This document shows, in pieces, positions 1-64,000 of a stretch of 64,000 nucleotides of DNA. The notes below the pieces were generated by a model. That model made no database searches. It had not been told where the DNA came from and worked only from the letters and a program-made list of their open reading frames with translations. Both the position numbers and the translations under genes were made by a program. The DNA lies in NCBI RefSeq assembly GCF_900115825.1, contig NZ_FOXW01000001.1, positions 186,001 through 250,000 of the forward strand, read 5' to 3'. The stretch's first letter is position 1, and the number at the start of each line of letters is the position of its first letter. The DNA is from Desemzia incerta. Its GTDB lineage: Bacteria > Bacillota > Bacilli > Lactobacillales > Carnobacteriaceae.

Positions 1-438
1 TTAGAGGCTAGTGTGTTAGCTGTTATGAACTGTAAAAAACTGGGCATTACCACTATCGTCGCAAAAGCTAAAAACAAATCATTTATGGAAGTGCTGCTTG
101 AAATTGGAGCTACTAAAGTGATTCGTCCAGAAAAAGAAGCTGGAACACGTGTAGCAAAAAGTGTTATTAGAAGACATATAACAGATATTGTTGATTTGGA
201 TGAGGACTATGCCGTTATCGAGTTTATTCCGCCAGAACCATGGATTGGGAAAACATTTGATGAATTAGATTTAAGAAAACGTTACGAGATCAATATTATC
301 GGAGTTCGTAGAGCGAGTCAAAAACGGATGGATGTCTCGTTTAGTCCTGATTATCGTATTGAAGGCGGTACTATACTGGTAGGAATAGCTGAATCAGAAG
401 TATTTGAGCGTTATGACTATTTGAACAAATTAAAATAA
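1..438 (+). CDS. Potassium-uptake RCK regulatory protein (KtrA/TrkA family), 5' end outside window
   Basis: The reading frame is open from the first base, so the start lies upstream; about 145 residues are present out of the roughly 220 usual for KtrA/KtrC. The first residues (LEASVLAVMNCKKLG) look like the end of a Rossmann-type RCK_N domain, and residues from about 75 onward (DYAVIEFIPPEPWIGKTFDEL) match the RCK_C ligand-binding domain. Such cytoplasmic proteins gate a KtrB/KtrD membrane channel by binding nucleotides. The partner channel gene is not in the window. Family assignment is fairly sure; KtrA versus KtrC cannot be decided. Confidence 0.85.
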   Translation, partial: LEASVLAVMNCKKLGITTIVAKAKNKSFMEVLLEIGATKVIRPEKEAGTRVAKSVIRRHITDIVDLDEDYAVIEFIPPEPWIGKTFDELDLRKRYEINIIGVRRASQKRMDVSFSPDYRIEGGTILVGIAESEVFERYDYLNKLK

Positions 439-443
439 CCCGT

Positions 444-485
444 AAGAGGTATGGTGGAGCGAAAACTCTGTCATACCTCTTTTTG
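444..485 (+). terminator. Intrinsic terminator after the RCK gene
   Basis: A 10-bp perfect stem (AAGAGGTATG / CATACCTCTT) closes an 18-nt loop and runs into a T tract just after the stop codon of the RCK gene. Confidence 0.85.
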
Positions 486-670
486 TTCAAAAGTTATTCT
501 AAAAGATGGCTAAAAATTTATCTATTTCATAAAGCAAACTACAAAAAGACAACATTGCATGGTAAACTACAAAATAAGAATGAAAAAATTTCTCGTCAGC
601 AATGGAAATTTGCTCAGATTATTATAAAGTGGAATCTTTTTTTATCCACACGAAAGGGTATTTTAACGCG

Positions 671-1588
671 ATGGTAATTGAAGAATTTAAGAAATATTTC
701 CCTAATTTGATTGTAAAAGAAAATGAACCTTTAGCTTTATATACGTATACTAAAACTGGAGGTCCAGCCGACATTCTAGTTTTTCCTACCACTATCGAAG
801 AAGTAAAAAACGTAGTGGAATGGGTCAATAAAGAACAACTTCCTTTAACAGTACTAGGCAATGCCAGTAACTTGATCGTTAAAGACGGTGGAATCCGTGG
901 AGTTGTGTTGATTTTAACCAAAATGAACCAGATTCAAATCGAGAAGAAAAAAGTGATCGCACAAAGTGGGGCACGTCTAATCGATACGTCTTATGCTGCT
1001 TATGAAGCTGAATTGACAGGGTTGGAATTTGCTTGCGGTATCCCTGGAAGTATTGGTGGAGCAGTCTATATGAACGCTGGAGCCTACGAAGGCGAAGTCA
1101 GCGAAACAATTGAATCAGTGACTGTTTTAACACTTGCCGGCGAGTTGAAAGTCTTAAAAAATAAAGACTTGGACTTCAGGTATCGTCACAGTGCTATTCA
1201 AGAGAGTCACGATATCGTTTTGGAAGTCGTTTTTGCGTTAGATCATGGCAAGAAAAAAGAGATCAAAGAACGTATGGATGAATTGACGTTTTTAAGAGAG
1301 TCGAAACAACCTCTAGAGTTTCCTTCATGCGGCAGTGTCTTCAAAAGACCTACTGGATATTTCACCGGAAAATTGATCCAAGAAGCTGGACTGCAAGGGT
1401 TAGTTTGGGGCGGAGCGCAAATCTCTGAGAAACATGCTGGATTTATCGTGAATATCGATTATGCTACAGCGACGGATTACATTGAATTGATCGAACATAT
1501 TAAAGAAGTGATCTTAGAGGTCAATCAAGTACAATTGGAAACAGAAGTCCGTATCATCGGCGAAGACTTAGTGAGAGAGTTTTCCTAA
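671..1588 (+). CDS. murB: UDP-N-acetylenolpyruvoylglucosamine reductase MurB
   Basis: This FAD enzyme reduces UDP-GlcNAc-enolpyruvate to UDP-MurNAc in cytoplasmic peptidoglycan precursor synthesis. Starting at 671 gives 305 residues, the normal length. Visible motifs are TKTGGPADILVFP and GNASNLIVKDGGIRG (FAD-binding fold), IPGSIGGAVYMNAGAYEGE, FPSCGSVFKRP with the catalytic serine region, and HAGFIVN near the C-terminus. A longer frame opens at 602, but the family begins around MVIEEFKKYFP and an AAAGGG element lies about 12 nt before 671. It is monocistronic, with terminators on both sides. Confidence 0.95.
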   Translation: MVIEEFKKYFPNLIVKENEPLALYTYTKTGGPADILVFPTTIEEVKNVVEWVNKEQLPLTVLGNASNLIVKDGGIRGVVLILTKMNQIQIEKKKVIAQSGARLIDTSYAAYEAELTGLEFACGIPGSIGGAVYMNAGAYEGEVSETIESVTVLTLAGELKVLKNKDLDFRYRHSAIQESHDIVLEVVFALDHGKKKEIKERMDELTFLRESKQPLEFPSCGSVFKRPTGYFTGKLIQEAGLQGLVWGGAQISEKHAGFIVNIDYATATDYIELIEHIKEVILEVNQVQLETEVRIIGEDLVREFS

Positions 1589-1618
1589 AATCCGCTTCGC
1601 AAATTGAACAGACAAACA

Positions 1619-1653
1619 AAAACCATTTCAACTTAATGAAATGGTTTTTTTTG
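1619..1653 (+). terminator. Intrinsic terminator after murB
   Basis: A perfect 10-bp stem AACCATTTCA / TGAAATGGTT with a 6-nt loop is followed by eight T residues, about 30 nt after the murB stop. Confidence 0.9.
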
Positions 1654-1781
1654 TGTATACAAGGACAATTTTTATGAGGAAGATGGCTTGCGTTCCCTGA
1701 AGTTCAAAAATAGGGAGAAAAAGAGCACGCAAATTTGTATAAAAGCAATGTTATAGTCACAAATTTTTCATCCATAAAGTA

Positions 1782-1809
1782 TTGCAATTTGAATAGAAAT
1801 CCCTATAAT
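1782..1809 (+). promoter_or_regulatory. Promoter of the pot regulator gene
   Basis: TTGCAA at 1782-1787 and TATAAT at 1804-1809 are separated by 16 bp, a good sigma-A type pair about 95 nt upstream of the XRE-cupin gene. The roughly 250 bp between murB and this gene otherwise show only AT-rich leader sequence. Confidence 0.6.
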
Positions 1810-1903
1810 AAAAAGAGGTTTTACTAAACAAAATAATTAGTCACAGAAAACTTTTGTGCTTTTTAGTTTAATGAGAGTAAACAAAAAAAGAGGTTGTATA
1901 ACT

Positions 1904-2446
1904 ATGGAAATCGGAAATCGAATCAAGAATTTACGTATTCAGAAAAATTTGACACAAGAAGAGCTTGCAGAGCGTACAGATTTGAGTAAAGGGTATATCT
2001 CTCAAGTAGAAAGAGACTTGAGTATGCCTTCGATGGATGTGTTTTTTGATATGTTGGAAGTGTTGGGTTGTAGTCCGAAAGATTTTTTTGATGAAGAACA
2101 AGAAGAACAAAAAGTAGTGTATAAAAAGAGTGACCGGACCCATTTTGAATCAGTGGACAGCCAATACACTATTCAATGGCTGGTACCAGAATCGAACGAG
2201 AACGAGATGGAACCCATTGAACTGACACTGGAAAAAAATGGAACGTTTAAAGAGTTCCCACCATCGATGGCAGAAACATTTGCCTACGTGACCAAAGGGG
2301 CTGTTTGTATTGAAATCGGTTTGAATCGGTACTACGCCAAAAAAGGGGACGCGATTTATTATCACGCGAATGAGACTCATCAAATTTTCAACCAAGCGGA
2401 TGGAGAGAGTCATTTGCTGATGGTTGTAACAGAATCCTATTTATAA
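1904..2446 (+). CDS. XRE-family regulator with cupin sensor domain, probable regulator of polyamine uptake
   Basis: The 180-residue protein has an N-terminal helix-turn-helix (about residues 5-60, RIKNLRIQKNLTQEELAERT) and a C-terminal cupin barrel (about 110-178, with ETFAYVTKGAVCIEIG and GDAIYYHANETHQIFN). This architecture is that of PuuR-like regulators. It lies 74 nt upstream of potA in the same direction, so control of the pot operon by a polyamine or related ligand is likely but inferred from position. The start at 1904 follows an AGAGGTTG element; an upstream in-frame ATG at 1856 lacks this and would add 16 residues outside the domain. Confidence 0.88.
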   Translation: MEIGNRIKNLRIQKNLTQEELAERTDLSKGYISQVERDLSMPSMDVFFDMLEVLGCSPKDFFDEEQEEQKVVYKKSDRTHFESVDSQYTIQWLVPESNENEMEPIELTLEKNGTFKEFPPSMAETFAYVTKGAVCIEIGLNRYYAKKGDAIYYHANETHQIFNQADGESHLLMVVTESYL

Positions 2447-2520
2447 AAAGTACTTGAAAGCATTTCACTTGTCATTAAGAAGTATAACCAATAGATTGAG
2501 ACAAAAAGGAGTCCAGAAAA

Positions 2521-3612
2521 ATGCCAGAAAATCCAATTATTACGTTTGAAAATGTAAAGAAACAATATGAAGAAGATGTTGTATTAAAAAACATCAATCT
2601 AAAACTTGAACGTGGCAAGTTTTATACCCTATTGGGACCTTCTGGTTGTGGAAAAACGACCATTTTAAACTTGATCGCAGGCTTTACTGAAGTAACAGAA
2701 GGTACTGTGACGATCAATGGAGAAAAAGTCAACGATGTGCCGCCGAACAAGCGAACAGTCAATACTGTTTTTCAAGACTATGCGTTATTCCCGCATATGA
2801 ATGTTTTTGAAAACATTGCTTTTGGATTGCGAATCAAAAAGATGGACACTAAAACGATTGAAGAAAAAGTAGCTTCTGTCTTAAAAATGATGCGATTGTC
2901 AGGATACGAAAACCGTGCAATCAGTGAGATGTCAGGTGGTCAGCGCCAACGTGTAGCCATCGCTCGAGCGTTAGTCAATGAACCAGATGTATTATTACTG
3001 GACGAACCTTTATCAGCTCTGGATTTGAAATTGAGAACAGACATGCAATACGAATTGCGCGAATTGCAGCAACGATTAGGCATCACTTTTGTTTTCGTTA
3101 CTCATGACCAAGAAGAAGCCTTGGCGATGAGTGATGAGATTTTCGTTATGAAGGATGGAAAAATCGTTCAAAGCGGAACTCCTGTGGATATTTATGATGA
3201 GCCGATCAATCGCTATGTAGCGGACTTTATTGGTGAAAGCAATATCGTTGAAGCAACGATGATCCAAGACTACGAGATTTCGTTTGTCGGTCGCACATTT
3301 GAATGTGTGGATGCTGGAATAGCAGCAAATGAACGAGTAGAAGTGGTTATTCGTCCAGAAGATCTAGTACTTACGACGCCTGAAAAAGGAAAATTGACTG
3401 TCAAAGTAGATACACAACTATTCCGAGGTGTGCATTATGAGATCATCGGCTACGACAGTGAAGGAAATGAATGGATGGTTCATTCAACGAAGAAAGCAAC
3501 AGTAGGCGAAATGGTCGGCTTGTTCTTCAATCCTGAAGATATTCATGTAATGCGTATTGGGGAGACAGAAAAAGAGTTCGATGCACGTTTAGAAAGTTAC
3601 GAAGAGGAGTAG
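2521..3612 (+). CDS. potA: Spermidine/putrescine ABC transporter ATPase PotA
   Basis: The 363-residue ATPase energises polyamine import at the inner face of the membrane. Walker A is GPSGCGKTT (about 39-47), the Q-loop FQDYALFPH follows near residue 86, the ABC signature is [15 protein letters not shown], Walker B is [11 protein letters not shown], and the switch histidine is in [10 protein letters not shown]. The C-terminal 100 residues form the TOBE-type regulatory domain typical of PotA/MalK proteins. It begins the potABCD operon, with AAAGGAG upstream of the ATG and only 10 nt to potB. Confidence 0.97.
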
Positions 3613-3622
3613 GAGGGAAAAA

Positions 3623-4438
3623 ATGAAACAAACAAAAACTTTTTATTTTGTACCTTATTCGATTTGGCTGCTCCTATTCGTAGTAGCACCGTTGATGTTG
3701 ATTTTGTATCAATCATTTTTTGACATCCAAGGAAACTTTACTTTTGCTAATTACGCAACGTACTTTCAGTCAGGTACGTATTTGACGATGACATTCAATT
3801 CCATCTTTTATGCGTTTTTGATTACGTTGTTCACTTTGTTGATCAGCTATCCGACAGCATATTTGCTGGTGAGAACGAAACATAAGCAATTATGGCTGTT
3901 GTTGATTATTTTGCCGACTTGGATCAATTTATTGTTAAAAGCTTACGCATTTATCGGCATTTTCAGTATGAATGGAACGGTCAATGATTTCTTGAGTTTT
4001 ACTGGAATCGGCCGCCAACAAATTTTGTTTACAGATATGAGTTTCTTATTGGTAGCTTCTTACATTGAGATCCCGTTTATGATTTTACCGATCTACAATG
4101 CTTTGGAAGAAATGAATCCGTCTTATTTAAAAGCCAGCAATGATTTAGGGGCAAATAGTTGGGAAACATTCAGACGAGTGATTTTCCCGTTGTCTTTAAA
4201 CGGCGTAAAAAGCGGTGTTCAAGCCGTATTTATCCCGTCACTATCCTTATTCATGCTGACACGCTTAATTGGTGGGAACCGAGTGATTACGCTGGGAACA
4301 GCTATTGAGCAGCATTTCTTAGTGACAGAAAACTGGGGAATGGGTTCGACGATTGGGGTCATTTTAATCATAGCGATGTTCTTAATGATGTTGGTGACAG
4401 GAGAAAAGAAAAAGAAAGGAGCAGTTCATAAAAAATGA
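3623..4438 (+). CDS. potB: Spermidine/putrescine ABC transporter permease PotB
   Basis: This 271-residue integral membrane protein has about six transmembrane segments and the EAA loop EMNPSYLKASNDLGANSWET near residue 170, which docks on the ATPase. Family and gene order identify it as the first permease half of the polyamine importer. It has its own GAGGGAAAAA ribosome binding site, and its stop overlaps the potC start by 4 nt, indicating translational coupling. Confidence 0.95.
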   Translation: MKQTKTFYFVPYSIWLLLFVVAPLMLILYQSFFDIQGNFTFANYATYFQSGTYLTMTFNSIFYAFLITLFTLLISYPTAYLLVRTKHKQLWLLLIILPTWINLLLKAYAFIGIFSMNGTVNDFLSFTGIGRQQILFTDMSFLLVASYIEIPFMILPIYNALEEMNPSYLKASNDLGANSWETFRRVIFPLSLNGVKSGVQAVFIPSLSLFMLTRLIGGNRVITLGTAIEQHFLVTENWGMGSTIGVILIIAMFLMMLVTGEKKKKGAVHKK

Positions 4439-5268
4439 CAAAGAAAAATTTCAAATGGTCAAATTTATACCTGTTGTTGGTTTTTGTGGTCTTATATGCT
4501 CCGATCATGTATTTGATTTTTTACTCTTTCAATGAGGGCGGAACGATGACGTCGTTTACTGGCTTTACATGGGACAATTATGCGGCTGTATTCGAAGATA
4601 CCAGGTTGATGGGAATCGTTCTGGACACCTTTCTTGTAGCATTGTTGGCCTCATTGTTGGCAACTGTGATAGGTACTTTTGGAGCCATCGGCATCTATTA
4701 CGTTAAAAAGCGCAACACACGCAATACTTTGTTAAGCATGAACAATATCTTATTGGTTTCTCCAGATGTTATCATCGGAGCCAGCTTCTTGATACTTTTT
4801 ACGTTTATTGGCTTTAGATTAGGGTTCACTTCAGTATTGTTGTCTCACGTAGCGTTCAGTATTCCTATCGTTGTGTTGATGGTATTGCCGAAGTTGCAAG
4901 AAATGAATCCGACGATGTTGAAAGCAGCTCAAGATTTAGGGGCAACGAATCTGCAAGTACTGACAAAAATCGTTTTGCCGGCGATCACGCCTGGGATATT
5001 AGCTGGTTACTTTATGGCATTTACGTATTCGTTAGATGATTTCGCGGTAACCTTTTTCGTTACTGGAAATGGATTCAGTACGCTTGCGGTAGAAATCTAT
5101 TCTCGTGCACGTCAAGGTGTATCGTTGGAGATCAATGCCTTGAGTACATTAATGTTCCTATTCGCATTGATTCTAGTGATCGGATACTATTTTATCCAAC
5201 AATACAACATGAGCAAAAAACACAAACAGAACGGCAAAAAGAATACTAAGGCGGTGACTTTACTATGA
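4435..5268 (+). CDS. potC: Spermidine/putrescine ABC transporter permease PotC
   Basis: This is the second permease half, 277 residues with about six transmembrane helices and an EAA loop (EMNPTMLKAAQDLGATNLQV). The short lysine-rich tail after the last helix is cytoplasmic. The ATG overlaps the end of potB and the stop overlaps the start of potD, both by 4 nt, so the four genes are tightly coupled. It forms the membrane channel with PotB. Confidence 0.95.
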   Translation: MTKKNFKWSNLYLLLVFVVLYAPIMYLIFYSFNEGGTMTSFTGFTWDNYAAVFEDTRLMGIVLDTFLVALLASLLATVIGTFGAIGIYYVKKRNTRNTLLSMNNILLVSPDVIIGASFLILFTFIGFRLGFTSVLLSHVAFSIPIVVLMVLPKLQEMNPTMLKAAQDLGATNLQVLTKIVLPAITPGILAGYFMAFTYSLDDFAVTFFVTGNGFSTLAVEIYSRARQGVSLEINALSTLMFLFALILVIGYYFIQQYNMSKKHKQNGKKNTKAVTLL

Positions 5269-6338
5269 AACGATTGGTAACGTTGGCAGCCATTATTCTA
5301 GCAGCTTGCGGAGTTTTGTATTACTCTTCCAATAAGTTGGACCAAGCGCAAGGGATTACCGGTGAAAACACATTGAATTTGTACAACTGGGGAGATTACA
5401 TCGATCCAGAGCTGATCACTAAATTTGAAGAAGAAACAGGTTATGTGGTTTCCTATGAGACGTTTGATTCGAATGAAGCAATGTACACTAAAATCAGCCA
5501 AGGTGGTACAGCTTACGATCTGGCTGTTCCTAGTGAATACATGATTGAACGGATGATTGAAGAGGATATGCTGATCGAATTGGACCATTCTAAAATCGAA
5601 GGAATGGAGCATTTAGATCCTGATTTGTTGGATATGGCATTTGATCCAGGCAACCAATATTCAATGCCTTATTTCTGGGGAACGTTAGGAATCGTTTATA
5701 ACATCAAGTTTATTGAAGAAGGTTCTATTGAACATTGGGATGATTTGTGGAAACCTGAATTTCAAGACAACTTGATGTTGATTGACGGCGCTAGAGAAGT
5801 GATCGGATTATCGTTAAACAGTTTAGGGTACTCCGTCAATTCTAAAAACGATGCAGAGTTAGCTGAAGCTGCTGAAAAATTGGATACATTGACACCAAAT
5901 GTAAAAGCAGTCGTTGCTGATGAAATTAAAATGTATATGATCCAAGAAGAAAGCTCGATCGCGGTAACCTTTTCTGGAGAAGTTGCGGACATGATGTGGG
6001 AAAATGAAGATTTACAGTATGTTATTCCACCAGAAGGTTCGAATCTTTGGTTTGATAACTTTGTCATCCCTAAAACAGCTCAAAATACGGAAGCTGCTTA
6101 CGCGTTTATCAGCTTTATGTTAGATCCGGAAAATGCTGCTCAAAATGCTGAGTACGTTGGTTATTCCACACCAAATTTGTCGGCATTAGACATTATGCCG
6201 GCTGAGATCACTGAAGATGAACAATTTTATCCTTCAAAAGATACGATGGAACATTTAGAAGTATATGAAAACTTAGGACAAGAATACATTGGGATCTATA
6301 ATGATTACTTCTTGAAATTCAAAATGCACCGTAATTGA
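5265..6338 (+). CDS. potD: Spermidine/putrescine-binding lipoprotein PotD
   Basis: The 357-residue extracellular binding protein has a short N-terminal hydrophobic stretch ending in the lipobox LAAC, with Cys15 as the lipidation site, so it is membrane-anchored. The mature part begins NLYNWGDYIDPELITKFEEE, a hallmark of PotD/PotF, and has the length and layout of a type II periplasmic-binding fold. It delivers polyamines to PotBC and ends the operon, followed by a strong terminator. Confidence 0.96.
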   Translation: MKRLVTLAAIILAACGVLYYSSNKLDQAQGITGENTLNLYNWGDYIDPELITKFEEETGYVVSYETFDSNEAMYTKISQGGTAYDLAVPSEYMIERMIEEDMLIELDHSKIEGMEHLDPDLLDMAFDPGNQYSMPYFWGTLGIVYNIKFIEEGSIEHWDDLWKPEFQDNLMLIDGAREVIGLSLNSLGYSVNSKNDAELAEAAEKLDTLTPNVKAVVADEIKMYMIQEESSIAVTFSGEVADMMWENEDLQYVIPPEGSNLWFDNFVIPKTAQNTEAAYAFISFMLDPENAAQNAEYVGYSTPNLSALDIMPAEITEDEQFYPSKDTMEHLEVYENLGQEYIGIYNDYFLKFKMHRN

Positions 6339-6354
6339 TAGTTTTATAGAGTGG

Positions 6355-6383
6355 AGCTGGGAGAATAACTCCCAGCTTTTTCT
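6355..6383 (+). terminator. Terminator of the potABCD operon
   Basis: A perfect 9-bp GC-rich stem AGCTGGGAG / CTCCCAGCT with a 5-nt loop is followed by TTTTTC, 16 nt after the potD stop. Confidence 0.93.
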
Positions 6384-6415
6384 TGTTTACAAATCTTTGG
6401 TTTGGAAACGCGCTC

Positions 6416-6514
6416 AAAAAGGCAGCCTCTACATCCATTCACGAATCACGCTCGGGTGGTCTATGACCATCCGAGTGTGATTCGTGGATGGACATGAGGC
6501 TAAGCGCCTTTTTT
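6416..6514. repeat. Very long near-perfect hairpin (about 46-50 bp arms, 3-nt loop)
   Basis: Arms 6416-6461 and 6465-6514 are almost complementary along their whole length around a TAT loop; only single mismatches and one 4-nt insertion break the pairing. The ends are an A run on the left and a T run on the right. It lies in the 340-nt gap between the pot terminator and the ASCH gene. It contains no ORF. It may be a small repetitive element or an oversized bidirectional terminator. Confidence 0.8.
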
Positions 6515-6681
6515 CCCGCTCTCGCTCTTTTTTGGATGAGAGAAACTTTAACGGAATCACATGCTTAATAAGTTTTCAAATCGCCTAAAAAAGAGTATGA
6601 TAGTAGACGGTGAGGGTTTAAAGAAACTATGAGTTGCTTAGGTGCAGCAGATAGATTTATAGATAAGGTTAAGGTGTAAAC

Positions 6682-7140
6682 ATGGAGAATGAGTCAGCAA
6701 AAGATTTGTGGGAGAGTTTTCAACAGCAAATTACAAATTTGCCGGAGAAATACGATGTTTGGTCTTTTGGAGATACGAAAGAATCAGCAGATGAATTGGC
6801 AGCTTTGGTTTTGGCAGGATTAAAAACGGCTACTTGCAGCCTAAAAAGAATGTATGAAATCGACGGTGCAGATTTGCCGCAAGTTGGAACCTATTCGGTG
6901 ATTCTCGATGGAGACGATCAAGCAGTAGGGATCATCCAAAACTTGGAAGTGAAAGTTTTTCCATTTGATGAAGTAACAGAGGAAATTGCTATAGCTGAAG
7001 GTGAAGGAGATCGTTCAGTGGAATATTGGTCAGACATTCATAAGGACTTTTTCAAAAAAGAATGTCAATCGATCGGCGAATCTTTTTCTACTAAAATGGA
7101 AATTGTGTTTGAACGCTTTGAATTGGTGTACGCTGCTTAA
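6682..7140 (+). CDS. ASCH domain protein
   Basis: The 152-residue protein matches the ASCH fold: WSFGDTKESADELAALVLAGLKTATCS near residues 28-50, then VGTYSVILDGDDQAVGIIQ and the acidic GEGDRSVEYWSDIHKDFF region. ASCH proteins are PUA-like and thought to act on RNA or modified nucleosides; some relatives hydrolyse N4-acetylcytidine. It lies 39 nt upstream of rpiA on the same strand with no terminator between, so co-transcription with a pentose-phosphate gene is likely. The exact substrate is unknown. Confidence 0.85.
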   Translation: MENESAKDLWESFQQQITNLPEKYDVWSFGDTKESADELAALVLAGLKTATCSLKRMYEIDGADLPQVGTYSVILDGDDQAVGIIQNLEVKVFPFDEVTEEIAIAEGEGDRSVEYWSDIHKDFFKKECQSIGESFSTKMEIVFERFELVYAA

Positions 7141-7179
7141 TCAGCAACAAGAATACGAGAGATGAGGAGAAGTTATCTG

Positions 7180-7851
7180 ATGAACTTGAAAGAATTGGTT
7201 GGAGAAAAAGCTGCTGAATATGTAAAAGATGGAATGGTAGTAGGGTTGGGCACAGGCTCAACAGCTTATTATATGGTAGAAGCCATTGGAAGACGTGTGA
7301 AAGAAGGATTAGACATCGTTGGAGTAACTACTTCTAACCGTACAAAAGAACAAGCTGAAGGACTAGGCATCCCATTGAAAAGTGTGGATGAAGTCGACCG
7401 TATTGATCTGACAATAGACGGAGCAGATGAAATCAGCAAAGACTTTCAAGGCATCAAAGGTGGCGGAGCTGCTCATTTGTTCGAAAAAATAGTGGCCGAC
7501 AACTCAGATAAAGTCATCTGGATCGTTGATGACAGTAAAATGGTTGAAACATTAGGAGCTTTCCCATTGCCAGTAGAAGTGATTCCTTATGGAAGCCAAC
7601 AGTTGTTCCGTACATTTGAACAAAAAGGGTATAAACCTGCGTTCAGAAAAACGGAAAGCAATGAAAAATTGGTGACAGATGCCGGTCATTACATCATCGA
7701 CTTACATATGGAAGTGATTGAAGAGCCTCATTCATTAGCAACATGGTTGGATAGTTTGACAGGTGTTGTAGAGCATGGTCTGTTTTTAGACAGTGTGAAT
7801 ACAGTGATTGTCGGAGGCGAAAACGGCGTAGAAATTTTAGAAGCCAGATAA
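7180..7851 (+). CDS. rpiA: Ribose-5-phosphate isomerase A
   Basis: This cytoplasmic enzyme interconverts ribose 5-phosphate and ribulose 5-phosphate. Motifs include [18 protein letters not shown] (phosphate loop), TIDGADEI with catalytic Asp residues, [12 protein letters not shown] and WIVDDSKMV. The start at 7180 gives 223 residues and follows GAGGAGA with 9-nt spacing; the in-frame ATG at 7162 overlaps that ribosome binding site and is less likely. It is followed by a terminator. Confidence 0.96.
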
Positions 7852-7869
7852 TCTTAAAAAAGTGAAACA

Positions 7870-7904
7870 GGTCCAAACTGGTCAATCAGTTTGGACTTGT
7901 TTTT
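7870..7904 (+). terminator. Terminator after rpiA
   Basis: A perfect 10-bp stem GTCCAAACTG / CAGTTTGGAC with a 6-nt loop is followed by TTGTTTTT. Confidence 0.9.
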
Positions 7905-8032
7905 GCATTTGTTAAAGATGATGTAAAAGTAGAAAAATTCCTTCTAGGATAAGCTAAATATGCTATAATAACTTAAGTAATCGTTTCCAAAAAAGATGCT
8001 TACATAAATAACAAACTATCAGGGGGGATAAG

Positions 8033-8389
8033 ATGAGTCCTATATACACACTATACTGGTCATCATTTCGGCTTGTTTTTGTATTTCTAGCCATCACGTT
8101 AACCATCGTGTTAGCTTCTGCGTTTATTAAGAAAGTGAAAGAGAATAAAGTGATTGCTCTAGCACTCTGGGGAACTTCTTTCAGTTCATTCATCACAGTG
8201 ATTTTTGCTTCTTATTTTTCAGGCATTTTATACGATGAATTAAACATACCGACTGATAATCTCATTTTATTTTTAATGGGTTATGCATCTATTGTATTCA
8301 TCGTCCACACAGGATATTTTCTATTTACGTTGATTCGTAAAAAGAAATATTCTTCAGTGAATTCTGTTGGACGAGGTTATTACCTGTAA
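8033..8389 (+). CDS. Small membrane protein of unknown function
   Basis: I do not recognise this 118-residue protein. Three hydrophobic segments (about 12-33, 42-63 and 78-100) predict an integral membrane protein with a short basic tail. The ATG follows a GGGGGGATAAG ribosome binding site, and an extended -10 element (TGCTATAAT) sits at 7961-7969. It is monocistronic, between the rpiA terminator and its own terminator. Confidence 0.75.
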   Translation: MSPIYTLYWSSFRLVFVFLAITLTIVLASAFIKKVKENKVIALALWGTSFSSFITVIFASYFSGILYDELNIPTDNLILFLMGYASIVFIVHTGYFLFTLIRKKKYSSVNSVGRGYYL

Positions 8390-8401
8390 AAAACGCAAAA
8401 G

Positions 8402-8432
8402 GATCGAAAAGGAAACTTTTCGGTCTTTTTTG
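8402..8432 (+). terminator. Terminator after the small membrane protein gene
   Basis: Stem GATCGAAAAG / CTTTTCGGTC (one mismatched or wobble position) with a short loop, then a T6 run. Confidence 0.8.
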
Positions 8433-8482
8433 TATTAAGAACAACCGGTTATTTTACTAGAAATTTCTCATAATCATAAGAA

Positions 8483-8496
8483 AGAAAACGCTATCT
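8483..8496 (+). promoter_or_regulatory. Possible cre (CcpA) box upstream of pdp
   Basis: AGAAAACGCTATCT resembles the catabolite-responsive element consensus (central AAACGCT) and lies just before a plausible -35 TTGAAG (8499-8504) and -10 TACTAA (8523-8528). Outer bases deviate from consensus, so this is weak. Confidence 0.35.
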
Positions 8497-8548
8497 TATT
8501 GAAGTGTGTTACACTATTCTTGTACTAATGATAGGGAGATGATATTGA

Positions 8549-9853
8549 GTGAGAATGGTAGATTTGATTCACAAAAAACAACATCAAAAAGAATTGAGTA
8601 CGGAAGAAATTCAATGGATGATTGAGCAATACACAAACAATGAGATTCCTGATTATCAAATGAGCGCTATGTTGATGGCGATTTATTTTGAAGATATGAC
8701 AGATGCTGAACGTGGTGCATTAACCATGAGTATGGTCAAATCAGGCGACGAGATCGATTTGTCCCAAATTAAAGGAGTAAAAGTAGACAAACATTCCACA
8801 GGTGGAGTGGGTGATACAACAACTTTGATCTTAGCTCCATTAGTAGCCAGTGTTGGCGTACCGATCGCTAAAATGAGCGGTAGAGGATTAGGCCACACAG
8901 GCGGAACAATTGATAAATTAGAAGCCATTCCAGGTTTCCATGTGGAATTGAGCCAAGAAGAATTCGTAAAACAAGTAAATGAACATAAAGTAGCTGTCAT
9001 CGGACAATCTGGGAATTTAACTCCAGCTGATAAAAAATTATATGCTTTAAGAGATGTAACTAGTACAGTAGATTCTATTCCATTGATTGCTAGTTCAATC
9101 ATGAGTAAGAAAATCGCTGCCGGAGCAGATGCCATCGTTTTAGATGTGAAAACTGGTGCCGGAGCATTTATGAAAACTCCTGAAGATGCACGTAATTTAG
9201 CTGATGCAATGGTAAAAATCGGTAACCATGTAGGCCGTAATACAATGGCGGTTATTTCTGATATGAGCCAACCTTTAGGATTTGCTATCGGAAATGCTCT
9301 AGAAGTCCAAGAAGCGATCGATACGTTGAAAGGTCATGGACCAGCTGACGTTGTGGATCTATGTTTGACATTAGGAAGCCAAATGGCTCACCTTGCAGGT
9401 GTTGGTAAAGATCTTGATGAAGCAAGAGACTTGTTAGAAGCTAATTTGCACAATGGAAAAGCTTTAGAAGTTTTCAAAACATTTGTTGCAGCACAAGGCG
9501 GAAATCCTGATGTAGCAGATGATCCAGACTTAATGCCTAAAGCTGCTTATCAAACAGAAGTTTTAGCACATAAAGACGGTTACGTAGCTGAATTAGTGGC
9601 GGATCAACTTGGTGTAGCGTCTATGATGTTAGGTGCCGGACGTGCAACAAAAGAGAGCGAGATTGATCTAGCTGTCGGATTAGTTTTACACAAAAAAGTT
9701 GGGGACAAAGTGTCTAAAGGCGAAGCATTGTTGACTATCCACAGCAACCAACAAGAAATCCCTGATGTAGAAGAAAAAATCTGGGAATGCATCACAATTG
9801 CAGACGAAGCTAAACCATTGCCGTTGATTTACGACATTTTAGCTGGCAAATAA
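8549..9853 (+). CDS. pdp: Pyrimidine-nucleoside phosphorylase
   Basis: The 434-residue cytoplasmic enzyme splits uridine, thymidine or deoxyuridine with phosphate for nucleoside salvage. The family signature is visible as [13 protein letters not shown] and [20 protein letters not shown] (phosphate and base binding), and [12 protein letters not shown] follows in the catalytic domain. The GTG at 8549 gives the family-typical N-terminus MRMVDLI and follows AGGGAGA; the ATG at 8555 is a possible alternative. It stands alone, not in a deo operon, and is followed by a strong two-way terminator. Confidence 0.95.
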
Positions 9854-9865
9854 AACAATCAATTA

Positions 9866-9905
9866 AAAACCTTCCACAGTTATGAAAACTGTGGAAGGTT
9901 CTTTC
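9866..9905. terminator. Bidirectional terminator between pdp and the TraX-like gene
   Basis: A perfect 13-bp stem AACCTTCCACAGT / ACTGTGGAAGGTT with a 7-nt loop sits between two convergent genes, with T-rich sequence on the plus side and an A-rich flank serving the minus side. Confidence 0.9.
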
Positions 9906-9915
9906 ATTTTCTCCT

Positions 9916-10515
9916 TCACAGTGAAGCGATCAAATGAATCACTGCCAAGTGAAGCGGGTAGTAGGTATAACCTAAATATTTAGGGAAACGAACTACATGG
10001 GGATAACTATGGAATAGTATCAGCGCTAACGATAGTAGGGCATACATTTGAATAGAGGGGAAAACAGCCAAATGTATCACAAGATAAGCGATGATTCCAA
10101 GAGTACGATCTTTTGAAACCAGCCAATAAATCGCCCATCCTAAAAGAAAACCGTAAATTCCGTATTCCACAAAATAACTGGCAATCAAGCAGGGAATAAA
10201 AAAGCGTTTGTCTTTTATAGATAAAGCTAATAAAGAAAGAGCGAATAAGATATTGATCCTGCCTAAAGTGACAGGGATAGAAATAATTCCAAATACGACC
10301 AATTGAAAAAGGTACTTTTTAAAGTTCCGTGTTCTTTGGGTCCCAAGGACAGTTGTGTATAAAAATAGTGGAAAAGAAATTCTGCCGATGATTCGAAGAA
10401 TAATATATTGAGGAAAGAGATATGCCCCTATATGATCGATCGTCATGGTCAAAATCGCCAGCCATTTGATAAAATTGGTTTTTTCGTCATATGTTTTTTG
10501 TGGATAAGTTTCCAT
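9916..10515 (-). CDS. TraX family membrane protein
   Basis: The 199-residue protein begins with a short cytoplasmic segment and then KWLAILTMTIDHIGAYLFP, the typical TraX start, followed by RIIGRISFPLF. It has about six transmembrane helices. TraX proteins acetylate pilin on conjugative plasmids, but chromosomal Firmicutes homologues have no shown substrate and no pilin or transfer gene lies nearby. A GGAGCG element precedes the ATG. Confidence 0.88.
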   Translation of the reverse strand: METYPQKTYDEKTNFIKWLAILTMTIDHIGAYLFPQYIILRIIGRISFPLFLYTTVLGTQRTRNFKKYLFQLVVFGIISIPVTLGRINILFALSLLALSIKDKRFFIPCLIASYFVEYGIYGFLLGWAIYWLVSKDRTLGIIAYLVIHLAVFPSIQMYALLSLALILFHSYPHVVRFPKYLGYTYYPLHLAVIHLIASL

Positions 10516-10686
10516 TGCTTCGCTCCTTTTTGATGAAATGGATTGTCCCCATAGCTTTGTGGATAAAACCAGAAATAAGCAACTAAGGACTTTTCCCTAT
10601 TATACTAGAGAAAACCATTTTCTTTAACTGAAAGAGGAGTCTGTTATGCTATAATAATTCTTAATCTTTATAAGCGGGGTGAAGGA

Positions 10687-11406
10687 GTGGAAAAAGAAGT
10701 TTGGTCAAAAGGTTTTAAAGTCGTTTTTCCGGTCATGTTGAGTTATGTTCCGTTGGGAATGGCTTGCGGGATGCTGCTGTATGAAGCAGGAATAAGTGTC
10801 TTTGGAATTGGTTTGATGAGTATTTTGGTTTTTGCTGGAGCAGGCCAATTTATGGCTGCATCTATGCTGACTGCAGGAGCAACTGTGCCATCAATTATCA
10901 TCATGACGTTCTTTCTAAATTTACGGCATTTATTGATGAGTTCTAGTATAGCGCCATTTTTCAAAAAGAAATCTATGCCTTTTTTGATGTTGTACAGTCA
11001 TACATTGGCAGATGAATCGTATGCATTGAACTACACTCAATTCAGAACAGACAAAGAATGGACTCCAGATAGCGCGTTGACGACGAATTTGTTAGCTTAC
11101 TCTAGCTGGGTATTTAGTACGATTCTTGGCGGATACATAGGCAGTGCATTTGCCTTCAATGCGACGATCATGAATTACGTATTGATCGCCATGTTTATTT
11201 GCATGTTGGTGAGTCAATTCGTATCACGCATCTTTGTTATTGTAGGATTGGTAGCGGGGATTTTATCGGTTCTATTGATGGTATTGCTGAATCACAATAT
11301 TGCTTTAGTGATCGCAGCGGTCATTGCCTCATTCGTAGGGTATCTATTAGATGAGCGAAGAGAAAAGAAACAAGCAGCGGAAGGAGAATCGGTTCAAAAT
11401 GAATAG
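10687..11406 (+). CDS. azlC: AzlC-family branched-chain amino acid exporter, large subunit
   Basis: The 239-residue membrane protein has the AzlC core SYVPLGMACGMLLYEAG, FAGAGQFMAASML and FFLNLRHLLMSSSIAPFFK. With AzlD it exports branched-chain amino acids or related compounds. The start is GTG at 10687 after GGGGTGAAGGA. An extended -10 (TGCTATAAT, 10647-10655) lies upstream. The stop overlaps azlD by 8 nt. The tail after the last helix is short and charged. Confidence 0.93.
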   Translation: MEKEVWSKGFKVVFPVMLSYVPLGMACGMLLYEAGISVFGIGLMSILVFAGAGQFMAASMLTAGATVPSIIIMTFFLNLRHLLMSSSIAPFFKKKSMPFLMLYSHTLADESYALNYTQFRTDKEWTPDSALTTNLLAYSSWVFSTILGGYIGSAFAFNATIMNYVLIAMFICMLVSQFVSRIFVIVGLVAGILSVLLMVLLNHNIALVIAAVIASFVGYLLDERREKKQAAEGESVQNE

Positions 11407-11728
11407 TAGCATAGTGATATTGATTTTAGGAATGGCTGTGGTGACTTATTTGCCGAGATTTGTACCGATGTTGGTACTGAGCAACCGAAAAGTTCCTGAA
11501 AAGCTTGTCAAATGGATGTCTTTTATTCCAGTATCTATTTTTTCAGCGTTGGTGTTTTCAGATGTCTTTTTTTGGAACAGTGAAGTGAATGTGCATCCAC
11601 TGGAAAATGTGAAGTTGCTGCCGACCTTTCTGGTTTTTTACATAGCTTATAAAACACAAAATTTATTGTGGTCAATGGCATTTGGGATTTTAGGAATCAG
11701 TGTAATGGTTTTATTTACAAGTATATAG
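11399..11728 (+). CDS. azlD: AzlD-family exporter small subunit
   Basis: The 109-residue four-helix membrane protein contains the AzlD signature TYLPRFVPMLVLSNRKVPE and partners AzlC. ATG 11399 follows AAGGAGAA and overlaps the end of azlC, indicating translational coupling. A longer frame from 11351 would place 16 charged residues before the first helix and is unlikely. Confidence 0.92.
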   Translation: MNSSIVILILGMAVVTYLPRFVPMLVLSNRKVPEKLVKWMSFIPVSIFSALVFSDVFFWNSEVNVHPLENVKLLPTFLVFYIAYKTQNLLWSMAFGILGISVMVLFTSI

Positions 11729-11740
11729 ATAGCTGCAAAC

Positions 11741-11776
11741 AAAGAGGACCTGTAATCATAGACAGGTTCTCTTTAT
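11741..11776. terminator. Bidirectional terminator between azlD and a convergent gene
   Basis: Arms AAAGAGGACCTGT / ACAGGTTCTCTTT pair over 13 bp with one wobble and an 8-nt loop, between convergent genes. Confidence 0.85.
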
Positions 11777-11782
11777 TGATAT

Positions 11783-12130
11783 TTATAGTTCTAAGTAGTG
11801 GTATAAGCGTTTCTTGAAGAAGAAATAAGGAAGTAGCCAGAAAATAATGGATACTAAAAAATATTTTAAAAGAAAGTTATCAGAAGGCCATAGGAGGAAA
11901 GCGAAACCAATGATGTCTATAACTTCGCTAACGATAACTAACTGAGTGATTTTTAAACGAGTTGATTCCGTTACATAATCTGTGTTTATGGATTCGGCAG
12001 GGAAAAAAGACAGGTGTCGAACGAAACGAGAAGAATAGTCTCCTTTACGGACTTTTAAGATAGTTATGATTCGAAGTGAAAGAAACAGTATACACAAAAT
12101 AATCGTGAAAATGACTAAATAAAAATTCAT
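11783..12130 (-). CDS. Membrane protein of unknown function
   Basis: I do not recognise this 115-residue protein. It has an N-terminal helix, a basic stretch with ESTRLKITQ, and two further hydrophobic segments (about 68-84 and 88-104), ending in a basic tail. It has an AGAGGGA ribosome binding site, its own direction and a shared terminator, so it is probably a real gene. Confidence 0.7.
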   Translation of the reverse strand: MNFYLVIFTIILCILFLSLRIITILKVRKGDYSSRFVRHLSFFPAESINTDYVTESTRLKITQLVIVSEVIDIIGFAFLLWPSDNFLLKYFLVSIIFWLLPYFFFKKRLYHYLEL

Positions 12131-12313
12131 AGAATCCCTCTATTCTCAGGTATGATGAACATTTCTGTCGAGTCAATCATACCATAATAGATATTGAAAT
12201 AAATCGGTTACAAATAAAAAAACTACAAACATTAATAAGAAAAAAAGCAGAAAAAGGTATGGAACTCGAATCGTGTTATAATAAGCACAGTAATAAATAT
12301 GGAGGCTTTTAGA

Positions 12314-12847
12314 ATGACAAATCAATCTCGAGAAGTAAAAAAATGCTGGGAATCAAAAGTGGTACAGACGCACCGTGTCTTTCCTGGTGACGTAAATTCC
12401 CATCGGACGTTATTTGGAGGGAGATTAATGAGCTATATTGATGATACAGCATCGATTTCTGCTTCTCGTCACAGTCGCAGCGATGTGGTTACGGCATCAA
12501 TGGACACACTGGATTTTTTACATCCCATCCATGAAAACCATTCTGTTTGTATCGAAAGCTATGTAACAGGTGCAGGAAACACTTCCATGGAAGTGTTCTG
12601 TAAGATAATGGGAGAAGAACTATCCTCTGGTGAGCGGTATTTGGCAGCGACAAGTTTTATTACTTTTGTGGCCGTATCGAAAGTTCCAGGCGAAAAACGA
12701 ATGGTTCCCTTAGTAGTTCCGACAAGTAAAGAAGAACAGTTTATCTGCAGTGGGTATGAAAGCCGAAAAGCTAAACGCATGTCCAGCCGCTCATTTCACG
12801 AAGAATTTGCCAAGACAATTGAAAATAAATTACCATGGTCAGAATAA
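12314..12847 (+). CDS. Hotdog-fold acyl-CoA thioesterase (YkhA-like)
   Basis: The 177-residue protein has the acyl-CoA hydrolase hotdog motif HRTLFGGRLMSYIDDTASISA with the helix and catalytic acidic residues, followed by DTLDFLHPI. It hydrolyses acyl-CoA in the cytoplasm; chain preference is unknown. ATG 12314 is preceded by GGAGG with 8-nt spacing; the ATG at 12299 lies before that site and is rejected. An extended -10 (TGTTATAAT, 12274-12282) supports a separate promoter. Confidence 0.9.
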   Translation: MTNQSREVKKCWESKVVQTHRVFPGDVNSHRTLFGGRLMSYIDDTASISASRHSRSDVVTASMDTLDFLHPIHENHSVCIESYVTGAGNTSMEVFCKIMGEELSSGERYLAATSFITFVAVSKVPGEKRMVPLVVPTSKEEQFICSGYESRKAKRMSSRSFHEEFAKTIENKLPWSE

Positions 12848-12854
12848 AATAAAC

Positions 12855-12888
12855 GAAGCCCTTTGCGGATGATTCCGTGGAGGGCTTT
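12855..12888. terminator. Bidirectional terminator
   Basis: Stem AAGCCCTTTGCGGA / TCCGTGGAGGGCTT with a 4-nt loop, one mismatch and wobbles, lies between the convergent thioesterase and reductase genes. Confidence 0.8.
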
Positions 12889-12892
12889 ACCT

Positions 12893-13888
12893 TTATTTTA
12901 CTTTAACCAATGTGCGTCCAGTCATTTTTCCAGCAAGAATCTTTTCAAATGCACTCGGTAATTCTAAAAGAGTCACTTCTTGATCGATCAGTCGTTCTAG
13001 ATCACCAGGTTTCCATTCAGAACTCAACAATTCCCACAAACGACGTCGAAGGTCTAATGGACAGTTAACAGAATCTACTCCAATCAAACGGATGCCGCGT
13101 AAAATAAACGGCAAAACAGTAGAATCGAATTTGATACCGCCAGCGTTACCGCTCAAAGCGATAGCACCAAAGCTCTTGATTTGAGCAAATAAGTGAGGCA
13201 GTTGTTCTCCGCCTACAGGATCCACCACGCCTGACCAACGCTGTTTAGCCAAAGGTTTTAAAGGATCCAAGCGAACTTCATCAGGATGCAAAATGGTGTC
13301 TGCTCCTAGATCAGTTAAATAAGCTGTAGAAGTCTCTTTCTTGCGGCTCACGGCCTCGATGGTGTAGTTCAAGTTTCTCAAAATCGCTATCGCGAAACTG
13401 CCTACGCCTCCCGTTGCGCCTTGAACCAATACAGGTCCTTTTTCTGGAAACATTCCCGATTCTTCCAAATAATACACCGATTGAGCCGCAGTAAAACCAG
13501 CCGTACCTATGATCATTGCTTCCTTCAACGATAGCCCTTCCGGCAGAGACACTACCCATTCGCTCGGGACGCGTGCGTATTCACTAAAGCCGCCAGAATG
13601 GTTGACACCCAAGTTGTAACCTGTTACCAAAACTTCGTCTCCAGGATTAAAATCAGATGACTCTGAAGAAACCACCACTCCGCTCAAATCAATTCCTAAA
13701 ACCATCGGATAGTTGCGAATAACGCCAGTACCGGCTTTAGAAGCTAGAGCATCTTTGTAGTTCACACATGAATAATGCACTTCGATGACGACATCTCCTT
13801 GAGACAAGTCATCTATTCCAATAGAACGCAATTCTGTGTAAACCTCTGAATCTTTTGAATCCACAATTAAACTCTTAAAGTTTTGCAT
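12893..13888 (-). CDS. NADPH-dependent quinone oxidoreductase, YhdH/YhfP (acrylyl-CoA reductase) type
   Basis: The 331-residue medium-chain dehydrogenase/reductase lacks zinc ligands. It has the N-terminal GroES-like domain (VNYKDALASKAGTGVIRNYP, PMVLGIDLSGVV) and the Rossmann motif VQGATGGVGSFAIAIL near residue 160. This subfamily includes AcuI/YhdH, which reduces acrylyl-CoA, and YhfP. It is monocistronic, with AGAGGAAAA before the ATG. The subfamily is clear; the in vivo substrate is not. Confidence 0.9.
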   Translation of the reverse strand: MQNFKSLIVDSKDSEVYTELRSIGIDDLSQGDVVIEVHYSCVNYKDALASKAGTGVIRNYPMVLGIDLSGVVVSSESSDFNPGDEVLVTGYNLGVNHSGGFSEYARVPSEWVVSLPEGLSLKEAMIIGTAGFTAAQSVYYLEESGMFPEKGPVLVQGATGGVGSFAIAILRNLNYTIEAVSRKKETSTAYLTDLGADTILHPDEVRLDPLKPLAKQRWSGVVDPVGGEQLPHLFAQIKSFGAIALSGNAGGIKFDSTVLPFILRGIRLIGVDSVNCPLDLRRRLWELLSSEWKPGDLERLIDQEVTLLELPSAFEKILAGKMTGRTLVKVK

Positions 13889-14080
13889 ACATTTTCCTCT
13901 TTTCGATTTAGTGATAAATGATTAATATATAGTGTAAAAACCAATTTGTAAGCGGTACAATTATATACTATATCATAGAGGAGTCAATTTGATAAGAAAA
14001 TAGTATAATTATTCAAGATATGCAGAAAGCTGGTTATGAAAAGATAGAGGAGAGAGCGTAGATTGACGGATGAACATCTC

Positions 14081-14125
14081 CTATTAGTCAAGTGAACGTT
14101 CAATTTGTATTCACTTGATTAATAG
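14081..14125. repeat. 16-bp inverted repeat in intergenic region
   Basis: CTATTAGTCAAGTGAA at 14081-14096 and TTCACTTGATTAATAG at 14110-14125 are inverted copies with one mismatch and a 13-nt spacer. It has no T tract, so it is not an obvious terminator. The 318-nt gap around it holds no gene, only this repeat and the fni terminator. Confidence 0.6.
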
Positions 14126-14154
14126 CGCCTAATTCTCATACCTTTAGATACACA

Positions 14155-14200
14155 AAAAGGTGAGACCACTCAAAAATTCGAGTAGTCTCACCTTTTTTAA
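14155..14200 (-). terminator. Terminator of the mevalonate operon
   Basis: Read on the minus strand, AAAAAGGTGAGACTACTCGA pairs with TTGAGTGGTCTCACCTTTTT, a long stem ending in a T run just after the fni stop. Confidence 0.9.
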
Positions 14201-14206
14201 CTAAAA

Positions 14207-15277
14207 TTACGATCTCAGTTGGTTTCTGCGTGCGTAAGAGCGGTAATCGATGCCTCTAGCCTCGCACCAGTCTTTTACAGCTCCAGAAATGATCACGTCG
14301 GCATATTGCAGCTCAGCAATCGTTTCGGCTCCTAGTAAAGTCATGATTGCAACAATGTGTTCTTTCAATTGTTCAATCTCAACAATCGTTTCTTCTACGC
14401 CGTTTTTCAATACGGAATGTAAGAAATGACCAGAAACACCCACTGCTCGCGCGCCAAGTGACAGACTTTTCACGATATCCATTGAAGTACGGATACCTCC
14501 AGAAGCCAAGATTTCTGACGAGTGGATAAAAGATTGAGCTTCTAGAAGAGAGATCGCAGTAGACTGACCCCAACCTTCTAAAAAGTCCAATTTATTTTCT
14601 TTGCGTCGGTAGTTTTCGATTTGAGCAAAATTTGTTCCGCCCATACCGCTGACATCAATGGTTTTGACACCGATGGAAGTCAGTTGCTGAATCGTTTCAT
14701 GACTCATTCCGAAGCCAACTTCTTTCACAATGACAGGTACATCAACACCATTCACGATGCGTTCTAATTCAGACATCCACGTTGAAAAATCCCGGTCACC
14801 TTCTGGCATGACGATTTCTTGAGGGGTATTCAAATGGATCTGCAATCCGTCTGCTTGGATCAGATCGATTGCTTTTTTAGCATTTTCCAGCGTTTGTCCG
14901 CCGCCTAAGTTGGCTAAGACAAGACCAGTCGGATTCGTTTCACGAATGATCGTAAAGCTGTCGGCTACAGAAGGATCTTTCAATCCAGCACTCAATGAAC
15001 CGGATGCCATCAACATACCCGTTTCTCTAGCAACAGTGGCCAGTTTTTCGTTCACTTTTTTAGTCCACGTGCTGCCGCCAGTGATGGCATTGATATAAAT
15101 CGGCTGATTCATAGATAGTCCAGCAAAAGAAGTAGAAATGTCGATTTTTTGCGTACCTGTTTCAGGCAATGAATGATGAACGAAACGAAGGTGGTCAAAG
15201 TCTGTTTGGTGCGTATCTTGATAAAAATGTTCGGCCAACGAAACATGTTCGTTCTTCCTATTGTTTTTTTTCTCCAT
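14207..15277 (-). CDS. fni: Type 2 isopentenyl-diphosphate delta-isomerase
   Basis: This FMN- and NADPH-dependent enzyme isomerises IPP and DMAPP, completing the mevalonate route. The 356-residue TIM-barrel protein shows INAITGGS near residue 60, MASGSLSAGLKDP, LANLGGGQT, the glutamine-containing LQIHLNTPQE, VIVKEVGFGMS and SGGIRTSMD with the phosphate-binding loop GARAVG. It is the last gene of the minus-strand mevalonate operon, 35 nt after mvaK2, with AGGAGGA upstream of the ATG. Confidence 0.96.
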   Translation of the reverse strand: MEKKNNRKNEHVSLAEHFYQDTHQTDFDHLRFVHHSLPETGTQKIDISTSFAGLSMNQPIYINAITGGSTWTKKVNEKLATVARETGMLMASGSLSAGLKDPSVADSFTIIRETNPTGLVLANLGGGQTLENAKKAIDLIQADGLQIHLNTPQEIVMPEGDRDFSTWMSELERIVNGVDVPVIVKEVGFGMSHETIQQLTSIGVKTIDVSGMGGTNFAQIENYRRKENKLDFLEGWGQSTAISLLEAQSFIHSSEILASGGIRTSMDIVKSLSLGARAVGVSGHFLHSVLKNGVEETIVEIEQLKEHIVAIMTLLGAETIAELQYADVIISGAVKDWCEARGIDYRSYARRNQLRS

Positions 15278-15312
15278 AATAATCCTCCTGCTGGATAAGT
15301 GTAACCCGATAA

Positions 15313-16389
15313 TTAATTATTTTTTACGTAAACATGCAAGGGCAAGTTGGTGATGCCTTGTTCTTCCCACGCTGTGATCAAAGATAATACGCCGTCTTTG
15401 CGGTCAAATATCACGATACCGCAATCTCCGCCGCCAGCTCCTGATGATTTAGCAGCTCCATTAAAGTCCTCTGCTAACTTGCATAAATGAGTTAATGCGG
15501 GCGTTTCGATCACGACTCCGGTTGTTTGACTCATTTTTTTCAACAGCACTCGGCTGTGACGTATTTCTTCTTGAATTTTTTTGATATCGCCTTGTTCAAA
15601 TCCGCGAATCATCTCTTGTACACACGCTGAACTAGCAGCTAGGAATTCATCATAAGCTAAAGCATCTTGTGTTCGTTTGCTGGTTACTTCATCAACTAAA
15701 TGAGAAGTAGAAGCGGGAGAACCCGTCCAACCAATCAATAAACGCATTTCTGCTGGGGGAGTGAGCTGTTTGAAAGACAAGTGAGGCCACTCCAACTCGA
15801 TGACTTCTCGTACAGATAAGTCTTGCTGCTGTTGCAGTACCCATTTGCGATCAAATGTCGTAAATGCCAGCCAGCCGCCGAATACACTCGCCGCTACATC
15901 GCCGCAAGAACCATTGCTCTTAACGGACAAATGAGCTAAAGCCGCCAATTTGAAAATCGTTTCATTGGATTCATTTTGCAGACCGTAAAAACGCAGCACG
16001 CCTTTAACAGTAGCTACAGTTACAGCAGCACTGGATCCTAAACCATATTTTCGTCCATTGGAGCTGTCTAATTCGCTGTCGACAGATAAGTGGTAGAAAG
16101 ATAGTTCTTTACCAAATGATTTTACGTAGCTTTCCGTCACTTCGATAGCCGCCAGAATATAATGGAACGGGTTTTCTCGCTTATCCAAGACTAAACGGTC
16201 GTTTTCTCGTTTCCATGTGACCGGCAAGTTTCCGTATTGTGTAGACTGAATGGTCCCCATATCCGTCGTTCGCTCAAGGGAAACCGTGATGAATTGATCA
16301 ACAGCCACTAAAATAGCTGGATGACCAGGTTCTACCACAGCGTATTCCCCTGCGATATATAATTTTCCGGGTGCAGAAGCACTAATCAT
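15313..16389 (-). CDS. mvaK2: Phosphomevalonate kinase
   Basis: This GHMP kinase phosphorylates mevalonate 5-phosphate to the diphosphate. Motif 1 is SAPGKLYIAGEYAVVEPGHP at the N-terminus, the ATP loop is YGLGSSAAVTVATVKG near residue 120, and motif 3 is AKSSGAGGGDCGIV near the C-terminus. The ATG at 16389 (358 residues) has AAGGAG at 8-nt spacing; the GTG at 16398 sits directly on that site and is unlikely. It lies between mvaD and fni. Confidence 0.96.
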   Translation of the reverse strand: MISASAPGKLYIAGEYAVVEPGHPAILVAVDQFITVSLERTTDMGTIQSTQYGNLPVTWKRENDRLVLDKRENPFHYILAAIEVTESYVKSFGKELSFYHLSVDSELDSSNGRKYGLGSSAAVTVATVKGVLRFYGLQNESNETIFKLAALAHLSVKSNGSCGDVAASVFGGWLAFTTFDRKWVLQQQQDLSVREVIELEWPHLSFKQLTPPAEMRLLIGWTGSPASTSHLVDEVTSKRTQDALAYDEFLAASSACVQEMIRGFEQGDIKKIQEEIRHSRVLLKKMSQTTGVVIETPALTHLCKLAEDFNGAAKSSGAGGGDCGIVIFDRKDGVLSLITAWEEQGITNLPLHVYVKNN

Positions 16390-16445
16390 GTATGACACTC
16401 CTTAAAAATGTTTTCAGAAATAAGAAACAATGCTGCTTTAATGTT

Positions 16446-17423
16446 TTAAATGCTGATTTCTTCTAAATCTTTTCCAGGTCCAGAAATCACGATTTGTTCT
16501 GGGTTGAACGTTTGTACTAAGTAGTCTTTGATTTTTTGACTATCAGACAAGCGGCACAGAACTTTGACGTTCGGACCCGCATCCATCGTAAAGTAACATG
16601 GAATACCCGATTGACGCAAATTTCTGACAGCTTGCATGGCGCGAACGCTGTCCGGTTCCCAGTAAGATAGGGGAGGATTAGCCCCCAGCATAGTCGCATG
16701 CATTTTCATACCGTTGCTTTCAGTGATCATGCCGACTTGTTCAAAGTCTTTTGCTAATATAGCCTCTTTGATGTTCGCTAAGTCGACCGATGTGGATTCC
16801 AACCAGCTCGGGTAGAAAGGAGAAGTAGCAACAGTATTTTTCATGCCTTCACGACTGGAAATGGATTTTTGCTTGTCATTGACGATAATCGTTACCATAC
16901 CGATGTCCCATGAAGCTTCATCGATCTTGATGGCACGAGAGTCTTCATTATTCGTCCCTTTTTCCCACTCTACGAATCCGCCGAACATACTGCGCGTTGC
17001 AGATCCTGAACCGCGTCTAGCATAAGTAGATAAAGTCGTTTTGTCCAAATTCAAACCGCTTGCTAAATTAGCAGCTCCAGCTAAAGCAGCCATCCCGGAA
17101 GCAGAAGAAGCTAATCCTGCAGCAGTAGGAACAAAGTTGGTGCTTTTAACGACAGCAGCTGAAGTAATCCCAGCTTCTTGACGGAACAAATCTAAAAAAC
17201 GGCTCACTTTTTGTGTAGCTTTAGCGTCTTGCAATGCATCATTTAAATAGAAAACATCGCCTTCAGTAGAGTCTTCAAAGGACACAGACGTTTCGGTGTA
17301 GAAAGAGTCTAGTGTCAAAGAAAGACTGCTGTTCATCGGCAAGAAGAGTTTTTCATCTCGTTTGCCCCAGTATTTTATCAAAGCAATATTTGTATATGCG
17401 CGTACTTTTTTTTCGTTACTCAA
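16446..17423 (-). CDS. mvaD: Diphosphomevalonate decarboxylase
   Basis: The enzyme makes isopentenyl diphosphate from mevalonate diphosphate with ATP. YTNIALIKYWGKRDEKLFLP opens the protein, LASSASGMAALAGAANLASG carries the phosphate loop, and YFTMDAGPNVKVLC follows near the C-terminus. I chose the TTG at 17423 (325 residues) because GGGGGA lies 8 nt before it; the ATG at 17432 would abut that site. Either start overlaps the end of mvaK1 (by 8 or 17 nt), so translation is coupled. Confidence 0.95.
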   Translation of the reverse strand: MSNEKKVRAYTNIALIKYWGKRDEKLFLPMNSSLSLTLDSFYTETSVSFEDSTEGDVFYLNDALQDAKATQKVSRFLDLFRQEAGITSAAVVKSTNFVPTAAGLASSASGMAALAGAANLASGLNLDKTTLSTYARRGSGSATRSMFGGFVEWEKGTNNEDSRAIKIDEASWDIGMVTIIVNDKQKSISSREGMKNTVATSPFYPSWLESTSVDLANIKEAILAKDFEQVGMITESNGMKMHATMLGANPPLSYWEPDSVRAMQAVRNLRQSGIPCYFTMDAGPNVKVLCRLSDSQKIKDYLVQTFNPEQIVISGPGKDLEEISI

Positions 17424-18369
17424 AAGAGTCATCCCCCAATTGATAGATCCACGTGTTAGAAGTGCCCGTTTCACGTAAGGCATCTGAAATTTGTTGTGCA
17501 GTCGTTTCGCTGTCTGCTAAAGCGATCATACAGCCGCCTCTGCCGCCGCCGGTCAACTTGGCGCCTAAAGCTCCATTTGCTAAAGCAGCATCCACTAATT
17601 GATTCAACTGCTCGTTGCTGACGCCTAGTTTATCCAGAAGAAGGTGCGCTTGATGCATGTAAGAACCTAAATCAATCGGACTGTTTTCTTCGATCGCTGT
17701 TTTTGCTTTGTCAGCTAACTCTCCCAATTGGTGAATGTCATTCATTGTTTCTTCAGGATGTTCTTTCATTAAAGCAGCGATACTGCCGACTGCTTCTCTG
17801 GTTTGTCCTTTGATCCCAGTATCTGCGACAACTAAGTAAGCATCTACAGACATTTTGAAAGGAACAAACGGCTTCCCTTTGATGTAATACAACGGCTGCT
17901 CGCCGCTGGTCATAGCTGCATCTAAGCCGCTTGGATTTCCATGAGCGATGACTTCAGATACATTGACCAGTTCGAGCAATTGGTCATGCGTCAATTCTTG
18001 CTCAAAGTAATTGAATAACGCACGAACGGTTGCTACAGCTACAGCTGCACTGGATCCCATTCCTCTTTCAGCAGGAATGGAACTGTCGATTTTTAAACTA
18101 AAATCTTTCAACTCTTTTTTTAAAGCCTTCAAACTGATTTCCACCACAGTCAGTAAATTGGATAAACGTTCAGGAACGTCTGTCAATAAACCTTTGTGAT
18201 AAATGCAATCTACCGTAATCGGACCTGTTGATGGTGTAACAGTCGTTTGGATAGTCGCTTTTGGGAAGGGGATTGCTAGAGAAGGTTCTCCGTAAACAAC
18301 TGCGTGTTCTCCCATTAAAATGATTTTTCCTGTTGCTCTCCCAATAGCTTGGTTGTTTACTGTCTGCAT
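17416..18369 (-). CDS. mvaK1: Mevalonate kinase
   Basis: This first GHMP kinase of the pathway phosphorylates mevalonate. The 317-residue protein has GKIILMGEHAVVYGEPSLA at the N-terminus, the ATP loop RGMGSSAAVAVATVRA near residue 108, HGNPSGLDAAMTSG, and KLTGGGRGGCMIAL in the C-terminal GHMP domain. The ATG follows AAGGAGTA. It starts the mvaK1-mvaD-mvaK2-fni series, with a TctA-type permease gene 30 nt upstream on the same strand. Confidence 0.97.
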   Translation of the reverse strand: MQTVNNQAIGRATGKIILMGEHAVVYGEPSLAIPFPKATIQTTVTPSTGPITVDCIYHKGLLTDVPERLSNLLTVVEISLKALKKELKDFSLKIDSSIPAERGMGSSAAVAVATVRALFNYFEQELTHDQLLELVNVSEVIAHGNPSGLDAAMTSGEQPLYYIKGKPFVPFKMSVDAYLVVADTGIKGQTREAVGSIAALMKEHPEETMNDIHQLGELADKAKTAIEENSPIDLGSYMHQAHLLLDKLGVSNEQLNQLVDAALANGALGAKLTGGGRGGCMIALADSETTAQQISDALRETGTSNTWIYQLGDDSFE

Positions 18370-18399
18370 TGGTACGTACTCCTTAAAGGTTGATTTGTA

Positions 18400-19758
18400 T
18401 TAGATGAGCGCCAAATATTGAACGATAAACGGCGCCGCGTATAAGGTCATGAACTGTATACCATAGTTCACTCCCATTTTATTTAACGTTCCACTAGTGA
18501 TCCCAATCAATAACACTCCAAAGATATTGATCAAGCCTGCATCCATATAGGAAAGCAGAAGGATGAAAGAAATAAATAATCCTAAAATGGCTTCATGGGG
18601 AATTTTTTCTAGAACGAAGGTAGAAATTCTTCCAGCATACTTGTTAATAATAACATAACTTAAGATGGAAGCTATAGCTGCACCTAGAACGATGGCGATC
18701 GCCTTTTCTCCTGTAGACAAAATGTGGAACAAGTTATTTTCAACCGTATAAACAGGAGGAGCATTGAACAAGGCACTTCCTGGTCCGATAGCAGTAGGAG
18801 ATAAAGGAATTCCCAGAGCCACTAAAGGAATAATGATTCCTGATATGTAAGTCGACTGGGATAATGCACTCATGGTAGTGATTGTTGTAGTCGCCTTTTC
18901 TTCAGGGTCTTTGATCTTATTGGACACTGTTTCTCCGAATAACAAAATCAATCCTACTGGACTTAAGACAAAGAAAATATTAGAAAGAAGGGCTGAAAAT
19001 GATGCAGCTTTTAATTCTTTTTTAGATAAGATCTTGAAAGGATTCAATCTTTTTTCTTTATCTAAATCGCTTGGGATCGTGATTTTTTTGTAACTATCAG
19101 TCAACATTGTTTTGCGCGTTTCTTTATTCAATAATTGCATCAATGATACGATCAATGGTCCAATCGTGATCCCTAGGAAAAAGGAAGTAGTGATGTTGGC
19201 ATCTTCTGGAACAACTCCAGTGCTCCAATACAAATGACGCAAACTTTGAAACAAGATGGCTAAAGGGATGATGCTTAATAAAGAAAGCATTTTTTGCTTA
19301 CTGATCAAAGACAGAAAGACAGCTCCTATGACGAACAGCAACGATGCATACGGCTGAATAGCTTCTGCAAATGGAACTAATAAGTTCGCCAGTAAAAACG
19401 ATACTGGAATCGAAATTAACGTGCCGATCAGAGCTCCAGCAGCCATTTTTTTAACCACGACACTGGACTTTCCTTCGTTCTTTAAGTAAATAGCATGGTC
19501 GATCATTGGAGCAGACAAAACGCCCCCAGGCAAACCGACGAGAGCTGTTGGCATCAAGTTGGTTAAATTCAGTGTAATAAAAGAGGCTACAAAAAATGTT
19601 AAAATGATCATCGGGTCAGCTCCTGAGAGAATCAATGCCAATGATACCGGCATTAAAACAGAAGTTTCATCTGTCCCTGGAATAAATCCGATAAACGTGT
19701 ATAAAACTACCGCACTCAATGCGGCGAAAAACATTTGAACAAGCAATAAAACATCCAT
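18400..19758 (-). CDS. TctA-family tripartite transporter permease
   Basis: The 452-residue protein has about 11-12 hydrophobic segments and the TctA pattern: IGFIPGTDETSVLMPVSLAL near residue 25, NLMPTALVGLPGGVLSAP near residue 70, and a second pseudo-repeat with LGIPLSPTAIGPGSALFNAP near residue 325. TctA proteins move carboxylates with a TctB membrane subunit and a TctC binding protein. Only a small membrane partner is next to it and no TctC gene is present. It lies directly upstream of mvaK1 and may be in the same operon. The substrate is unknown. Confidence 0.87.
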   Translation of the reverse strand: MDVLLLVQMFFAALSAVVLYTFIGFIPGTDETSVLMPVSLALILSGADPMIILTFFVASFITLNLTNLMPTALVGLPGGVLSAPMIDHAIYLKNEGKSSVVVKKMAAGALIGTLISIPVSFLLANLLVPFAEAIQPYASLLFVIGAVFLSLISKQKMLSLLSIIPLAILFQSLRHLYWSTGVVPEDANITTSFFLGITIGPLIVSLMQLLNKETRKTMLTDSYKKITIPSDLDKEKRLNPFKILSKKELKAASFSALLSNIFFVLSPVGLILLFGETVSNKIKDPEEKATTTITTMSALSQSTYISGIIIPLVALGIPLSPTAIGPGSALFNAPPVYTVENNLFHILSTGEKAIAIVLGAAIASILSYVIINKYAGRISTFVLEKIPHEAILGLFISFILLLSYMDAGLINIFGVLLIGITSGTLNKMGVNYGIQFMTLYAAPFIVQYLALI

Positions 19759-19769
19759 TTCTTAATCTC

Positions 19770-20018
19770 CTAACTAATGTGTTGGTCTTCTTCTTGGGAC
19801 GAGCTGATGATGCGTTTTGGTTTTGTCAGTAATCCTGAAATAATAAAACCAAGAAGAGCTCCTCCTAGACCGAAAAATAATTGTAATGTTCTGCTTCCAT
19901 CTGGCGCTAAAAAATACAAGCCCATAGTGGAGACGGCAGAGATGAATATGGAACGCACAAGATCACGTAATTCTACTACGTCGCCCCATATTTCAATATA
20001 GTTTTTTTCTTCTTTCAT
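19770..20018 (-). CDS. Small two-helix membrane protein, probable partner of the TctA-type permease
   Basis: The 82-residue protein has a charged N-terminus (about 20 residues), two hydrophobic segments (about 22-38 and 44-62, with LFFGLGGALLGFIISGL), and a polar tail. It ends 11 nt before the permease and has AAGGAGT upstream. TctB-like proteins are small membrane subunits, so a partner role is plausible from position, but it is shorter than TctB and I see no signature. Confidence 0.7.
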   Translation of the reverse strand: MKEEKNYIEIWGDVVELRDLVRSIFISAVSTMGLYFLAPDGSRTLQLFFGLGGALLGFIISGLLTKPKRIISSSQEEDQHIS

Positions 20019-20267
20019 TGTCGAACTCCTTCCTATACAAATTTCTTATAGTTCCTTTAATGATTCGATAACTCCATTAAAACGCATTCTCACTTACAAT
20101 AGTACAGTAGATGAATAACTTGTGGTAGTTAAGCTTCGCTAAAACACATTAAATTTTTTTAAAGATTTAGCCGGATTTTCATCTTACACAAAAGGAAAAA
20201 CTATAATTAAGACTGAATATCTGTTACAATTATGCGAAACTTTCAAAATCAGGAGGGACAAATACCC

Positions 20268-21191
20268 ATGAATGAAACGGAAACTCATCACATTATTTCT
20301 CGTGATGACTGGAAAGAATTAGGTCATGATACATCCATCAAAATGACATTTGAAGAATTGGAAAATATTAGAGGACTGAACGATCCGATTTCTTTAGCAG
20401 ACGTAAAAGAAATCTATGTACCTCTAGTTCAATTAATCAATTTATTTATCCAACAATACGAAAAACTGCAAAAAGAAAAGACCTTTTTCTTAGAGCACCA
20501 AACTGAAACAAAACCGTTCGTGATTGGGATCGCAGGAAGTGTTGCTGTTGGGAAAAGCACGACAGCACGTTTGTTGACTCAAATGCTGGCCAGCTACTTC
20601 ACTGATCTGAGTGTAGAAATGATCACCACAGACGGGTTTTTGTATCCAAATAAGGTCTTAAAAGAAAAAGGCATCATGAATCGAAAAGGGTTTCCTGAAA
20701 GTTACGATATGAAAAAATTGATCACATTTTTGAGCAAAGTAAAAATCGGTGAAACCAATATTACTTCTCCAGTCTATTCTCATGAAGTGTATGACATTAT
20801 AGAGGGGAAAACAAACGTTTTGCACCGACCGGATATTTTGGTTGTGGAAGGCATCAACGTGCTGCAATCACCAGCGAACGAACAGATTTACATAAGCGAT
20901 TTTTTCGATTTTTCAATCTACGTGGATGCAGAACCGGAACAAATCGAAAAATGGTACATCGAACGATTCGGAGTATTGCTGGAAACAGCGTTTACGGATC
21001 CGAACAACTATTATTATGAGTTAGCGCAAAAAGGTCCAGAAGCAGCATTTGCACATGCTCATGACGTATGGAGAACGATCAATTTAGAAAACTTGAAAAA
21101 CTTCATTCTTCCGACGCGTAAACGGGCGGATTTAATTTTGCACAAAAGTGAAAGGCATTACATTGACAAAATCATGCTGAAAAAGTACTGA
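20268..21191 (+). CDS. coaA: Pantothenate kinase, type I
   Basis: The enzyme carries out the first step of coenzyme A synthesis from pantothenate. The 307-residue protein has the P-loop GIAGSVAVGKSTTARLL near residue 90, TTDGFLYPNKVL, the RKGFPESYDM motif and VVEGINVLQ, all typical of CoaA of the PRK/uridine kinase superfamily. The start at 20268 is supported by AGGAGGG 11 nt upstream; an ATG at 20232 would add 12 non-conserved residues. It is monocistronic. Confidence 0.96.
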   Translation: MNETETHHIISRDDWKELGHDTSIKMTFEELENIRGLNDPISLADVKEIYVPLVQLINLFIQQYEKLQKEKTFFLEHQTETKPFVIGIAGSVAVGKSTTARLLTQMLASYFTDLSVEMITTDGFLYPNKVLKEKGIMNRKGFPESYDMKKLITFLSKVKIGETNITSPVYSHEVYDIIEGKTNVLHRPDILVVEGINVLQSPANEQIYISDFFDFSIYVDAEPEQIEKWYIERFGVLLETAFTDPNNYYYELAQKGPEAAFAHAHDVWRTINLENLKNFILPTRKRADLILHKSERHYIDKIMLKKY

Positions 21192-21328
21192 ATGAACGGG
21201 TACTCAAATAGACAAGAATAAGGAAAATAAACTTTTCATTAGAAAAAGCGCTGTCATTTTTTTTGAGCTAACAAATCTATATCATTCATGATACTATGGT
21301 AAGAAAAATATAGAAGAGGTGTAAAGTT

Positions 21329-22885
21329 TTGACAACTATAACAGATACAAAAGAATTGGAAAAAATGATCGTACTTGATTTTGGTAGTCAATATAACCAA
21401 TTGATCACGCGCCGTATTAGAGAATTTGGAGTTTATTCAGAGTTGATGCCTCATACAACAACAGCTGAAGAGTTGAAAGAATTAAACGTTAAAGGAATCA
21501 TCTTTTCAGGTGGACCAATGAGTGTTTACGATGAAGGATCATTTTCAGTAGATCCAGAAATTTTTAATTTAGGTATTCCAATTTTTGGTATTTGTTATGG
21601 AATGCAATTGATGACGAAAATGATGGGTGGAGAAGTTAGCCCAAGTACAAACCGCGAATACGGGAAAGCTGAGATTCATATTGAAGACCGTACAGCACCT
21701 CTTTTCACTACTTTAGATGAAGAAGAAACGGTTTGGATGAGTCATGGTGACTTGGTTACTCAAGCTCCAGAAGGTTTCGTTGTCAGTGCGACTAGCGCAC
21801 ACTGCCCGATTGCTTCTATGTTTAACGAGCAAAAGAACTTCCATGCCGTTCAATTCCATCCAGAAGTTCGTCACTCTGTACATGGAAACGACATGTTAAG
21901 AAACTTTACGTTTAATGTCTGTGGTTTTGAAGGAAACTGGAGCATCAGCAACTTTATCGATTTAGAGATCGCTAAAATCCGCGAAACTGTAGGAGACAAA
22001 AAAGTCTTGCTTGGTTTATCAGGCGGGGTGGACTCAAGTGTAGTAGGAGTTCTATTGCAAAGAGCGATCGGCGACCAGTTGACGTGTATTTTTGTGGATC
22101 ATGGTTTATTGCGTAAAGGCGAGAGCGAACAAGTTATGGAAAGTTTAGTCGGCAAATTCGGCTTGAACATTATCCGTGTGGACGCTAAAGAACGTTTCAT
22201 GGCCAAATTAAAAGGCGTCAGCGATCCCGAACAAAAACGTAAAATTATCGGAAACGAATTTGTGTACTTATTTGATGATGAAGCAACAAAACTTGAAGGT
22301 GTTGAGTTTTTAGCTCAAGGAACACTGTATACAGACATCATCGAAAGCGGAACAGCTACTGCTCAAACAATCAAATCTCACCACAACGTAGGTGGACTTC
22401 CTGAAGACATGCAATTCAAATTGATCGAACCATTGAATGCTTTATTCAAAGACGAGGTTCGTGAATTAGGAATGGAATTAGGCATGCCAGAAAGCTTAGT
22501 TTGGCGCCAACCGTTCCCAGGCCCAGGTCTAGGAATTCGTGTCATCGGTGAATTAACAGAAGAAAAATTAGAGATCGTTCGCGACAGCGACTACATCTTA
22601 AGAGAAGAAATTGCTAAAGCCGGTCTTGACCGCGATATCTGGCAATACTTCACAGTTCTTCCAGGTTTCCGCAGTGTCGGAGTAATGGGAGACGGCCGTA
22701 CGTATGACTACACAGTTGGAATTCGTGCTGTAACGTCTATCGACGGAATGACAGCAGACTTTGCACGTATCCCTTGGGACGTATTGCAAAAAATCTCTGT
22801 CCGCATCGTAAACGAAGTGAAACACGTTAACCGTATCGTGTATGATGTGACGAGTAAGCCACCAGCAACTGTTGAGTGGGAATAA
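21329..22885 (+). CDS. guaA: GMP synthase (glutamine-hydrolysing)
   Basis: The 518-residue enzyme converts XMP to GMP. The N-terminal amidotransferase domain (about 10-200) has [10 protein letters not shown], the nucleophile loop [10 protein letters not shown] and FHPEVRHS; the ATP pyrophosphatase domain has [13 protein letters not shown] near residue 230; the C-terminal dimerisation domain ends [10 protein letters not shown]. The start is TTG at 21329, 8 nt after AGAGGTG. The 3' end of guaA is a known integration site for mobile elements, and an AT-rich block follows it here. Confidence 0.97.
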
Positions 22886-22972
22886 TTAGCAAGAAATTTG
22901 TTGAAGTTTGTATACTTATTTATTCGTTATTGTTTATCTAAAGCAAAATTACTAATTTAATATACAATGCTT

Positions 22973-23007
22973 GCCGTTAGTATGTGGAAACTTACTAATG
23001 GCTTTTT
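22973..23007 (+). terminator. Probable terminator after guaA
   Basis: Stem GCCGTTAGTA / TACTAATGGC (one G-T wobble) with a 10-nt loop and a T5 run, about 90 nt after guaA. The rest of the 378-nt gap to the next gene is very AT-rich and shows no ORF. Confidence 0.7.
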
Positions 23008-23190
23008 GAATTTCTATAGAAGTAAAAAACAGGCTATTTCTCCTATAAAATTAAATGAATTCAAACTTAGTTAATAGGAAAAAGCTTTGTCTTTATTAAA
23101 TGAGTAACAAATACAATTTAAATGCTTCTCATAACTCTAGTTTATTAAGAAAAATGTAATCATGGTTATAACTTTCTTTATTATTAAGAA

Positions 23191-23221
23191 TTTACATAGT
23201 ATCTTTATCCTATGATATAAT
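23191..23221 (+). promoter_or_regulatory. Probable promoter of the methylase-DUF262-HEPN operon
   Basis: TATAAT at 23216-23221 is preceded by TG at the extended -10 position; TTTACA at 23191-23196 is a possible -35 with a long 19-bp spacer. It lies 43 nt before the first gene. Confidence 0.5.
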
Positions 23222-23263
23222 AAAGTAAAACTATAGTAATACATTCGGTGAAAGGTCAGAACA

Positions 23264-24685
23264 ATGAATTTAAAACATCAAATTTTTACTCCTAAAAAAA
23301 TAGTGGAAAAAATGTTAAATAGTGTCAATTATTGTAAAAATTTATATGGGAAAAAAATATTAGAAAGCTCTTCTGGAGATGGTAGTATACTACTTAATAT
23401 TGTAGAGAGATATATAATTTCTTCAATAAAAGATAATTATTCTCTGGATGAAATAAAAGTTGGTTTAGAACAAGATATATATGCTGTTGAGATTGATACC
23501 TTCTATTATAAAGAGTGTATAAAGAAATTAAACGAATTAGCTCATGGATATGGTATAAATAAAGTACAATGGAATTTATTTAACTGTGATAGATTAGATA
23601 AAAAGTTCAAAATTAAATTCGATTTTATTATTGGAAATCCGCCTTATATAAAATACCATGACATTGAAAAAACAAATAGGGGATTTTTAAAGAGTAAATA
23701 TAAATCATGTTCCAAGGGAAATTTTGATTATTACTATGCTTTTCTTGAAGAAGATTTAGATAGTTTGAATGAAACTGGAAAAATATCTTATTTGGTTCCA
23801 AGTAATATGTTTAAAAATGTGCATGGTAATATAATTAGAGAACTTATAAAAGATAAATTAATAGCTGTTTATGACTACACGAATGAAAAAATATTTCAAA
23901 ATATACTTACTTCTTCCTCAATCATTATTATCGATAAATCAGTGTGTGTTAATCATATCAATTATCATGATATTAAGAAAAAGAGCACAATAATAATCTC
24001 TAAAAACTTATTAAAAGAAAAATGGGTGTTTAGGTCTCATATTAATCATAATGAAAATACATTAAGATTTGGAAATTATTTTGAGGCTTCAATGCCTGTG
24101 GCTACTCTATTGAATGAAGCTTTTATTCTTAGAGATTTTGAAGAGAGTGGAGATTACTATAAAGTAAATCAAAAAAAAATCGAAAAATGTTTGGTCAGAG
24201 ATGCTGCCAGTCCTAAAAATATGTACCTACAAAGAAAAGAAAAAATAATTTTTCCATATTTCTATAATAGTCAAGGGTTAAATAGATATACACCTACAGA
24301 GTTTGCAAATTTGTTTCCTTCTGCTAGTGAATATTTGCAAATGTTTTCCCATAAATTATCTTCGAGGAATTCTAGCTCAAATGTTTTTTGGTTTGAGTAT
24401 GGAAGAACCCAAGCTTTGAAGCATCTAAACCAGCCTAAACTATTGATTTCAACTATAATTACAAAAAAAGTTAAAATATATGAATTAAATCAAAATACAA
24501 TTCCTTACTCTGGAATATATATAGTACCGAAACAAAATATGAGTTTAGCAATAGCTAAGGATATATTACAGACCAAAGAATTTTTTGAATATGTAACTTC
24601 GGTTGGAACTAATGTTAATAGCAGTTCTGTAAGAATAACTGCAAAAGATATCAATAATTACTTTATAAATGAGAATTTAATTTAA
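23264..24685 (+). CDS. N6-adenine DNA methyltransferase (NPPY type)
   Basis: The 473-residue protein has FTPKKIVEKML (motif X region, residues 8-18), the SAM loop LESSSGDGSILLNI (34-46), AVEID (74-78) and the catalytic IIGNPPYIKYH (122-132), giving the motif order of gamma-class N6-adenine methyltransferases such as those of type II systems. The C-terminal half (about 250-473) would be the target-recognition region. Codon use is far more AT-rich than in guaA next door, suggesting transfer. It starts a three-gene operon; the DUF262 gene begins 13 nt after its stop. It probably marks host DNA; no classical restriction endonuclease is adjacent. Confidence 0.88.
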   Translation: MNLKHQIFTPKKIVEKMLNSVNYCKNLYGKKILESSSGDGSILLNIVERYIISSIKDNYSLDEIKVGLEQDIYAVEIDTFYYKECIKKLNELAHGYGINKVQWNLFNCDRLDKKFKIKFDFIIGNPPYIKYHDIEKTNRGFLKSKYKSCSKGNFDYYYAFLEEDLDSLNETGKISYLVPSNMFKNVHGNIIRELIKDKLIAVYDYTNEKIFQNILTSSSIIIIDKSVCVNHINYHDIKKKSTIIISKNLLKEKWVFRSHINHNENTLRFGNYFEASMPVATLLNEAFILRDFEESGDYYKVNQKKIEKCLVRDAASPKNMYLQRKEKIIFPYFYNSQGLNRYTPTEFANLFPSASEYLQMFSHKLSSRNSSSNVFWFEYGRTQALKHLNQPKLLISTIITKKVKIYELNQNTIPYSGIYIVPKQNMSLAIAKDILQTKEFFEYVTSVGTNVNSSSVRITAKDINNYFINENLI

Positions 24686-24698
24686 AGGAGTTTAACTG

Positions 24699-25814
24699 AT
24701 GCTAGATCAAGAAGTAAAGGAAAAAGCTAAAGAAATATTCACTGATTCATATACAATGTCTATAGGTGAAATTGCTAGTATGTACAGTGAAGATGAGTTA
24801 GAATTACAACCTGAATACCAGAGGTTTTTCAGATGGTCTAATTCTCAAAAAACTAAGTTTATAGAGTCTATTTTATTAGGCATACCTATTCCACCAATTT
24901 TTGTGTATCAAAGAAAAGACGGGGTTTGGACAGTAATTGATGGGTTACAAAGGTTATCGACTATTTTTCAATTTATGGAAATATTAAATATTGATTCTAC
25001 AAGTAGACACGAAGTTCCTGCATTAGAATTACATGGCACCAAATTTTTACCATCTTTAGAAGGGAAAAAATGGGAGAATGGCGATAATGCTATATCTAAA
25101 GAGATTAAACTTTTTTTTAAAAGATCTCGATTGGATGTAAAAATTATTAAGTATACAAGTGATGTGGATTCACAATATGAACTTTTTCAAAGATTAAATA
25201 CAGGAGGCTCATCACTATCTGAACAAGAAATAAGAAATAGCTTGATGATTATGGGAAACAGGGAATTCTATGCATGGTTTGAAGAATTGAATAACAATAT
25301 AAATTTTCAAAATTGTTTACCTTTGAGTAAAAAACAAACAAATGAAAAAGATGATATGGACTATTTGTTGAGATATTTTATATTTACATCTCTTAAAATC
25401 ACTGATATAACTGGGAAAGAAGACATGAGTCCTTATATAACTGAAAAAATGCACGAATTGATTAAAATTGACAATTTTAATTATGACGAAAAGAAGATAG
25501 TATTTGAACAAGTATTTTCTATTTTATCAGATACATTAGGAGAAGATAGCTTTAAAAAATTTGATCCTGATAAATCGAAATTTACTGGAGCTGTTTCTAT
25601 GGCTTTTTTTGAAGCAATAGTACCTGGTCTGACTAATTCTATTATAGAAAAACCTTATGAACCTTCCCAGAATGAAAGAAAAGAAAAACTTAAAAAATTA
25701 ATTGAAAATTTATCAAATACAGAAGAGTTCCTGGAAAAAAAGAATCAATCAAGACCAATATCAAGAACTAAAGAACTAGTAACTTATAGTGAGGAATATT
25801 TTAGTGGATTGTGA
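24699..25814 (+). CDS. DUF262 (GmrSD N-domain-like) protein
   Basis: The 371-residue protein has the DUF262 core: YQRFFRW (40-46), KFIESILLGIPIPPIFVYQ, VIDGLQRLSTI (79-89, a variant of DGQQR) and RLNTGGSSLSEQEIRN near 165-180. This ParB-like fold is the nucleotide-dependent sensor half of type IV GmrSD restriction enzymes. The usual C-terminal DUF1524 HNH nuclease is absent; the C-terminus (about 300-371) is charged and helical. AAAGGAG precedes the ATG, and the end overlaps the HEPN gene. Role in defence is inferred from family and neighbours. Confidence 0.88.
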   Translation: MLDQEVKEKAKEIFTDSYTMSIGEIASMYSEDELELQPEYQRFFRWSNSQKTKFIESILLGIPIPPIFVYQRKDGVWTVIDGLQRLSTIFQFMEILNIDSTSRHEVPALELHGTKFLPSLEGKKWENGDNAISKEIKLFFKRSRLDVKIIKYTSDVDSQYELFQRLNTGGSSLSEQEIRNSLMIMGNREFYAWFEELNNNINFQNCLPLSKKQTNEKDDMDYLLRYFIFTSLKITDITGKEDMSPYITEKMHELIKIDNFNYDEKKIVFEQVFSILSDTLGEDSFKKFDPDKSKFTGAVSMAFFEAIVPGLTNSIIEKPYEPSQNERKEKLKKLIENLSNTEEFLEKKNQSRPISRTKELVTYSEEYFSGL

Positions 25815-26484
25815 AAAATTACAGAGAAAATTAGATAAAAATACAAGTTATCGAAAAAGAGAAATAAGTAATTTAAGCATACAAATTCAGGCTACTGATG
25901 GAGAAATTAAGGACTCCTTATTAAGAGCTGCATTTACTATAATATATGCACACTTTGAAGGTTTTTCAGTTGAAGCAATAAGATTGTTTTTACAACATAT
26001 TAACTTTAAAGAAATTCCTGTGAAAAGTTTAGATTATCATTTACAGACACTGCACCATACAAAGAAAATTATAGATGTAAAAAAATCCACAAAAAAAAGA
26101 AAATTTAATGAATTAACTACAGCTATTTTATTAGAAAAAAACACCATTTTTAAAGTTGAAGAGAAAGATAAAAGTATTGTTTCAGCAGAAAGTAACTTAA
26201 AATTTGATGTTATTGAGGATCTACTTTTTTACTTAGGAATCACTACAGAAAAATTCATTTTACTGAGCGATAAACAGTCTAACCTATCAACTAAACAAGA
26301 ATTTATAGATCGTAGTATTTTAAATGTCCGTAATAAAATCGCTCACGGAGAAAATGTTAAAGTTTCAATCGATGAATTTGAAGAAGTTAAAAGTTTTATT
26401 TTGGATTATATGGATACATTAAGTAATTATATTATGGACATCTCCATAAATGAAACTTATAAGATGCCAATAAAAGAAGTATAG
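25804..26484 (+). CDS. HEPN RNase-like protein, MAE_28990/MAE_18760 type
   Basis: The 226-residue protein matches the MAE_28990 HEPN pattern: an N-terminal helical region with RAAFTIIYAHFEGFSVEAI and the catalytic R-x4-H motif in RNKIAHGE near residues 176-183. HEPN proteins of this kind are predicted RNases acting as toxins or abortive-infection effectors. GTG 25804 follows GAGGA at 8-nt spacing and overlaps the DUF262 gene by 11 nt, so the two are translationally coupled; GTG 25789 is a weaker alternative. It is the likely effector of the operon. Confidence 0.83.
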   Translation: MDCEKLQRKLDKNTSYRKREISNLSIQIQATDGEIKDSLLRAAFTIIYAHFEGFSVEAIRLFLQHINFKEIPVKSLDYHLQTLHHTKKIIDVKKSTKKRKFNELTTAILLEKNTIFKVEEKDKSIVSAESNLKFDVIEDLLFYLGITTEKFILLSDKQSNLSTKQEFIDRSILNVRNKIAHGENVKVSIDEFEEVKSFILDYMDTLSNYIMDISINETYKMPIKEV

Positions 26485-27144
26485 TAAAAATAAAATAATT
26501 TTGGTAGTTAAAAAATAAATAACTAACACAGTGTCCAAAAAGTTTAAATTAAACTGAGTTATTAAAAGGATTGATTAGTTTTCGATAAAATAAGTATTTT
26601 TTGACAGCATGAACCTATGAATATAACTAATTGTATTATCTATTGAAATTACTAAATTATTACTAATAATGAGGTTAAACGATTTTGCTTTACGGATATA
26701 TAATCATCATTTGAATTTATTAAAATTAAAAGGTATCTTATAAGACAATTGGTTAATCACAAAATAAGAAATGTTTTTTTGCATCTACTGTGTAATATAA
26801 TATTTTGTTCTAAAAAAATTTCATAAATGAATTTTTTATTTTTAAATCGAAAGTTGTTAAACTATTTCTTCCTCTATGATTAAATTAGTTAGAAATAATA
26901 ACTAGCTAACTATAAAGAAAAAGAAAGCTTTCATTATTACAGATACTGGTAGACTGGAAACTCTTAAAATAATTGAATATTTAAAAGGTAAGACCTAAAA
27001 CAGCACGGAGTAAGTTAATTTCACTTCGGGCTGTTTTGTATATCTATAACATCTTTGAGTAGCATGAAGTCAGAAAAGAGAAAATAAATCAGGAGAACGA
27101 AAAAATTAAAGATTGAAAAAAGCAAATAGTAAACAGGGGGGATA
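26485..27144. other. AT-rich gene-free stretch downstream of the HEPN gene
   Basis: These 660 nt hold no ORF with a start codon and ribosome binding site. An open stretch of about 27 codons ending at 26998 (KKKKAFIITDTGRLETLKII...) looks like the tail of a lost gene but has no start. A hairpin terminator follows at 26997-27037. The base composition matches the preceding island more than the following SDR gene, so the island boundary may lie near 27000. Confidence 0.5.
26997..27037. terminator. Terminator-like hairpin at island end
   Basis: AAAACAGC at 26997-27004 pairs with GCTGTTTT at 27030-27037, with an inner GGAGT/ACTTC pairing. It overlaps the end of the relic reading frame. Confidence 0.6.
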
Positions 27145-27912
27145 ATGATGAAAAAAATCGTACTTACCGGCGGAGCGAATGGAATCGGACGAGCGATTGT
27201 GGAAAGTTTAACGGACAAAGTAGAACTGTATGTGATTGATTGCGACCAACAAGCAGGAGAGGCTTTAGAGAAAAAGTTGTCTTCTTCTCATATTCATTTC
27301 TTTTACGGAGATTTAGCAAGTGAGACTGTTTTAGAAGAGTTCGCCCGTTTCGTAAAAGAACGAACAAACCAAATTGATGGATTTATCCACAATGCAGCTA
27401 TCAATAATGGTGGATTAGTTTCCGGAGCAACGTACGGCGACTTTATGGAAGTATTGAAAGTCAATGTGGGAACGGCCTACTATTTGACGCAGCAATTTGA
27501 AGAACATCTTTCTGATGTTGCCAGCATTATTTTGATGTCTTCTACTCGTAATCGCCAAAGTATGGAAAACAACGAAAGTTACAGCAGCTCGAAAGGAGCC
27601 TTGCTTTCTCTAGCTCTTGCTATGGCGAACAGTCTTCGCAGCAAAGCCAGAGTAAACGTCATCAGTCCAGGATGGATTGAGACCAATGATTTCCAATTCG
27701 AAAAACAAGAAATGGAGCTGTCTACAAACGATCACTCCCAACACTTAGTAGGTAGGGTAGGTTATCCAGCAGATATTTTCCACATGGTGGAATTCCTATT
27801 AGATGAAAGCAAATCAGGTTTCATCACAGGACAAGAATTTGTAGTAGACGGCGGGATGTCGAAACAAATGATTTATCATGAAGAACATGGGTGGGAATAC
27901 ACCACTGATTAA
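27145..27912 (+). CDS. Short-chain dehydrogenase/reductase
   Basis: The 255-residue SDR has the NAD(P) loop LTGGANGIGRAIVE (residues 6-19), the NAA motif in FIHNAAINNGG, catalytic Ser in IILMSSTR, and YSSSKGALLS with the Tyr-x3-Lys pair. The C-terminus FITGQEFVVDGGMS is standard for oligomeric SDRs. Tandem ATGs at 27145 and 27148 follow a run of G residues; the second has better spacing. The substrate is unknown. It stands alone with a strong terminator. Confidence 0.92.
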   Translation: MMKKIVLTGGANGIGRAIVESLTDKVELYVIDCDQQAGEALEKKLSSSHIHFFYGDLASETVLEEFARFVKERTNQIDGFIHNAAINNGGLVSGATYGDFMEVLKVNVGTAYYLTQQFEEHLSDVASIILMSSTRNRQSMENNESYSSSKGALLSLALAMANSLRSKARVNVISPGWIETNDFQFEKQEMELSTNDHSQHLVGRVGYPADIFHMVEFLLDESKSGFITGQEFVVDGGMSKQMIYHEEHGWEYTTD

Positions 27913-27931
27913 AGTTAAGGTTGAATTCTGC

Positions 27932-27974
27932 AAAAAAAGCTGCGCCAACATTTATTGTTGGCACAGCTTTTTTT
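27932..27974. terminator. Bidirectional terminator between SDR gene and ndk
   Basis: AAAAAAGCTG and CAGCTTTTTT plus GCCAAC / GTTGGC form a long stem with one bulge between convergent genes, with A and T runs at the ends. Confidence 0.9.
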
Positions 27975-27990
27975 AACTATCCATAATTAA

Positions 27991-28392
27991 TCAACCAAAC
28001 CATATCTCTCTTTCACGTTCTGCACTTTCTGTTGAATCGGAAGCGTGAACAGTATTTTCAGACATACTTTTTCCGTAAAGGGCACGAATCGTATTATCTT
28101 GAGAATCTGCAGGGTCAGTAGTTCCGTTCAATGCTCGTACTCGACTAATAGCATTTTCTCCTTCTAATACTAAGGCAACTAAAGGGCTTCTTGTCAGATA
28201 AGCAACCAGGCGGTCAAAAAAAGGTTTACCTTTATGCTCTATGTAATGTTGCTCCGCTAAAGTTGAAGAGGCTTTCATTAGTTTCAACTCTAAAACGCTT
28301 AGTCCATTTCTTTCATATTCAACTAAAATATGACCAATCAGATTCCGTTCCACCGCATCGGGTTTAAGTAGTACCAATGTTTTCTCTATCAT
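27991..28392 (-). CDS. ndk: Nucleoside diphosphate kinase
   Basis: The enzyme transfers the gamma-phosphate of ATP to nucleoside diphosphates through a phosphohistidine. The 133-residue protein has TLVLLKPDAVERNLIG at the N-terminus and the active-site NTVHASDS (His near residue 116), where the usual Gly after His is Ala. It is slightly shorter than most bacterial homologues but shows all catalytic blocks. AAGGGGGA precedes the ATG. It is monocistronic. Confidence 0.95.
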   Translation of the reverse strand: MIEKTLVLLKPDAVERNLIGHILVEYERNGLSVLELKLMKASSTLAEQHYIEHKGKPFFDRLVAYLTRSPLVALVLEGENAISRVRALNGTTDPADSQDNTIRALYGKSMSENTVHASDSTESAEREREIWFG

Positions 28393-28472
28393 TTTTATCC
28401 CCCTTAGAAAGTTTCTTACTACAAGTTTAACATAGCTGCATTTTAAAAGCTGAAAGAAGCGAAGATGTTTAC

Positions 28473-28976
28473 CTAGTCTTTCGTTAAATCATTTAGTATC
28501 AATTCCAATACTTCTTCTTGGCTGAATGTTTCATCAATGATGGTCTCATTCACAGTATTTAAGTAGTCCTTTTCCAACCACCATTTTTTCATTCTGTCAG
28601 GACCAAAATCATTCACTTTATCTCTCGTTTGGTGACGTATAACAGTCTCTTCAAATGGGATCTCATAATAGTACACATAGGCATGCGGAGCAAACAAATC
28701 CATCAACTCATCAAACAGTTCTTTATATCGTACAGAAGCGAAAATCCCTTCAATAATCACATATTGATACTTGTCTTTGCCGAATTCAGCCAGCAGTTTT
28801 ACAAGGTCTACCGTAGGATTTCCTGGTCGGTCTTTAGCATTTAAAATATCGATTCGAACAGTGTCTTGTGAGATCAACATAGCTTGTTCGTAATCAAATT
28901 GTTTTTGGAGCAATTGAGCAGTGGTCGTTTTCCCGCTTCCAGAGTTCCCTCTGATGATAATGAGTTTAGAATCCAT
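28473..28976 (-). CDS. P-loop AAA_33-type kinase of unknown substrate
   Basis: The 167-residue protein starts with KLIIIRGNSGSGKTTTAQLL (Walker A at about 10-17), followed by ISQDTVR (a D-x-x-R type acceptor motif), VIIEGIFAS and an acidic C-terminus. It resembles small-molecule kinases such as chloramphenicol-3-O-phosphotransferase-like or zeta-toxin-like P-loop proteins. ATG 28976 follows GGAGG; a GTG 12 nt further upstream overlaps that site. No antitoxin-like gene is adjacent, so a toxin role is not supported. Confidence 0.8.
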   Translation of the reverse strand: MDSKLIIIRGNSGSGKTTTAQLLQKQFDYEQAMLISQDTVRIDILNAKDRPGNPTVDLVKLLAEFGKDKYQYVIIEGIFASVRYKELFDELMDLFAPHAYVYYYEIPFEETVIRHQTRDKVNDFGPDRMKKWWLEKDYLNTVNETIIDETFSQEEVLELILNDLTKD

Positions 28977-29216
28977 TTTTGCCTCCACTTGTATTTGATG
29001 AATTTATTATATCAATAGAGATCAGATTGGTATACGGATTACTGTATGCCAATGTAACTAAAGTTGATCCGTTTTTTAGCGTTTACTTATTTTCTGTGAG
29101 CAGATTATATGACATTCAGTGGGGAAGATTGTAAACTAAAATTTAACAATAGACGTAATCTGTCTAAAATTAGTTTAGAGATTACGCATACTTTCACTGA
29201 GGGAGTCACGATCATT

Positions 29217-30803
29217 ATGAAACTAAAGGACTTATTGAAATCGGTAAAGATCGACTCTAGCTGCCCTGAACAGCTTAAAGCGAAATTAAATGAAATCGAT
29301 ATCAAAAAAATTGCATATCACACGAAAGAAGTTGGCGCAGATACGCTATTCGTCTGTATCAATGGACACAAAACAGATGGGCATAAGTATGCCAATCAAG
29401 CAGTTATCAATGGAGCGTCCGTTATTGTTGTTGAAAAATTTATTGAAGGGATAGACGTTCTCCAACTCAAGGTCTCTGATAGCCGAGAAGCATTAGCTCA
29501 GTTATCAAGTAATTTTTTTGGTCATCCTTCTCAGTCAATGAGCCTGTTCGGAGTGACCGCGACCAATGGTAAAACGACAATTACCTACATGACGGAAGAG
29601 ATATTTAAAGCCTATCAATTGAAAACCGGTTTAATAGGTACGATTCTAGTCAAGTATGACAAAGAAATCGAAATGAGCCGGTTAACGACTCCAGAGTCCT
29701 ATGACTTACAACAGTATTTGGCAAAGATGAGAGAGCATGAAATCACGCATGTCTCTATGGAAGTTTCTTCTTCGGCACTAGAATTGAAACGAGTCCGCAA
29801 TACGGAATTTGATGTTGTAGCCTTTATGAATATCAGTCCCGAACACATCCGATTGCACGAATCGTTTGAAGCTTACTTTGATGCTAAAGCTTCTTTGGTA
29901 AGAAATGCTCCTAAAACAAGTACAGCTATTTTAAATATTGATGAACTGCTGCTCATTCCTTTAGCGAATCAGACAAAAGCTCAAGTGGTTACATTTGGAA
30001 TTGAAAACAGTTCCGGCACTATAAGCGTTTCAGACATCCAATTCTCGTCTGGGATGCCGTCCTTCACCGTTCATATTCAAAAACCTTTTAAAACATTGAG
30101 CGGAAACCTCATTGAACCGGTAAGTTTCGGGTTGGAAATGTCGGTTCCAGGGTACCATTCGATTTACAACGCACTTACAACCGTGGTTACAGGATTGGTC
30201 AACGACATTCCAATTGAAGTAGTTCAACAAGGGATCAAAAACTTTTGCGGAGTCGAGAGACGATTCCAGATTCTTTATGACAATGAATTTAAAGTGATCG
30301 ACGACTTATTACTCAACCAGAACAACATCCACTCTTGTATGGAAACCATCAGTCATTTAACTTACAACAAACTGCACCTTGTACACGCCCTCAGAGGAAG
30401 CAACGGACCCGAACACAGTACAGAAATCGCGGAAACTTTGGCAGCCTGTTTTGATCAAATGAATGTCGCAAAAATCATTTTGACAACAGCTTCTTCACAT
30501 GTGGAGAAAAAAGATGAAGTTACTCCAGAAGAGCTAGCAGCTTTCTTGAAAGTCATGGAACAAAACAACATTGAAGTTGCTATGTTTGAGGAATTAGACG
30601 ATGCATTGGAGTTCGGAGTTGCCCAGTTGGAACAAGAAGATATTCTTTTACTATCAGGAGCGCATTCGATGGATCAAGGTGCTCGAAAGACATTGGAATT
30701 GATAAAAGAGCTTTACCCTACAGTAGATCATGAAAAAATCAATCAAGTGTTAGAGTCTAAGCTGATTGGAATGGACACTTACAAATTGGCTGAAAATTTT
30801 TAA
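29217..30803 (+). CDS. Divergent MurE-like Mur ligase
   Basis: The 528-residue protein has the three-domain Mur ligase plan. The N-terminal MurE-like domain holds DTLFVCINGHKTDGHKYANQ; the ATP loop is GVTATNGKTTITYM (112-125); SFEAYFDAKASLVRN supplies the carbamylated-Lys region; and VPGYHSIYNALTTV is typical. The MurE motifs for diaminopimelate/lysine selection (DNPR) and DYAHTPDS are replaced by TASSHVEK and IDDLLLNQNNIH. It therefore probably joins an amino acid or peptide to a different acceptor. It is monocistronic, away from the wall-synthesis cluster. A true MurE is expected elsewhere in the genome. Confidence 0.82.
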   Translation: MKLKDLLKSVKIDSSCPEQLKAKLNEIDIKKIAYHTKEVGADTLFVCINGHKTDGHKYANQAVINGASVIVVEKFIEGIDVLQLKVSDSREALAQLSSNFFGHPSQSMSLFGVTATNGKTTITYMTEEIFKAYQLKTGLIGTILVKYDKEIEMSRLTTPESYDLQQYLAKMREHEITHVSMEVSSSALELKRVRNTEFDVVAFMNISPEHIRLHESFEAYFDAKASLVRNAPKTSTAILNIDELLLIPLANQTKAQVVTFGIENSSGTISVSDIQFSSGMPSFTVHIQKPFKTLSGNLIEPVSFGLEMSVPGYHSIYNALTTVVTGLVNDIPIEVVQQGIKNFCGVERRFQILYDNEFKVIDDLLLNQNNIHSCMETISHLTYNKLHLVHALRGSNGPEHSTEIAETLAACFDQMNVAKIILTTASSHVEKKDEVTPEELAAFLKVMEQNNIEVAMFEELDDALEFGVAQLEQEDILLLSGAHSMDQGARKTLELIKELYPTVDHEKINQVLESKLIGMDTYKLAENF

Positions 30804-30824
30804 TCCAATAAGTAAAATAAAATC

Positions 30825-30875
30825 AAAAAACAACTCAGCGGTTGGGATCTTGACCCAACCGCTGAGTTGTTTTTG
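30825..30875 (+). terminator. Strong terminator after the Mur ligase gene
   Basis: An 18-bp perfect stem starts AACAACTCAGCGG and its complement ends CGCTGAGTTGTT, followed by TTTTT. The A run before the stem would also allow minus-strand use for the following convergent pseudogene. Confidence 0.93.
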
Positions 30876-30932
30876 ACAGCCTATAGACATTTTAAACCAC
30901 ACAAATTGGTGCAGCTAACTGGTAGAAGTGGG

Positions 30933-32036
30933 TTACTTGATTCTGTCAGGCATCATGGCTTCCATGAAGCCCCAAACACCCGTGTTTAATCGCAATGCGT
31001 CACGCTCTTCTACACTGACAGACTCTCGAACTATATCTTCTCTGCCGCTTAATACTTTACTTACCCAGTGAGGATCAGCAAGCAATACTCGTCCTAATGC
31101 GACCATTTCACTGTTTTGTAGAGCTTCTTCAGCATCAGCACTAGTTCTGATATCTCCAACACTGATCAAAGGAACTCTTCCATTGATCTTGTCATTGATG
31201 TATTCAATCATTGATTTGTCTTGATAATTTTCTGATCTGGAAACTTGCTTGTAGTTTCCAATAGAAATGTGTAAATAATCCAGGTCTTTATCGGCAAGCT
31301 TATCCACAAGGTATAACGTATCCTCAAAACGAATTCCTGGATTTTCATATTCCTCTGGTGAAAAACGATACCCGATAATGAATGGCTCACTGGTTTCTTT
31401 CTCTACGACTTCAATGATCTCATTCACTAAGCGGTCAACAAAAGAATATCTCTTTTCTAAGCTTCCGCCTCATTGATCTTCTCTGCGATTAGAGTGTGGA
31501 GAAAAGAATTGTTGAATCAAATAGGTATTTGCCCCATGGATTTCAATACCGTCGAATCCAGCTTTTACAGCACGTACTGCTGCAGATTTAAAATCTTCGA
31601 TAACTTCTAAAACTTCTGCTTCAGTCAATGCTCTTGGTTCTTCTGCATCTGGACGCTCAGCTTTTATTGCGCTGGCAGACACAGGTTGTTTCCCTTTTAG
31701 AATAGAAGAATGTGTCATTCTGCCGCCATGAAAAATTTGTAAGATTGACTTTGTACCAGATTTTTTTATTGCAGCGGAAAGTTTGGCGAGACCTTCTATA
31801 TGTCGGTCATCAAAAACGCCAATTTCGCCGTCCCAACCTTTTCCAATCTCTTGAACGTTAGCAGCAGCCGTTATAACAGCGCCTACTTCGCCACTTCTTA
31901 GTGCATAATATTCGATTTCATCTTTTGTAACAGTCCCATCGAAAAAACTCATCATATTTGTCATAGGTGCCATTACTGCACGGTTTTTAAGTGTTGCTCC
32001 ACGTTTTAACTCTATCGATTTGCCTAATTTAGTCAA
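30933..32036 (-). pseudogene. NADH:flavin oxidoreductase (Old Yellow Enzyme family) with one in-frame TGA
   Basis: Two consecutive pieces in the same frame add up to one OYE-family protein of about 367 residues. The N-terminal piece has NRAVMAPMTNMM, LQIFHGGRMT and GFDGIEIHGANTYLIQQFFS; the C-terminal piece has RFSPEEYENPG, ISVGDIRTSADAEEAL and MVALGRVLLADP. They are separated only by TGA at 31470-31472, exactly where the family has Trp (RR-x-D-x-WGGS), so TGG became TGA. The likely start is TTG 32036 after AAAGGA. If the base is real, the FMN enzyme is truncated before its phosphate-binding half. Confidence 0.88.
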
Positions 32037-32281
32037 TTTTAACCATCCTTTCAAATTGAACGACGGCTTACAATAAGTAAGTTGTCATTCATATGTTGTA
32101 ACTGCTGTTTCTAAATTATGCAAACTTTTCTACTTGACCGGTACAGAAGAGAGAAAAAACACAAAAGCGTAAAAATTGTCTTTCTTTCTAGAGAATAGTA
32201 CCATTTTAGATAGTAAGCGGCTGAGAGTATTGAGTCAGTCCAATAAAATCAAATGGATACTTCATTGAGGAGGCAATCACG

Positions 32282-33079
32282 ATGGATTTAGGGATTACAG
32301 GAAAAGCAGCACTGATTACAGGGTCGAGTTCAGGAATCGGACTAGCAACAGCAAAAGTTCTTTTGGAAGAAGGAGCTACCGTTATTTTGACTGGAAAAGA
32401 AGATGATGAAGTGAAAGAAGCGGTCAATGAACTGGGAGAAAATGAAAGACTTTTTGCTTATGCCGCAGACATTACTGATGAAGAAGAAATCAAGCAGCTC
32501 CGCGATAAGATTGCAAAAGATGTCGGCAAAATCGATATTCTTGTTCACTCTGCTGGAATAACAGGCAATCAAGGATTGTTCCACGAATTGTCTGTTGAGG
32601 ATTGGCAACATACTCTGGACGTGAATTTGATCGGACCAGTTCGTGTAACAAAAGAATTCTTACCTGATTTAAGAGACGGCGGTTGGGGTAGAATTGTCTT
32701 TATCTCATCTGAAAATGGAGTTCAACCTTATGACGATGAATTACCGTATGATAGTGCTAAAGCTGGAATTATTGCATTTTCAAAAGGGTTGTCACGGACT
32801 TATGCGCGTGAAGGGTTGCTGGTCAATACTGTGTCGCCAGCCTTTATTGAGACTCCGATGACAGATACCATGATGGAAAATCGTGCTAAAGAGTTAAATG
32901 TATCTATAGAAGAAGCGGTAGAATCTTTCCTAGATGTGAAGAGACCATTTATGGAATTAAAACGCCGAGGTCGAGTAGAAGAAGTGGCCAGCGTCATTGC
33001 TTTTCTATGTTCAGATAAAGCTTCCTTTGTGAATGGATCAAATTACCGTGTAGATTCCGGTTCAGTAGCAACGATTTAA
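32282..33079 (+). CDS. Short-chain dehydrogenase/reductase
   Basis: The 265-residue SDR shows ALITGSSSGIGLATAKVLL (cofactor loop, residues 10-28), VHSAGITGNQG, IVFISSENG with catalytic Ser and LPYDSAKAGIIAFS with Tyr-x3-Lys. The C-terminus ends NGSNYRVDSGSVATI. GAGGAGG lies upstream of the ATG. It is followed by a flavoprotein gene 43 nt downstream in the same direction with no terminator between, so the two are probably co-transcribed. The substrate is unknown. Confidence 0.92.
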   Translation: MDLGITGKAALITGSSSGIGLATAKVLLEEGATVILTGKEDDEVKEAVNELGENERLFAYAADITDEEEIKQLRDKIAKDVGKIDILVHSAGITGNQGLFHELSVEDWQHTLDVNLIGPVRVTKEFLPDLRDGGWGRIVFISSENGVQPYDDELPYDSAKAGIIAFSKGLSRTYAREGLLVNTVSPAFIETPMTDTMMENRAKELNVSIEEAVESFLDVKRPFMELKRRGRVEEVASVIAFLCSDKASFVNGSNYRVDSGSVATI

Positions 33080-33122
33080 AGATATGTATGAAATAGTTGA
33101 TAAAAGAAAGGGGAACATTTAC

Positions 33123-34352
33123 ATGAAAAACGAAGAAAGAAATGAAATTCAAAATTTACAACAAGTAAACCAGCCGTATGATTATTTGATCGTCGGAGGG
33201 GGAATGGTGGCAGCTTATGCCGTTCAGGGTATTCGCGAATACGATAAGATGGGCAGCATAGGAGTCGTTTCTACCGACATGGACGTTCCTTATACACGTC
33301 CGGCATTGACAAAAAAATTGTGGACAGATGATGAGTTTACTCAAGACCAGGTTCCTCTGGATACAGAAGAAAATGGGGTAGAATTAAAATTAGAAACAGC
33401 TGTCACTGAGATCAATCGAGACCAAAAAACGGTTCGATTGGATGATGGTTCCATTTTAAGTTACGATAAATTGCTTTTAGCTACGGGTAGCGAGCCTATC
33501 GAAATCGAAGGACCAGATGATGATCGTGCGATTTTCTTTAGAAGCTGGGAAGATTACCGCAAGTTGCGTGCTTACTCAGGCAACAACAATCATATCATTG
33601 TTGTAGGCGGAGGTTACATTGGAACAGAACTAGCGGCTGGATTGATTCAAAACGAAACGAGAGTAACTTTTGTCTATCCTGAAGAGGTGTTAGGAGAAAA
33701 ACAATTCCCTGAAGAAATCACGAAAGAATATGAACAACCCTTTAGAGAAGCTGGCGTTCAAATGATGAATGGCAAGCGTGCCGAATCTTACCGAAAAGAC
33801 GGCGACAAGATCATCGTGACTCTGGATGATGGACAGGAAATCGAAGGAGACGCTCTTGTGAGTGGTCTAGGAGTTTCGCCGCGAACAGATCTTGCTGAAG
33901 AAAGTGGCTTAAAAGTAGACGATGGAGTCATTGTAGATCAGTATTTGCGCACCAGTGATCCGAATATCTATGCGGCCGGAGATATTGCTACTTATCCAGA
34001 TGAGATTTTAGGCAGCAACCGCATCGAGCATGTGGATCATGCCCGAAACTCTGGAGAAACAGTAGGTAAAGTGATGGCTGGATCGGATGAGCCATATACG
34101 TATACTCCATACTTTTATTCCGTGGTGTTTGACATTTCATGGAAAGCGATCGGTACATTGGATTCAGGGCTGGAGACAATGATCGACGAAGTGGGTGAAG
34201 GAAAAGTGGTTTATTACCTGAAAGACAATAAACCGGCAGGCATCTTGTTATGGAATGTAGAAGCCGACTTAGACGAGGTCAGAAGTATTTTAGACAACCC
34301 ACCTTCTGATCCATCTCAATTGAAAGGCGCTATTCAAGAAAAAGAAGACTAA
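33123..34352 (+). CDS. FAD/NAD(P)-dependent reductase, AIF/ferredoxin-reductase-like
   Basis: The 409-residue flavoprotein has two dinucleotide-binding folds: YDYLIVGGGMVAAYAVQGI (FAD, about 17-35) and HIIVVGGGYIGTELAAGL (NAD, about 157-175). The FAD motif near the C-terminus is IYAAGDIAT, and a C-terminal dimerisation-like domain follows (YFYSVVFDISWKAIG). VPYTRPALTKKLW resembles the conserved segment of AIF-like and ferredoxin reductases. ATG 33123 follows AAAGGGG; the 33084 ATG is upstream of it. It lacks a redox-active CxxC, so it needs an external electron acceptor, which is unknown. Confidence 0.88.
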   Translation: MKNEERNEIQNLQQVNQPYDYLIVGGGMVAAYAVQGIREYDKMGSIGVVSTDMDVPYTRPALTKKLWTDDEFTQDQVPLDTEENGVELKLETAVTEINRDQKTVRLDDGSILSYDKLLLATGSEPIEIEGPDDDRAIFFRSWEDYRKLRAYSGNNNHIIVVGGGYIGTELAAGLIQNETRVTFVYPEEVLGEKQFPEEITKEYEQPFREAGVQMMNGKRAESYRKDGDKIIVTLDDGQEIEGDALVSGLGVSPRTDLAEESGLKVDDGVIVDQYLRTSDPNIYAAGDIATYPDEILGSNRIEHVDHARNSGETVGKVMAGSDEPYTYTPYFYSVVFDISWKAIGTLDSGLETMIDEVGEGKVVYYLKDNKPAGILLWNVEADLDEVRSILDNPPSDPSQLKGAIQEKED

Positions 34353-34357
34353 GTAGG

Positions 34358-34394
34358 AAACAACCTTTGCTGCAAAAGCAAAGGTTGTTTTTTG
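34358..34394. terminator. Terminator between flavoprotein gene and minus-strand pseudogene
   Basis: A 12-bp stem ACAACCTTTGC / GCAAAGGTTGT with a 7-nt loop ends in a T6 run, between convergent genes. Confidence 0.9.
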
Positions 34395-34402
34395 ATTTGC
34401 GT

Positions 34403-34852
34403 CTATGAAAAGTTGATTATGGCATATATCAAGTGGCAAAGCGTAAAAATGCCTATCGGAAAAAGTGCGATGTGATTTCTTTTCTCCAAGGCATAGAAAA
34501 GAAAAGCGGCGCAAGGAGCAAGGGTTAAAATAAGAATCAATGCGAAATTTATCATTCCAATGTAATAAACGATCCAAGAAAGATAATAAACGGAACAAGA
34601 AAGAATAGTCGAAATCATTAGTGTAGATTTAACATTATGTTTTGGGGCAGCCGCATTTGCTGTGAAGTATAATAATCCGATAAAGATAACTTGACTAATA
34701 GAAGCTGCCAGATTGAAAATAGGAGTGACGGATTCTGTTCTTAATACATCATTAGGAGCAGGAAATAAAGACCAGACAACAGTTGGTAGCAGTAGAAAAA
34801 CAGTCAGCTATATACTGTCTACATTCAAATTAAAGGTATAATTTTTGATCAT
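34403..34852 (-). pseudogene. Small four-helix membrane protein gene with in-frame TAG after codon 14
   Basis: On the minus strand ATG 34852 (AAGGAG 10 nt upstream) begins [14 protein letters not shown] and then meets TAG at 34808-34810. The same frame continues for 135 codons with coherent hydrophobic sequence (LTVFLLLPTVVWSLFPAPND..., ending HLIYAIINFS), giving about 149 residues and four membrane segments. Only the last 71 codons follow an internal ATG. The good ribosome binding site and the family-like LPTVVWSLFPAPNDVLRTES segment show that the gene was intact until recently, or that one base is a sequencing error. Its function is unknown. Confidence 0.75.
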
Positions 34853-34979
34853 AATAAACATGCTCCTTATTACTGACAGAATTAACCATGACAATGAGTC
34901 TTTTTTTCATTATACTATTGGTAACGATTGCAATGAGTATAGCAATAAAAAATACGAGAATAAAATAGGAGAGTACACT

Positions 34980-35360
34980 ATGTATATTGAACATATCGCA
35001 TTATGGGTAAAGGACTTGGAAGCAGCAAGAGATTTTTACTGCGATTATTTTGGCGCTGTTTCAAATGATGTATACCACAACCCTACTAAAGGCTTCAAAT
35101 CTTACTTTTTAACATTTGAAAAAGGAGCTCGATTGGAATTGATGTCGCGTACAGATGTGACAGAAGCTCATGAACCAGCAATGTTAGGATGGGCACATCT
35201 GACGATTTCAGTAGGCAGTAAAGAAAAAGTAGATCAACTAACAGAACAATTGATCCAAGACGGCTACCGCTGTCAAGGACAGCCACGCACAACAGGTGAT
35301 GGTTATTATGAAAGTGTGATCGAAGATCCTGAAGGGAATTGGATAGAGATCACAAAATAG
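34980..35360 (+). CDS. VOC-superfamily protein (glyoxalase/bleomycin-resistance fold), copy 1
   Basis: The 126-residue protein has paired beta-alpha-beta-beta-beta modules: [20 protein letters not shown] at the N-terminus and [19 protein letters not shown], then [18 protein letters not shown] at the C-terminus. The metal-ligand positions include H5 and E122-like residues. AGGAGAG precedes ATG 34980. It is about 90% identical to the product of 42865-43245. Functions in this superfamily range from glyoxalase to antibiotic resistance, so no substrate is assigned. Confidence 0.9.
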
Positions 35361-35499
35361 AAATAGTAAGCCCTTATGCTTTAGTGTTAACAGCGCTTTA
35401 ATACAGTGCTGTTATCCTGAATTATTCTGGATATATAATGTTTTTAAGATGAAGATCGAGGAAAGTAGTTGCAGCTATAATCTATAGGTTGAAACAAAT

Positions 35500-35551
35500 A
35501 AAAATCAGTAGTAAGGATCCTGTGTTTTACAGGATCCTTACTACTGATAAA
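35500..35551 (-). terminator. Terminator of the peptide ABC importer operon
   Basis: A perfect 17-bp stem (AGTAGTAAGGATCCTGT and its complement) with a 6-nt loop lies just after the binding-protein gene on the minus strand, followed by a GATTTTTATTT tract. Confidence 0.85.
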
Positions 35552-35561
35552 GTATTTCAGC

Positions 35562-37385
35562 TTATTTTATTGAGTCTAAATAATTTTGATAAAACTCTTC
35601 TACTTTAGCTGGATCAGCTACTAGTTCATTTCCAGTGTCTACTAATGGGCTAACCGTAGAATAAGCTTTCAATTTTAACCCATCATAAGCAGCGCTGAGT
35701 TCATCTTGGTTGATGGAGTAAAGAATCGATTTGCGCAAATCAGCACTGACAGAAACCTCACGTCCGTTGGCATTAAACAGCATATAAGTTACACCGTTGC
35801 TTGGCATACTTTGTAACGATAAACTGTCTTCTCCTTCAACAACGTCATATTTTGTTTCATCTAACCCAGCTAACAAGTGAATCTCGCCAGAACGTAAGGC
35901 AGACAAAGCACTATCTGCATCTCCGATGAAACGAACCGTTACGTTAGCGATTTGAGCGGCATGTTCTGTGCCAGCCATGTAAGCAGGATTTTTTTGGAAT
36001 GTAGCTTCATAATCATTTTTCTGAGTCATGATATAAGGTCCACTAGCGTACAAATGATTGTCGTATGTTTCGCCTTCTGTTACGGCTCTTTGATCACCAT
36101 AAGGAATGTCAGTAGAGATGTCAAAGTTTTCCACATCATATGTGTTGATGCTTTCAACTTGCTCTTGTGAGACGATTCCAGCAGATTGGTGTGCAAGATA
36201 ATTCAAGACTTGTGGAAATGGTTCTGTAGTGGTCACTTTAACAACTTGGTATTGACCTGAAGCATTATCGACTTGCGCTGCATCTTCTACAACACTAGCA
36301 ATAGGAGACTCTAAATTAGCCTCTAAAGCTTCTTTGACAGTTCCGTTTCCATCAGATAAAGAAGCATTTTCAAGTTCCGCAAGATCGGTAACTAAACTAA
36401 CTGAATCAATGTGCTCATGTAAACTGTATGTCCGGTGATCTGGAACAGAGTTGGGATCTTTAGCACGATTCAGTGAGAAAACAGCATCTTGTCCACTGAC
36501 CATTTTGCCAGTATCAACGGCTTGGTCATCTTCAACGGCTGCGAAATTAATATCGTCGCGTAAAATGAAATAGTAATCTGAATTACCTTCTGCAATCGCA
36601 TGGTTGTAACTCAAAGAACCATCAGAAACCACTTGGTCATCATCTGTTAAATTTACTAATCGGACATACATATTAGTATTCAATTGGTTGATTGATCCAT
36701 CATTGCCTTTGATAGGGTCTAATGAAGTCAAATCACCTATTTGTTGCGTCAATATTAATGGTTCTGTGTCGTTTGAAGCAGTTTCATTAAATTGTACCGT
36801 TTCCCAAGGGAAAGCACGTGATTTTGCTAGGCGAATAGAATCTGGGTTTAAAAGGTCTTGATTAAATGCTTGAGCTTTTAAAGAAGTATAAAGCGGGACG
36901 ATATAAGCATTTTCGGTAACTAAAACATCTTCTAATTCTTTATATGTTTCGGTATATTCGTCAGAAGTTTGCAAAGCTGCTTCATTGATCAAAGCATCTA
37001 CTTCACTATTAGACAGATCGCTATTGTCACCGTCTGTGGTAAATAAAGAACGAACAGCATAATCCGGGTTTCCGGTTACCGTTGTCCAACTTGAAATAGC
37101 TAGGTCATAATTACCAGCTTCTTTTTGTGTTTGGAAACTAGCGTAATCTGGCTGCGTGTTCAAGGTAACATCGAAACCATTTTTGATCAATTGATCTCTA
37201 ACAATATTCATGTCGGTTTCATTGCTTGAAGACCCTAGTAATTCAATGGTCGTTTTTTCCGTTGTTTCACCCGTGGAAACATCAGAATTGTCATTGTTTG
37301 CTTGTTCTTCTGTTTGAACATTACAAGCCGCTAATAAAATCACACTAGTGGTAAGAGTTAGGAAAGATAATAATCGTTTTTTCAT
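35562..37385 (-). CDS. Peptide-binding lipoprotein of ABC importer, apparently circularly permuted
   Basis: The 607-residue protein starts with a signal peptide and lipobox LAAC (Cys21). In canonical SBP_bac_5 proteins the segment with LDP and the N-lobe comes first. Here residues about 46-199 instead resemble the usual C-terminal part (DQLIKNGFDVTLNTQPDY, NYDLAISSWTTVTGNPDY, SNSEVDALINEA, ENAYIVPLYTSLKAQAF). Residues about 209-607 resemble the usual N-terminal part (LTQQIGDLTSLDPIKGNDGS, YYFILRDDINF, YASGPYIMTQKNDYEATFQK, LRKSILYSINQDELSAAYDG) and stop where the other segment would begin. The protein should still fold as a two-lobe binding protein. It is the last gene of the T-box-led operon. 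Confidence 0.87.
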   Translation of the reverse strand: MKKRLLSFLTLTTSVILLAACNVQTEEQANNDNSDVSTGETTEKTTIELLGSSSNETDMNIVRDQLIKNGFDVTLNTQPDYASFQTQKEAGNYDLAISSWTTVTGNPDYAVRSLFTTDGDNSDLSNSEVDALINEAALQTSDEYTETYKELEDVLVTENAYIVPLYTSLKAQAFNQDLLNPDSIRLAKSRAFPWETVQFNETASNDTEPLILTQQIGDLTSLDPIKGNDGSINQLNTNMYVRLVNLTDDDQVVSDGSLSYNHAIAEGNSDYYFILRDDINFAAVEDDQAVDTGKMVSGQDAVFSLNRAKDPNSVPDHRTYSLHEHIDSVSLVTDLAELENASLSDGNGTVKEALEANLESPIASVVEDAAQVDNASGQYQVVKVTTTEPFPQVLNYLAHQSAGIVSQEQVESINTYDVENFDISTDIPYGDQRAVTEGETYDNHLYASGPYIMTQKNDYEATFQKNPAYMAGTEHAAQIANVTVRFIGDADSALSALRSGEIHLLAGLDETKYDVVEGEDSLSLQSMPSNGVTYMLFNANGREVSVSADLRKSILYSINQDELSAAYDGLKLKAYSTVSPLVDTGNELVADPAKVEEFYQNYLDSIK

Positions 37386-37440
37386 TGTACTTAACCTCCA
37401 AATTTTTTTGTTGTGAGAAAATAAAGATAAAGAATACCGG

Positions 37441-38904
37441 TTAGTTTAATTTTGGATCAGTTGCATCTCGAATACCGTCTCCTAAGAAATTAAAGGATAA
37501 AACAAGTAAGATAATAGCTAAGCCTGGATAAATAGCCAAATAGGGATTGGTTTCTAAATATTGGCTGCCGATTCTTAAAATATTTCCCCATTCTGGGATG
37601 TGTGCTTCCACACCGAGTCCAAGATAACTTAAGCTACTTGTCGAGATAACAGCAGTCCCAATAGTTAACGTTGAACGCACGATCATTGGAGCGATAGCAT
37701 TTGGAATAACATGCCTGGAGATGATTCGGCTGTTTGTCTGCCCTAAAGCTCGAGCAGATTCAATGTATTCCAAGTTGCTGACTTGCATCACATTTGCGCG
37801 CATCGTTCTAGCGTAAGAGGGAATCGACCCTAAACTTAATGCAATGATCAAGTTCGTTGTTGAAGCTCCAAATGAGGCTATGATCGTAATGGCTAACAGC
37901 ATGCCGGGAATGGCGTACAGCACATCCAACAATCGCATGATCACGTTATCAGTCTTACGGCCGTAAAAGCCCGATACTGCGCCTAAAATTCCGCCAACTA
38001 CTAAAGGAATAGCTGTTGCAATCAACCCAACCGATAGTGAAATTTGAGTACCATAAACAATTCTTGTAAAAACATCGCGCCCATAATTATCCGTCCCAAA
38101 TGGATAACGTAAAGAAGGGGTTTGTAAAATAGAACTGTAATCATTTTGAACAGCAAAAGAATAACTAAACGTCCAATTACAAGTAACAGCTAACATAATT
38201 AAGAAAGCAATGAACAGCAGTCCGAGCAAAGCAGCTTGGTTTTTAATCAGCTTTTCACGAATACTTGTCTGACGTTTTCCCATATGATCGGGTTTGTTGT
38301 TTTGATAAAAAGAAGCTGCTACAAAAAAGACGAGTATATTTCCTGTAAGACCAGTCAATGCAAGAATGAATAAGGTTATTTTTTGAGTTGTTGGTTTCCA
38401 TTCAAACCATTTCTGCCCAAAAGCTAAAACGAAGCTGTGAAAGAGCAAGATAACTATCATGAGGTAAAATAACGGTAGAAAAGTGTTCGATACAAACGGC
38501 TTAAATAGGTTCAAAGCCGTTACAGCAATGACCAGTACATCAACTAATACCATATAAATTGAATAAATCAGACCAGTCGTTAGTGTTTTTTTAAACGTGG
38601 TGATTCCTGAAATAAAAGCAAAGATATTCCCTACTAAAAGACTAGCCATCAAAATCAACGAGCTGACTTTAATGGAAGAAAGGTTTATTTCAACATGAAA
38701 ATCATCTTTTTTAACTGTTTGGAGCAATTTTTGATGCACTAGGCTGATGAATAAATTCAAGATACCTATTCCCAGAATCACCGGTTTGAACCCTAATGGT
38801 TGAAATTGAATACTTAGCAGTATCCATAATGCAGCATAGCCCCAAGTCAATCCGTTGTTGAAACGGATTTGTTGGTAAATTAAATTTGTTTGATAGGATC
38901 TCAC
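37441..38904 (-). CDS. Peptide ABC importer permease (DppC/OppC type) with long N-terminal membrane extension
   Basis: The 487-residue protein has a normal OppC/DppC core from about residue 215: an N-terminal helix, FGTDNYGRDVFTRIVYG, and the EAA loop YIESARALGQTNSRIISRHV. The preceding ~200 residues add about five or six hydrophobic segments not found in normal OppC (about 300 residues). The start is GTG 38904, with AGGTGAC upstream and only 17 nt from the dppB-type gene. The extension has no recognisable domain. The frame reads through without interruption, so this is a true fusion and not an assembly artefact at this level. Confidence 0.88.
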   Translation of the reverse strand: MRSYQTNLIYQQIRFNNGLTWGYAALWILLSIQFQPLGFKPVILGIGILNLFISLVHQKLLQTVKKDDFHVEINLSSIKVSSLILMASLLVGNIFAFISGITTFKKTLTTGLIYSIYMVLVDVLVIAVTALNLFKPFVSNTFLPLFYLMIVILLFHSFVLAFGQKWFEWKPTTQKITLFILALTGLTGNILVFFVAASFYQNNKPDHMGKRQTSIREKLIKNQAALLGLLFIAFLIMLAVTCNWTFSYSFAVQNDYSSILQTPSLRYPFGTDNYGRDVFTRIVYGTQISLSVGLIATAIPLVVGGILGAVSGFYGRKTDNVIMRLLDVLYAIPGMLLAITIIASFGASTTNLIIALSLGSIPSYARTMRANVMQVSNLEYIESARALGQTNSRIISRHVIPNAIAPMIVRSTLTIGTAVISTSSLSYLGLGVEAHIPEWGNILRIGSQYLETNPYLAIYPGLAIILLVLSFNFLGDGIRDATDPKLN

Positions 38905-38921
38905 TTAAAAGTCACCTGCTT

Positions 38922-40352
38922 TCATCGTCCGCTTTTGATTCGGGAACGAATTCTTGGATCAATAAAACTGTAAAGTAAGTCAATAAATACGTTGACGATG
39001 GATAAGATAATCGCGATATAAACGACCCCACCCATAACACTTGGAATATCTGGGACAAATTGTTTGTCAACGATGTAGCTTCCCACACCATTGATGTTAA
39101 ATACTTTTTCCGTAACAGAGGAGCCGCCAAGCATGCCGCCAAATTGTAAACCAATGATTGTCACGATAGGAATCAAGGCATTCGGTACAGCATGTCGAAG
39201 AATGACTCTTCTATTTGAGAGTCCTTTTGCTCGGGCTGTCAAAATGTAATCCTCATTGATGACCTCCAGTGTCGATGAACGAGTCATACGAGCGACGGAA
39301 GCCATCAAGCCCGTTCCAAGAACAACGGCTGGCATAATAAGAGAAGCGATGTTGTCTGCATTGTAAGTAGCCGGCAGCCAACCCAAGTTAATGGAAAAGG
39401 TTAAAATAAAAATCAATCCTTGCCAGAAACTAGGAATGGATATTCCGATCAAAGCGATTAACATGAAAAGATGATCGAAAGTTGTATTGGCTTTAACCGC
39501 AGCATAAATTCCAGCAGGGAAAGCAACTGCAATGGAAAGTATCAAAGCAAATAAGGTCAATTGTAAAGTGACAGGAAAGCGGCGCATGATAGTTGTTACG
39601 ACACGCTCATTTCCTTCAAAAGCATTGCCTAGATCAAAAGTAAAAATGCCTTTGATGGTTCTGCCTAATTGAGTGAGATAAGGGTCATCCAACCCATGAA
39701 CAGCATTAAAATTAACGATTTGTTCAGGTGTTGCTTGTTCCCCTAAAATATTCGTCGCTGAATCGGAAGGCGACAAATACAATAATGTAAAGACAATAAT
39801 GGTGACTCCGATAATAACGAACACCATCATAACTAAACGATTAACGATGTAGCGCAAAGTAGGAATGGATACGACCAATAATAGAAAATACATAGGAAAA
39901 CCTAGAAGTAAAGATAGTACAAACCCAAGAGGTTGTTCTAACCAGTGTGCGGTTTCATTCAAGAAACTCGGCTGCTCGCGGTTTGACTCTTTGTAATAAG
40001 CTTCCATGCGTTCCTGTATTTCTTTCTGGTAACCCACTCGATAAAGTTCGTTGCCCTTTTTTTCCATCTGTGCTTGTGAGCTCTGTTGTTTCAGAAAAGC
40101 AACCTTCCGTTTTTCTTGGGCCCGAAGCTTGTCTTTTAAAGATGTTGCCGCACCGCTTTCTTCAAATTCAGATTTGATTTCATGCTCCACAGTGCGTTTT
40201 TCAAAAGGTTGGCTTTTTAGTAAGTAGCGGATGAGCACAAGAAGCTGAAAGGGGAAGCTGAGTAAACATAATCCTAAAGCGATAAAGGGTTGCTGTGAAG
40301 CTTCCTTATAAGATTGACTGACTTTTTGCAGCCAGTTTGATTTGGTGTGCAT
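38922..40352 (-). CDS. Peptide ABC importer permease (DppB/OppB type) with N-terminal extension
   Basis: The 476-residue protein has an OppB/DppB core from about residue 165 (LRYIVNRLVMMVFVIIGVTI, then the EAA loop YILTARAKGLSNRRVILRHA). The first 160 residues are extra: a membrane segment at about 22-45, a charged, probably coiled region at about 50-130 rich in Lys, Glu and Gln, and a second membrane segment at about 142-162. The ATG follows GGAGGAAA. It is the first gene of the operon behind the T-box leader, and pairs with the next permease. Confidence 0.88.
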   Translation of the reverse strand: MHTKSNWLQKVSQSYKEASQQPFIALGLCLLSFPFQLLVLIRYLLKSQPFEKRTVEHEIKSEFEESGAATSLKDKLRAQEKRKVAFLKQQSSQAQMEKKGNELYRVGYQKEIQERMEAYYKESNREQPSFLNETAHWLEQPLGFVLSLLLGFPMYFLLLVVSIPTLRYIVNRLVMMVFVIIGVTIIVFTLLYLSPSDSATNILGEQATPEQIVNFNAVHGLDDPYLTQLGRTIKGIFTFDLGNAFEGNERVVTTIMRRFPVTLQLTLFALILSIAVAFPAGIYAAVKANTTFDHLFMLIALIGISIPSFWQGLIFILTFSINLGWLPATYNADNIASLIMPAVVLGTGLMASVARMTRSSTLEVINEDYILTARAKGLSNRRVILRHAVPNALIPIVTIIGLQFGGMLGGSSVTEKVFNINGVGSYIVDKQFVPDIPSVMGGVVYIAIILSIVNVFIDLLYSFIDPRIRSRIKSGR

Positions 40353-40418
40353 GCTATTTCCTCCTTCCAGTTATTTTAGTTGTCAAAGATTCGTTAGACA
40401 TGTTTTCTGAAAAATATA

Positions 40419-40735
40419 CAAAAAAAGCCCTTAAATGACTCTTCATCGAATGAAGAGCTATTTAAGGGTAAAATGCACTATTTTACGGTTCCACCTTAAT
40501 GGGTACGAAGAAAAAAGAACTGCCATTCTTGTTTTCTTTGTATGCTTGATTCGGTACGGCGCCATATCATTCAGACGGGTATACCGATTTGCTGTAACGG
40601 GCAACCCCGATATGATCTAAAGAATCATTCCCTCAACCATACAACTCCAAGATGCACTTCCAAGTTTTCTTCTAGATCCCTTTCCACCAGACGGGACTCT
40701 CTATACTATCATCCAACTTGTACTTTTCTTTTCAT
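40419..40735 (-). promoter_or_regulatory. T-box riboswitch, predicted tRNA-Cys specific
   Basis: Read on the minus strand, the leader contains the T-box core AAGGTGGAACCG (40486-40497) and then a strong terminator hairpin with CCCTTAAAT / ATTTAAGGG arms around a GCTCTTCAT loop stem and a T7 tract (40420-40468). Upstream is a Stem I segment with AGAGAGTCCCG near its top and the specifier-loop context GAAG-TGC-ATCTTGGAG; the specifier TGC (40654-40656) is a Cys codon. The antiterminator bulge UGGA would pair with UCCA, matching the U73 discriminator of tRNA-Cys. Uncharged tRNA-Cys should therefore switch on the importer operon. Confidence 0.85.
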
Positions 40736-40772
40736 AGTTTTTCAGATGTGTTCAATTGTCTAACTAGCCATA

Positions 40773-40801
40773 AATATAGCAAACGCTCTTATATTCGTCA
40801 A
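40773..40801 (-). promoter_or_regulatory. Promoter of the T-box-led importer operon
   Basis: On the minus strand TTGACG (40796-40801) and TATATT (40773-40778) are separated by 17 bp, a good sigma-A promoter. Transcription would start near 40766, leaving a leader of about 410 nt. Confidence 0.7.
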
Positions 40802-40811
40802 GCGAATATAA
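40789..40811. promoter_or_regulatory. Palindrome overlapping the -35 of the importer promoter
   Basis: TTATATTCG and CGAATATAA are perfect 9-bp arms around TCAAG, covering the -35 element. It may be an operator. It could alternatively be a weak hairpin with the following A/T run. Confidence 0.45.
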
Positions 40812-40904
40812 AAAAAACTTTTATTTAGTAAGCGACAGGGGTTTATTTTTAAAATGAATCGTGTTACATTGCTAAGCAAAAGGACTGCCGTTCACTACCA
40901 AGAT

Positions 40905-40930
40905 CAATCTTAATGGTATAATTAAGATTG
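40905..40930 (+). promoter_or_regulatory. Extended -10 promoter inside a perfect 9-bp palindrome, upstream of the fused ATPase gene
   Basis: CAATCTTAA and TTAAGATTG are perfect inverted arms around an 8-nt centre. The extended -10 TGGTATAAT (40914-40922) lies in the middle, 40 nt before the ATPase start. A dimeric repressor bound here would block transcription. No -35 consensus is seen. Confidence 0.55.
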
Positions 40931-40961
40931 GTTTCGGTTAAAAATAGTAAAGGAGTCAATT

Positions 40962-42707
40962 ATGGAAACTCTATTGAATGTAACTAATTTGTCTGTCTCT
41001 TTTACGACAGGCAGCAACACACAGCAAGTCACATCTGAAGTTTCTTTCTCAGTTCAAAAAGGAGAAACGATTGGAATTGTTGGCGAATCTGGCAGTGGAA
41101 AAAGTGTAACGGCTCGCTCTATTATGGGGCTGTTAGCCCCAAACGCATATGTTCATCCTGAGAGCAATATTGTATTTATGGGAAAGAACTTACTTAACAT
41201 GACTGAACGAAAAATGCAGGAAATACGTGGGAAAGATATCGGGATGATCTTTCAAGATCCGATGACTTCATTGAACCCAACGATGACAGTTGGCAGCCAA
41301 ATTACGGAGACTCTTCTTTTTCATGAAAAACTATCAAAAAAAGAAGCAGAAGCCCAAGCAAAAGATATTATGCGTCATGTTGGAATAACTGATGTAGATG
41401 TGCGGTACAAACAATACGCCCATGAATTTTCAGGCGGTATGCGTCAAAGGATGATGATTGCTTTAGCGTTAGTCTGCAAGCCGGCATTATTGATTGCAGA
41501 TGAACCGACAACAGCGTTGGATGTGACCATTCAAGCACAAATTTTAGATTTACTGAAAGAGGTTCAAGAGAAATTTGGGACAGCGATTATTTTGATCACT
41601 CATGATTTTGGCGTTGTGGCAAATATGTGCGACCAAGTCCTTGTTATGAAAAACGGGCAAGTAGTAGAAACGGGCGAAACAAAAGACGTTTTTCAGCACC
41701 CAAAAGAAACGTATACTAAAATGCTTCTAGCAGCCATTCCAAATTTGCATAAAGAAAAGACAGCACAACAGAAGAAAAAACTTGCAGAAATCCATTCAGG
41801 AAAACGAGAAAAACTCCTTGAAATATCTCATTTAGAAAAACATTTCCCATTAGGCAAAACAGGTCTGTTGAAAGCTGTGGATGATATCAGCTTTGCCATT
41901 TACGAAGGAGAAACTCTAGGCTTAGTTGGAGAGTCGGGTTCTGGAAAGTCTACTACTGGGCGAACGATTCTTCGTTTACATGAAGCGACTGGCGGAGAAA
42001 CTTTGTATAAAGGCTTTGACTTGAACCATCTGTCTCCAAAAGAATTAAAAACCATGCGCAAACACATGCAGATTATTTTTCAAGATCCTTACGCTTCCTT
42101 AAATCCACGAATGAAAATTCAAGATATTATTGGAGAAGCTTTGGATATTCACCACTTAGCAAAAAATAAGAAAAAACGAAATGAAAAAGTAGCAGAATTG
42201 CTGCGTTTAGTTGGGTTGGATGAAATATTTGCACAACGTTACCCACATGAATTCTCAGGAGGGCAGAGGCAGCGGGTTGGTATTGCGCGCGCTTTAGCAG
42301 TAGATCCTGCATTTATTGTGCTCGATGAGCCATTGTCTGCTTTAGATGCTTCTATTCAAACTCAAATTGTGGAACTTTTAGAAGAGTTACAAGAAAAATT
42401 AGGATTGACCTATTTGTTTATTGCCCATGATTTAGCCATGGTCAAGCAGATATCAGATCGAGTAGCTGTGATGTACAATGGCCAAATCGTAGAGCTGGCG
42501 GATGCGGAAGAATTATTTTCTAACCCTATTCATCCGTATACGAAAAAATTGTTGTCGGCTATTCCAGTTCCAGATCCAGTTTATGAGACTTCTAAAAAAA
42601 TGACGAGTTTAGTGACCGATGAAAAAGCTGACTTTTATCCGAAAAATAGTGTCTTTAAAGAAGTTGCTGCTCATCATTGGGTAGCACAAACAGCTGAAAG
42701 GGAATAA
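40962..42707 (+). CDS. Fused double ATPase of a peptide-type ABC importer (DppD-DppF/GsiA-like)
   Basis: The 581-residue protein carries two complete ABC modules. Module 1 (about 1-270) has [28 protein letters not shown] and [12 protein letters not shown]; module 2 (about 285-560) has [29 protein letters not shown] and [12 protein letters not shown]. Both end with the oligopeptide-family C-terminal region ([19 protein letters not shown]). This architecture is found in GsiA and YejF-type importers. It diverges from the importer operon, presumably supplying its ATPase. AAAGGAG precedes the ATG. Unlike the other operon, no T-box is seen here. Confidence 0.93.
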
Positions 42708-42864
42708 AATGGCTAGATAGATATGAGGTTAAGCAACAAGAAAAAATGGTCCGCTCTAATCATCAAAGAAGATTGTCGTTGTTTTCTAACAAAAATCAGC
42801 GATAATTTTTTTGGAGCGCTTTCTTATATGAAATTAAAAATCAGGATAAAGGAGAGGTGTCGGC

Positions 42865-43245
42865 ATGCACATCGAACATACAGCACTATGGGTAAAAGAT
42901 TTAGAAGTAACAAAAGATTTCTACTGCAATTATTTTGGAGCTGTTTCAAATGATGTTTACCACAACCCTACAAAAGGATTTAAATCTTATTTTCTAACAT
43001 TTGCGGAAGGTGCTCGATTGGAATTGATGACGCGTACAGATGTGACAGAAGCTCATGAACCAGCAATGTTAGGATGGGCACATCTGGCGATTTCAGTAGG
43101 CAGTAAAGAAAAAGTAGATCAACTGACAGAACAATTGATCCAAGACGGCTACCACTGTCAAGGACAGCCACGCACAACAGGTGATGGTTATTATGAAAGT
43201 GTGATCGAAGATCCTGAAGGGAATTGGTTAGAGATTACAGTGTAA
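42865..43245 (+). CDS. VOC-superfamily protein, copy 2
   Basis: This 126-residue protein is nearly identical to the product of 34980-35360 (for example [19 protein letters not shown] and [17 protein letters not shown] are shared), differing at about a dozen positions. GAGAGGTG precedes the ATG. The last ~160 nt of the two genes differ at only a few bases at DNA level, pointing to recent duplication or gene conversion. Its activity is unknown. Confidence 0.9.
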
Positions 43246-43271
43246 AGACTAAAAAATAAAAAAGAAAGGGC

Positions 43272-43300
43272 TTGCATAACAAAAAGTTGCATGGTATTAT
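43272..43300 (+). promoter_or_regulatory. Promoter of the licT-bgl region
   Basis: TTGCAT (43272-43277) and TATTAT (43295-43300), with a 17-bp spacer and TG at the extended -10 position, lie just upstream of the first RAT. Confidence 0.7.
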
Positions 43301-43308
43301 CTTTTTAA

Positions 43309-43394
43309 GGATTGTTACTGGTTGTGCAGGCAAAACCTAAATTGTTACGAAATGATAATTTTTTGTCATTTGGTATCAGTTTAGGTTTTTTTTA
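43309..43394 (+). promoter_or_regulatory. RAT antiterminator site 1 and overlapping terminator, upstream of licT
   Basis: GGATTGTTACTGGTTGTGCA followed by GGCAAAACCT (43309-43338) matches the ribonucleic antiterminator bound by BglG/LicT proteins. Its AAAACCT end is also the left arm of a terminator whose right arm TTTAGGTTTTTTTT ends near 43394. The two structures exclude each other, so LicT binding allows read-through. It makes licT autoregulated. Confidence 0.9.
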
Positions 43395-43417
43395 TTGAAA
43401 GGGGGAATGTTTGCTGC

Positions 43418-44257
43418 ATGCGAGTAAAAAAAGTATTTAACAATAATGTCGTGCTTGCCGAAACAAAAGGACAATCCGAAATGATTGTAATGGGTAAAGG
43501 AATCGGTTTTCAAAAAAAATCTGGAGATGCCATCGAAGAAGAGTTCATTGAAAAGAAATTTGTTATTCAAGAAGATGAACCAGCAGAATATTTAAAAGCT
43601 GTATACCAAACTCTTCCAGTTGAAGAATCAGATGCCGTTTTTGCTATTGTTGTTAAAGCCGAACAAGATCTACAACAGACTTTTGATTCAAATGTTTACC
43701 TTACTTTAGCAGATCATATACACTACGCTATCCAAAGAACAGCTGAAGGAATTAATTTGAAAAACCCATTAGCTTGGGAAGTTAGACGGTTTTATCGAAG
43801 AGAGTATGAATTAGGGAAAGAAAGTTTAGCTATTATTGAAAAATATACGGGTACAGCACTTGATGCAGACGAAGCAGCTTCAATTGCATTGCATTTTGTA
43901 AATGCTCAAAAAGAAGGTCAACTGATCGAAGAAACAATCAAAGTAACCAGAATAGTACAAGATATTTTAAATATCGTTCGGTTGCATTTCGGAATTGTTT
44001 TTGAAGAAGAATCGATTTCTTATAATCGATTTATGACTCATTTGCAGTACTTTAGTCAACGAGTAGTCTCTAAAGAAACTTATCCAACTTCCCAAGATAC
44101 CTTTTTACTTGAACAGGTCAAATCTAATTACCCGGATGCGCTAAAATGTACAGAAAAAATAGCTGTGTATATTTCAGAGAGCTATCAATTTCAAGTTTCT
44201 CCAGATGAAAAAATTTACTTAACCATTCACATCCATCGAGTAGTAAATCATATATAA
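43418..44257 (+). CDS. licT: BglG/LicT-family transcription antiterminator
   Basis: The 279-residue protein has an N-terminal CAT RNA-binding domain (about 1-55: VKKVFNNNVVLAETK, MGKGIGFQKKSGD) and two PRD domains (about 65-170 and 171-279) with histidines for PTS phosphorylation (LADHIHYAIQR, FVNAQKEGQ, HIHRVVNHI). It binds the RATs upstream of itself and of bglP to prevent termination when the sugar is present. It follows GGGGGAATG. Confidence 0.94.
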   Translation: MRVKKVFNNNVVLAETKGQSEMIVMGKGIGFQKKSGDAIEEEFIEKKFVIQEDEPAEYLKAVYQTLPVEESDAVFAIVVKAEQDLQQTFDSNVYLTLADHIHYAIQRTAEGINLKNPLAWEVRRFYRREYELGKESLAIIEKYTGTALDADEAASIALHFVNAQKEGQLIEETIKVTRIVQDILNIVRLHFGIVFEEESISYNRFMTHLQYFSQRVVSKETYPTSQDTFLLEQVKSNYPDALKCTEKIAVYISESYQFQVSPDEKIYLTIHIHRVVNHI

Positions 44258-44278
44258 CTAATTAAATCTGATCTTAAA

Positions 44279-46360
<2,082 letters not shown>

Positions 46361-46413
46361 GTAGAAACTGATTTAAAAAACAATCAAAAAGAATGAGAGA
46401 GGAAGAAAAATAG

Positions 46414-47829
<1,416 letters not shown>

Positions 47830-47846
47830 AAGAGAGGGGGATGTAA

Positions 47847-49259
<1,413 letters not shown>

Positions 49260-49262
49260 TTG

Positions 49263-49297
49263 AATAGCTTGTTGGCTTGAGTCAGCAAGCTATTTTT
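49263..49297 (+). terminator. Terminator of the bgl operon
   Basis: AATAGCTTG / CAAGCTATT arms with inner TTG/CAG pairing close a short loop and lead into a T6 run. Confidence 0.87.
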
Positions 49298-49330
49298 TAC
49301 TGTAAAAGAGCTTATTTTAACAGTATAAAC

Positions 49331-49344
49331 AGAAAGCGTTTTCT
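49331..49344 (+). promoter_or_regulatory. cre (CcpA) box upstream of the GH43 gene
   Basis: AGAAAGCGTTTTCT is a nearly symmetric catabolite-responsive element matching the AAAGCGTTTTC core, 39 nt before the GH43 start. It predicts glucose repression. Confidence 0.75.
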
Positions 49345-49382
49345 TTGATAATCAAGGTACAAAATCATAAAGGAGATATGAA

Positions 49383-50900
49383 ATGAAATTCAAAAACCCG
49401 ATTATCAGCGGCTTTTATCCAGATCCTAGTATTTGCAGAGTTGAAGACGACTTTTATTTAGTTACCAGCAGTTTTGAATATTTTCCAGGTGTCCCCATTT
49501 TTCACAGCACGGATCTTGTGAACTGGAAACAAATAGGTCATTGCTTAACTACACCAAAGCAGCTGCCTTTGAACGAGACGCCGAGTTCTTGTGGTATTTA
49601 TGCGCCTACGATACGTTTTCACGAAGGGGTATTCTATATGGTAACCACCAATGTCTTAGAAGGTGGGAATTTCTATGTTACGGCTACAGATCCGGCTGGA
49701 CCATGGTCAGAACCGATTTGGTTTGAAGACAGCCAAGGAATCGATCCTTCATTCTTCTTTGATGAAGACGGGAAATGCTACTTGACTGGAACTGGCGGCG
49801 ATCATGAGAAGCCGGGTATCTATCAAGTAGAAATTGATGTGCAGACAGGGAAATATCTTTCTGAAAGCAAATTTATTTGGGGAGGAACTGGTGGAGCATA
49901 TCCAGAGGGGCCTCATCTTTATAAAATAGGAGAGTACTATTACTTAATGATTTCAGAAGGTGGAACAGAATATAGGCACATGCTGACGATTTCCAGAAGC
50001 AAACATCCGTATGGTCCATTTGAAAGTTACGAAGGAAATCCAATTTTGACACATCGGAGTTTAAATCATCCTATACAAGCAACTGGTCATGCTGATTTAG
50101 TGCAGCACACAGATGGTTCTTGGTGGGCTGTATTCTTGGCTTTTAGACCAATTGGATATCCAAAGAAACATCATTTAGGACGAGAGACATTTTTAGCACC
50201 TGTTACTTGGACAGAAGACGGTTGGCCTATAGTCGGAGAAATGGGTGTGGTAGGGGAAGAAATCGAACACGAATCGATTACGTCAGAGCAACGTTTTGAT
50301 TGGAAAGAAAGAGAAGACTTCGATCAATCTGTATTAGATCACAAATGGATTTATAGAAGAAATCCGATAGAAGAAAATTATGTCTTGAATGAGCAAGAAG
50401 GTTCCTTGAGTCTACTTGGTTCATCAGCAATGTTGCGGGATACCGCAACACATACCTTTGTTGGACGTCGCCAAGAACATTTTGATTGTGAAGTATCCAC
50501 ATTGATGCGTTTTGATCCACAGAATGCAGAAGAGGCTGGATTGACGATATTTGCTAATGAAAATTACCATTATGAAATAGATCTAAGGTATGTGAATGGG
50601 AAAACAGAAGTTTTCTTCAGAAAGAATGTCGGGTCAATAAGCGTAGTCGAAAAAAGTTTTGATTATGAAGAAAGCACTATTGAGTTGCGTATCTTAGCTG
50701 ACCCAGAATGGTATAAATTCGAAATTGTTTCTCCTAACGGTGAGGTGGTTTATTTAGGCAGCGGAGAATGCGGATTGTTGGCTACAGAAGTCTCAGGCGG
50801 CTTCACTGGAAACGTGTTTGGATTGTATGCAACTGGTAATGGAGAAAAGAGACAGAATGAAGCCCGTTTTGACTGGTTCACCTATAAAGTAAACAAATAA
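49383..50900 (+). CDS. GH43 glycosidase (beta-xylosidase/alpha-arabinofuranosidase type)
   Basis: The 505-residue protein starts FKNPIISGFYPDPSICRVED, which carries the GH43 general-base Asp, followed by SSFEYFPGVPIFHSTDLVNW, GIDPSFFFDEDGK (pKa-modulating Asp) and YPEGPHLYKIGEYYYLMISEG (acid Glu). Residues after about 320 form the C-terminal beta-sandwich of GH43 xylosidases. There is no signal peptide, so it acts on imported oligosaccharides. No xylose genes or oligosaccharide transporter lie next to it. AAAGGAGA precedes the ATG. Confidence 0.93.
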   Translation: MKFKNPIISGFYPDPSICRVEDDFYLVTSSFEYFPGVPIFHSTDLVNWKQIGHCLTTPKQLPLNETPSSCGIYAPTIRFHEGVFYMVTTNVLEGGNFYVTATDPAGPWSEPIWFEDSQGIDPSFFFDEDGKCYLTGTGGDHEKPGIYQVEIDVQTGKYLSESKFIWGGTGGAYPEGPHLYKIGEYYYLMISEGGTEYRHMLTISRSKHPYGPFESYEGNPILTHRSLNHPIQATGHADLVQHTDGSWWAVFLAFRPIGYPKKHHLGRETFLAPVTWTEDGWPIVGEMGVVGEEIEHESITSEQRFDWKEREDFDQSVLDHKWIYRRNPIEENYVLNEQEGSLSLLGSSAMLRDTATHTFVGRRQEHFDCEVSTLMRFDPQNAEEAGLTIFANENYHYEIDLRYVNGKTEVFFRKNVGSISVVEKSFDYEESTIELRILADPEWYKFEIVSPNGEVVYLGSGECGLLATEVSGGFTGNVFGLYATGNGEKRQNEARFDWFTYKVNK

Positions 50901-51000
50901 GACCATCTACTCTTTAAATACTCATCTACAGGTATGGCAAAGATTTGTTTAGTGTTGAAAGCCCAATTATTAGAATCGAGAACTCAATCCTGAATTTCAA

Positions 51001-51050
51001 AAAAGAAACCCTGAATGAAAAGTATATTTTTCATTCAGGGTTTCTTTTTT
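51001..51050 (+). terminator. Strong terminator after the GH43 gene
   Basis: An AAAGAAACCCTGAATGAAAA arm pairs with its full complement around a 6-nt centre and ends in TTTTTT. It sits in the 327-nt gap between GH43 and DUF969 genes, which otherwise holds only the cre-like site and leader. Confidence 0.92.
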
Positions 51051-51101
51051 GCATAATCTTTCACCTATACCAAAATTTGAAATGGAAAAAAAATATGCAA
51101 C

Positions 51102-51115
51102 TGGAGACGTTTTCA
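51102..51115 (+). promoter_or_regulatory. cre-like site upstream of the DUF969-DUF979 genes
   Basis: TGGAGACGTTTTCA matches the cre consensus except for one base, about 113 nt before the DUF969 start. CcpA control is inferred. Confidence 0.5.
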
Positions 51116-51227
51116 GTCGAAAAAAGAGTTGCAATGCTTCTAAGATAGCTTTAATCTATTTGTTAACACTTATTCATAAAGATGAATAAAGCATACATAA
51201 TAATAAAGAGGAAAGAAGTGAGAAGCA

Positions 51228-51923
51228 GTGGAAATTATTAAGTTAATTGGAATCGCCATTATCGTTGTTGGTTTTATATTTAAATTCGATACTATTGCGG
51301 TTGTTTTAATAGCAGCTCTAGCAACAGCTTTGGTTTCGGGAATATCATTTGTAGAATTTTTATCTTTACTCGGAGAAGCTTTCGTAGATAATCGTTTAGT
51401 TACGTTGTTCTTATTGACATTGCCGATGATTGGAATATCTGAGCGTTTCGGTTTGCGTCAACAAGCTGTAAAGCTGATTGAAAGAATCAAAGGATTGACT
51501 CCTGGACGTATGTTGTCTCTTTATATGGTTATCCGTGAAATGGCCGGGTTATTTTCTATCCGCATGCAAGGACATACTCAATTTATTCGTCCACTTATCG
51601 AGCCGATGACTCAAGCATCTGCAGAAGCTAAATATGGAGAGATGGATGAACAGGATGTTGAGCGTATCAAAGCTCGTTCAGCTGCCACAGAAAATTTTGG
51701 AAATTTCTTTGCTCAAAACACTTTTATTGCAGCTTCAGGAGTGTTATTGATTGCAGGAACGATGAAATCACTGGGCTATGATATCTCTGCTGTAGCAGTC
51801 GCGCAAGCTTCTATTCCAGTAGCTTTGATTGCATTGGCTTTTGTAGCCATTTCGAATATATTGTTTGATAGAAAATTAAAAAATAAATATGGTAAAAAGC
51901 CGACTGAAAAAGGAGCTGAGTAG
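51228..51923 (+). CDS. DUF969 membrane protein, predicted pyroglutamate/amino-acid transporter subunit
   Basis: The 231-residue membrane protein has about five or six hydrophobic segments and matches DUF969 (TLPMIGISERFGLRQQAV, SLYMVIREMAGLFSIRMQGH, ENFGNFFAQNTFIAASGVLL). DUF969 and DUF979 genes regularly occur together beside pcp or 5-oxoprolinase genes, which has led to the proposal that they transport 5-oxoproline. The start is GTG 51228 after AGAGGAAAG. It is followed immediately by the DUF979 gene. Confidence 0.87.
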   Translation: MEIIKLIGIAIIVVGFIFKFDTIAVVLIAALATALVSGISFVEFLSLLGEAFVDNRLVTLFLLTLPMIGISERFGLRQQAVKLIERIKGLTPGRMLSLYMVIREMAGLFSIRMQGHTQFIRPLIEPMTQASAEAKYGEMDEQDVERIKARSAATENFGNFFAQNTFIAASGVLLIAGTMKSLGYDISAVAVAQASIPVALIALAFVAISNILFDRKLKNKYGKKPTEKGAE

Positions 51924-51926
51924 TCT

Positions 51927-52850
51927 ATGGAATCAACGATCAATAATTTATTGGAATTTTTCTTTATTTTAACAGGATTTTTATTGATCTACACTGCTGG
52001 TTCAGTATTTGTAGACAAAACTCATCCAACTAGATTAGGCACTACTTTATTTTGGTTGTTGCTAGGTGTGATATTTGCTATAGGAAATTTCATTCCTTAT
52101 ACTTTAAGCGGCATTATGCTGTTAGTGATCGGTGCATTGACTTTACTGAAGCAAGTTAAACTGGGACATGTTCGTCCAGTTGAAGAAGCTGAAGCTGAAA
52201 AAGCTAGTGACCGTATCGGAAATTGGGTCTTTTTACCGGTTGTCGTGTTAGCTGCAGTTGCGGTAGGTGTGGCACAATTTACTGAACTTGGCGGACAAGT
52301 CGGAATCGGTATTGGAGCGGTTGTTTCTTTAATGACTGGAATATTAGTTACTAGAGCAACTCCGAAAACCGTTATGGATGACAGTAATCGAATGATCCAG
52401 CAAGTTGGAACAACAGGTATTCTGCCTCAATTGTTAGCAGCTTTAGGAGTGATTTTCACAGCGGCTGGTGTTGGAGAAGTCATCGCAGGAGGAATCTCAA
52501 CAGTACTTCCTGAAGGGAATCGCTTCTTAGGAGTCGTGGCTTATTGTTTAGGAATGGTCATTTTTACTATGATCATGGGAAATGCATTTGCAGCATTCAC
52601 GGTCATTACTGCAGGTATTGGTGTTCCATTTGTCATCGCCCAAGGAGGAGATCCTGTTATTGCAGGAGCTCTAGCTATGACAGTAGGATTCTGTGGCACG
52701 CTATTGACCCCAATGGCTGCGAACTTCAACGCCTTGCCAGCAGCATTATTGGAAATGAAAAGTGAAACAGGCGTCATCAAAGAACAAACCCCACTAGCCT
52801 TGATCATGATCATCGTACACATAGCCCTAATGTACTTCTGGGCATTCTAA
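51927..52850 (+). CDS. DUF979 membrane protein, predicted transporter subunit
   Basis: The 307-residue membrane protein has about nine hydrophobic segments. Its second half, with GNAFAAFTVITAGIGVPFVI and TVGFCGTLLTPMAANFNALP, resembles parts of ion-transporter superfamily proteins. It begins 3 nt after the DUF969 stop and has AAAGGAG upstream, so the pair is co-translated. The pcp gene follows after 250 nt. Function in pyroglutamate transport is inferred from conserved context only. Confidence 0.86.
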   Translation: MESTINNLLEFFFILTGFLLIYTAGSVFVDKTHPTRLGTTLFWLLLGVIFAIGNFIPYTLSGIMLLVIGALTLLKQVKLGHVRPVEEAEAEKASDRIGNWVFLPVVVLAAVAVGVAQFTELGGQVGIGIGAVVSLMTGILVTRATPKTVMDDSNRMIQQVGTTGILPQLLAALGVIFTAAGVGEVIAGGISTVLPEGNRFLGVVAYCLGMVIFTMIMGNAFAAFTVITAGIGVPFVIAQGGDPVIAGALAMTVGFCGTLLTPMAANFNALPAALLEMKSETGVIKEQTPLALIMIIVHIALMYFWAF

Positions 52851-52855
52851 AAGGA

Positions 52856-53040
52856 GGATGCGGAGATCGCTGCTTTGGCTTGAAGGGAAAATCCAGGAAA
52901 ATTAGTTGGGATGTTTTTCAATCCCAATAATTTTTCTGATTTTACCCAAGAGCCAAGCGACTGCAGCTCAACTGATAAGGATGCGAAGAGGCCTTGCAGC
53001 TCAACTCCAGGATGTGAAGATTGCTGTTCTGGCTAGAATG
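52856..53040. repeat. Composite repeat element: large inverted repeat plus short direct repeats
   Basis: Arms of about 42 nt (52871-52912 and 52921-52963) form an imperfect hairpin around GTTTTTCA. A direct repeat TGCAGCTCAACT occurs at 52962 and 52995. The two ends carry an imperfect 31-nt direct repeat, GGATGCGGAGATCGCTG at 52856 and GGATGTGAAGATTGCTG at 53010, followed by similar TGGCT-GAA sequence. There is no ORF. It fills most of the gap before pcp. Confidence 0.7.
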
Positions 53041-53099
53041 TAAGATTAATGGTATAATTTCAACCAATATTAAACGATTTGAAGAAAGGGATTTTAAAC

Positions 53100-53747
53100 A
53101 TGAAAATTTTAGTTACTGGGTTCGATCCGTTTGGCGGAGAAAAAATCAATCCTGCTTTAGAAGCTGTAAAAGGATTGGCTGATACTATTAAAGGTGCCGA
53201 AATTAAAAAGTTAGAGATTCCAACAGTTTTCAATAAATCAGCAGAGGTAGTTCAAAAAGCTATCGAAGAATTTCAACCAGATTATGTATTGAATATTGGA
53301 CAAGCTGGAGGAAGGTACGAGATTTCTCCTGAGCGTGTAGCCATAAACGTTGATGACGCACGTATTGCGGATAATGAAGGAAACCAGCCAATTGATGCTC
53401 CTATCAAAGAAGACGGAGATGCAGCTTACTTCACTCAATTGCCTGTTAAAGCTATGGTAACAGCGATTAAGAATGCTGGGATTCCTGGAGCAGTTTCAAA
53501 TACAGCTGGAACGTTTGTGTGCAATCATATTATGTACCAAGTACAATACATGATTCACACCAACTTCCCTAAAATAAAAGGTGGATTTATCCATGTTCCT
53601 TACATTCCAGAACAAGTTGTTAATAAACCTGGTCAACCCGCTATGAGTCTGTCAGACATGACAAATGGCTTAACAGCTGCTATTGAAGCTGTTGTAGAAT
53701 TTGATGGCAAGGAAGACTTGAAACAAGTTGGAGGAGCTATTCACTAG
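53100..53747 (+). CDS. pcp: Pyrrolidone-carboxylate peptidase
   Basis: This cytoplasmic cysteine peptidase removes N-terminal pyroglutamate from peptides. The 215-residue protein starts [19 protein letters not shown], has the catalytic Glu in [12 protein letters not shown], the catalytic Cys in [13 protein letters not shown] near residue 144, and the catalytic His in [12 protein letters not shown] near 168. The start at 53100 follows AAAGGG; the ATG at 53079 is too far upstream. With DUF969/DUF979 it probably handles pyroglutamyl compounds. Confidence 0.96.
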
Positions 53748-53779
53748 GTTTCAGGAATAGAATCAAATGTAGGTAGTAA

Positions 53780-53837
53780 GGTCGATGATGCAGAATTCAC
53801 TTTATGTGGTTTCTGTGACATCGGCTTTATTTTTTTG
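53780..53837 (+). terminator. Terminator after pcp
   Basis: GTCGATG-ATG-CAGAA pairs with TTCTG-TGA-CATCGGC around a loop, followed by TTTATTTTTTTG. Confidence 0.75.
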
Positions 53838-53991
53838 TTTTTTTTATCCTAATTCCCTATCTTTCCACTAGGAAATAACGTAAGCTATAAGAGTAAAGTC
53901 CCTTATTATTGAATTTGTTCATCAAGAACTACTATTGAAATCCTTGAGGCAATTTATTGAATCGGTGGATGGAAACAAAGGAGAAGTGAAT

Positions 53992-54198
53992 ATGGGAATC
54001 AAAGACTTTGAACTAAATTTTGAAATGATCCAAGGCTCTAAAAAAATCAGCTGTGAAAGAAAAAGAGAGTTGTTTCAAAACTTCCTGAATGAGATAGAAA
54101 TGATATGTTTCCATTCGTCTGAATATAACAATTCACCAGAAAAAGAATCTGCTGAGAATTTGTACGGTCAAATAAAAAATTACTTAAATGAAGCGTAA
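53992..54198 (+). CDS. Small helical protein of unknown function
   Basis: I do not recognise this 68-residue protein. It is charged and probably all-helical, with no membrane segment, two Cys and a region KKISCERKRELFQNFLNEIE. ATG 53992 follows AAGGAGAAG; an in-frame TTG at 53935 lacks such a site. A terminator follows at once, supporting a real gene. Confidence 0.65.
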   Translation: MGIKDFELNFEMIQGSKKISCERKRELFQNFLNEIEMICFHSSEYNNSPEKESAENLYGQIKNYLNEA

Positions 54199-54228
54199 AC
54201 CTCAAGGGAAAATCTTGAGGTTTTTTTG
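54197..54228 (+). terminator. Terminator after the small helical protein gene
   Basis: AACCTCAAG / CTTGAGGTT stem with a short loop and a T7 run. Confidence 0.88.
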
Positions 54229-54364
54229 TGCTTTTTTCAATCATTAAGTACAGATTTAAGCAGGTGAAATTTAAGATAACTTTAGACACTGTTTTATATT
54301 ATGAATTGTACAATTACAATAGACTTTTTAATCTATATCAAATACTGAAATTAGGAGATGCAAA

Positions 54365-54556
54365 ATGCAGGGGAAAATCAAAGAAATTTTAGGGCTTACG
54401 GGTATTGTGATAATAACAATGATGGTTGTGCAATATGTAAAAGATCAACATATGGATTGGACCCAAATCTTTATGGTAACAGTCATATTCTTAGTGAGTA
54501 CAACTCTAGGAAATTTCTATCGATATAAACGCTACGCCAGAAAAGATATGAAATAA
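54365..54556 (+). CDS. Small two-helix membrane protein
   Basis: The 63-residue protein has hydrophobic segments at about 8-24 and 34-50 and a basic tail (RYKRYARKDMK), a typical positive-inside arrangement. AGGAGATG precedes the ATG. I do not recognise it. It has no obvious operon partner; a YetF-like gene follows after 150 nt. Confidence 0.65.
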   Translation: MQGKIKEILGLTGIVIITMMVVQYVKDQHMDWTQIFMVTVIFLVSTTLGNFYRYKRYARKDMK

Positions 54557-54708
54557 GTAGACTATTCCTATAAGAAACTATCTTCAAGTTGTGAGCAAAA
54601 AAGAAGGCTCATCAAGAGAAACGTGATATAAATAGGATAAGGCGGATAGGTTGTTGCTTCTTTAATTCTTTATGAAAAAATGAAGTGTTTATTAAGGTGG
54701 TGAAGAGC

Positions 54709-55377
54709 ATGCTCATATCAATCTCTTTAAAACTAATATTTGGACTGTTAGGTCTCTTGATCGTTGTTCGACTGATAGGAAAAAAATCATTATCCAATAT
54801 AACGCCATTCGATTTGGTGTATACGCTGGTATTAGGCGGTATTTTAGAGGAATCTATTTACGATGACAAAGTAAATATAGGTCATTTACTATTTGCTTTA
54901 ACTTTATGGGCTTCAATGATTTATTTCATAGAAAGAGTTGTTCAAAAAAATGATCGAATCAATCAATTATTGAAAGGAGAGCCTTCAATATTGATTAAAA
55001 ATGGAACCTTAAACCTAAAAGAATTGTCTAGAAATCATATTGAAATGGAACAATTAAGAACAATGTTGAGACAACAACAATGTTTCTCAGTAGAAAATGC
55101 CAGACATGTAGTATTGGAAAATGCCGGACAAATCAGCTTGGTCAAGGAATCAGATGAGGATAAAGTTATGTCCATTATGGTTGTAGACGAAGGCATGATA
55201 CAAGATAGAGTTCTTCAAACGCATGATTTAGAGCGAGCTTGGTTGATGGAACAATTGGAAAGAAAAGGATACCATTCCTTAGAAGATATTCTTTACGCTG
55301 AATGGTCAGAAGAAAAAGGCTTTTATATCGTAACGAATGATGATGTTTTAAATAGAACTTATCGAATAGATGGTTAA
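54709..55377 (+). CDS. YetF/YrbG (DUF421) family membrane protein
   Basis: The 222-residue protein has an N-terminal membrane part of three helices with IGKKSLSNITPFDLVYTLVLGG, the DUF421 signature, then a soluble domain (about 85-222) with GEPSILIKNGTLNLKELSRNHIEMEQLRTMLRQQ, typical of YetF proteins. In Bacillus such proteins occur in spore and vegetative membranes; the role is not defined. ATG 54709 follows AAGGTGG with 7-nt spacing; an earlier in-frame start at 54685 precedes that site. Confidence 0.88.
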   Translation: MLISISLKLIFGLLGLLIVVRLIGKKSLSNITPFDLVYTLVLGGILEESIYDDKVNIGHLLFALTLWASMIYFIERVVQKNDRINQLLKGEPSILIKNGTLNLKELSRNHIEMEQLRTMLRQQQCFSVENARHVVLENAGQISLVKESDEDKVMSIMVVDEGMIQDRVLQTHDLERAWLMEQLERKGYHSLEDILYAEWSEEKGFYIVTNDDVLNRTYRIDG

Positions 55378-55393
55378 ATCTAATTTAATTAAG

Positions 55394-55431
55394 AAAGTAT
55401 CGCTCATTCATCAAATGGGCGGTACTTTTTG
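55394..55431 (+). terminator. Terminator after the YetF-like gene
   Basis: AAGTATCGCTCATT / AATGGGCGGTACTT arms with wobbles and an 8-nt loop run into a T5 tract. Confidence 0.85.
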
Positions 55432-55614
55432 TTTACTCAAATAATACACCTTTCAAAAATACTCTAACTAAATTTGTATATTAATCATTATTTATGTCTA
55501 AAATGTTCTTTATCACCGATAAAATAATGGATTATATTTTATAAGTATACAAATCGTCATTCGAATATAGTATGATTGACTCGAGATTGAAGAACAGGAA
55601 AGAGGTCGATTCTA

Positions 55615-56415
55615 ATGAATATTGACTTTAAAAAACGACATAGTTTAAACATTATCGGATCAGGTGAAAAAACGATTTTATTTATCCATGGATTTGCTTC
55701 CAGCCAACAAGCATGGCAATGGATCACGCCCGCATTTGAAACTACATATAAACTGGTTTTATTGGATTTAGTCGGTTCAGGACAATCTGATCGACAAGCA
55801 TATGACGAAAACCGTCACCAAACCTTGATGGGACATGTAGACGATATTATTGAGTTGTGTGATGCTCTTGAGTTAGAAAAAGGAATTTTCTTTGGTCACT
55901 CTCTCGGAGGAATGATAGGGTTATTATTAGCGGTGAAACGACCAGATTTAGTAGATCAGTTGGTGATGATGGGCACATCCCCGCGTTACTTGAACGATTT
56001 GCCAGGATACTACGGCGGATTTGATCGCGAAAGCGTCGACCAAATTCTCGAAATGATGGAATTGAATTATGCAGGATGGGCAAGCTATCTGTCATCAGTA
56101 GCTTTACCTGAGTCTGAAGGGGAAAAGGAAAGAAAGTATGTAGAAGCCAGCTTTTTATCCAGTGACCCTAAAATCGCTTGTCAATTCCTTGAGATGACTT
56201 TAATGGTAGATTATCGTGATACTCTTAAGGCAGTTGAAACGAACACAGTGATTATTCAATGCTCAGACGATAGTTTCGTTCCGATAGAAGCAGCGGAATA
56301 TATGGCTAAAGAACTAAAAAACAGTTCATTACACTCACTATCTTCTAAAGGACATTACCCGCATGTAAGCAATCCAGTAGAAACGATAGAAGCTATTAAG
56401 CGTAATTTAAAATAG
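55615..56415 (+). CDS. RsbQ-like alpha/beta hydrolase
   Basis: The 266-residue protein aligns along its length with Bacillus subtilis RsbQ as I recall it: GSGEKTILFIHGFASSQQAW, LLDLVGSGQSDRQAYD, TSPRYLND and PGYYGGFD. The catalytic triad falls at Ser96 (GHSLGG), Asp219 and His247, the same numbers as in RsbQ. RsbQ supplies a small-molecule signal to the PAS domain of RsbP in the energy-stress pathway. Here the next gene, 11 nt downstream, encodes a PAS-GGDEF protein instead of RsbP. AGAGGTC precedes the ATG. Confidence 0.9.
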   Translation: MNIDFKKRHSLNIIGSGEKTILFIHGFASSQQAWQWITPAFETTYKLVLLDLVGSGQSDRQAYDENRHQTLMGHVDDIIELCDALELEKGIFFGHSLGGMIGLLLAVKRPDLVDQLVMMGTSPRYLNDLPGYYGGFDRESVDQILEMMELNYAGWASYLSSVALPESEGEKERKYVEASFLSSDPKIACQFLEMTLMVDYRDTLKAVETNTVIIQCSDDSFVPIEAAEYMAKELKNSSLHSLSSKGHYPHVSNPVETIEAIKRNLK

Positions 56416-56426
56416 GGGTTTTTAAA

Positions 56427-57344
56427 ATGATAAGTAAACATTGGGAAGAAGCGATCGCACCTCTTGTCGCTTTGAGTTATGAAGGAGACATCATAGGTGT
56501 AAATCATGCCTTTGCAGAAATGCTGGGATACTCTACTGACGAACTGACCCAGCAACACATTGAGAAAGTGATGGATAACGGAGCCAAGTTTGTTTTCAAC
56601 TCCATTCTTTATCCCAAATTAAGAATGGAAAAAAAAATTCAGGAAATTTATCTCACTCTTCAGCATAAAAATCGAGAGCCAATATATGTGATATTCAATG
56701 CACAAGTTATTGAGCCTGAGCACATCATTCATTGTTTTGTTGTGCCGATGTCTCAACGAATGGAATATGTGAAAGAAATCAGAGCAATTAATAAGGTCCT
56801 GAAAGAAACAGCGGAAGAAAAAACACGACTGCATGAGGAACTCGTAATAGTGAACCGCGAATTAAAATTTTATGCAGAGAGAGATTTTTTGACCAAACTG
56901 TATAACCGCAGGATTTTTATGAAAAAAGCGGAACAAACCTATGAAAAATTTCAACAAAGTAATCGTTTGTTTTCTTTCTGTATACTTGATGTTGATTTTT
57001 TCAAACAAGTCAACGATCAATACGGACACCATATGGGCGATGAAGTATTAATGGGATTGGCTGAAGAGATGCGGAACTACTTTGATTCTTCCTGTACACT
57101 GGCACGCTTTGGCGGGGAAGAATTTATCATTCTCTTACCTGACAAAAATGAGAAGGAAGCTTATGAAATTGCCGATCAATTTCGAGAGAGAGTGAAACTC
57201 CAGTCTTGGCACGGAGTTTCTGTGACGATTAGTTTAGGTGTAAATATGGTTTCGTACCCAAGTGAAGTCAGTGATATTATTGTTGGCGCTGATCGGGCAC
57301 TTTATAAGGCTAAAGCTAATGGTCGAGACCAAGTCATGCTGTAA
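56427..57344 (+). CDS. PAS-GGDEF protein, probable diguanylate cyclase
   Basis: The 305-residue protein has an N-terminal PAS domain (about 8-110, with VNHAFAEMLGYSTDEL), a coiled-coil linker (about 115-148, KVLKETAEEKTRLHEEL) and a GGDEF domain (about 150-305: DFLTKLYNRRIFMKK, DVDFFKQVNDQYGHHMGDEV, ARFGGEEF at 229-233). The intact GGEEF predicts cyclic di-GMP synthesis. The residues before it lack the RxxD inhibitory site. No membrane segment is present, so it is cytoplasmic. It is co-transcribed with the RsbQ-like gene. No c-di-GMP receptor is seen in the window. Confidence 0.9.
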   Translation: MISKHWEEAIAPLVALSYEGDIIGVNHAFAEMLGYSTDELTQQHIEKVMDNGAKFVFNSILYPKLRMEKKIQEIYLTLQHKNREPIYVIFNAQVIEPEHIIHCFVVPMSQRMEYVKEIRAINKVLKETAEEKTRLHEELVIVNRELKFYAERDFLTKLYNRRIFMKKAEQTYEKFQQSNRLFSFCILDVDFFKQVNDQYGHHMGDEVLMGLAEEMRNYFDSSCTLARFGGEEFIILLPDKNEKEAYEIADQFRERVKLQSWHGVSVTISLGVNMVSYPSEVSDIIVGADRALYKAKANGRDQVML

Positions 57345-57370
57345 GTATTTTTTACAAAAAACAGTTCAGA

Positions 57371-57408
57371 AAAGAAGCGGCTTTGTTATAAGAAGCCAGC
57401 TTCTTTTT
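57371..57408 (+). terminator. Terminator after the GGDEF gene
   Basis: AGAAGC-GGCTT pairs with AAGCC-A-GCTTCT around a loop, followed by TTTTTA. Confidence 0.75.
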
Positions 57409-57622
57409 ATGTGCACTTTAAAACAAATTAATCAAGCTTACTTGTGGTAAGCGTTATGCTTATGCTATTCTGGAGCTGGACGTTTTTAACGAGCTTAATA
57501 TTTATTTTAGCCAAATAGAAAAGCTGCTGCTATTGAGAACAAATAGGAAAGATTTCTAGTTGTTCTTTTTTGTGGGCAAAGATAAAAATACACAAGGAAA
57601 TAGAAAGGAAAGGATTAAAAAA

Positions 57623-59377
57623 ATGGTTTCTACGTTTAAAAAATATGGATGGTTCTTCAAGCTGCGCTGGAAGAGCTACACATTTGGTGTTGTGGCATTG
57701 ATTATCTGTGCCATATTGCAAGTTATGAATCCTAAAATTATTGGGACGGTTATTGACCACTTTGTAGAAGGAACCTTGACTTGGCCGATTTTACTGTCAT
57801 GGGTCGGACTGATCGTCTTGTTTGCATTGATTATGTACGCACTACGTTATGGATGGAGAATGGCTTTATTCGGTAATTCAACATTGATCGAGTCGATTCT
57901 TCGTAATCGATTATTTTCATTTTTCACACGGATGGATGCAGAATTTTTCCACAAATACCGTACCGGAGATTTGATGGCGCATGCGACTAACGACTTGGCG
58001 GCGATTCGTTTCGTAGCTGCTGATGGAGTACTGACATTAACGGATGCCTTGTCTTTAGGTGGAGTAACGTTGTTTTCAATGTTCTTCTTTATTGACTGGC
58101 AATTAACGCTGGCTGCTGTTTTGCCGTTTCCGATTTTGATCGTTGTTTCTACTCGACTAGGGAAAATGATTCATTCTCGTTATCGCGGTGCTCTACAGGC
58201 GTTTTCTTCGATGAACGATCACGTTCAAGAGAGTGTTACAGGAATGAAGGTCTTGAAAACTCTTGGAGAAGAAGAGGAAGATTTTTCTGCTTTCAAAAAT
58301 GAAACACATCATGTAATAACTGAAAACCAAAGTGTGTACAAATTAAAAGCTGCTTTGAATCCCAGTATTGAAATCGTGATGGGTTTGACGTACGTCATTG
58401 CTTTATTAGTTGGGGGAAACTTTGTGCAAATCGGACGAATCTCGATTGGAGATCTAGTTGCTTTCATGAGTTACATTGGAATGATGCGCTGGCCGCTATT
58501 GGCAGTGGGTGGTCTAATCAACACATTGGAGCGCGGAAGTGCGGCTTATGACAGAGTAAATGCTTTATTGAGCTATACACCAGCTATTGTTGAAAAAGAA
58601 GATGCTTATCAAGGCGCTCTAGATGGCGACATCATATTTGATATTCAATCATTTACTTACCCAGAGGATACTCATTCGGCATTAACGGATGTTTCTTTCA
58701 CAGTAAATCAAGGAAACTTGTTGGGGATTGTTGGAAGAACAGGAGCTGGGAAAAGTACAATCTATAAGTTGTTGATGCGCGATTATGATCAATTTGAAGG
58801 CAGAGTAGCTTACAACAATATTGATATCAAAGACTATAGCTTGGAGTCTCTAAAAAAAGGAATCGCTATAGTTCCCCAAGAAAATTTCTTGTTCTCTACA
58901 ACGATTCGAGAAAATATTCGTTTTGGGAATCCGCGTCTTTCACAAGAAGAGGTAGAGAAGTATGCTAAGATCGCTAATATTCATGAGGATATTCTTCAAT
59001 TTCCGAATGGATACGATACAGAAGTCGGTGAACGGGGCGTTTCTTTATCTGGAGGGCAAAAACAACGGATCGCTATTGCTCGTGCTTTAGCTGTAGAACC
59101 GGAGTGTCTGATTTTAGATGACTCTCTATCAGCAGTAGATGCTCACACAGAAGAAGCGATCTTGAATTCATTGAAACAAGAAAGAAGCCATAAAACCACT
59201 ATTATTTCTGCTCACCGAATCAGTTCTATTATGCATGCAGATGAAATCATCGTGATGGAAAATGGCAGTATCAGTGAACGAGGAACGCATCAAGAATTGA
59301 TCCACACACAAGGATGGTACAACGATATGTACCACAAACAACAACTGGAAATGAAGCTAGATAAGGAGGGAGTATAA
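57623..59377 (+). CDS. ABC exporter half, YheI/LmrC type (degenerate site)
   Basis: The 584-residue half-transporter has six membrane helices (about 15-310) and an ATPase domain with Walker A GRTGAGKSTIYKLL, signature LSGGQKQRIAIARAL and Walker B CLILDDSLSAVD. The second Asp in LDDS replaces the catalytic Glu, as in the non-canonical half of heterodimeric exporters such as TM287/288 and LmrCD. ATG 57623 follows AAAGGA; an ATG at 57560 would add 21 basic residues. It is followed by its partner after 1 nt. Confidence 0.92.
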   Translation: MVSTFKKYGWFFKLRWKSYTFGVVALIICAILQVMNPKIIGTVIDHFVEGTLTWPILLSWVGLIVLFALIMYALRYGWRMALFGNSTLIESILRNRLFSFFTRMDAEFFHKYRTGDLMAHATNDLAAIRFVAADGVLTLTDALSLGGVTLFSMFFFIDWQLTLAAVLPFPILIVVSTRLGKMIHSRYRGALQAFSSMNDHVQESVTGMKVLKTLGEEEEDFSAFKNETHHVITENQSVYKLKAALNPSIEIVMGLTYVIALLVGGNFVQIGRISIGDLVAFMSYIGMMRWPLLAVGGLINTLERGSAAYDRVNALLSYTPAIVEKEDAYQGALDGDIIFDIQSFTYPEDTHSALTDVSFTVNQGNLLGIVGRTGAGKSTIYKLLMRDYDQFEGRVAYNNIDIKDYSLESLKKGIAIVPQENFLFSTTIRENIRFGNPRLSQEEVEKYAKIANIHEDILQFPNGYDTEVGERGVSLSGGQKQRIAIARALAVEPECLILDDSLSAVDAHTEEAILNSLKQERSHKTTIISAHRISSIMHADEIIVMENGSISERGTHQELIHTQGWYNDMYHKQQLEMKLDKEGV

Positions 59378-59378
59378 T

Positions 59379-61169
59379 ATGGAAGCACAAAAACAAACTT
59401 CTTTCTCTCTCAAAGAATCTTTTAGTATTTTAAAAACGTTATTCCATTTCGCTAAACCGTTTAAGTGGTTTTACATTGTTTCATTTATCTTTTTAGCTGC
59501 TGGATCAGCTATTGCTGCTTACTTGCCGATCATTATCCAACGCTATATTGATACGTATTTGGCAGACGGAACGGCTACTATGGAGGTCACTGTACGAATT
59601 GTTATTTTCTATGGAATTTTGACATTGTTGAAGGCAGTTTCAGATTATGCTAAAGATTTTCTATTCAATACAGCATCTGAAAGAACGGTTGGAAACATTC
59701 GGAACCAATTATACAAAAAGGTAGTGACCCTTGGGATGCGCTACTTTGATCAAACGCCTGCTGGTACAGTGGTTTCACGAGTAACTAACGATACCGAGAC
59801 CATTAAAGAATTCTGGACAGTCTTTTTAACGATTGCGACTGGATTATTCAACGTTGTTTCGATCGGGATCGCAATGTTTGCTTTGAACTGGCGGATGGCT
59901 TTGGTATTTGTCTTGTTTATTCCATTTATTATTTGGATTGCAGGAGTTTACCGCAAGAAAAGTACATTAGTATATGGGCAAATGAGAAGAGTATTGAGTC
60001 AATTGAATGCCAAATTGAGTGAATCGATCAGTGGGATGAGCATCATTCAAAAATACAATCAAGAAAAAAGATTGATTGATGAATTTGATGAAGTCAATCA
60101 AGCTTATGTTGTTTCACGTCGATCCATGTACAGTATGAACGCTCTGCTATTGGCTCCGGCTATCAACGTCATTGAGTCTCTTGCTTTAGTGGCAGTCTTA
60201 ATTATTTTTGGTTACCAAGATTGGAACCAGAGTGCTGTAGATATCGGGTTGGTTTATGCTTTTACCTCTTATTCGCGTTCATTTTTCCAGCCTATCAGCC
60301 ATATGATGAACAGCTTGAGCTCATTACAAGACGGAATTGTTTCCGGACACCGAGTGAAAGAATTATTGAACAATAATGAATTAGCTCCAACAACTAACGC
60401 TAATAGTGAGGCTAAAATCACAGATGGCCACATTCGTGTCAGCAACTTGAGTTTTTCTTATGATGTAAAAAAACAAGTCTTGCGCGACATCAATTTTGAA
60501 GTGAAGCCAGGCGGAACGGTTGCATTAGTCGGTCAGACTGGATCAGGTAAAAGTTCCATTATCAACGTATTGATGCGTTTCTACGATTACTTTGATGGGG
60601 ACATTACGATTGATGGGCATTCTTTAAAAGATATTCCAGTAGAAGAACTGCGCAGTAAAATGGGGTTGGTTTTGCAAGACAGTTTCTTATTTTACGGAAC
60701 AATTTTGGACAACATTCGCATGTACAGTAGAGACTATACGGAGGAAGAAGTAAAGAATGCAGCCGAGTTTGTTTATGCTGATGACTTCATTAAAGACATG
60801 GATCAAGGATATCATTCAAAAGTGATTGAACGTGGAGCGAGTTTATCTGCGGGAGAAAAACAATTGATCAGTTTTGCCCGAACGATTTTACGCTCACCTC
60901 GTATCTTGATTCTTGATGAAGCAACAGCTAACATCGATACCGAAACAGAAGAGAAAATTCAAAAAGGATTAGCGAACATGCGTAAAGGTCGCACCTCGTT
61001 AATTATTGCTCATAGATTATCGACCATCAAAGATGCAGATTTGATTTTAGTAATGAAAAATGGACAAATCATCGAACACGGGACACATGATCAGTTGATT
61101 GAGAATAAAGAAACTTATTACGATATGTATCAACTGCAAACGTACCAAGAAAAAACTGGTGAAATGTAA
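59379..61169 (+). CDS. ABC exporter half, YheH/LmrD type (catalytic site)
   Basis: The 596-residue partner has six membrane helices (about 30-320), Walker A GQTGSGKSSIINVL, signature LSAGEKQLISFARTI and an intact Walker B ILILDEATANIDTETE. The LSAGE signature is the one characteristic of this half. Together with the preceding half it forms a heterodimeric exporter with one active ATP site. Such pairs expel drugs, lipids or peptides; no adjacent gene suggests the substrate. AAGGAGG precedes the ATG. Confidence 0.93.
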   Translation: MEAQKQTSFSLKESFSILKTLFHFAKPFKWFYIVSFIFLAAGSAIAAYLPIIIQRYIDTYLADGTATMEVTVRIVIFYGILTLLKAVSDYAKDFLFNTASERTVGNIRNQLYKKVVTLGMRYFDQTPAGTVVSRVTNDTETIKEFWTVFLTIATGLFNVVSIGIAMFALNWRMALVFVLFIPFIIWIAGVYRKKSTLVYGQMRRVLSQLNAKLSESISGMSIIQKYNQEKRLIDEFDEVNQAYVVSRRSMYSMNALLLAPAINVIESLALVAVLIIFGYQDWNQSAVDIGLVYAFTSYSRSFFQPISHMMNSLSSLQDGIVSGHRVKELLNNNELAPTTNANSEAKITDGHIRVSNLSFSYDVKKQVLRDINFEVKPGGTVALVGQTGSGKSSIINVLMRFYDYFDGDITIDGHSLKDIPVEELRSKMGLVLQDSFLFYGTILDNIRMYSRDYTEEEVKNAAEFVYADDFIKDMDQGYHSKVIERGASLSAGEKQLISFARTILRSPRILILDEATANIDTETEEKIQKGLANMRKGRTSLIIAHRLSTIKDADLILVMKNGQIIEHGTHDQLIENKETYYDMYQLQTYQEKTGEM

Positions 61170-61179
61170 ACCGAGTAAA

Positions 61180-61216
61180 AGAAACACTTCCTGCTTAAGG
61201 GAAGTGTTTCTTTTTG
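61180..61216 (+). terminator. Terminator of the ABC exporter operon
   Basis: A perfect 12-bp stem AGAAACACTTCC / GGAAGTGTTTCT with an 8-nt loop and TTTTT. Confidence 0.92.
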
Positions 61217-61337
61217 TATTCAGATTTTTTGAACATTAAATAAAGATTGTCTTTCTATTTGAAAGCGCCTTCTATATAATGAGAGTAAATAAAAGTTGCG
61301 GAACAAAAGTGTTTGTCAGATAAGAGGAGGAAATAAA

Positions 61338-61445
61338 ATGATGTACTTTTTGATAGACATGATTGCATCCATTGCGGAGAGTATCAGCTGGGCTAATTTT
61401 AAGAAATTGACGAATCGTCAAGAAAATAAGGAGGACGAAAAATGA
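61338..61445 (+). CDS. Very small hydrophobic protein (35 residues)
   Basis: ATG 61338 lies 7 nt after GAGGAGGAAA, an excellent ribosome binding site. The 35-residue product has a hydrophobic N-terminus (MMYFLIDMIASIAE) and a charged tail (TNRQENKEDEK). Its stop overlaps the next start (ATGA), and the next gene's ribosome binding site lies in its last codons. Coupling argues that it is real. The function is unknown. Confidence 0.65.
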   Translation: MMYFLIDMIASIAESISWANFKKLTNRQENKEDEK

Positions 61446-61627
61446 AGTTCTTAGGCGGGACCATTGCCATTTGCAGCTCATTGTGGCTGCACGTATATCT
61501 TTTTGGTTTACAAGAAACTTCTTCGGCTAAATTTAATGGGTCTTTTTATGTGTATGCCATAATGATGTTTGGATTAGGCGTTTTTGCACTTTATGTATCT
61601 TTTACAGAACAAAAGGAAAATAAATAA
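61442..61627 (+). CDS. Small two-helix membrane protein
   Basis: The 61-residue protein has hydrophobic segments at about 3-21 and 34-53 and a charged tail TEQKENK. AAGGAGGA precedes the ATG, which overlaps the previous stop. It is followed by another unknown gene 20 nt downstream. I do not recognise it; it is probably co-translated with the 35-residue protein. Confidence 0.65.
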   Translation: MKFLGGTIAICSSLWLHVYLFGLQETSSAKFNGSFYVYAIMMFGLGVFALYVSFTEQKENK

Positions 61628-61647
61628 ATTCAAAAGGAGAATCATTG

Positions 61648-62184
61648 ATGCTGAGATTATTGATTATTATTGCTGTAATAGCAATGTTTGTGTATTCCTT
61701 TAAGCAATCAAAGAAGTATTCACCTGCAAAACCATCTTTTAATACAGTCCTTACTTTTGATCCTGAAGTTTATGTGGATATCCGGTTTTATGAAGTATTT
61801 AGAGAATTAGCGAAATGGGAGAAAAGCGGCTCTACATCGTTCAAGGGGAACGTAAATTTGTCAAAAGAAGAACTTATTAGGCTTATTTGTGAAGTATTAG
61901 ACATGCCTCTGGAAAAGTTTCGTGTGACACATTTATCAAAAACAGAAGGAGAAGAAATCGATTATATTGTTACCTTTGTAGCCATTCCAAAGCCAAGGAT
62001 TGAAGACTATCCAAATTTAGAAATAATAGGGGACTGGGAAAATTATGGAAAAAACAGTTACCGCATATGGGCTAGTATTTCGCCAGAAGAATTCAAACAG
62101 TTTATTATCCAAGAACTAGCGATTCCAGAAGATAGTTTCACTATTTATTCACCTGCCGACCTGATATGGACAAGATTGTTGTAA
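61648..62184 (+). CDS. Membrane-anchored protein of unknown function
   Basis: The 178-residue protein has one N-terminal membrane helix (about 3-18) and a soluble domain with YVDIRFYEVFRELAKWE and NLSKEELIRLICEVLDMP, repeated in style by SISPEEFKQFIIQELAIPED. It may contain two copies of a small alpha/beta module. ATG 61648 follows AAAGGAGAA with 8-nt spacing, better than the TTG at 61645. It completes a three-gene run of small proteins. I do not recognise it. Confidence 0.7.
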   Translation: MLRLLIIIAVIAMFVYSFKQSKKYSPAKPSFNTVLTFDPEVYVDIRFYEVFRELAKWEKSGSTSFKGNVNLSKEELIRLICEVLDMPLEKFRVTHLSKTEGEEIDYIVTFVAIPKPRIEDYPNLEIIGDWENYGKNSYRIWASISPEEFKQFIIQELAIPEDSFTIYSPADLIWTRLL

Positions 62185-62317
62185 ACTGACAGGAAATGTT
62201 ATTGGCTTCTGTTACAACCTTTAAGAATTGTCTTATATGACAAGGTTTTTCTAATCCTATTCAAGATAGAGTATGATGGAAGTATATTAGAGCGTGCGTA
62301 GCAGAGGAGGAGATGGA

Positions 62318-62986
62318 ATGGCATTTTCGACATGGATTCAAGCAGAGCAATTTTATAATCGTACAGTGATGTGGATAGCTTTAGGCAGTATAGTTATTAT
62401 CTTTATCGGGTTGTTTATTGTTTTTTATGCGGAGAGAAAAAAGGCTGTACGTTACATTGGGGTTTTGACTATCTTTCTAGCAGTGTTAGGATTTTGGACG
62501 TACGAACAACATCAAAAGTATGCTTCTTATATAAAGGAATACAGTTTGATCAGTCCACTAATCAGAGACCGACAAGCTGATGCGATTGTTCCTGTTTTTT
62601 ATTCGGAGCGCGAAAAAAAAGTTTACGCGCGCTTGAATGATTTAGAAAGTTTACAAGAACTTAGTCTGTATGAAGAAAAAGACAATTCTATACCAATCCA
62701 TTATCTTGGAGAAAGTCAATTTTTGCACTATTTTGAATACGAAGGAAAGATCTTCCATACTTCAAGCAGAATCCTCTATACGGATGATGTTTCGGATGCG
62801 CAAATAGTAGGAAGTGAATTTACATTAAAAGATCCTAGATATATGGAAATCGGGTTCAATAATGATTTAAACACAATGTTCCGTGCCATCGAAGTAAATG
62901 AAAAAAATAGACAGAAAAGTTATACTCCTGAAGCGGGGCAATACATTCCATCAATAAAAGAAGTTTTCCATCAATGGAATTTTTAA
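62318..62986 (+). CDS. Two-helix membrane protein with soluble C-terminal domain, unknown
   Basis: The 222-residue protein has two membrane helices (about 18-38 and 46-62) and a ~150-residue soluble tail beginning HQKYASYIKEYSLISPLIRDRQ, with PVFYSEREKKVYARLNDLESL. ATG 62318 follows GAGGAGGAG; an earlier frame start at 62294 lacks one. I do not recognise the family. It ends convergent with a damaged minus-strand gene. Confidence 0.72.
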   Translation: MAFSTWIQAEQFYNRTVMWIALGSIVIIFIGLFIVFYAERKKAVRYIGVLTIFLAVLGFWTYEQHQKYASYIKEYSLISPLIRDRQADAIVPVFYSEREKKVYARLNDLESLQELSLYEEKDNSIPIHYLGESQFLHYFEYEGKIFHTSSRILYTDDVSDAQIVGSEFTLKDPRYMEIGFNNDLNTMFRAIEVNEKNRQKSYTPEAGQYIPSIKEVFHQWNF

Positions 62987-63203
62987 GGACAACGCACTAC
63001 TGATTCAGCTTTTTTTCTGGTTCGTTTTTCAGTTTTCAGCTCTTTATAAGATTCAAAGATATCTAAGACAACCAGCAAATAAACAACTAGATTAAACAAG
63101 TGCAACGTGTAACCAGTTAGAAAATCGAGCTGAATATTGGACAAGTAAGTGATATAAAAAACAATCTAAATAAGATCCTCATTTTTCTAAAAATGGTTAA
63201 CAC
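62983..63203 (-). pseudogene. Small membrane protein gene with a one-base frameshift in a T run
   Basis: On the minus strand MRILFRLFF is open from ATG 63182 (or GTG 63203), and a second frame gives YITYLSNIQLDFLTGYTLHL, then FNLVVYLLVVLDIFESYKEL and KTEKRTRKKAESVVRCP before a stop at 62983. Adding one T to the six-T run (plus strand AAAAAA near 63156-63161) joins both into about 66 residues with one membrane helix and a basic tail. This could be a true frameshift or a homopolymer sequencing error. The ribosome binding site GGAGG is rather far from the ATG. Confidence 0.55.
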
Positions 63204-63275
63204 CTCCAGAGTCATAAATACAGTTTAGAACAACTATTTAGAAATAGATAGCATTTAAATACCAATCCATAGTGA

Positions 63276-63315
63276 GAATCTGACTATTTTGATGAAAATA
63301 GCCAGGTTCTTTTTC
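63276..63315 (+). terminator. Terminator-like hairpin upstream of the glycosyltransferase gene
   Basis: GAATCTGACTATTTT pairs with AAAATAGCCAGGTTC around GATG, followed by TTTTTC. The rest of the gap between 62987 and 63424 holds only the damaged small gene and promoter sequence. Confidence 0.75.
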
Positions 63316-63424
63316 GGTTTATATAACAAGTTCATAGCACATTAATAGACGTTCCAATCTGACTGGGGTATAATCTGAGGGATGAAATAAAATGTGAAAG
63401 ACAAAGACTGAAAGGTAGTTATCA

Positions 63425-64000
63425 ATGAAAACTATTACAATTTTAGTTCCAGCATACAATGAAGAAGAGGTACTTGAACAGATGTATAGTGTGTTGGTCT
63501 CTGTTTGCAATCAATTGACCAACTACAAATTTGAGTTTCTTTTTGTGAACGACGGTAGTAAAGATCGAACGTTAGAAATTGTTAAACAACTGAAAGAAAG
63601 AGATGCCCGTGTAGAATACGTAGATCTTTCACGCAATTTCGGAAAAGAAATAGCCATGTCGGCTGGGTTTGATTATGCCAGCGGAGACGGCTTGATTATT
63701 ATGGACGCTGATCTGCAGCATCCTCCAGAAGTCATTGAAGAGATGATTTACTGGTGGGAACAGGGATACGACGATGTTTATGCGATTCGCAGAAAACGTG
63801 AAGGGGAAAGCAAGTTGAAAAAGCTGACCTCTAAAACGTATTACAAACTGTTGCAGAAAGTGTCTAAAGAAGAGATCATTCCAGATGCAGGGGACTTCCG
63901 CTTGTTAGACAAAAAATGTATCGAAGCCTTATCTCAGTTGAGAGAACATGCTCGTTATACCAAAGGAATGTACAATTGGATTGGTTTTAAGAAAAAAGAA
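63425..64000 (+). CDS. Family 2 glycosyltransferase, dolichol-phosphate-mannose-synthase-like, 3' end outside window
   Basis: The first 192 residues are present. TITILVPAYNEEEVLEQMYS opens the GT-A domain, FLFVNDGSKDRTLEIV binds the nucleotide sugar, NFGKEIAMSAGFDYASGD follows, and MDADLQHPPEVI holds the metal-binding D-x-D. This matches the GtrB/CsbB/YkoT group, which glycosylates a polyprenyl phosphate at the membrane; the C-terminal membrane helices would lie beyond 64000. AAAGGTAG precedes the ATG. Confidence 0.93.
   Translation, partial: MKTITILVPAYNEEEVLEQMYSVLVSVCNQLTNYKFEFLFVNDGSKDRTLEIVKQLKERDARVEYVDLSRNFGKEIAMSAGFDYASGDGLIIMDADLQHPPEVIEEMIYWWEQGYDDVYAIRRKREGESKLKKLTSKTYYKLLQKVSKEEIIPDAGDFRLLDKKCIEALSQLREHARYTKGMYNWIGFKKKE

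Follow-up and report, generated by a model that had tools for sequence, protein, structure and literature searches.

The window, i.e., the 64,000-nucleotide stretch of Desemzia incerta DNA analyzed here, carries on its minus strand (35562-37385) a continuous open reading frame for a 607-residue solute-binding lipoprotein (SBP). Its translation begins with a signal peptide and the lipobox LAAC at Cys21 (residues 1–21; 37323..37385, minus strand, as are all parts of the gene). A disordered, N/S/T/E-rich tether leads from the lipidated cysteine to the first strand (residues 22–43; 37257..37322), and residues 1–41 were modeled with a pLDDT below 50. The segment that follows (residues 44–180; 36846..37256) corresponds, from sequence and structure comparison, to what is normally the C-terminal part of SBP_bac_5 proteins. 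It is the second half of lobe II and terminates in a long crossing strand (162–175). A bridge with a conserved SKSRAxxW motif (residues 181–201; 36783..36845) lies between the ancestral C- and N-termini. Lobe I comes next as a single contiguous stretch (residues about 202–529; 35799..36782), which holds the ancestral N-terminus, the motif LDPIKGND (222–229) and a further long crossing strand (522–537). Residues from about 530 to 607 (35565..35798) close the chain and make up the first half of lobe II, which stops where the moved segment would usually start. The lobe boundaries given here are those predicted from DppA numbering.

An earlier note on this DNA had described a peptide-binding lipoprotein with an apparent circular permutation, in an uninterrupted frame, with the C-terminal-type segment directly behind the lipobox and LDPIKGND only at about residue 222. 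The reading frame, the lipobox and the position of the motif all agree with this description. Membership in the SBP_bac_5 family is clear from the PF00496 score (116.3 bits vs a gathering threshold of 32.4), and the profile match splits into two stretches, the better of which places residues 269–588 on profile positions 17–257. In the canonical family the N-terminal part comes first; here the order is reversed, and we class the protein as a permuted relative of SBP_bac_5 rather than as a canonical member. In native order, residues 44–165 aligned with chain positions 364–489 of PDB entry 5u4o and residues 437–581 with positions 190–332. After residues 44–199 had been moved behind residues 200–607, a single continuous match to 5u4o (190–489) ran through the join, and scores rose from 41.7 to 50.9 bits for 5u4o and from 31.3 to 42.1 bits for GsiB (1uqw).

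We also rotated the mature sequence in five-residue steps against a hidden Markov model (HMM) built from 21 canonical relatives. As a single domain, the native order reached at best 81 bits, and many rotations in canonical order reached 128–130 bits. On the HMM, the moved part starts at position 396 and the native C-terminus falls immediately ahead of it, so nothing large is missing or doubled, and the proposal that the chain stops at the usual starting point of the moved segment was borne out. Residues 202–607 thus represent the N-terminal two thirds of DppA/GsiB-type proteins and residues 43–180 their C-terminal segment, the two parts being complementary with a cut at DppA residue 342/343. 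No full C-terminal lobe follows residue 550, as residues 550–607 correspond to about DppA 282–343.

An AlphaFold2 model calculated with 24 family members (pLDDT 80.4, pTM 0.79) was confident for both the moved segment and the remainder. The structure aligner keeps chain order, so that only one side of a permutation can match. It placed model residues 208–607 on DppA (1dpp) 1–343 (Z 20.1, rmsd 4.6, 324 aligned), and residues 203–607 on GsiB (1uqw; Z 20.1, rmsd 2.8, 312 aligned). The predicted fold is hence of the two-lobed DppA/OppA type, with the moved segment mapping only at Z 4.2, and the fold matches, among those listed, were SBP_bac_5 structures. When residues 43–203 were folded in isolation, the prediction was weaker (pLDDT 70.5, pTM 0.43). 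Residues 43–163 of this isolated segment mapped to DppA 342–473 (Z 4.2) and to 5u4o 361–488, i.e., to the complement of the main match; whole-chain rmsd was about 13 Å for the isolated-segment matches, which suggests that the moved segment is no self-standing domain, and only the mapped ranges were used.

In canonical SBP_bac_5 proteins, lobe II is an insertion within lobe I, and the lipid tether is normally on lobe I. From published DppA/OppA lobe limits and the two long strands (162–175 and 522–537) we infer the opposite arrangement, in which lobe I would be formed by the contiguous middle of the chain (about 169–529 including the bridge 181–201) and lobe II by both ends. Because lobe II is built from both chain ends, the lipid tether would leave from lobe II. 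The SBP would fold into the usual two-lobed cleft, inside out in sequence, with the old termini joined by residues 181–201. Nothing was found that favors the alternatives, a truncated SBP preceded by an unrelated domain or the scar of a gene rearrangement; the isolated segment folds poorly, but half a lobe would do so too. Residues 44–165 match C-terminal SBP segments in sequence as well as in fold, and the order is kept in more than 50 genomes; we regard an explanation without permutation as having practically no chance of being correct.

Full-length relatives in the same order were found in five related genomes and on 51 contigs of GTDB species (60–78% identity) from Carnobacteriaceae, Aerococcaceae, Paenibacillus, Planococcaceae and Bacillaceae. 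Among 399 sampled Bacilli genomes, 35 encoded the permuted protein, full length in all but one. The exception (genome G398, L115:6186-6833) keeps only the C-terminal third and is probably a broken copy. A sample of the whole phylum added no members outside Bacilli; one metagenome-assembled 'Tissierellia' contig has the cassette. With the un-permuted sequence as query, no close un-permuted parent was found in 300 Bacilli genomes. In this search, family members were always split into two pieces at the join; among canonical proteins that matched in one piece, the best, in genome G266, was only 32% identical. A tree was calculated from 56 proteins, 33 of them permuted in nature, after un-permuting in silico. 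All 33 fell on one side of a branch with support 100/100 and the canonical proteins outside, for which a single origin would be the simplest reading. The permuted SBP is an old family. Sequence, structure comparison, the conserved order across over 50 genomes and the single-clade tree together support a circularly permuted SBP_bac_5 lipoprotein and, in line with the earlier note, not a rearrangement scar.

The SBP gene is part of a transporter cassette. Upstream lie an OppC-type permease gene (37441..38904, minus strand) and an OppB-type permease gene (38922..40352, minus strand), followed by a divergent gene for a double ATPase, an OppD-OppF type fusion and the counterpart of GisA (40962..42707, plus strand). 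Nearly all carriers share this arrangement of a divergent fused ATPase and then permease B, permease C and permuted SBP. In one locus (L035) the ATPase gene is on the same strand as the permease and SBP genes, and in genome G433 (L116:6892-13792) it is split in two, the halves lying after the permease genes and before that of the permuted SBP. At their N-termini both permeases are extended by conserved regions, which measure about 165 residues in the OppB type and about 210 residues, with several hydrophobic segments, in the OppC type. The extensions matched no Pfam family, and the nearest canonical locus (G266) has permeases that lack them.

Two copies of a VOC/glyoxalase-type gene (34980-35279 and 42865-43164; 90% identity) form direct repeats around the cassette. 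A genome of the same genus (G001) has one VOC gene copy and no cassette at this place, so the cassette was either gained with a gene duplication or lost between the repeats. Two genomes from other genera of the family share with the window just the 7.1 kb cassette (35559-42709; 84% DNA identity), their surroundings being unshared, and the SBPs of these two genomes hardly differ. The cassette has likely moved horizontally in these two cases.

Between the divergent genes, upstream of the permease-SBP operon, we found a T-box leader (RF00230; 40461..40744, minus strand) that scored 95.4 bits against a gathering threshold of 93. Its specifier codon reads UGC for cysteine (40654..40656, minus strand) in the context GAAG-UGC-AUCUUGGAG, and its antiterminator bulge UGGAACC (within 40487-40495, minus strand) has the matching discriminator pairing. 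As controls, we read other leaders in the same way. The leader of a cysS-containing operon in the same genome reads GAAG-UGC-CUCUUGGAG, with a GAAGUGC context identical to that in the window; the tyrS leader gave UAC, and that of the genes for glycyl-tRNA synthetase (glyQS) gave GGC. UGC specifier and UGGAACC bulge are common to eight Carnobacteriaceae loci (the window and L033, L034, L036, L037, L038, L041 and L075), in which the base behind UGC is A or G. The T-box was recognized only in Carnobacteriaceae loci, and not in those of Paenibacillus and others. The window leader has the RF00230 match, specifier and bulge of known cysteine-type T-boxes; here it precedes an ABC transporter operon. 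From the specifier and the controls, uncharged tRNA-Cys is most likely the signal that would switch on the permease-SBP operon via the T-box in this genome and its relatives. A further T-box of the genome (G000:C8:33800-36700) lies ahead of an amino-acid-type binding lipoprotein gene.

The gene order of the cassette is that of the Staphylococcus aureus gisABCD-ggt locus, where gisA is divergent from gisBCD-ggt (Lensmire 2023, PMC10355420). Mutants in gis are impaired on reduced (GSH) or oxidized (GSSG) glutathione at low concentration and show reduced GSSG uptake (PMC10355420), and a gisD mutant behaves likewise (PMC12510641). To compare the SBP with GisD, we used one sampled locus (L114; genome of family f17, genus g36) in which a divergent ATPase gene is followed by genes for permease B, permease C, a permuted SBP and a γ-glutamyltranspeptidase (GGT; PF01019, 527 bits). 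From gene order and content we infer that this is a Staphylococcus-type gis locus and its SBP gene gisD. The apparent GisD is 38% identical to the window SBP, collinear over residues 3–597 in the same permuted order, and nests inside the permuted clade (support 100/100); both permeases of its locus are likewise extended. In contrast to the S. aureus operon, the window cassette lacks ggt, which lies about 70 kb away (G000:C6:291244), and the Cys T-box is a feature of the Carnobacteriaceae loci.

Automatic annotation names nickel or ordinary oligopeptides as the substrate, and the permease and ATPase profiles indeed range among nickel, glutathione and oligopeptide transporters. However, SBP and permease scores all stayed well under the equivalog cut-offs, so neither name is warranted, and both the Cys T-box and the resemblance of the locus to gis indicate sulfur. 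We hence consider such a ligand very improbable. The label "peptide-binding" of the earlier note likewise needs refining, as the family appears to include the GisD type and has a replaced ligand contact, and the operon here has a Cys-type T-box. In DppA, Asp408 holds the amino group of the ligand. The equivalent position is Val103 in all members of the permuted family, the apparent GisD included, and Ser in GsiB. Val103 would fit a ligand without an ordinary N-terminus at that site, which is only suggestive.

We therefore consider it likely that the window encodes a permuted GisD-type SBP which would import glutathione or a similar cysteine source, its operon being under the putative control of the tRNA-Cys T-box. 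Outside the cell, the SBP would probably catch a small peptide that contains cysteine, glutathione or one similar to it, and hand it to the two N-extended permeases, powered by the divergently encoded double ATPase. Another cysteine source, such as cystine-containing or γ-glutamyl peptides or S-conjugates, with glutathione confined to the staphylococcal branch, would also suit the Cys T-box and is unlikely, yet clearly less so than nickel or ordinary oligopeptides. The apparent GisD is on a long branch, with 69 of 194 otherwise near-invariant family positions changed, so "a cysteine source" is a safer description than glutathione itself and the ligand could differ; most carriers, moreover, have no ggt in the cassette. 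Against this, gene order, permutation and N-extended permeases are all as in gisABCD, and ggt is present somewhere in 30 of 35 carriers vs 216 of 364 non-carriers, a comparison confounded by kinship. Import of glutathione or a similar cysteine source remains our preferred reading. It is possible, although we rate it as rather doubtful, that the GisD branch is permuted throughout Bacilli, with its tether on the other lobe, and that the permease N-extensions co-arose to dock the permuted SBP.

In sequence and fold, GsiB of Escherichia coli (1uqw), DppA (1dpp) and OppA share the parts and the two-lobed architecture of the window SBP and are its best sequence matches; they differ by their unpermuted order and by a tether that is not on lobe II, and DppA has D408. 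No natural permutation of SBP_bac_5 was described in the literature searched, from which subscription journals were mostly absent, and the texts of PMC10355420 and PMC12510641 do not mention permutation ('permut' absent). The permutation in SBP_bac_5 is thus real, conserved and apparently unremarked so far. It accounts for homology searches that align GisD-type proteins only piecewise, and calls for caution, as templates and Pfam models misread these proteins. It also offers a natural experiment, in which the same importer fold has its lipid anchor and chain ends on the other lobe. Fully reported only from a small Staphylococcus clade, gis-like loci now extend to many Bacilli, and those of Carnobacteriaceae add a putative cysteine switch. 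A precedent for a natural circular permutation in a tethered ABC-transporter binding protein is the glucose-binding lipoprotein TpMglB-2 of Treponema pallidum (PMC4990184). TpMglB-2, a permuted protein of Type Ic / Cluster Bc, has a sugar-binding fold (Type I / Cluster B class); the fold matches listed for the window SBP are SBP_bac_5 structures. Its cut point is also a different one, and its family is unrelated.
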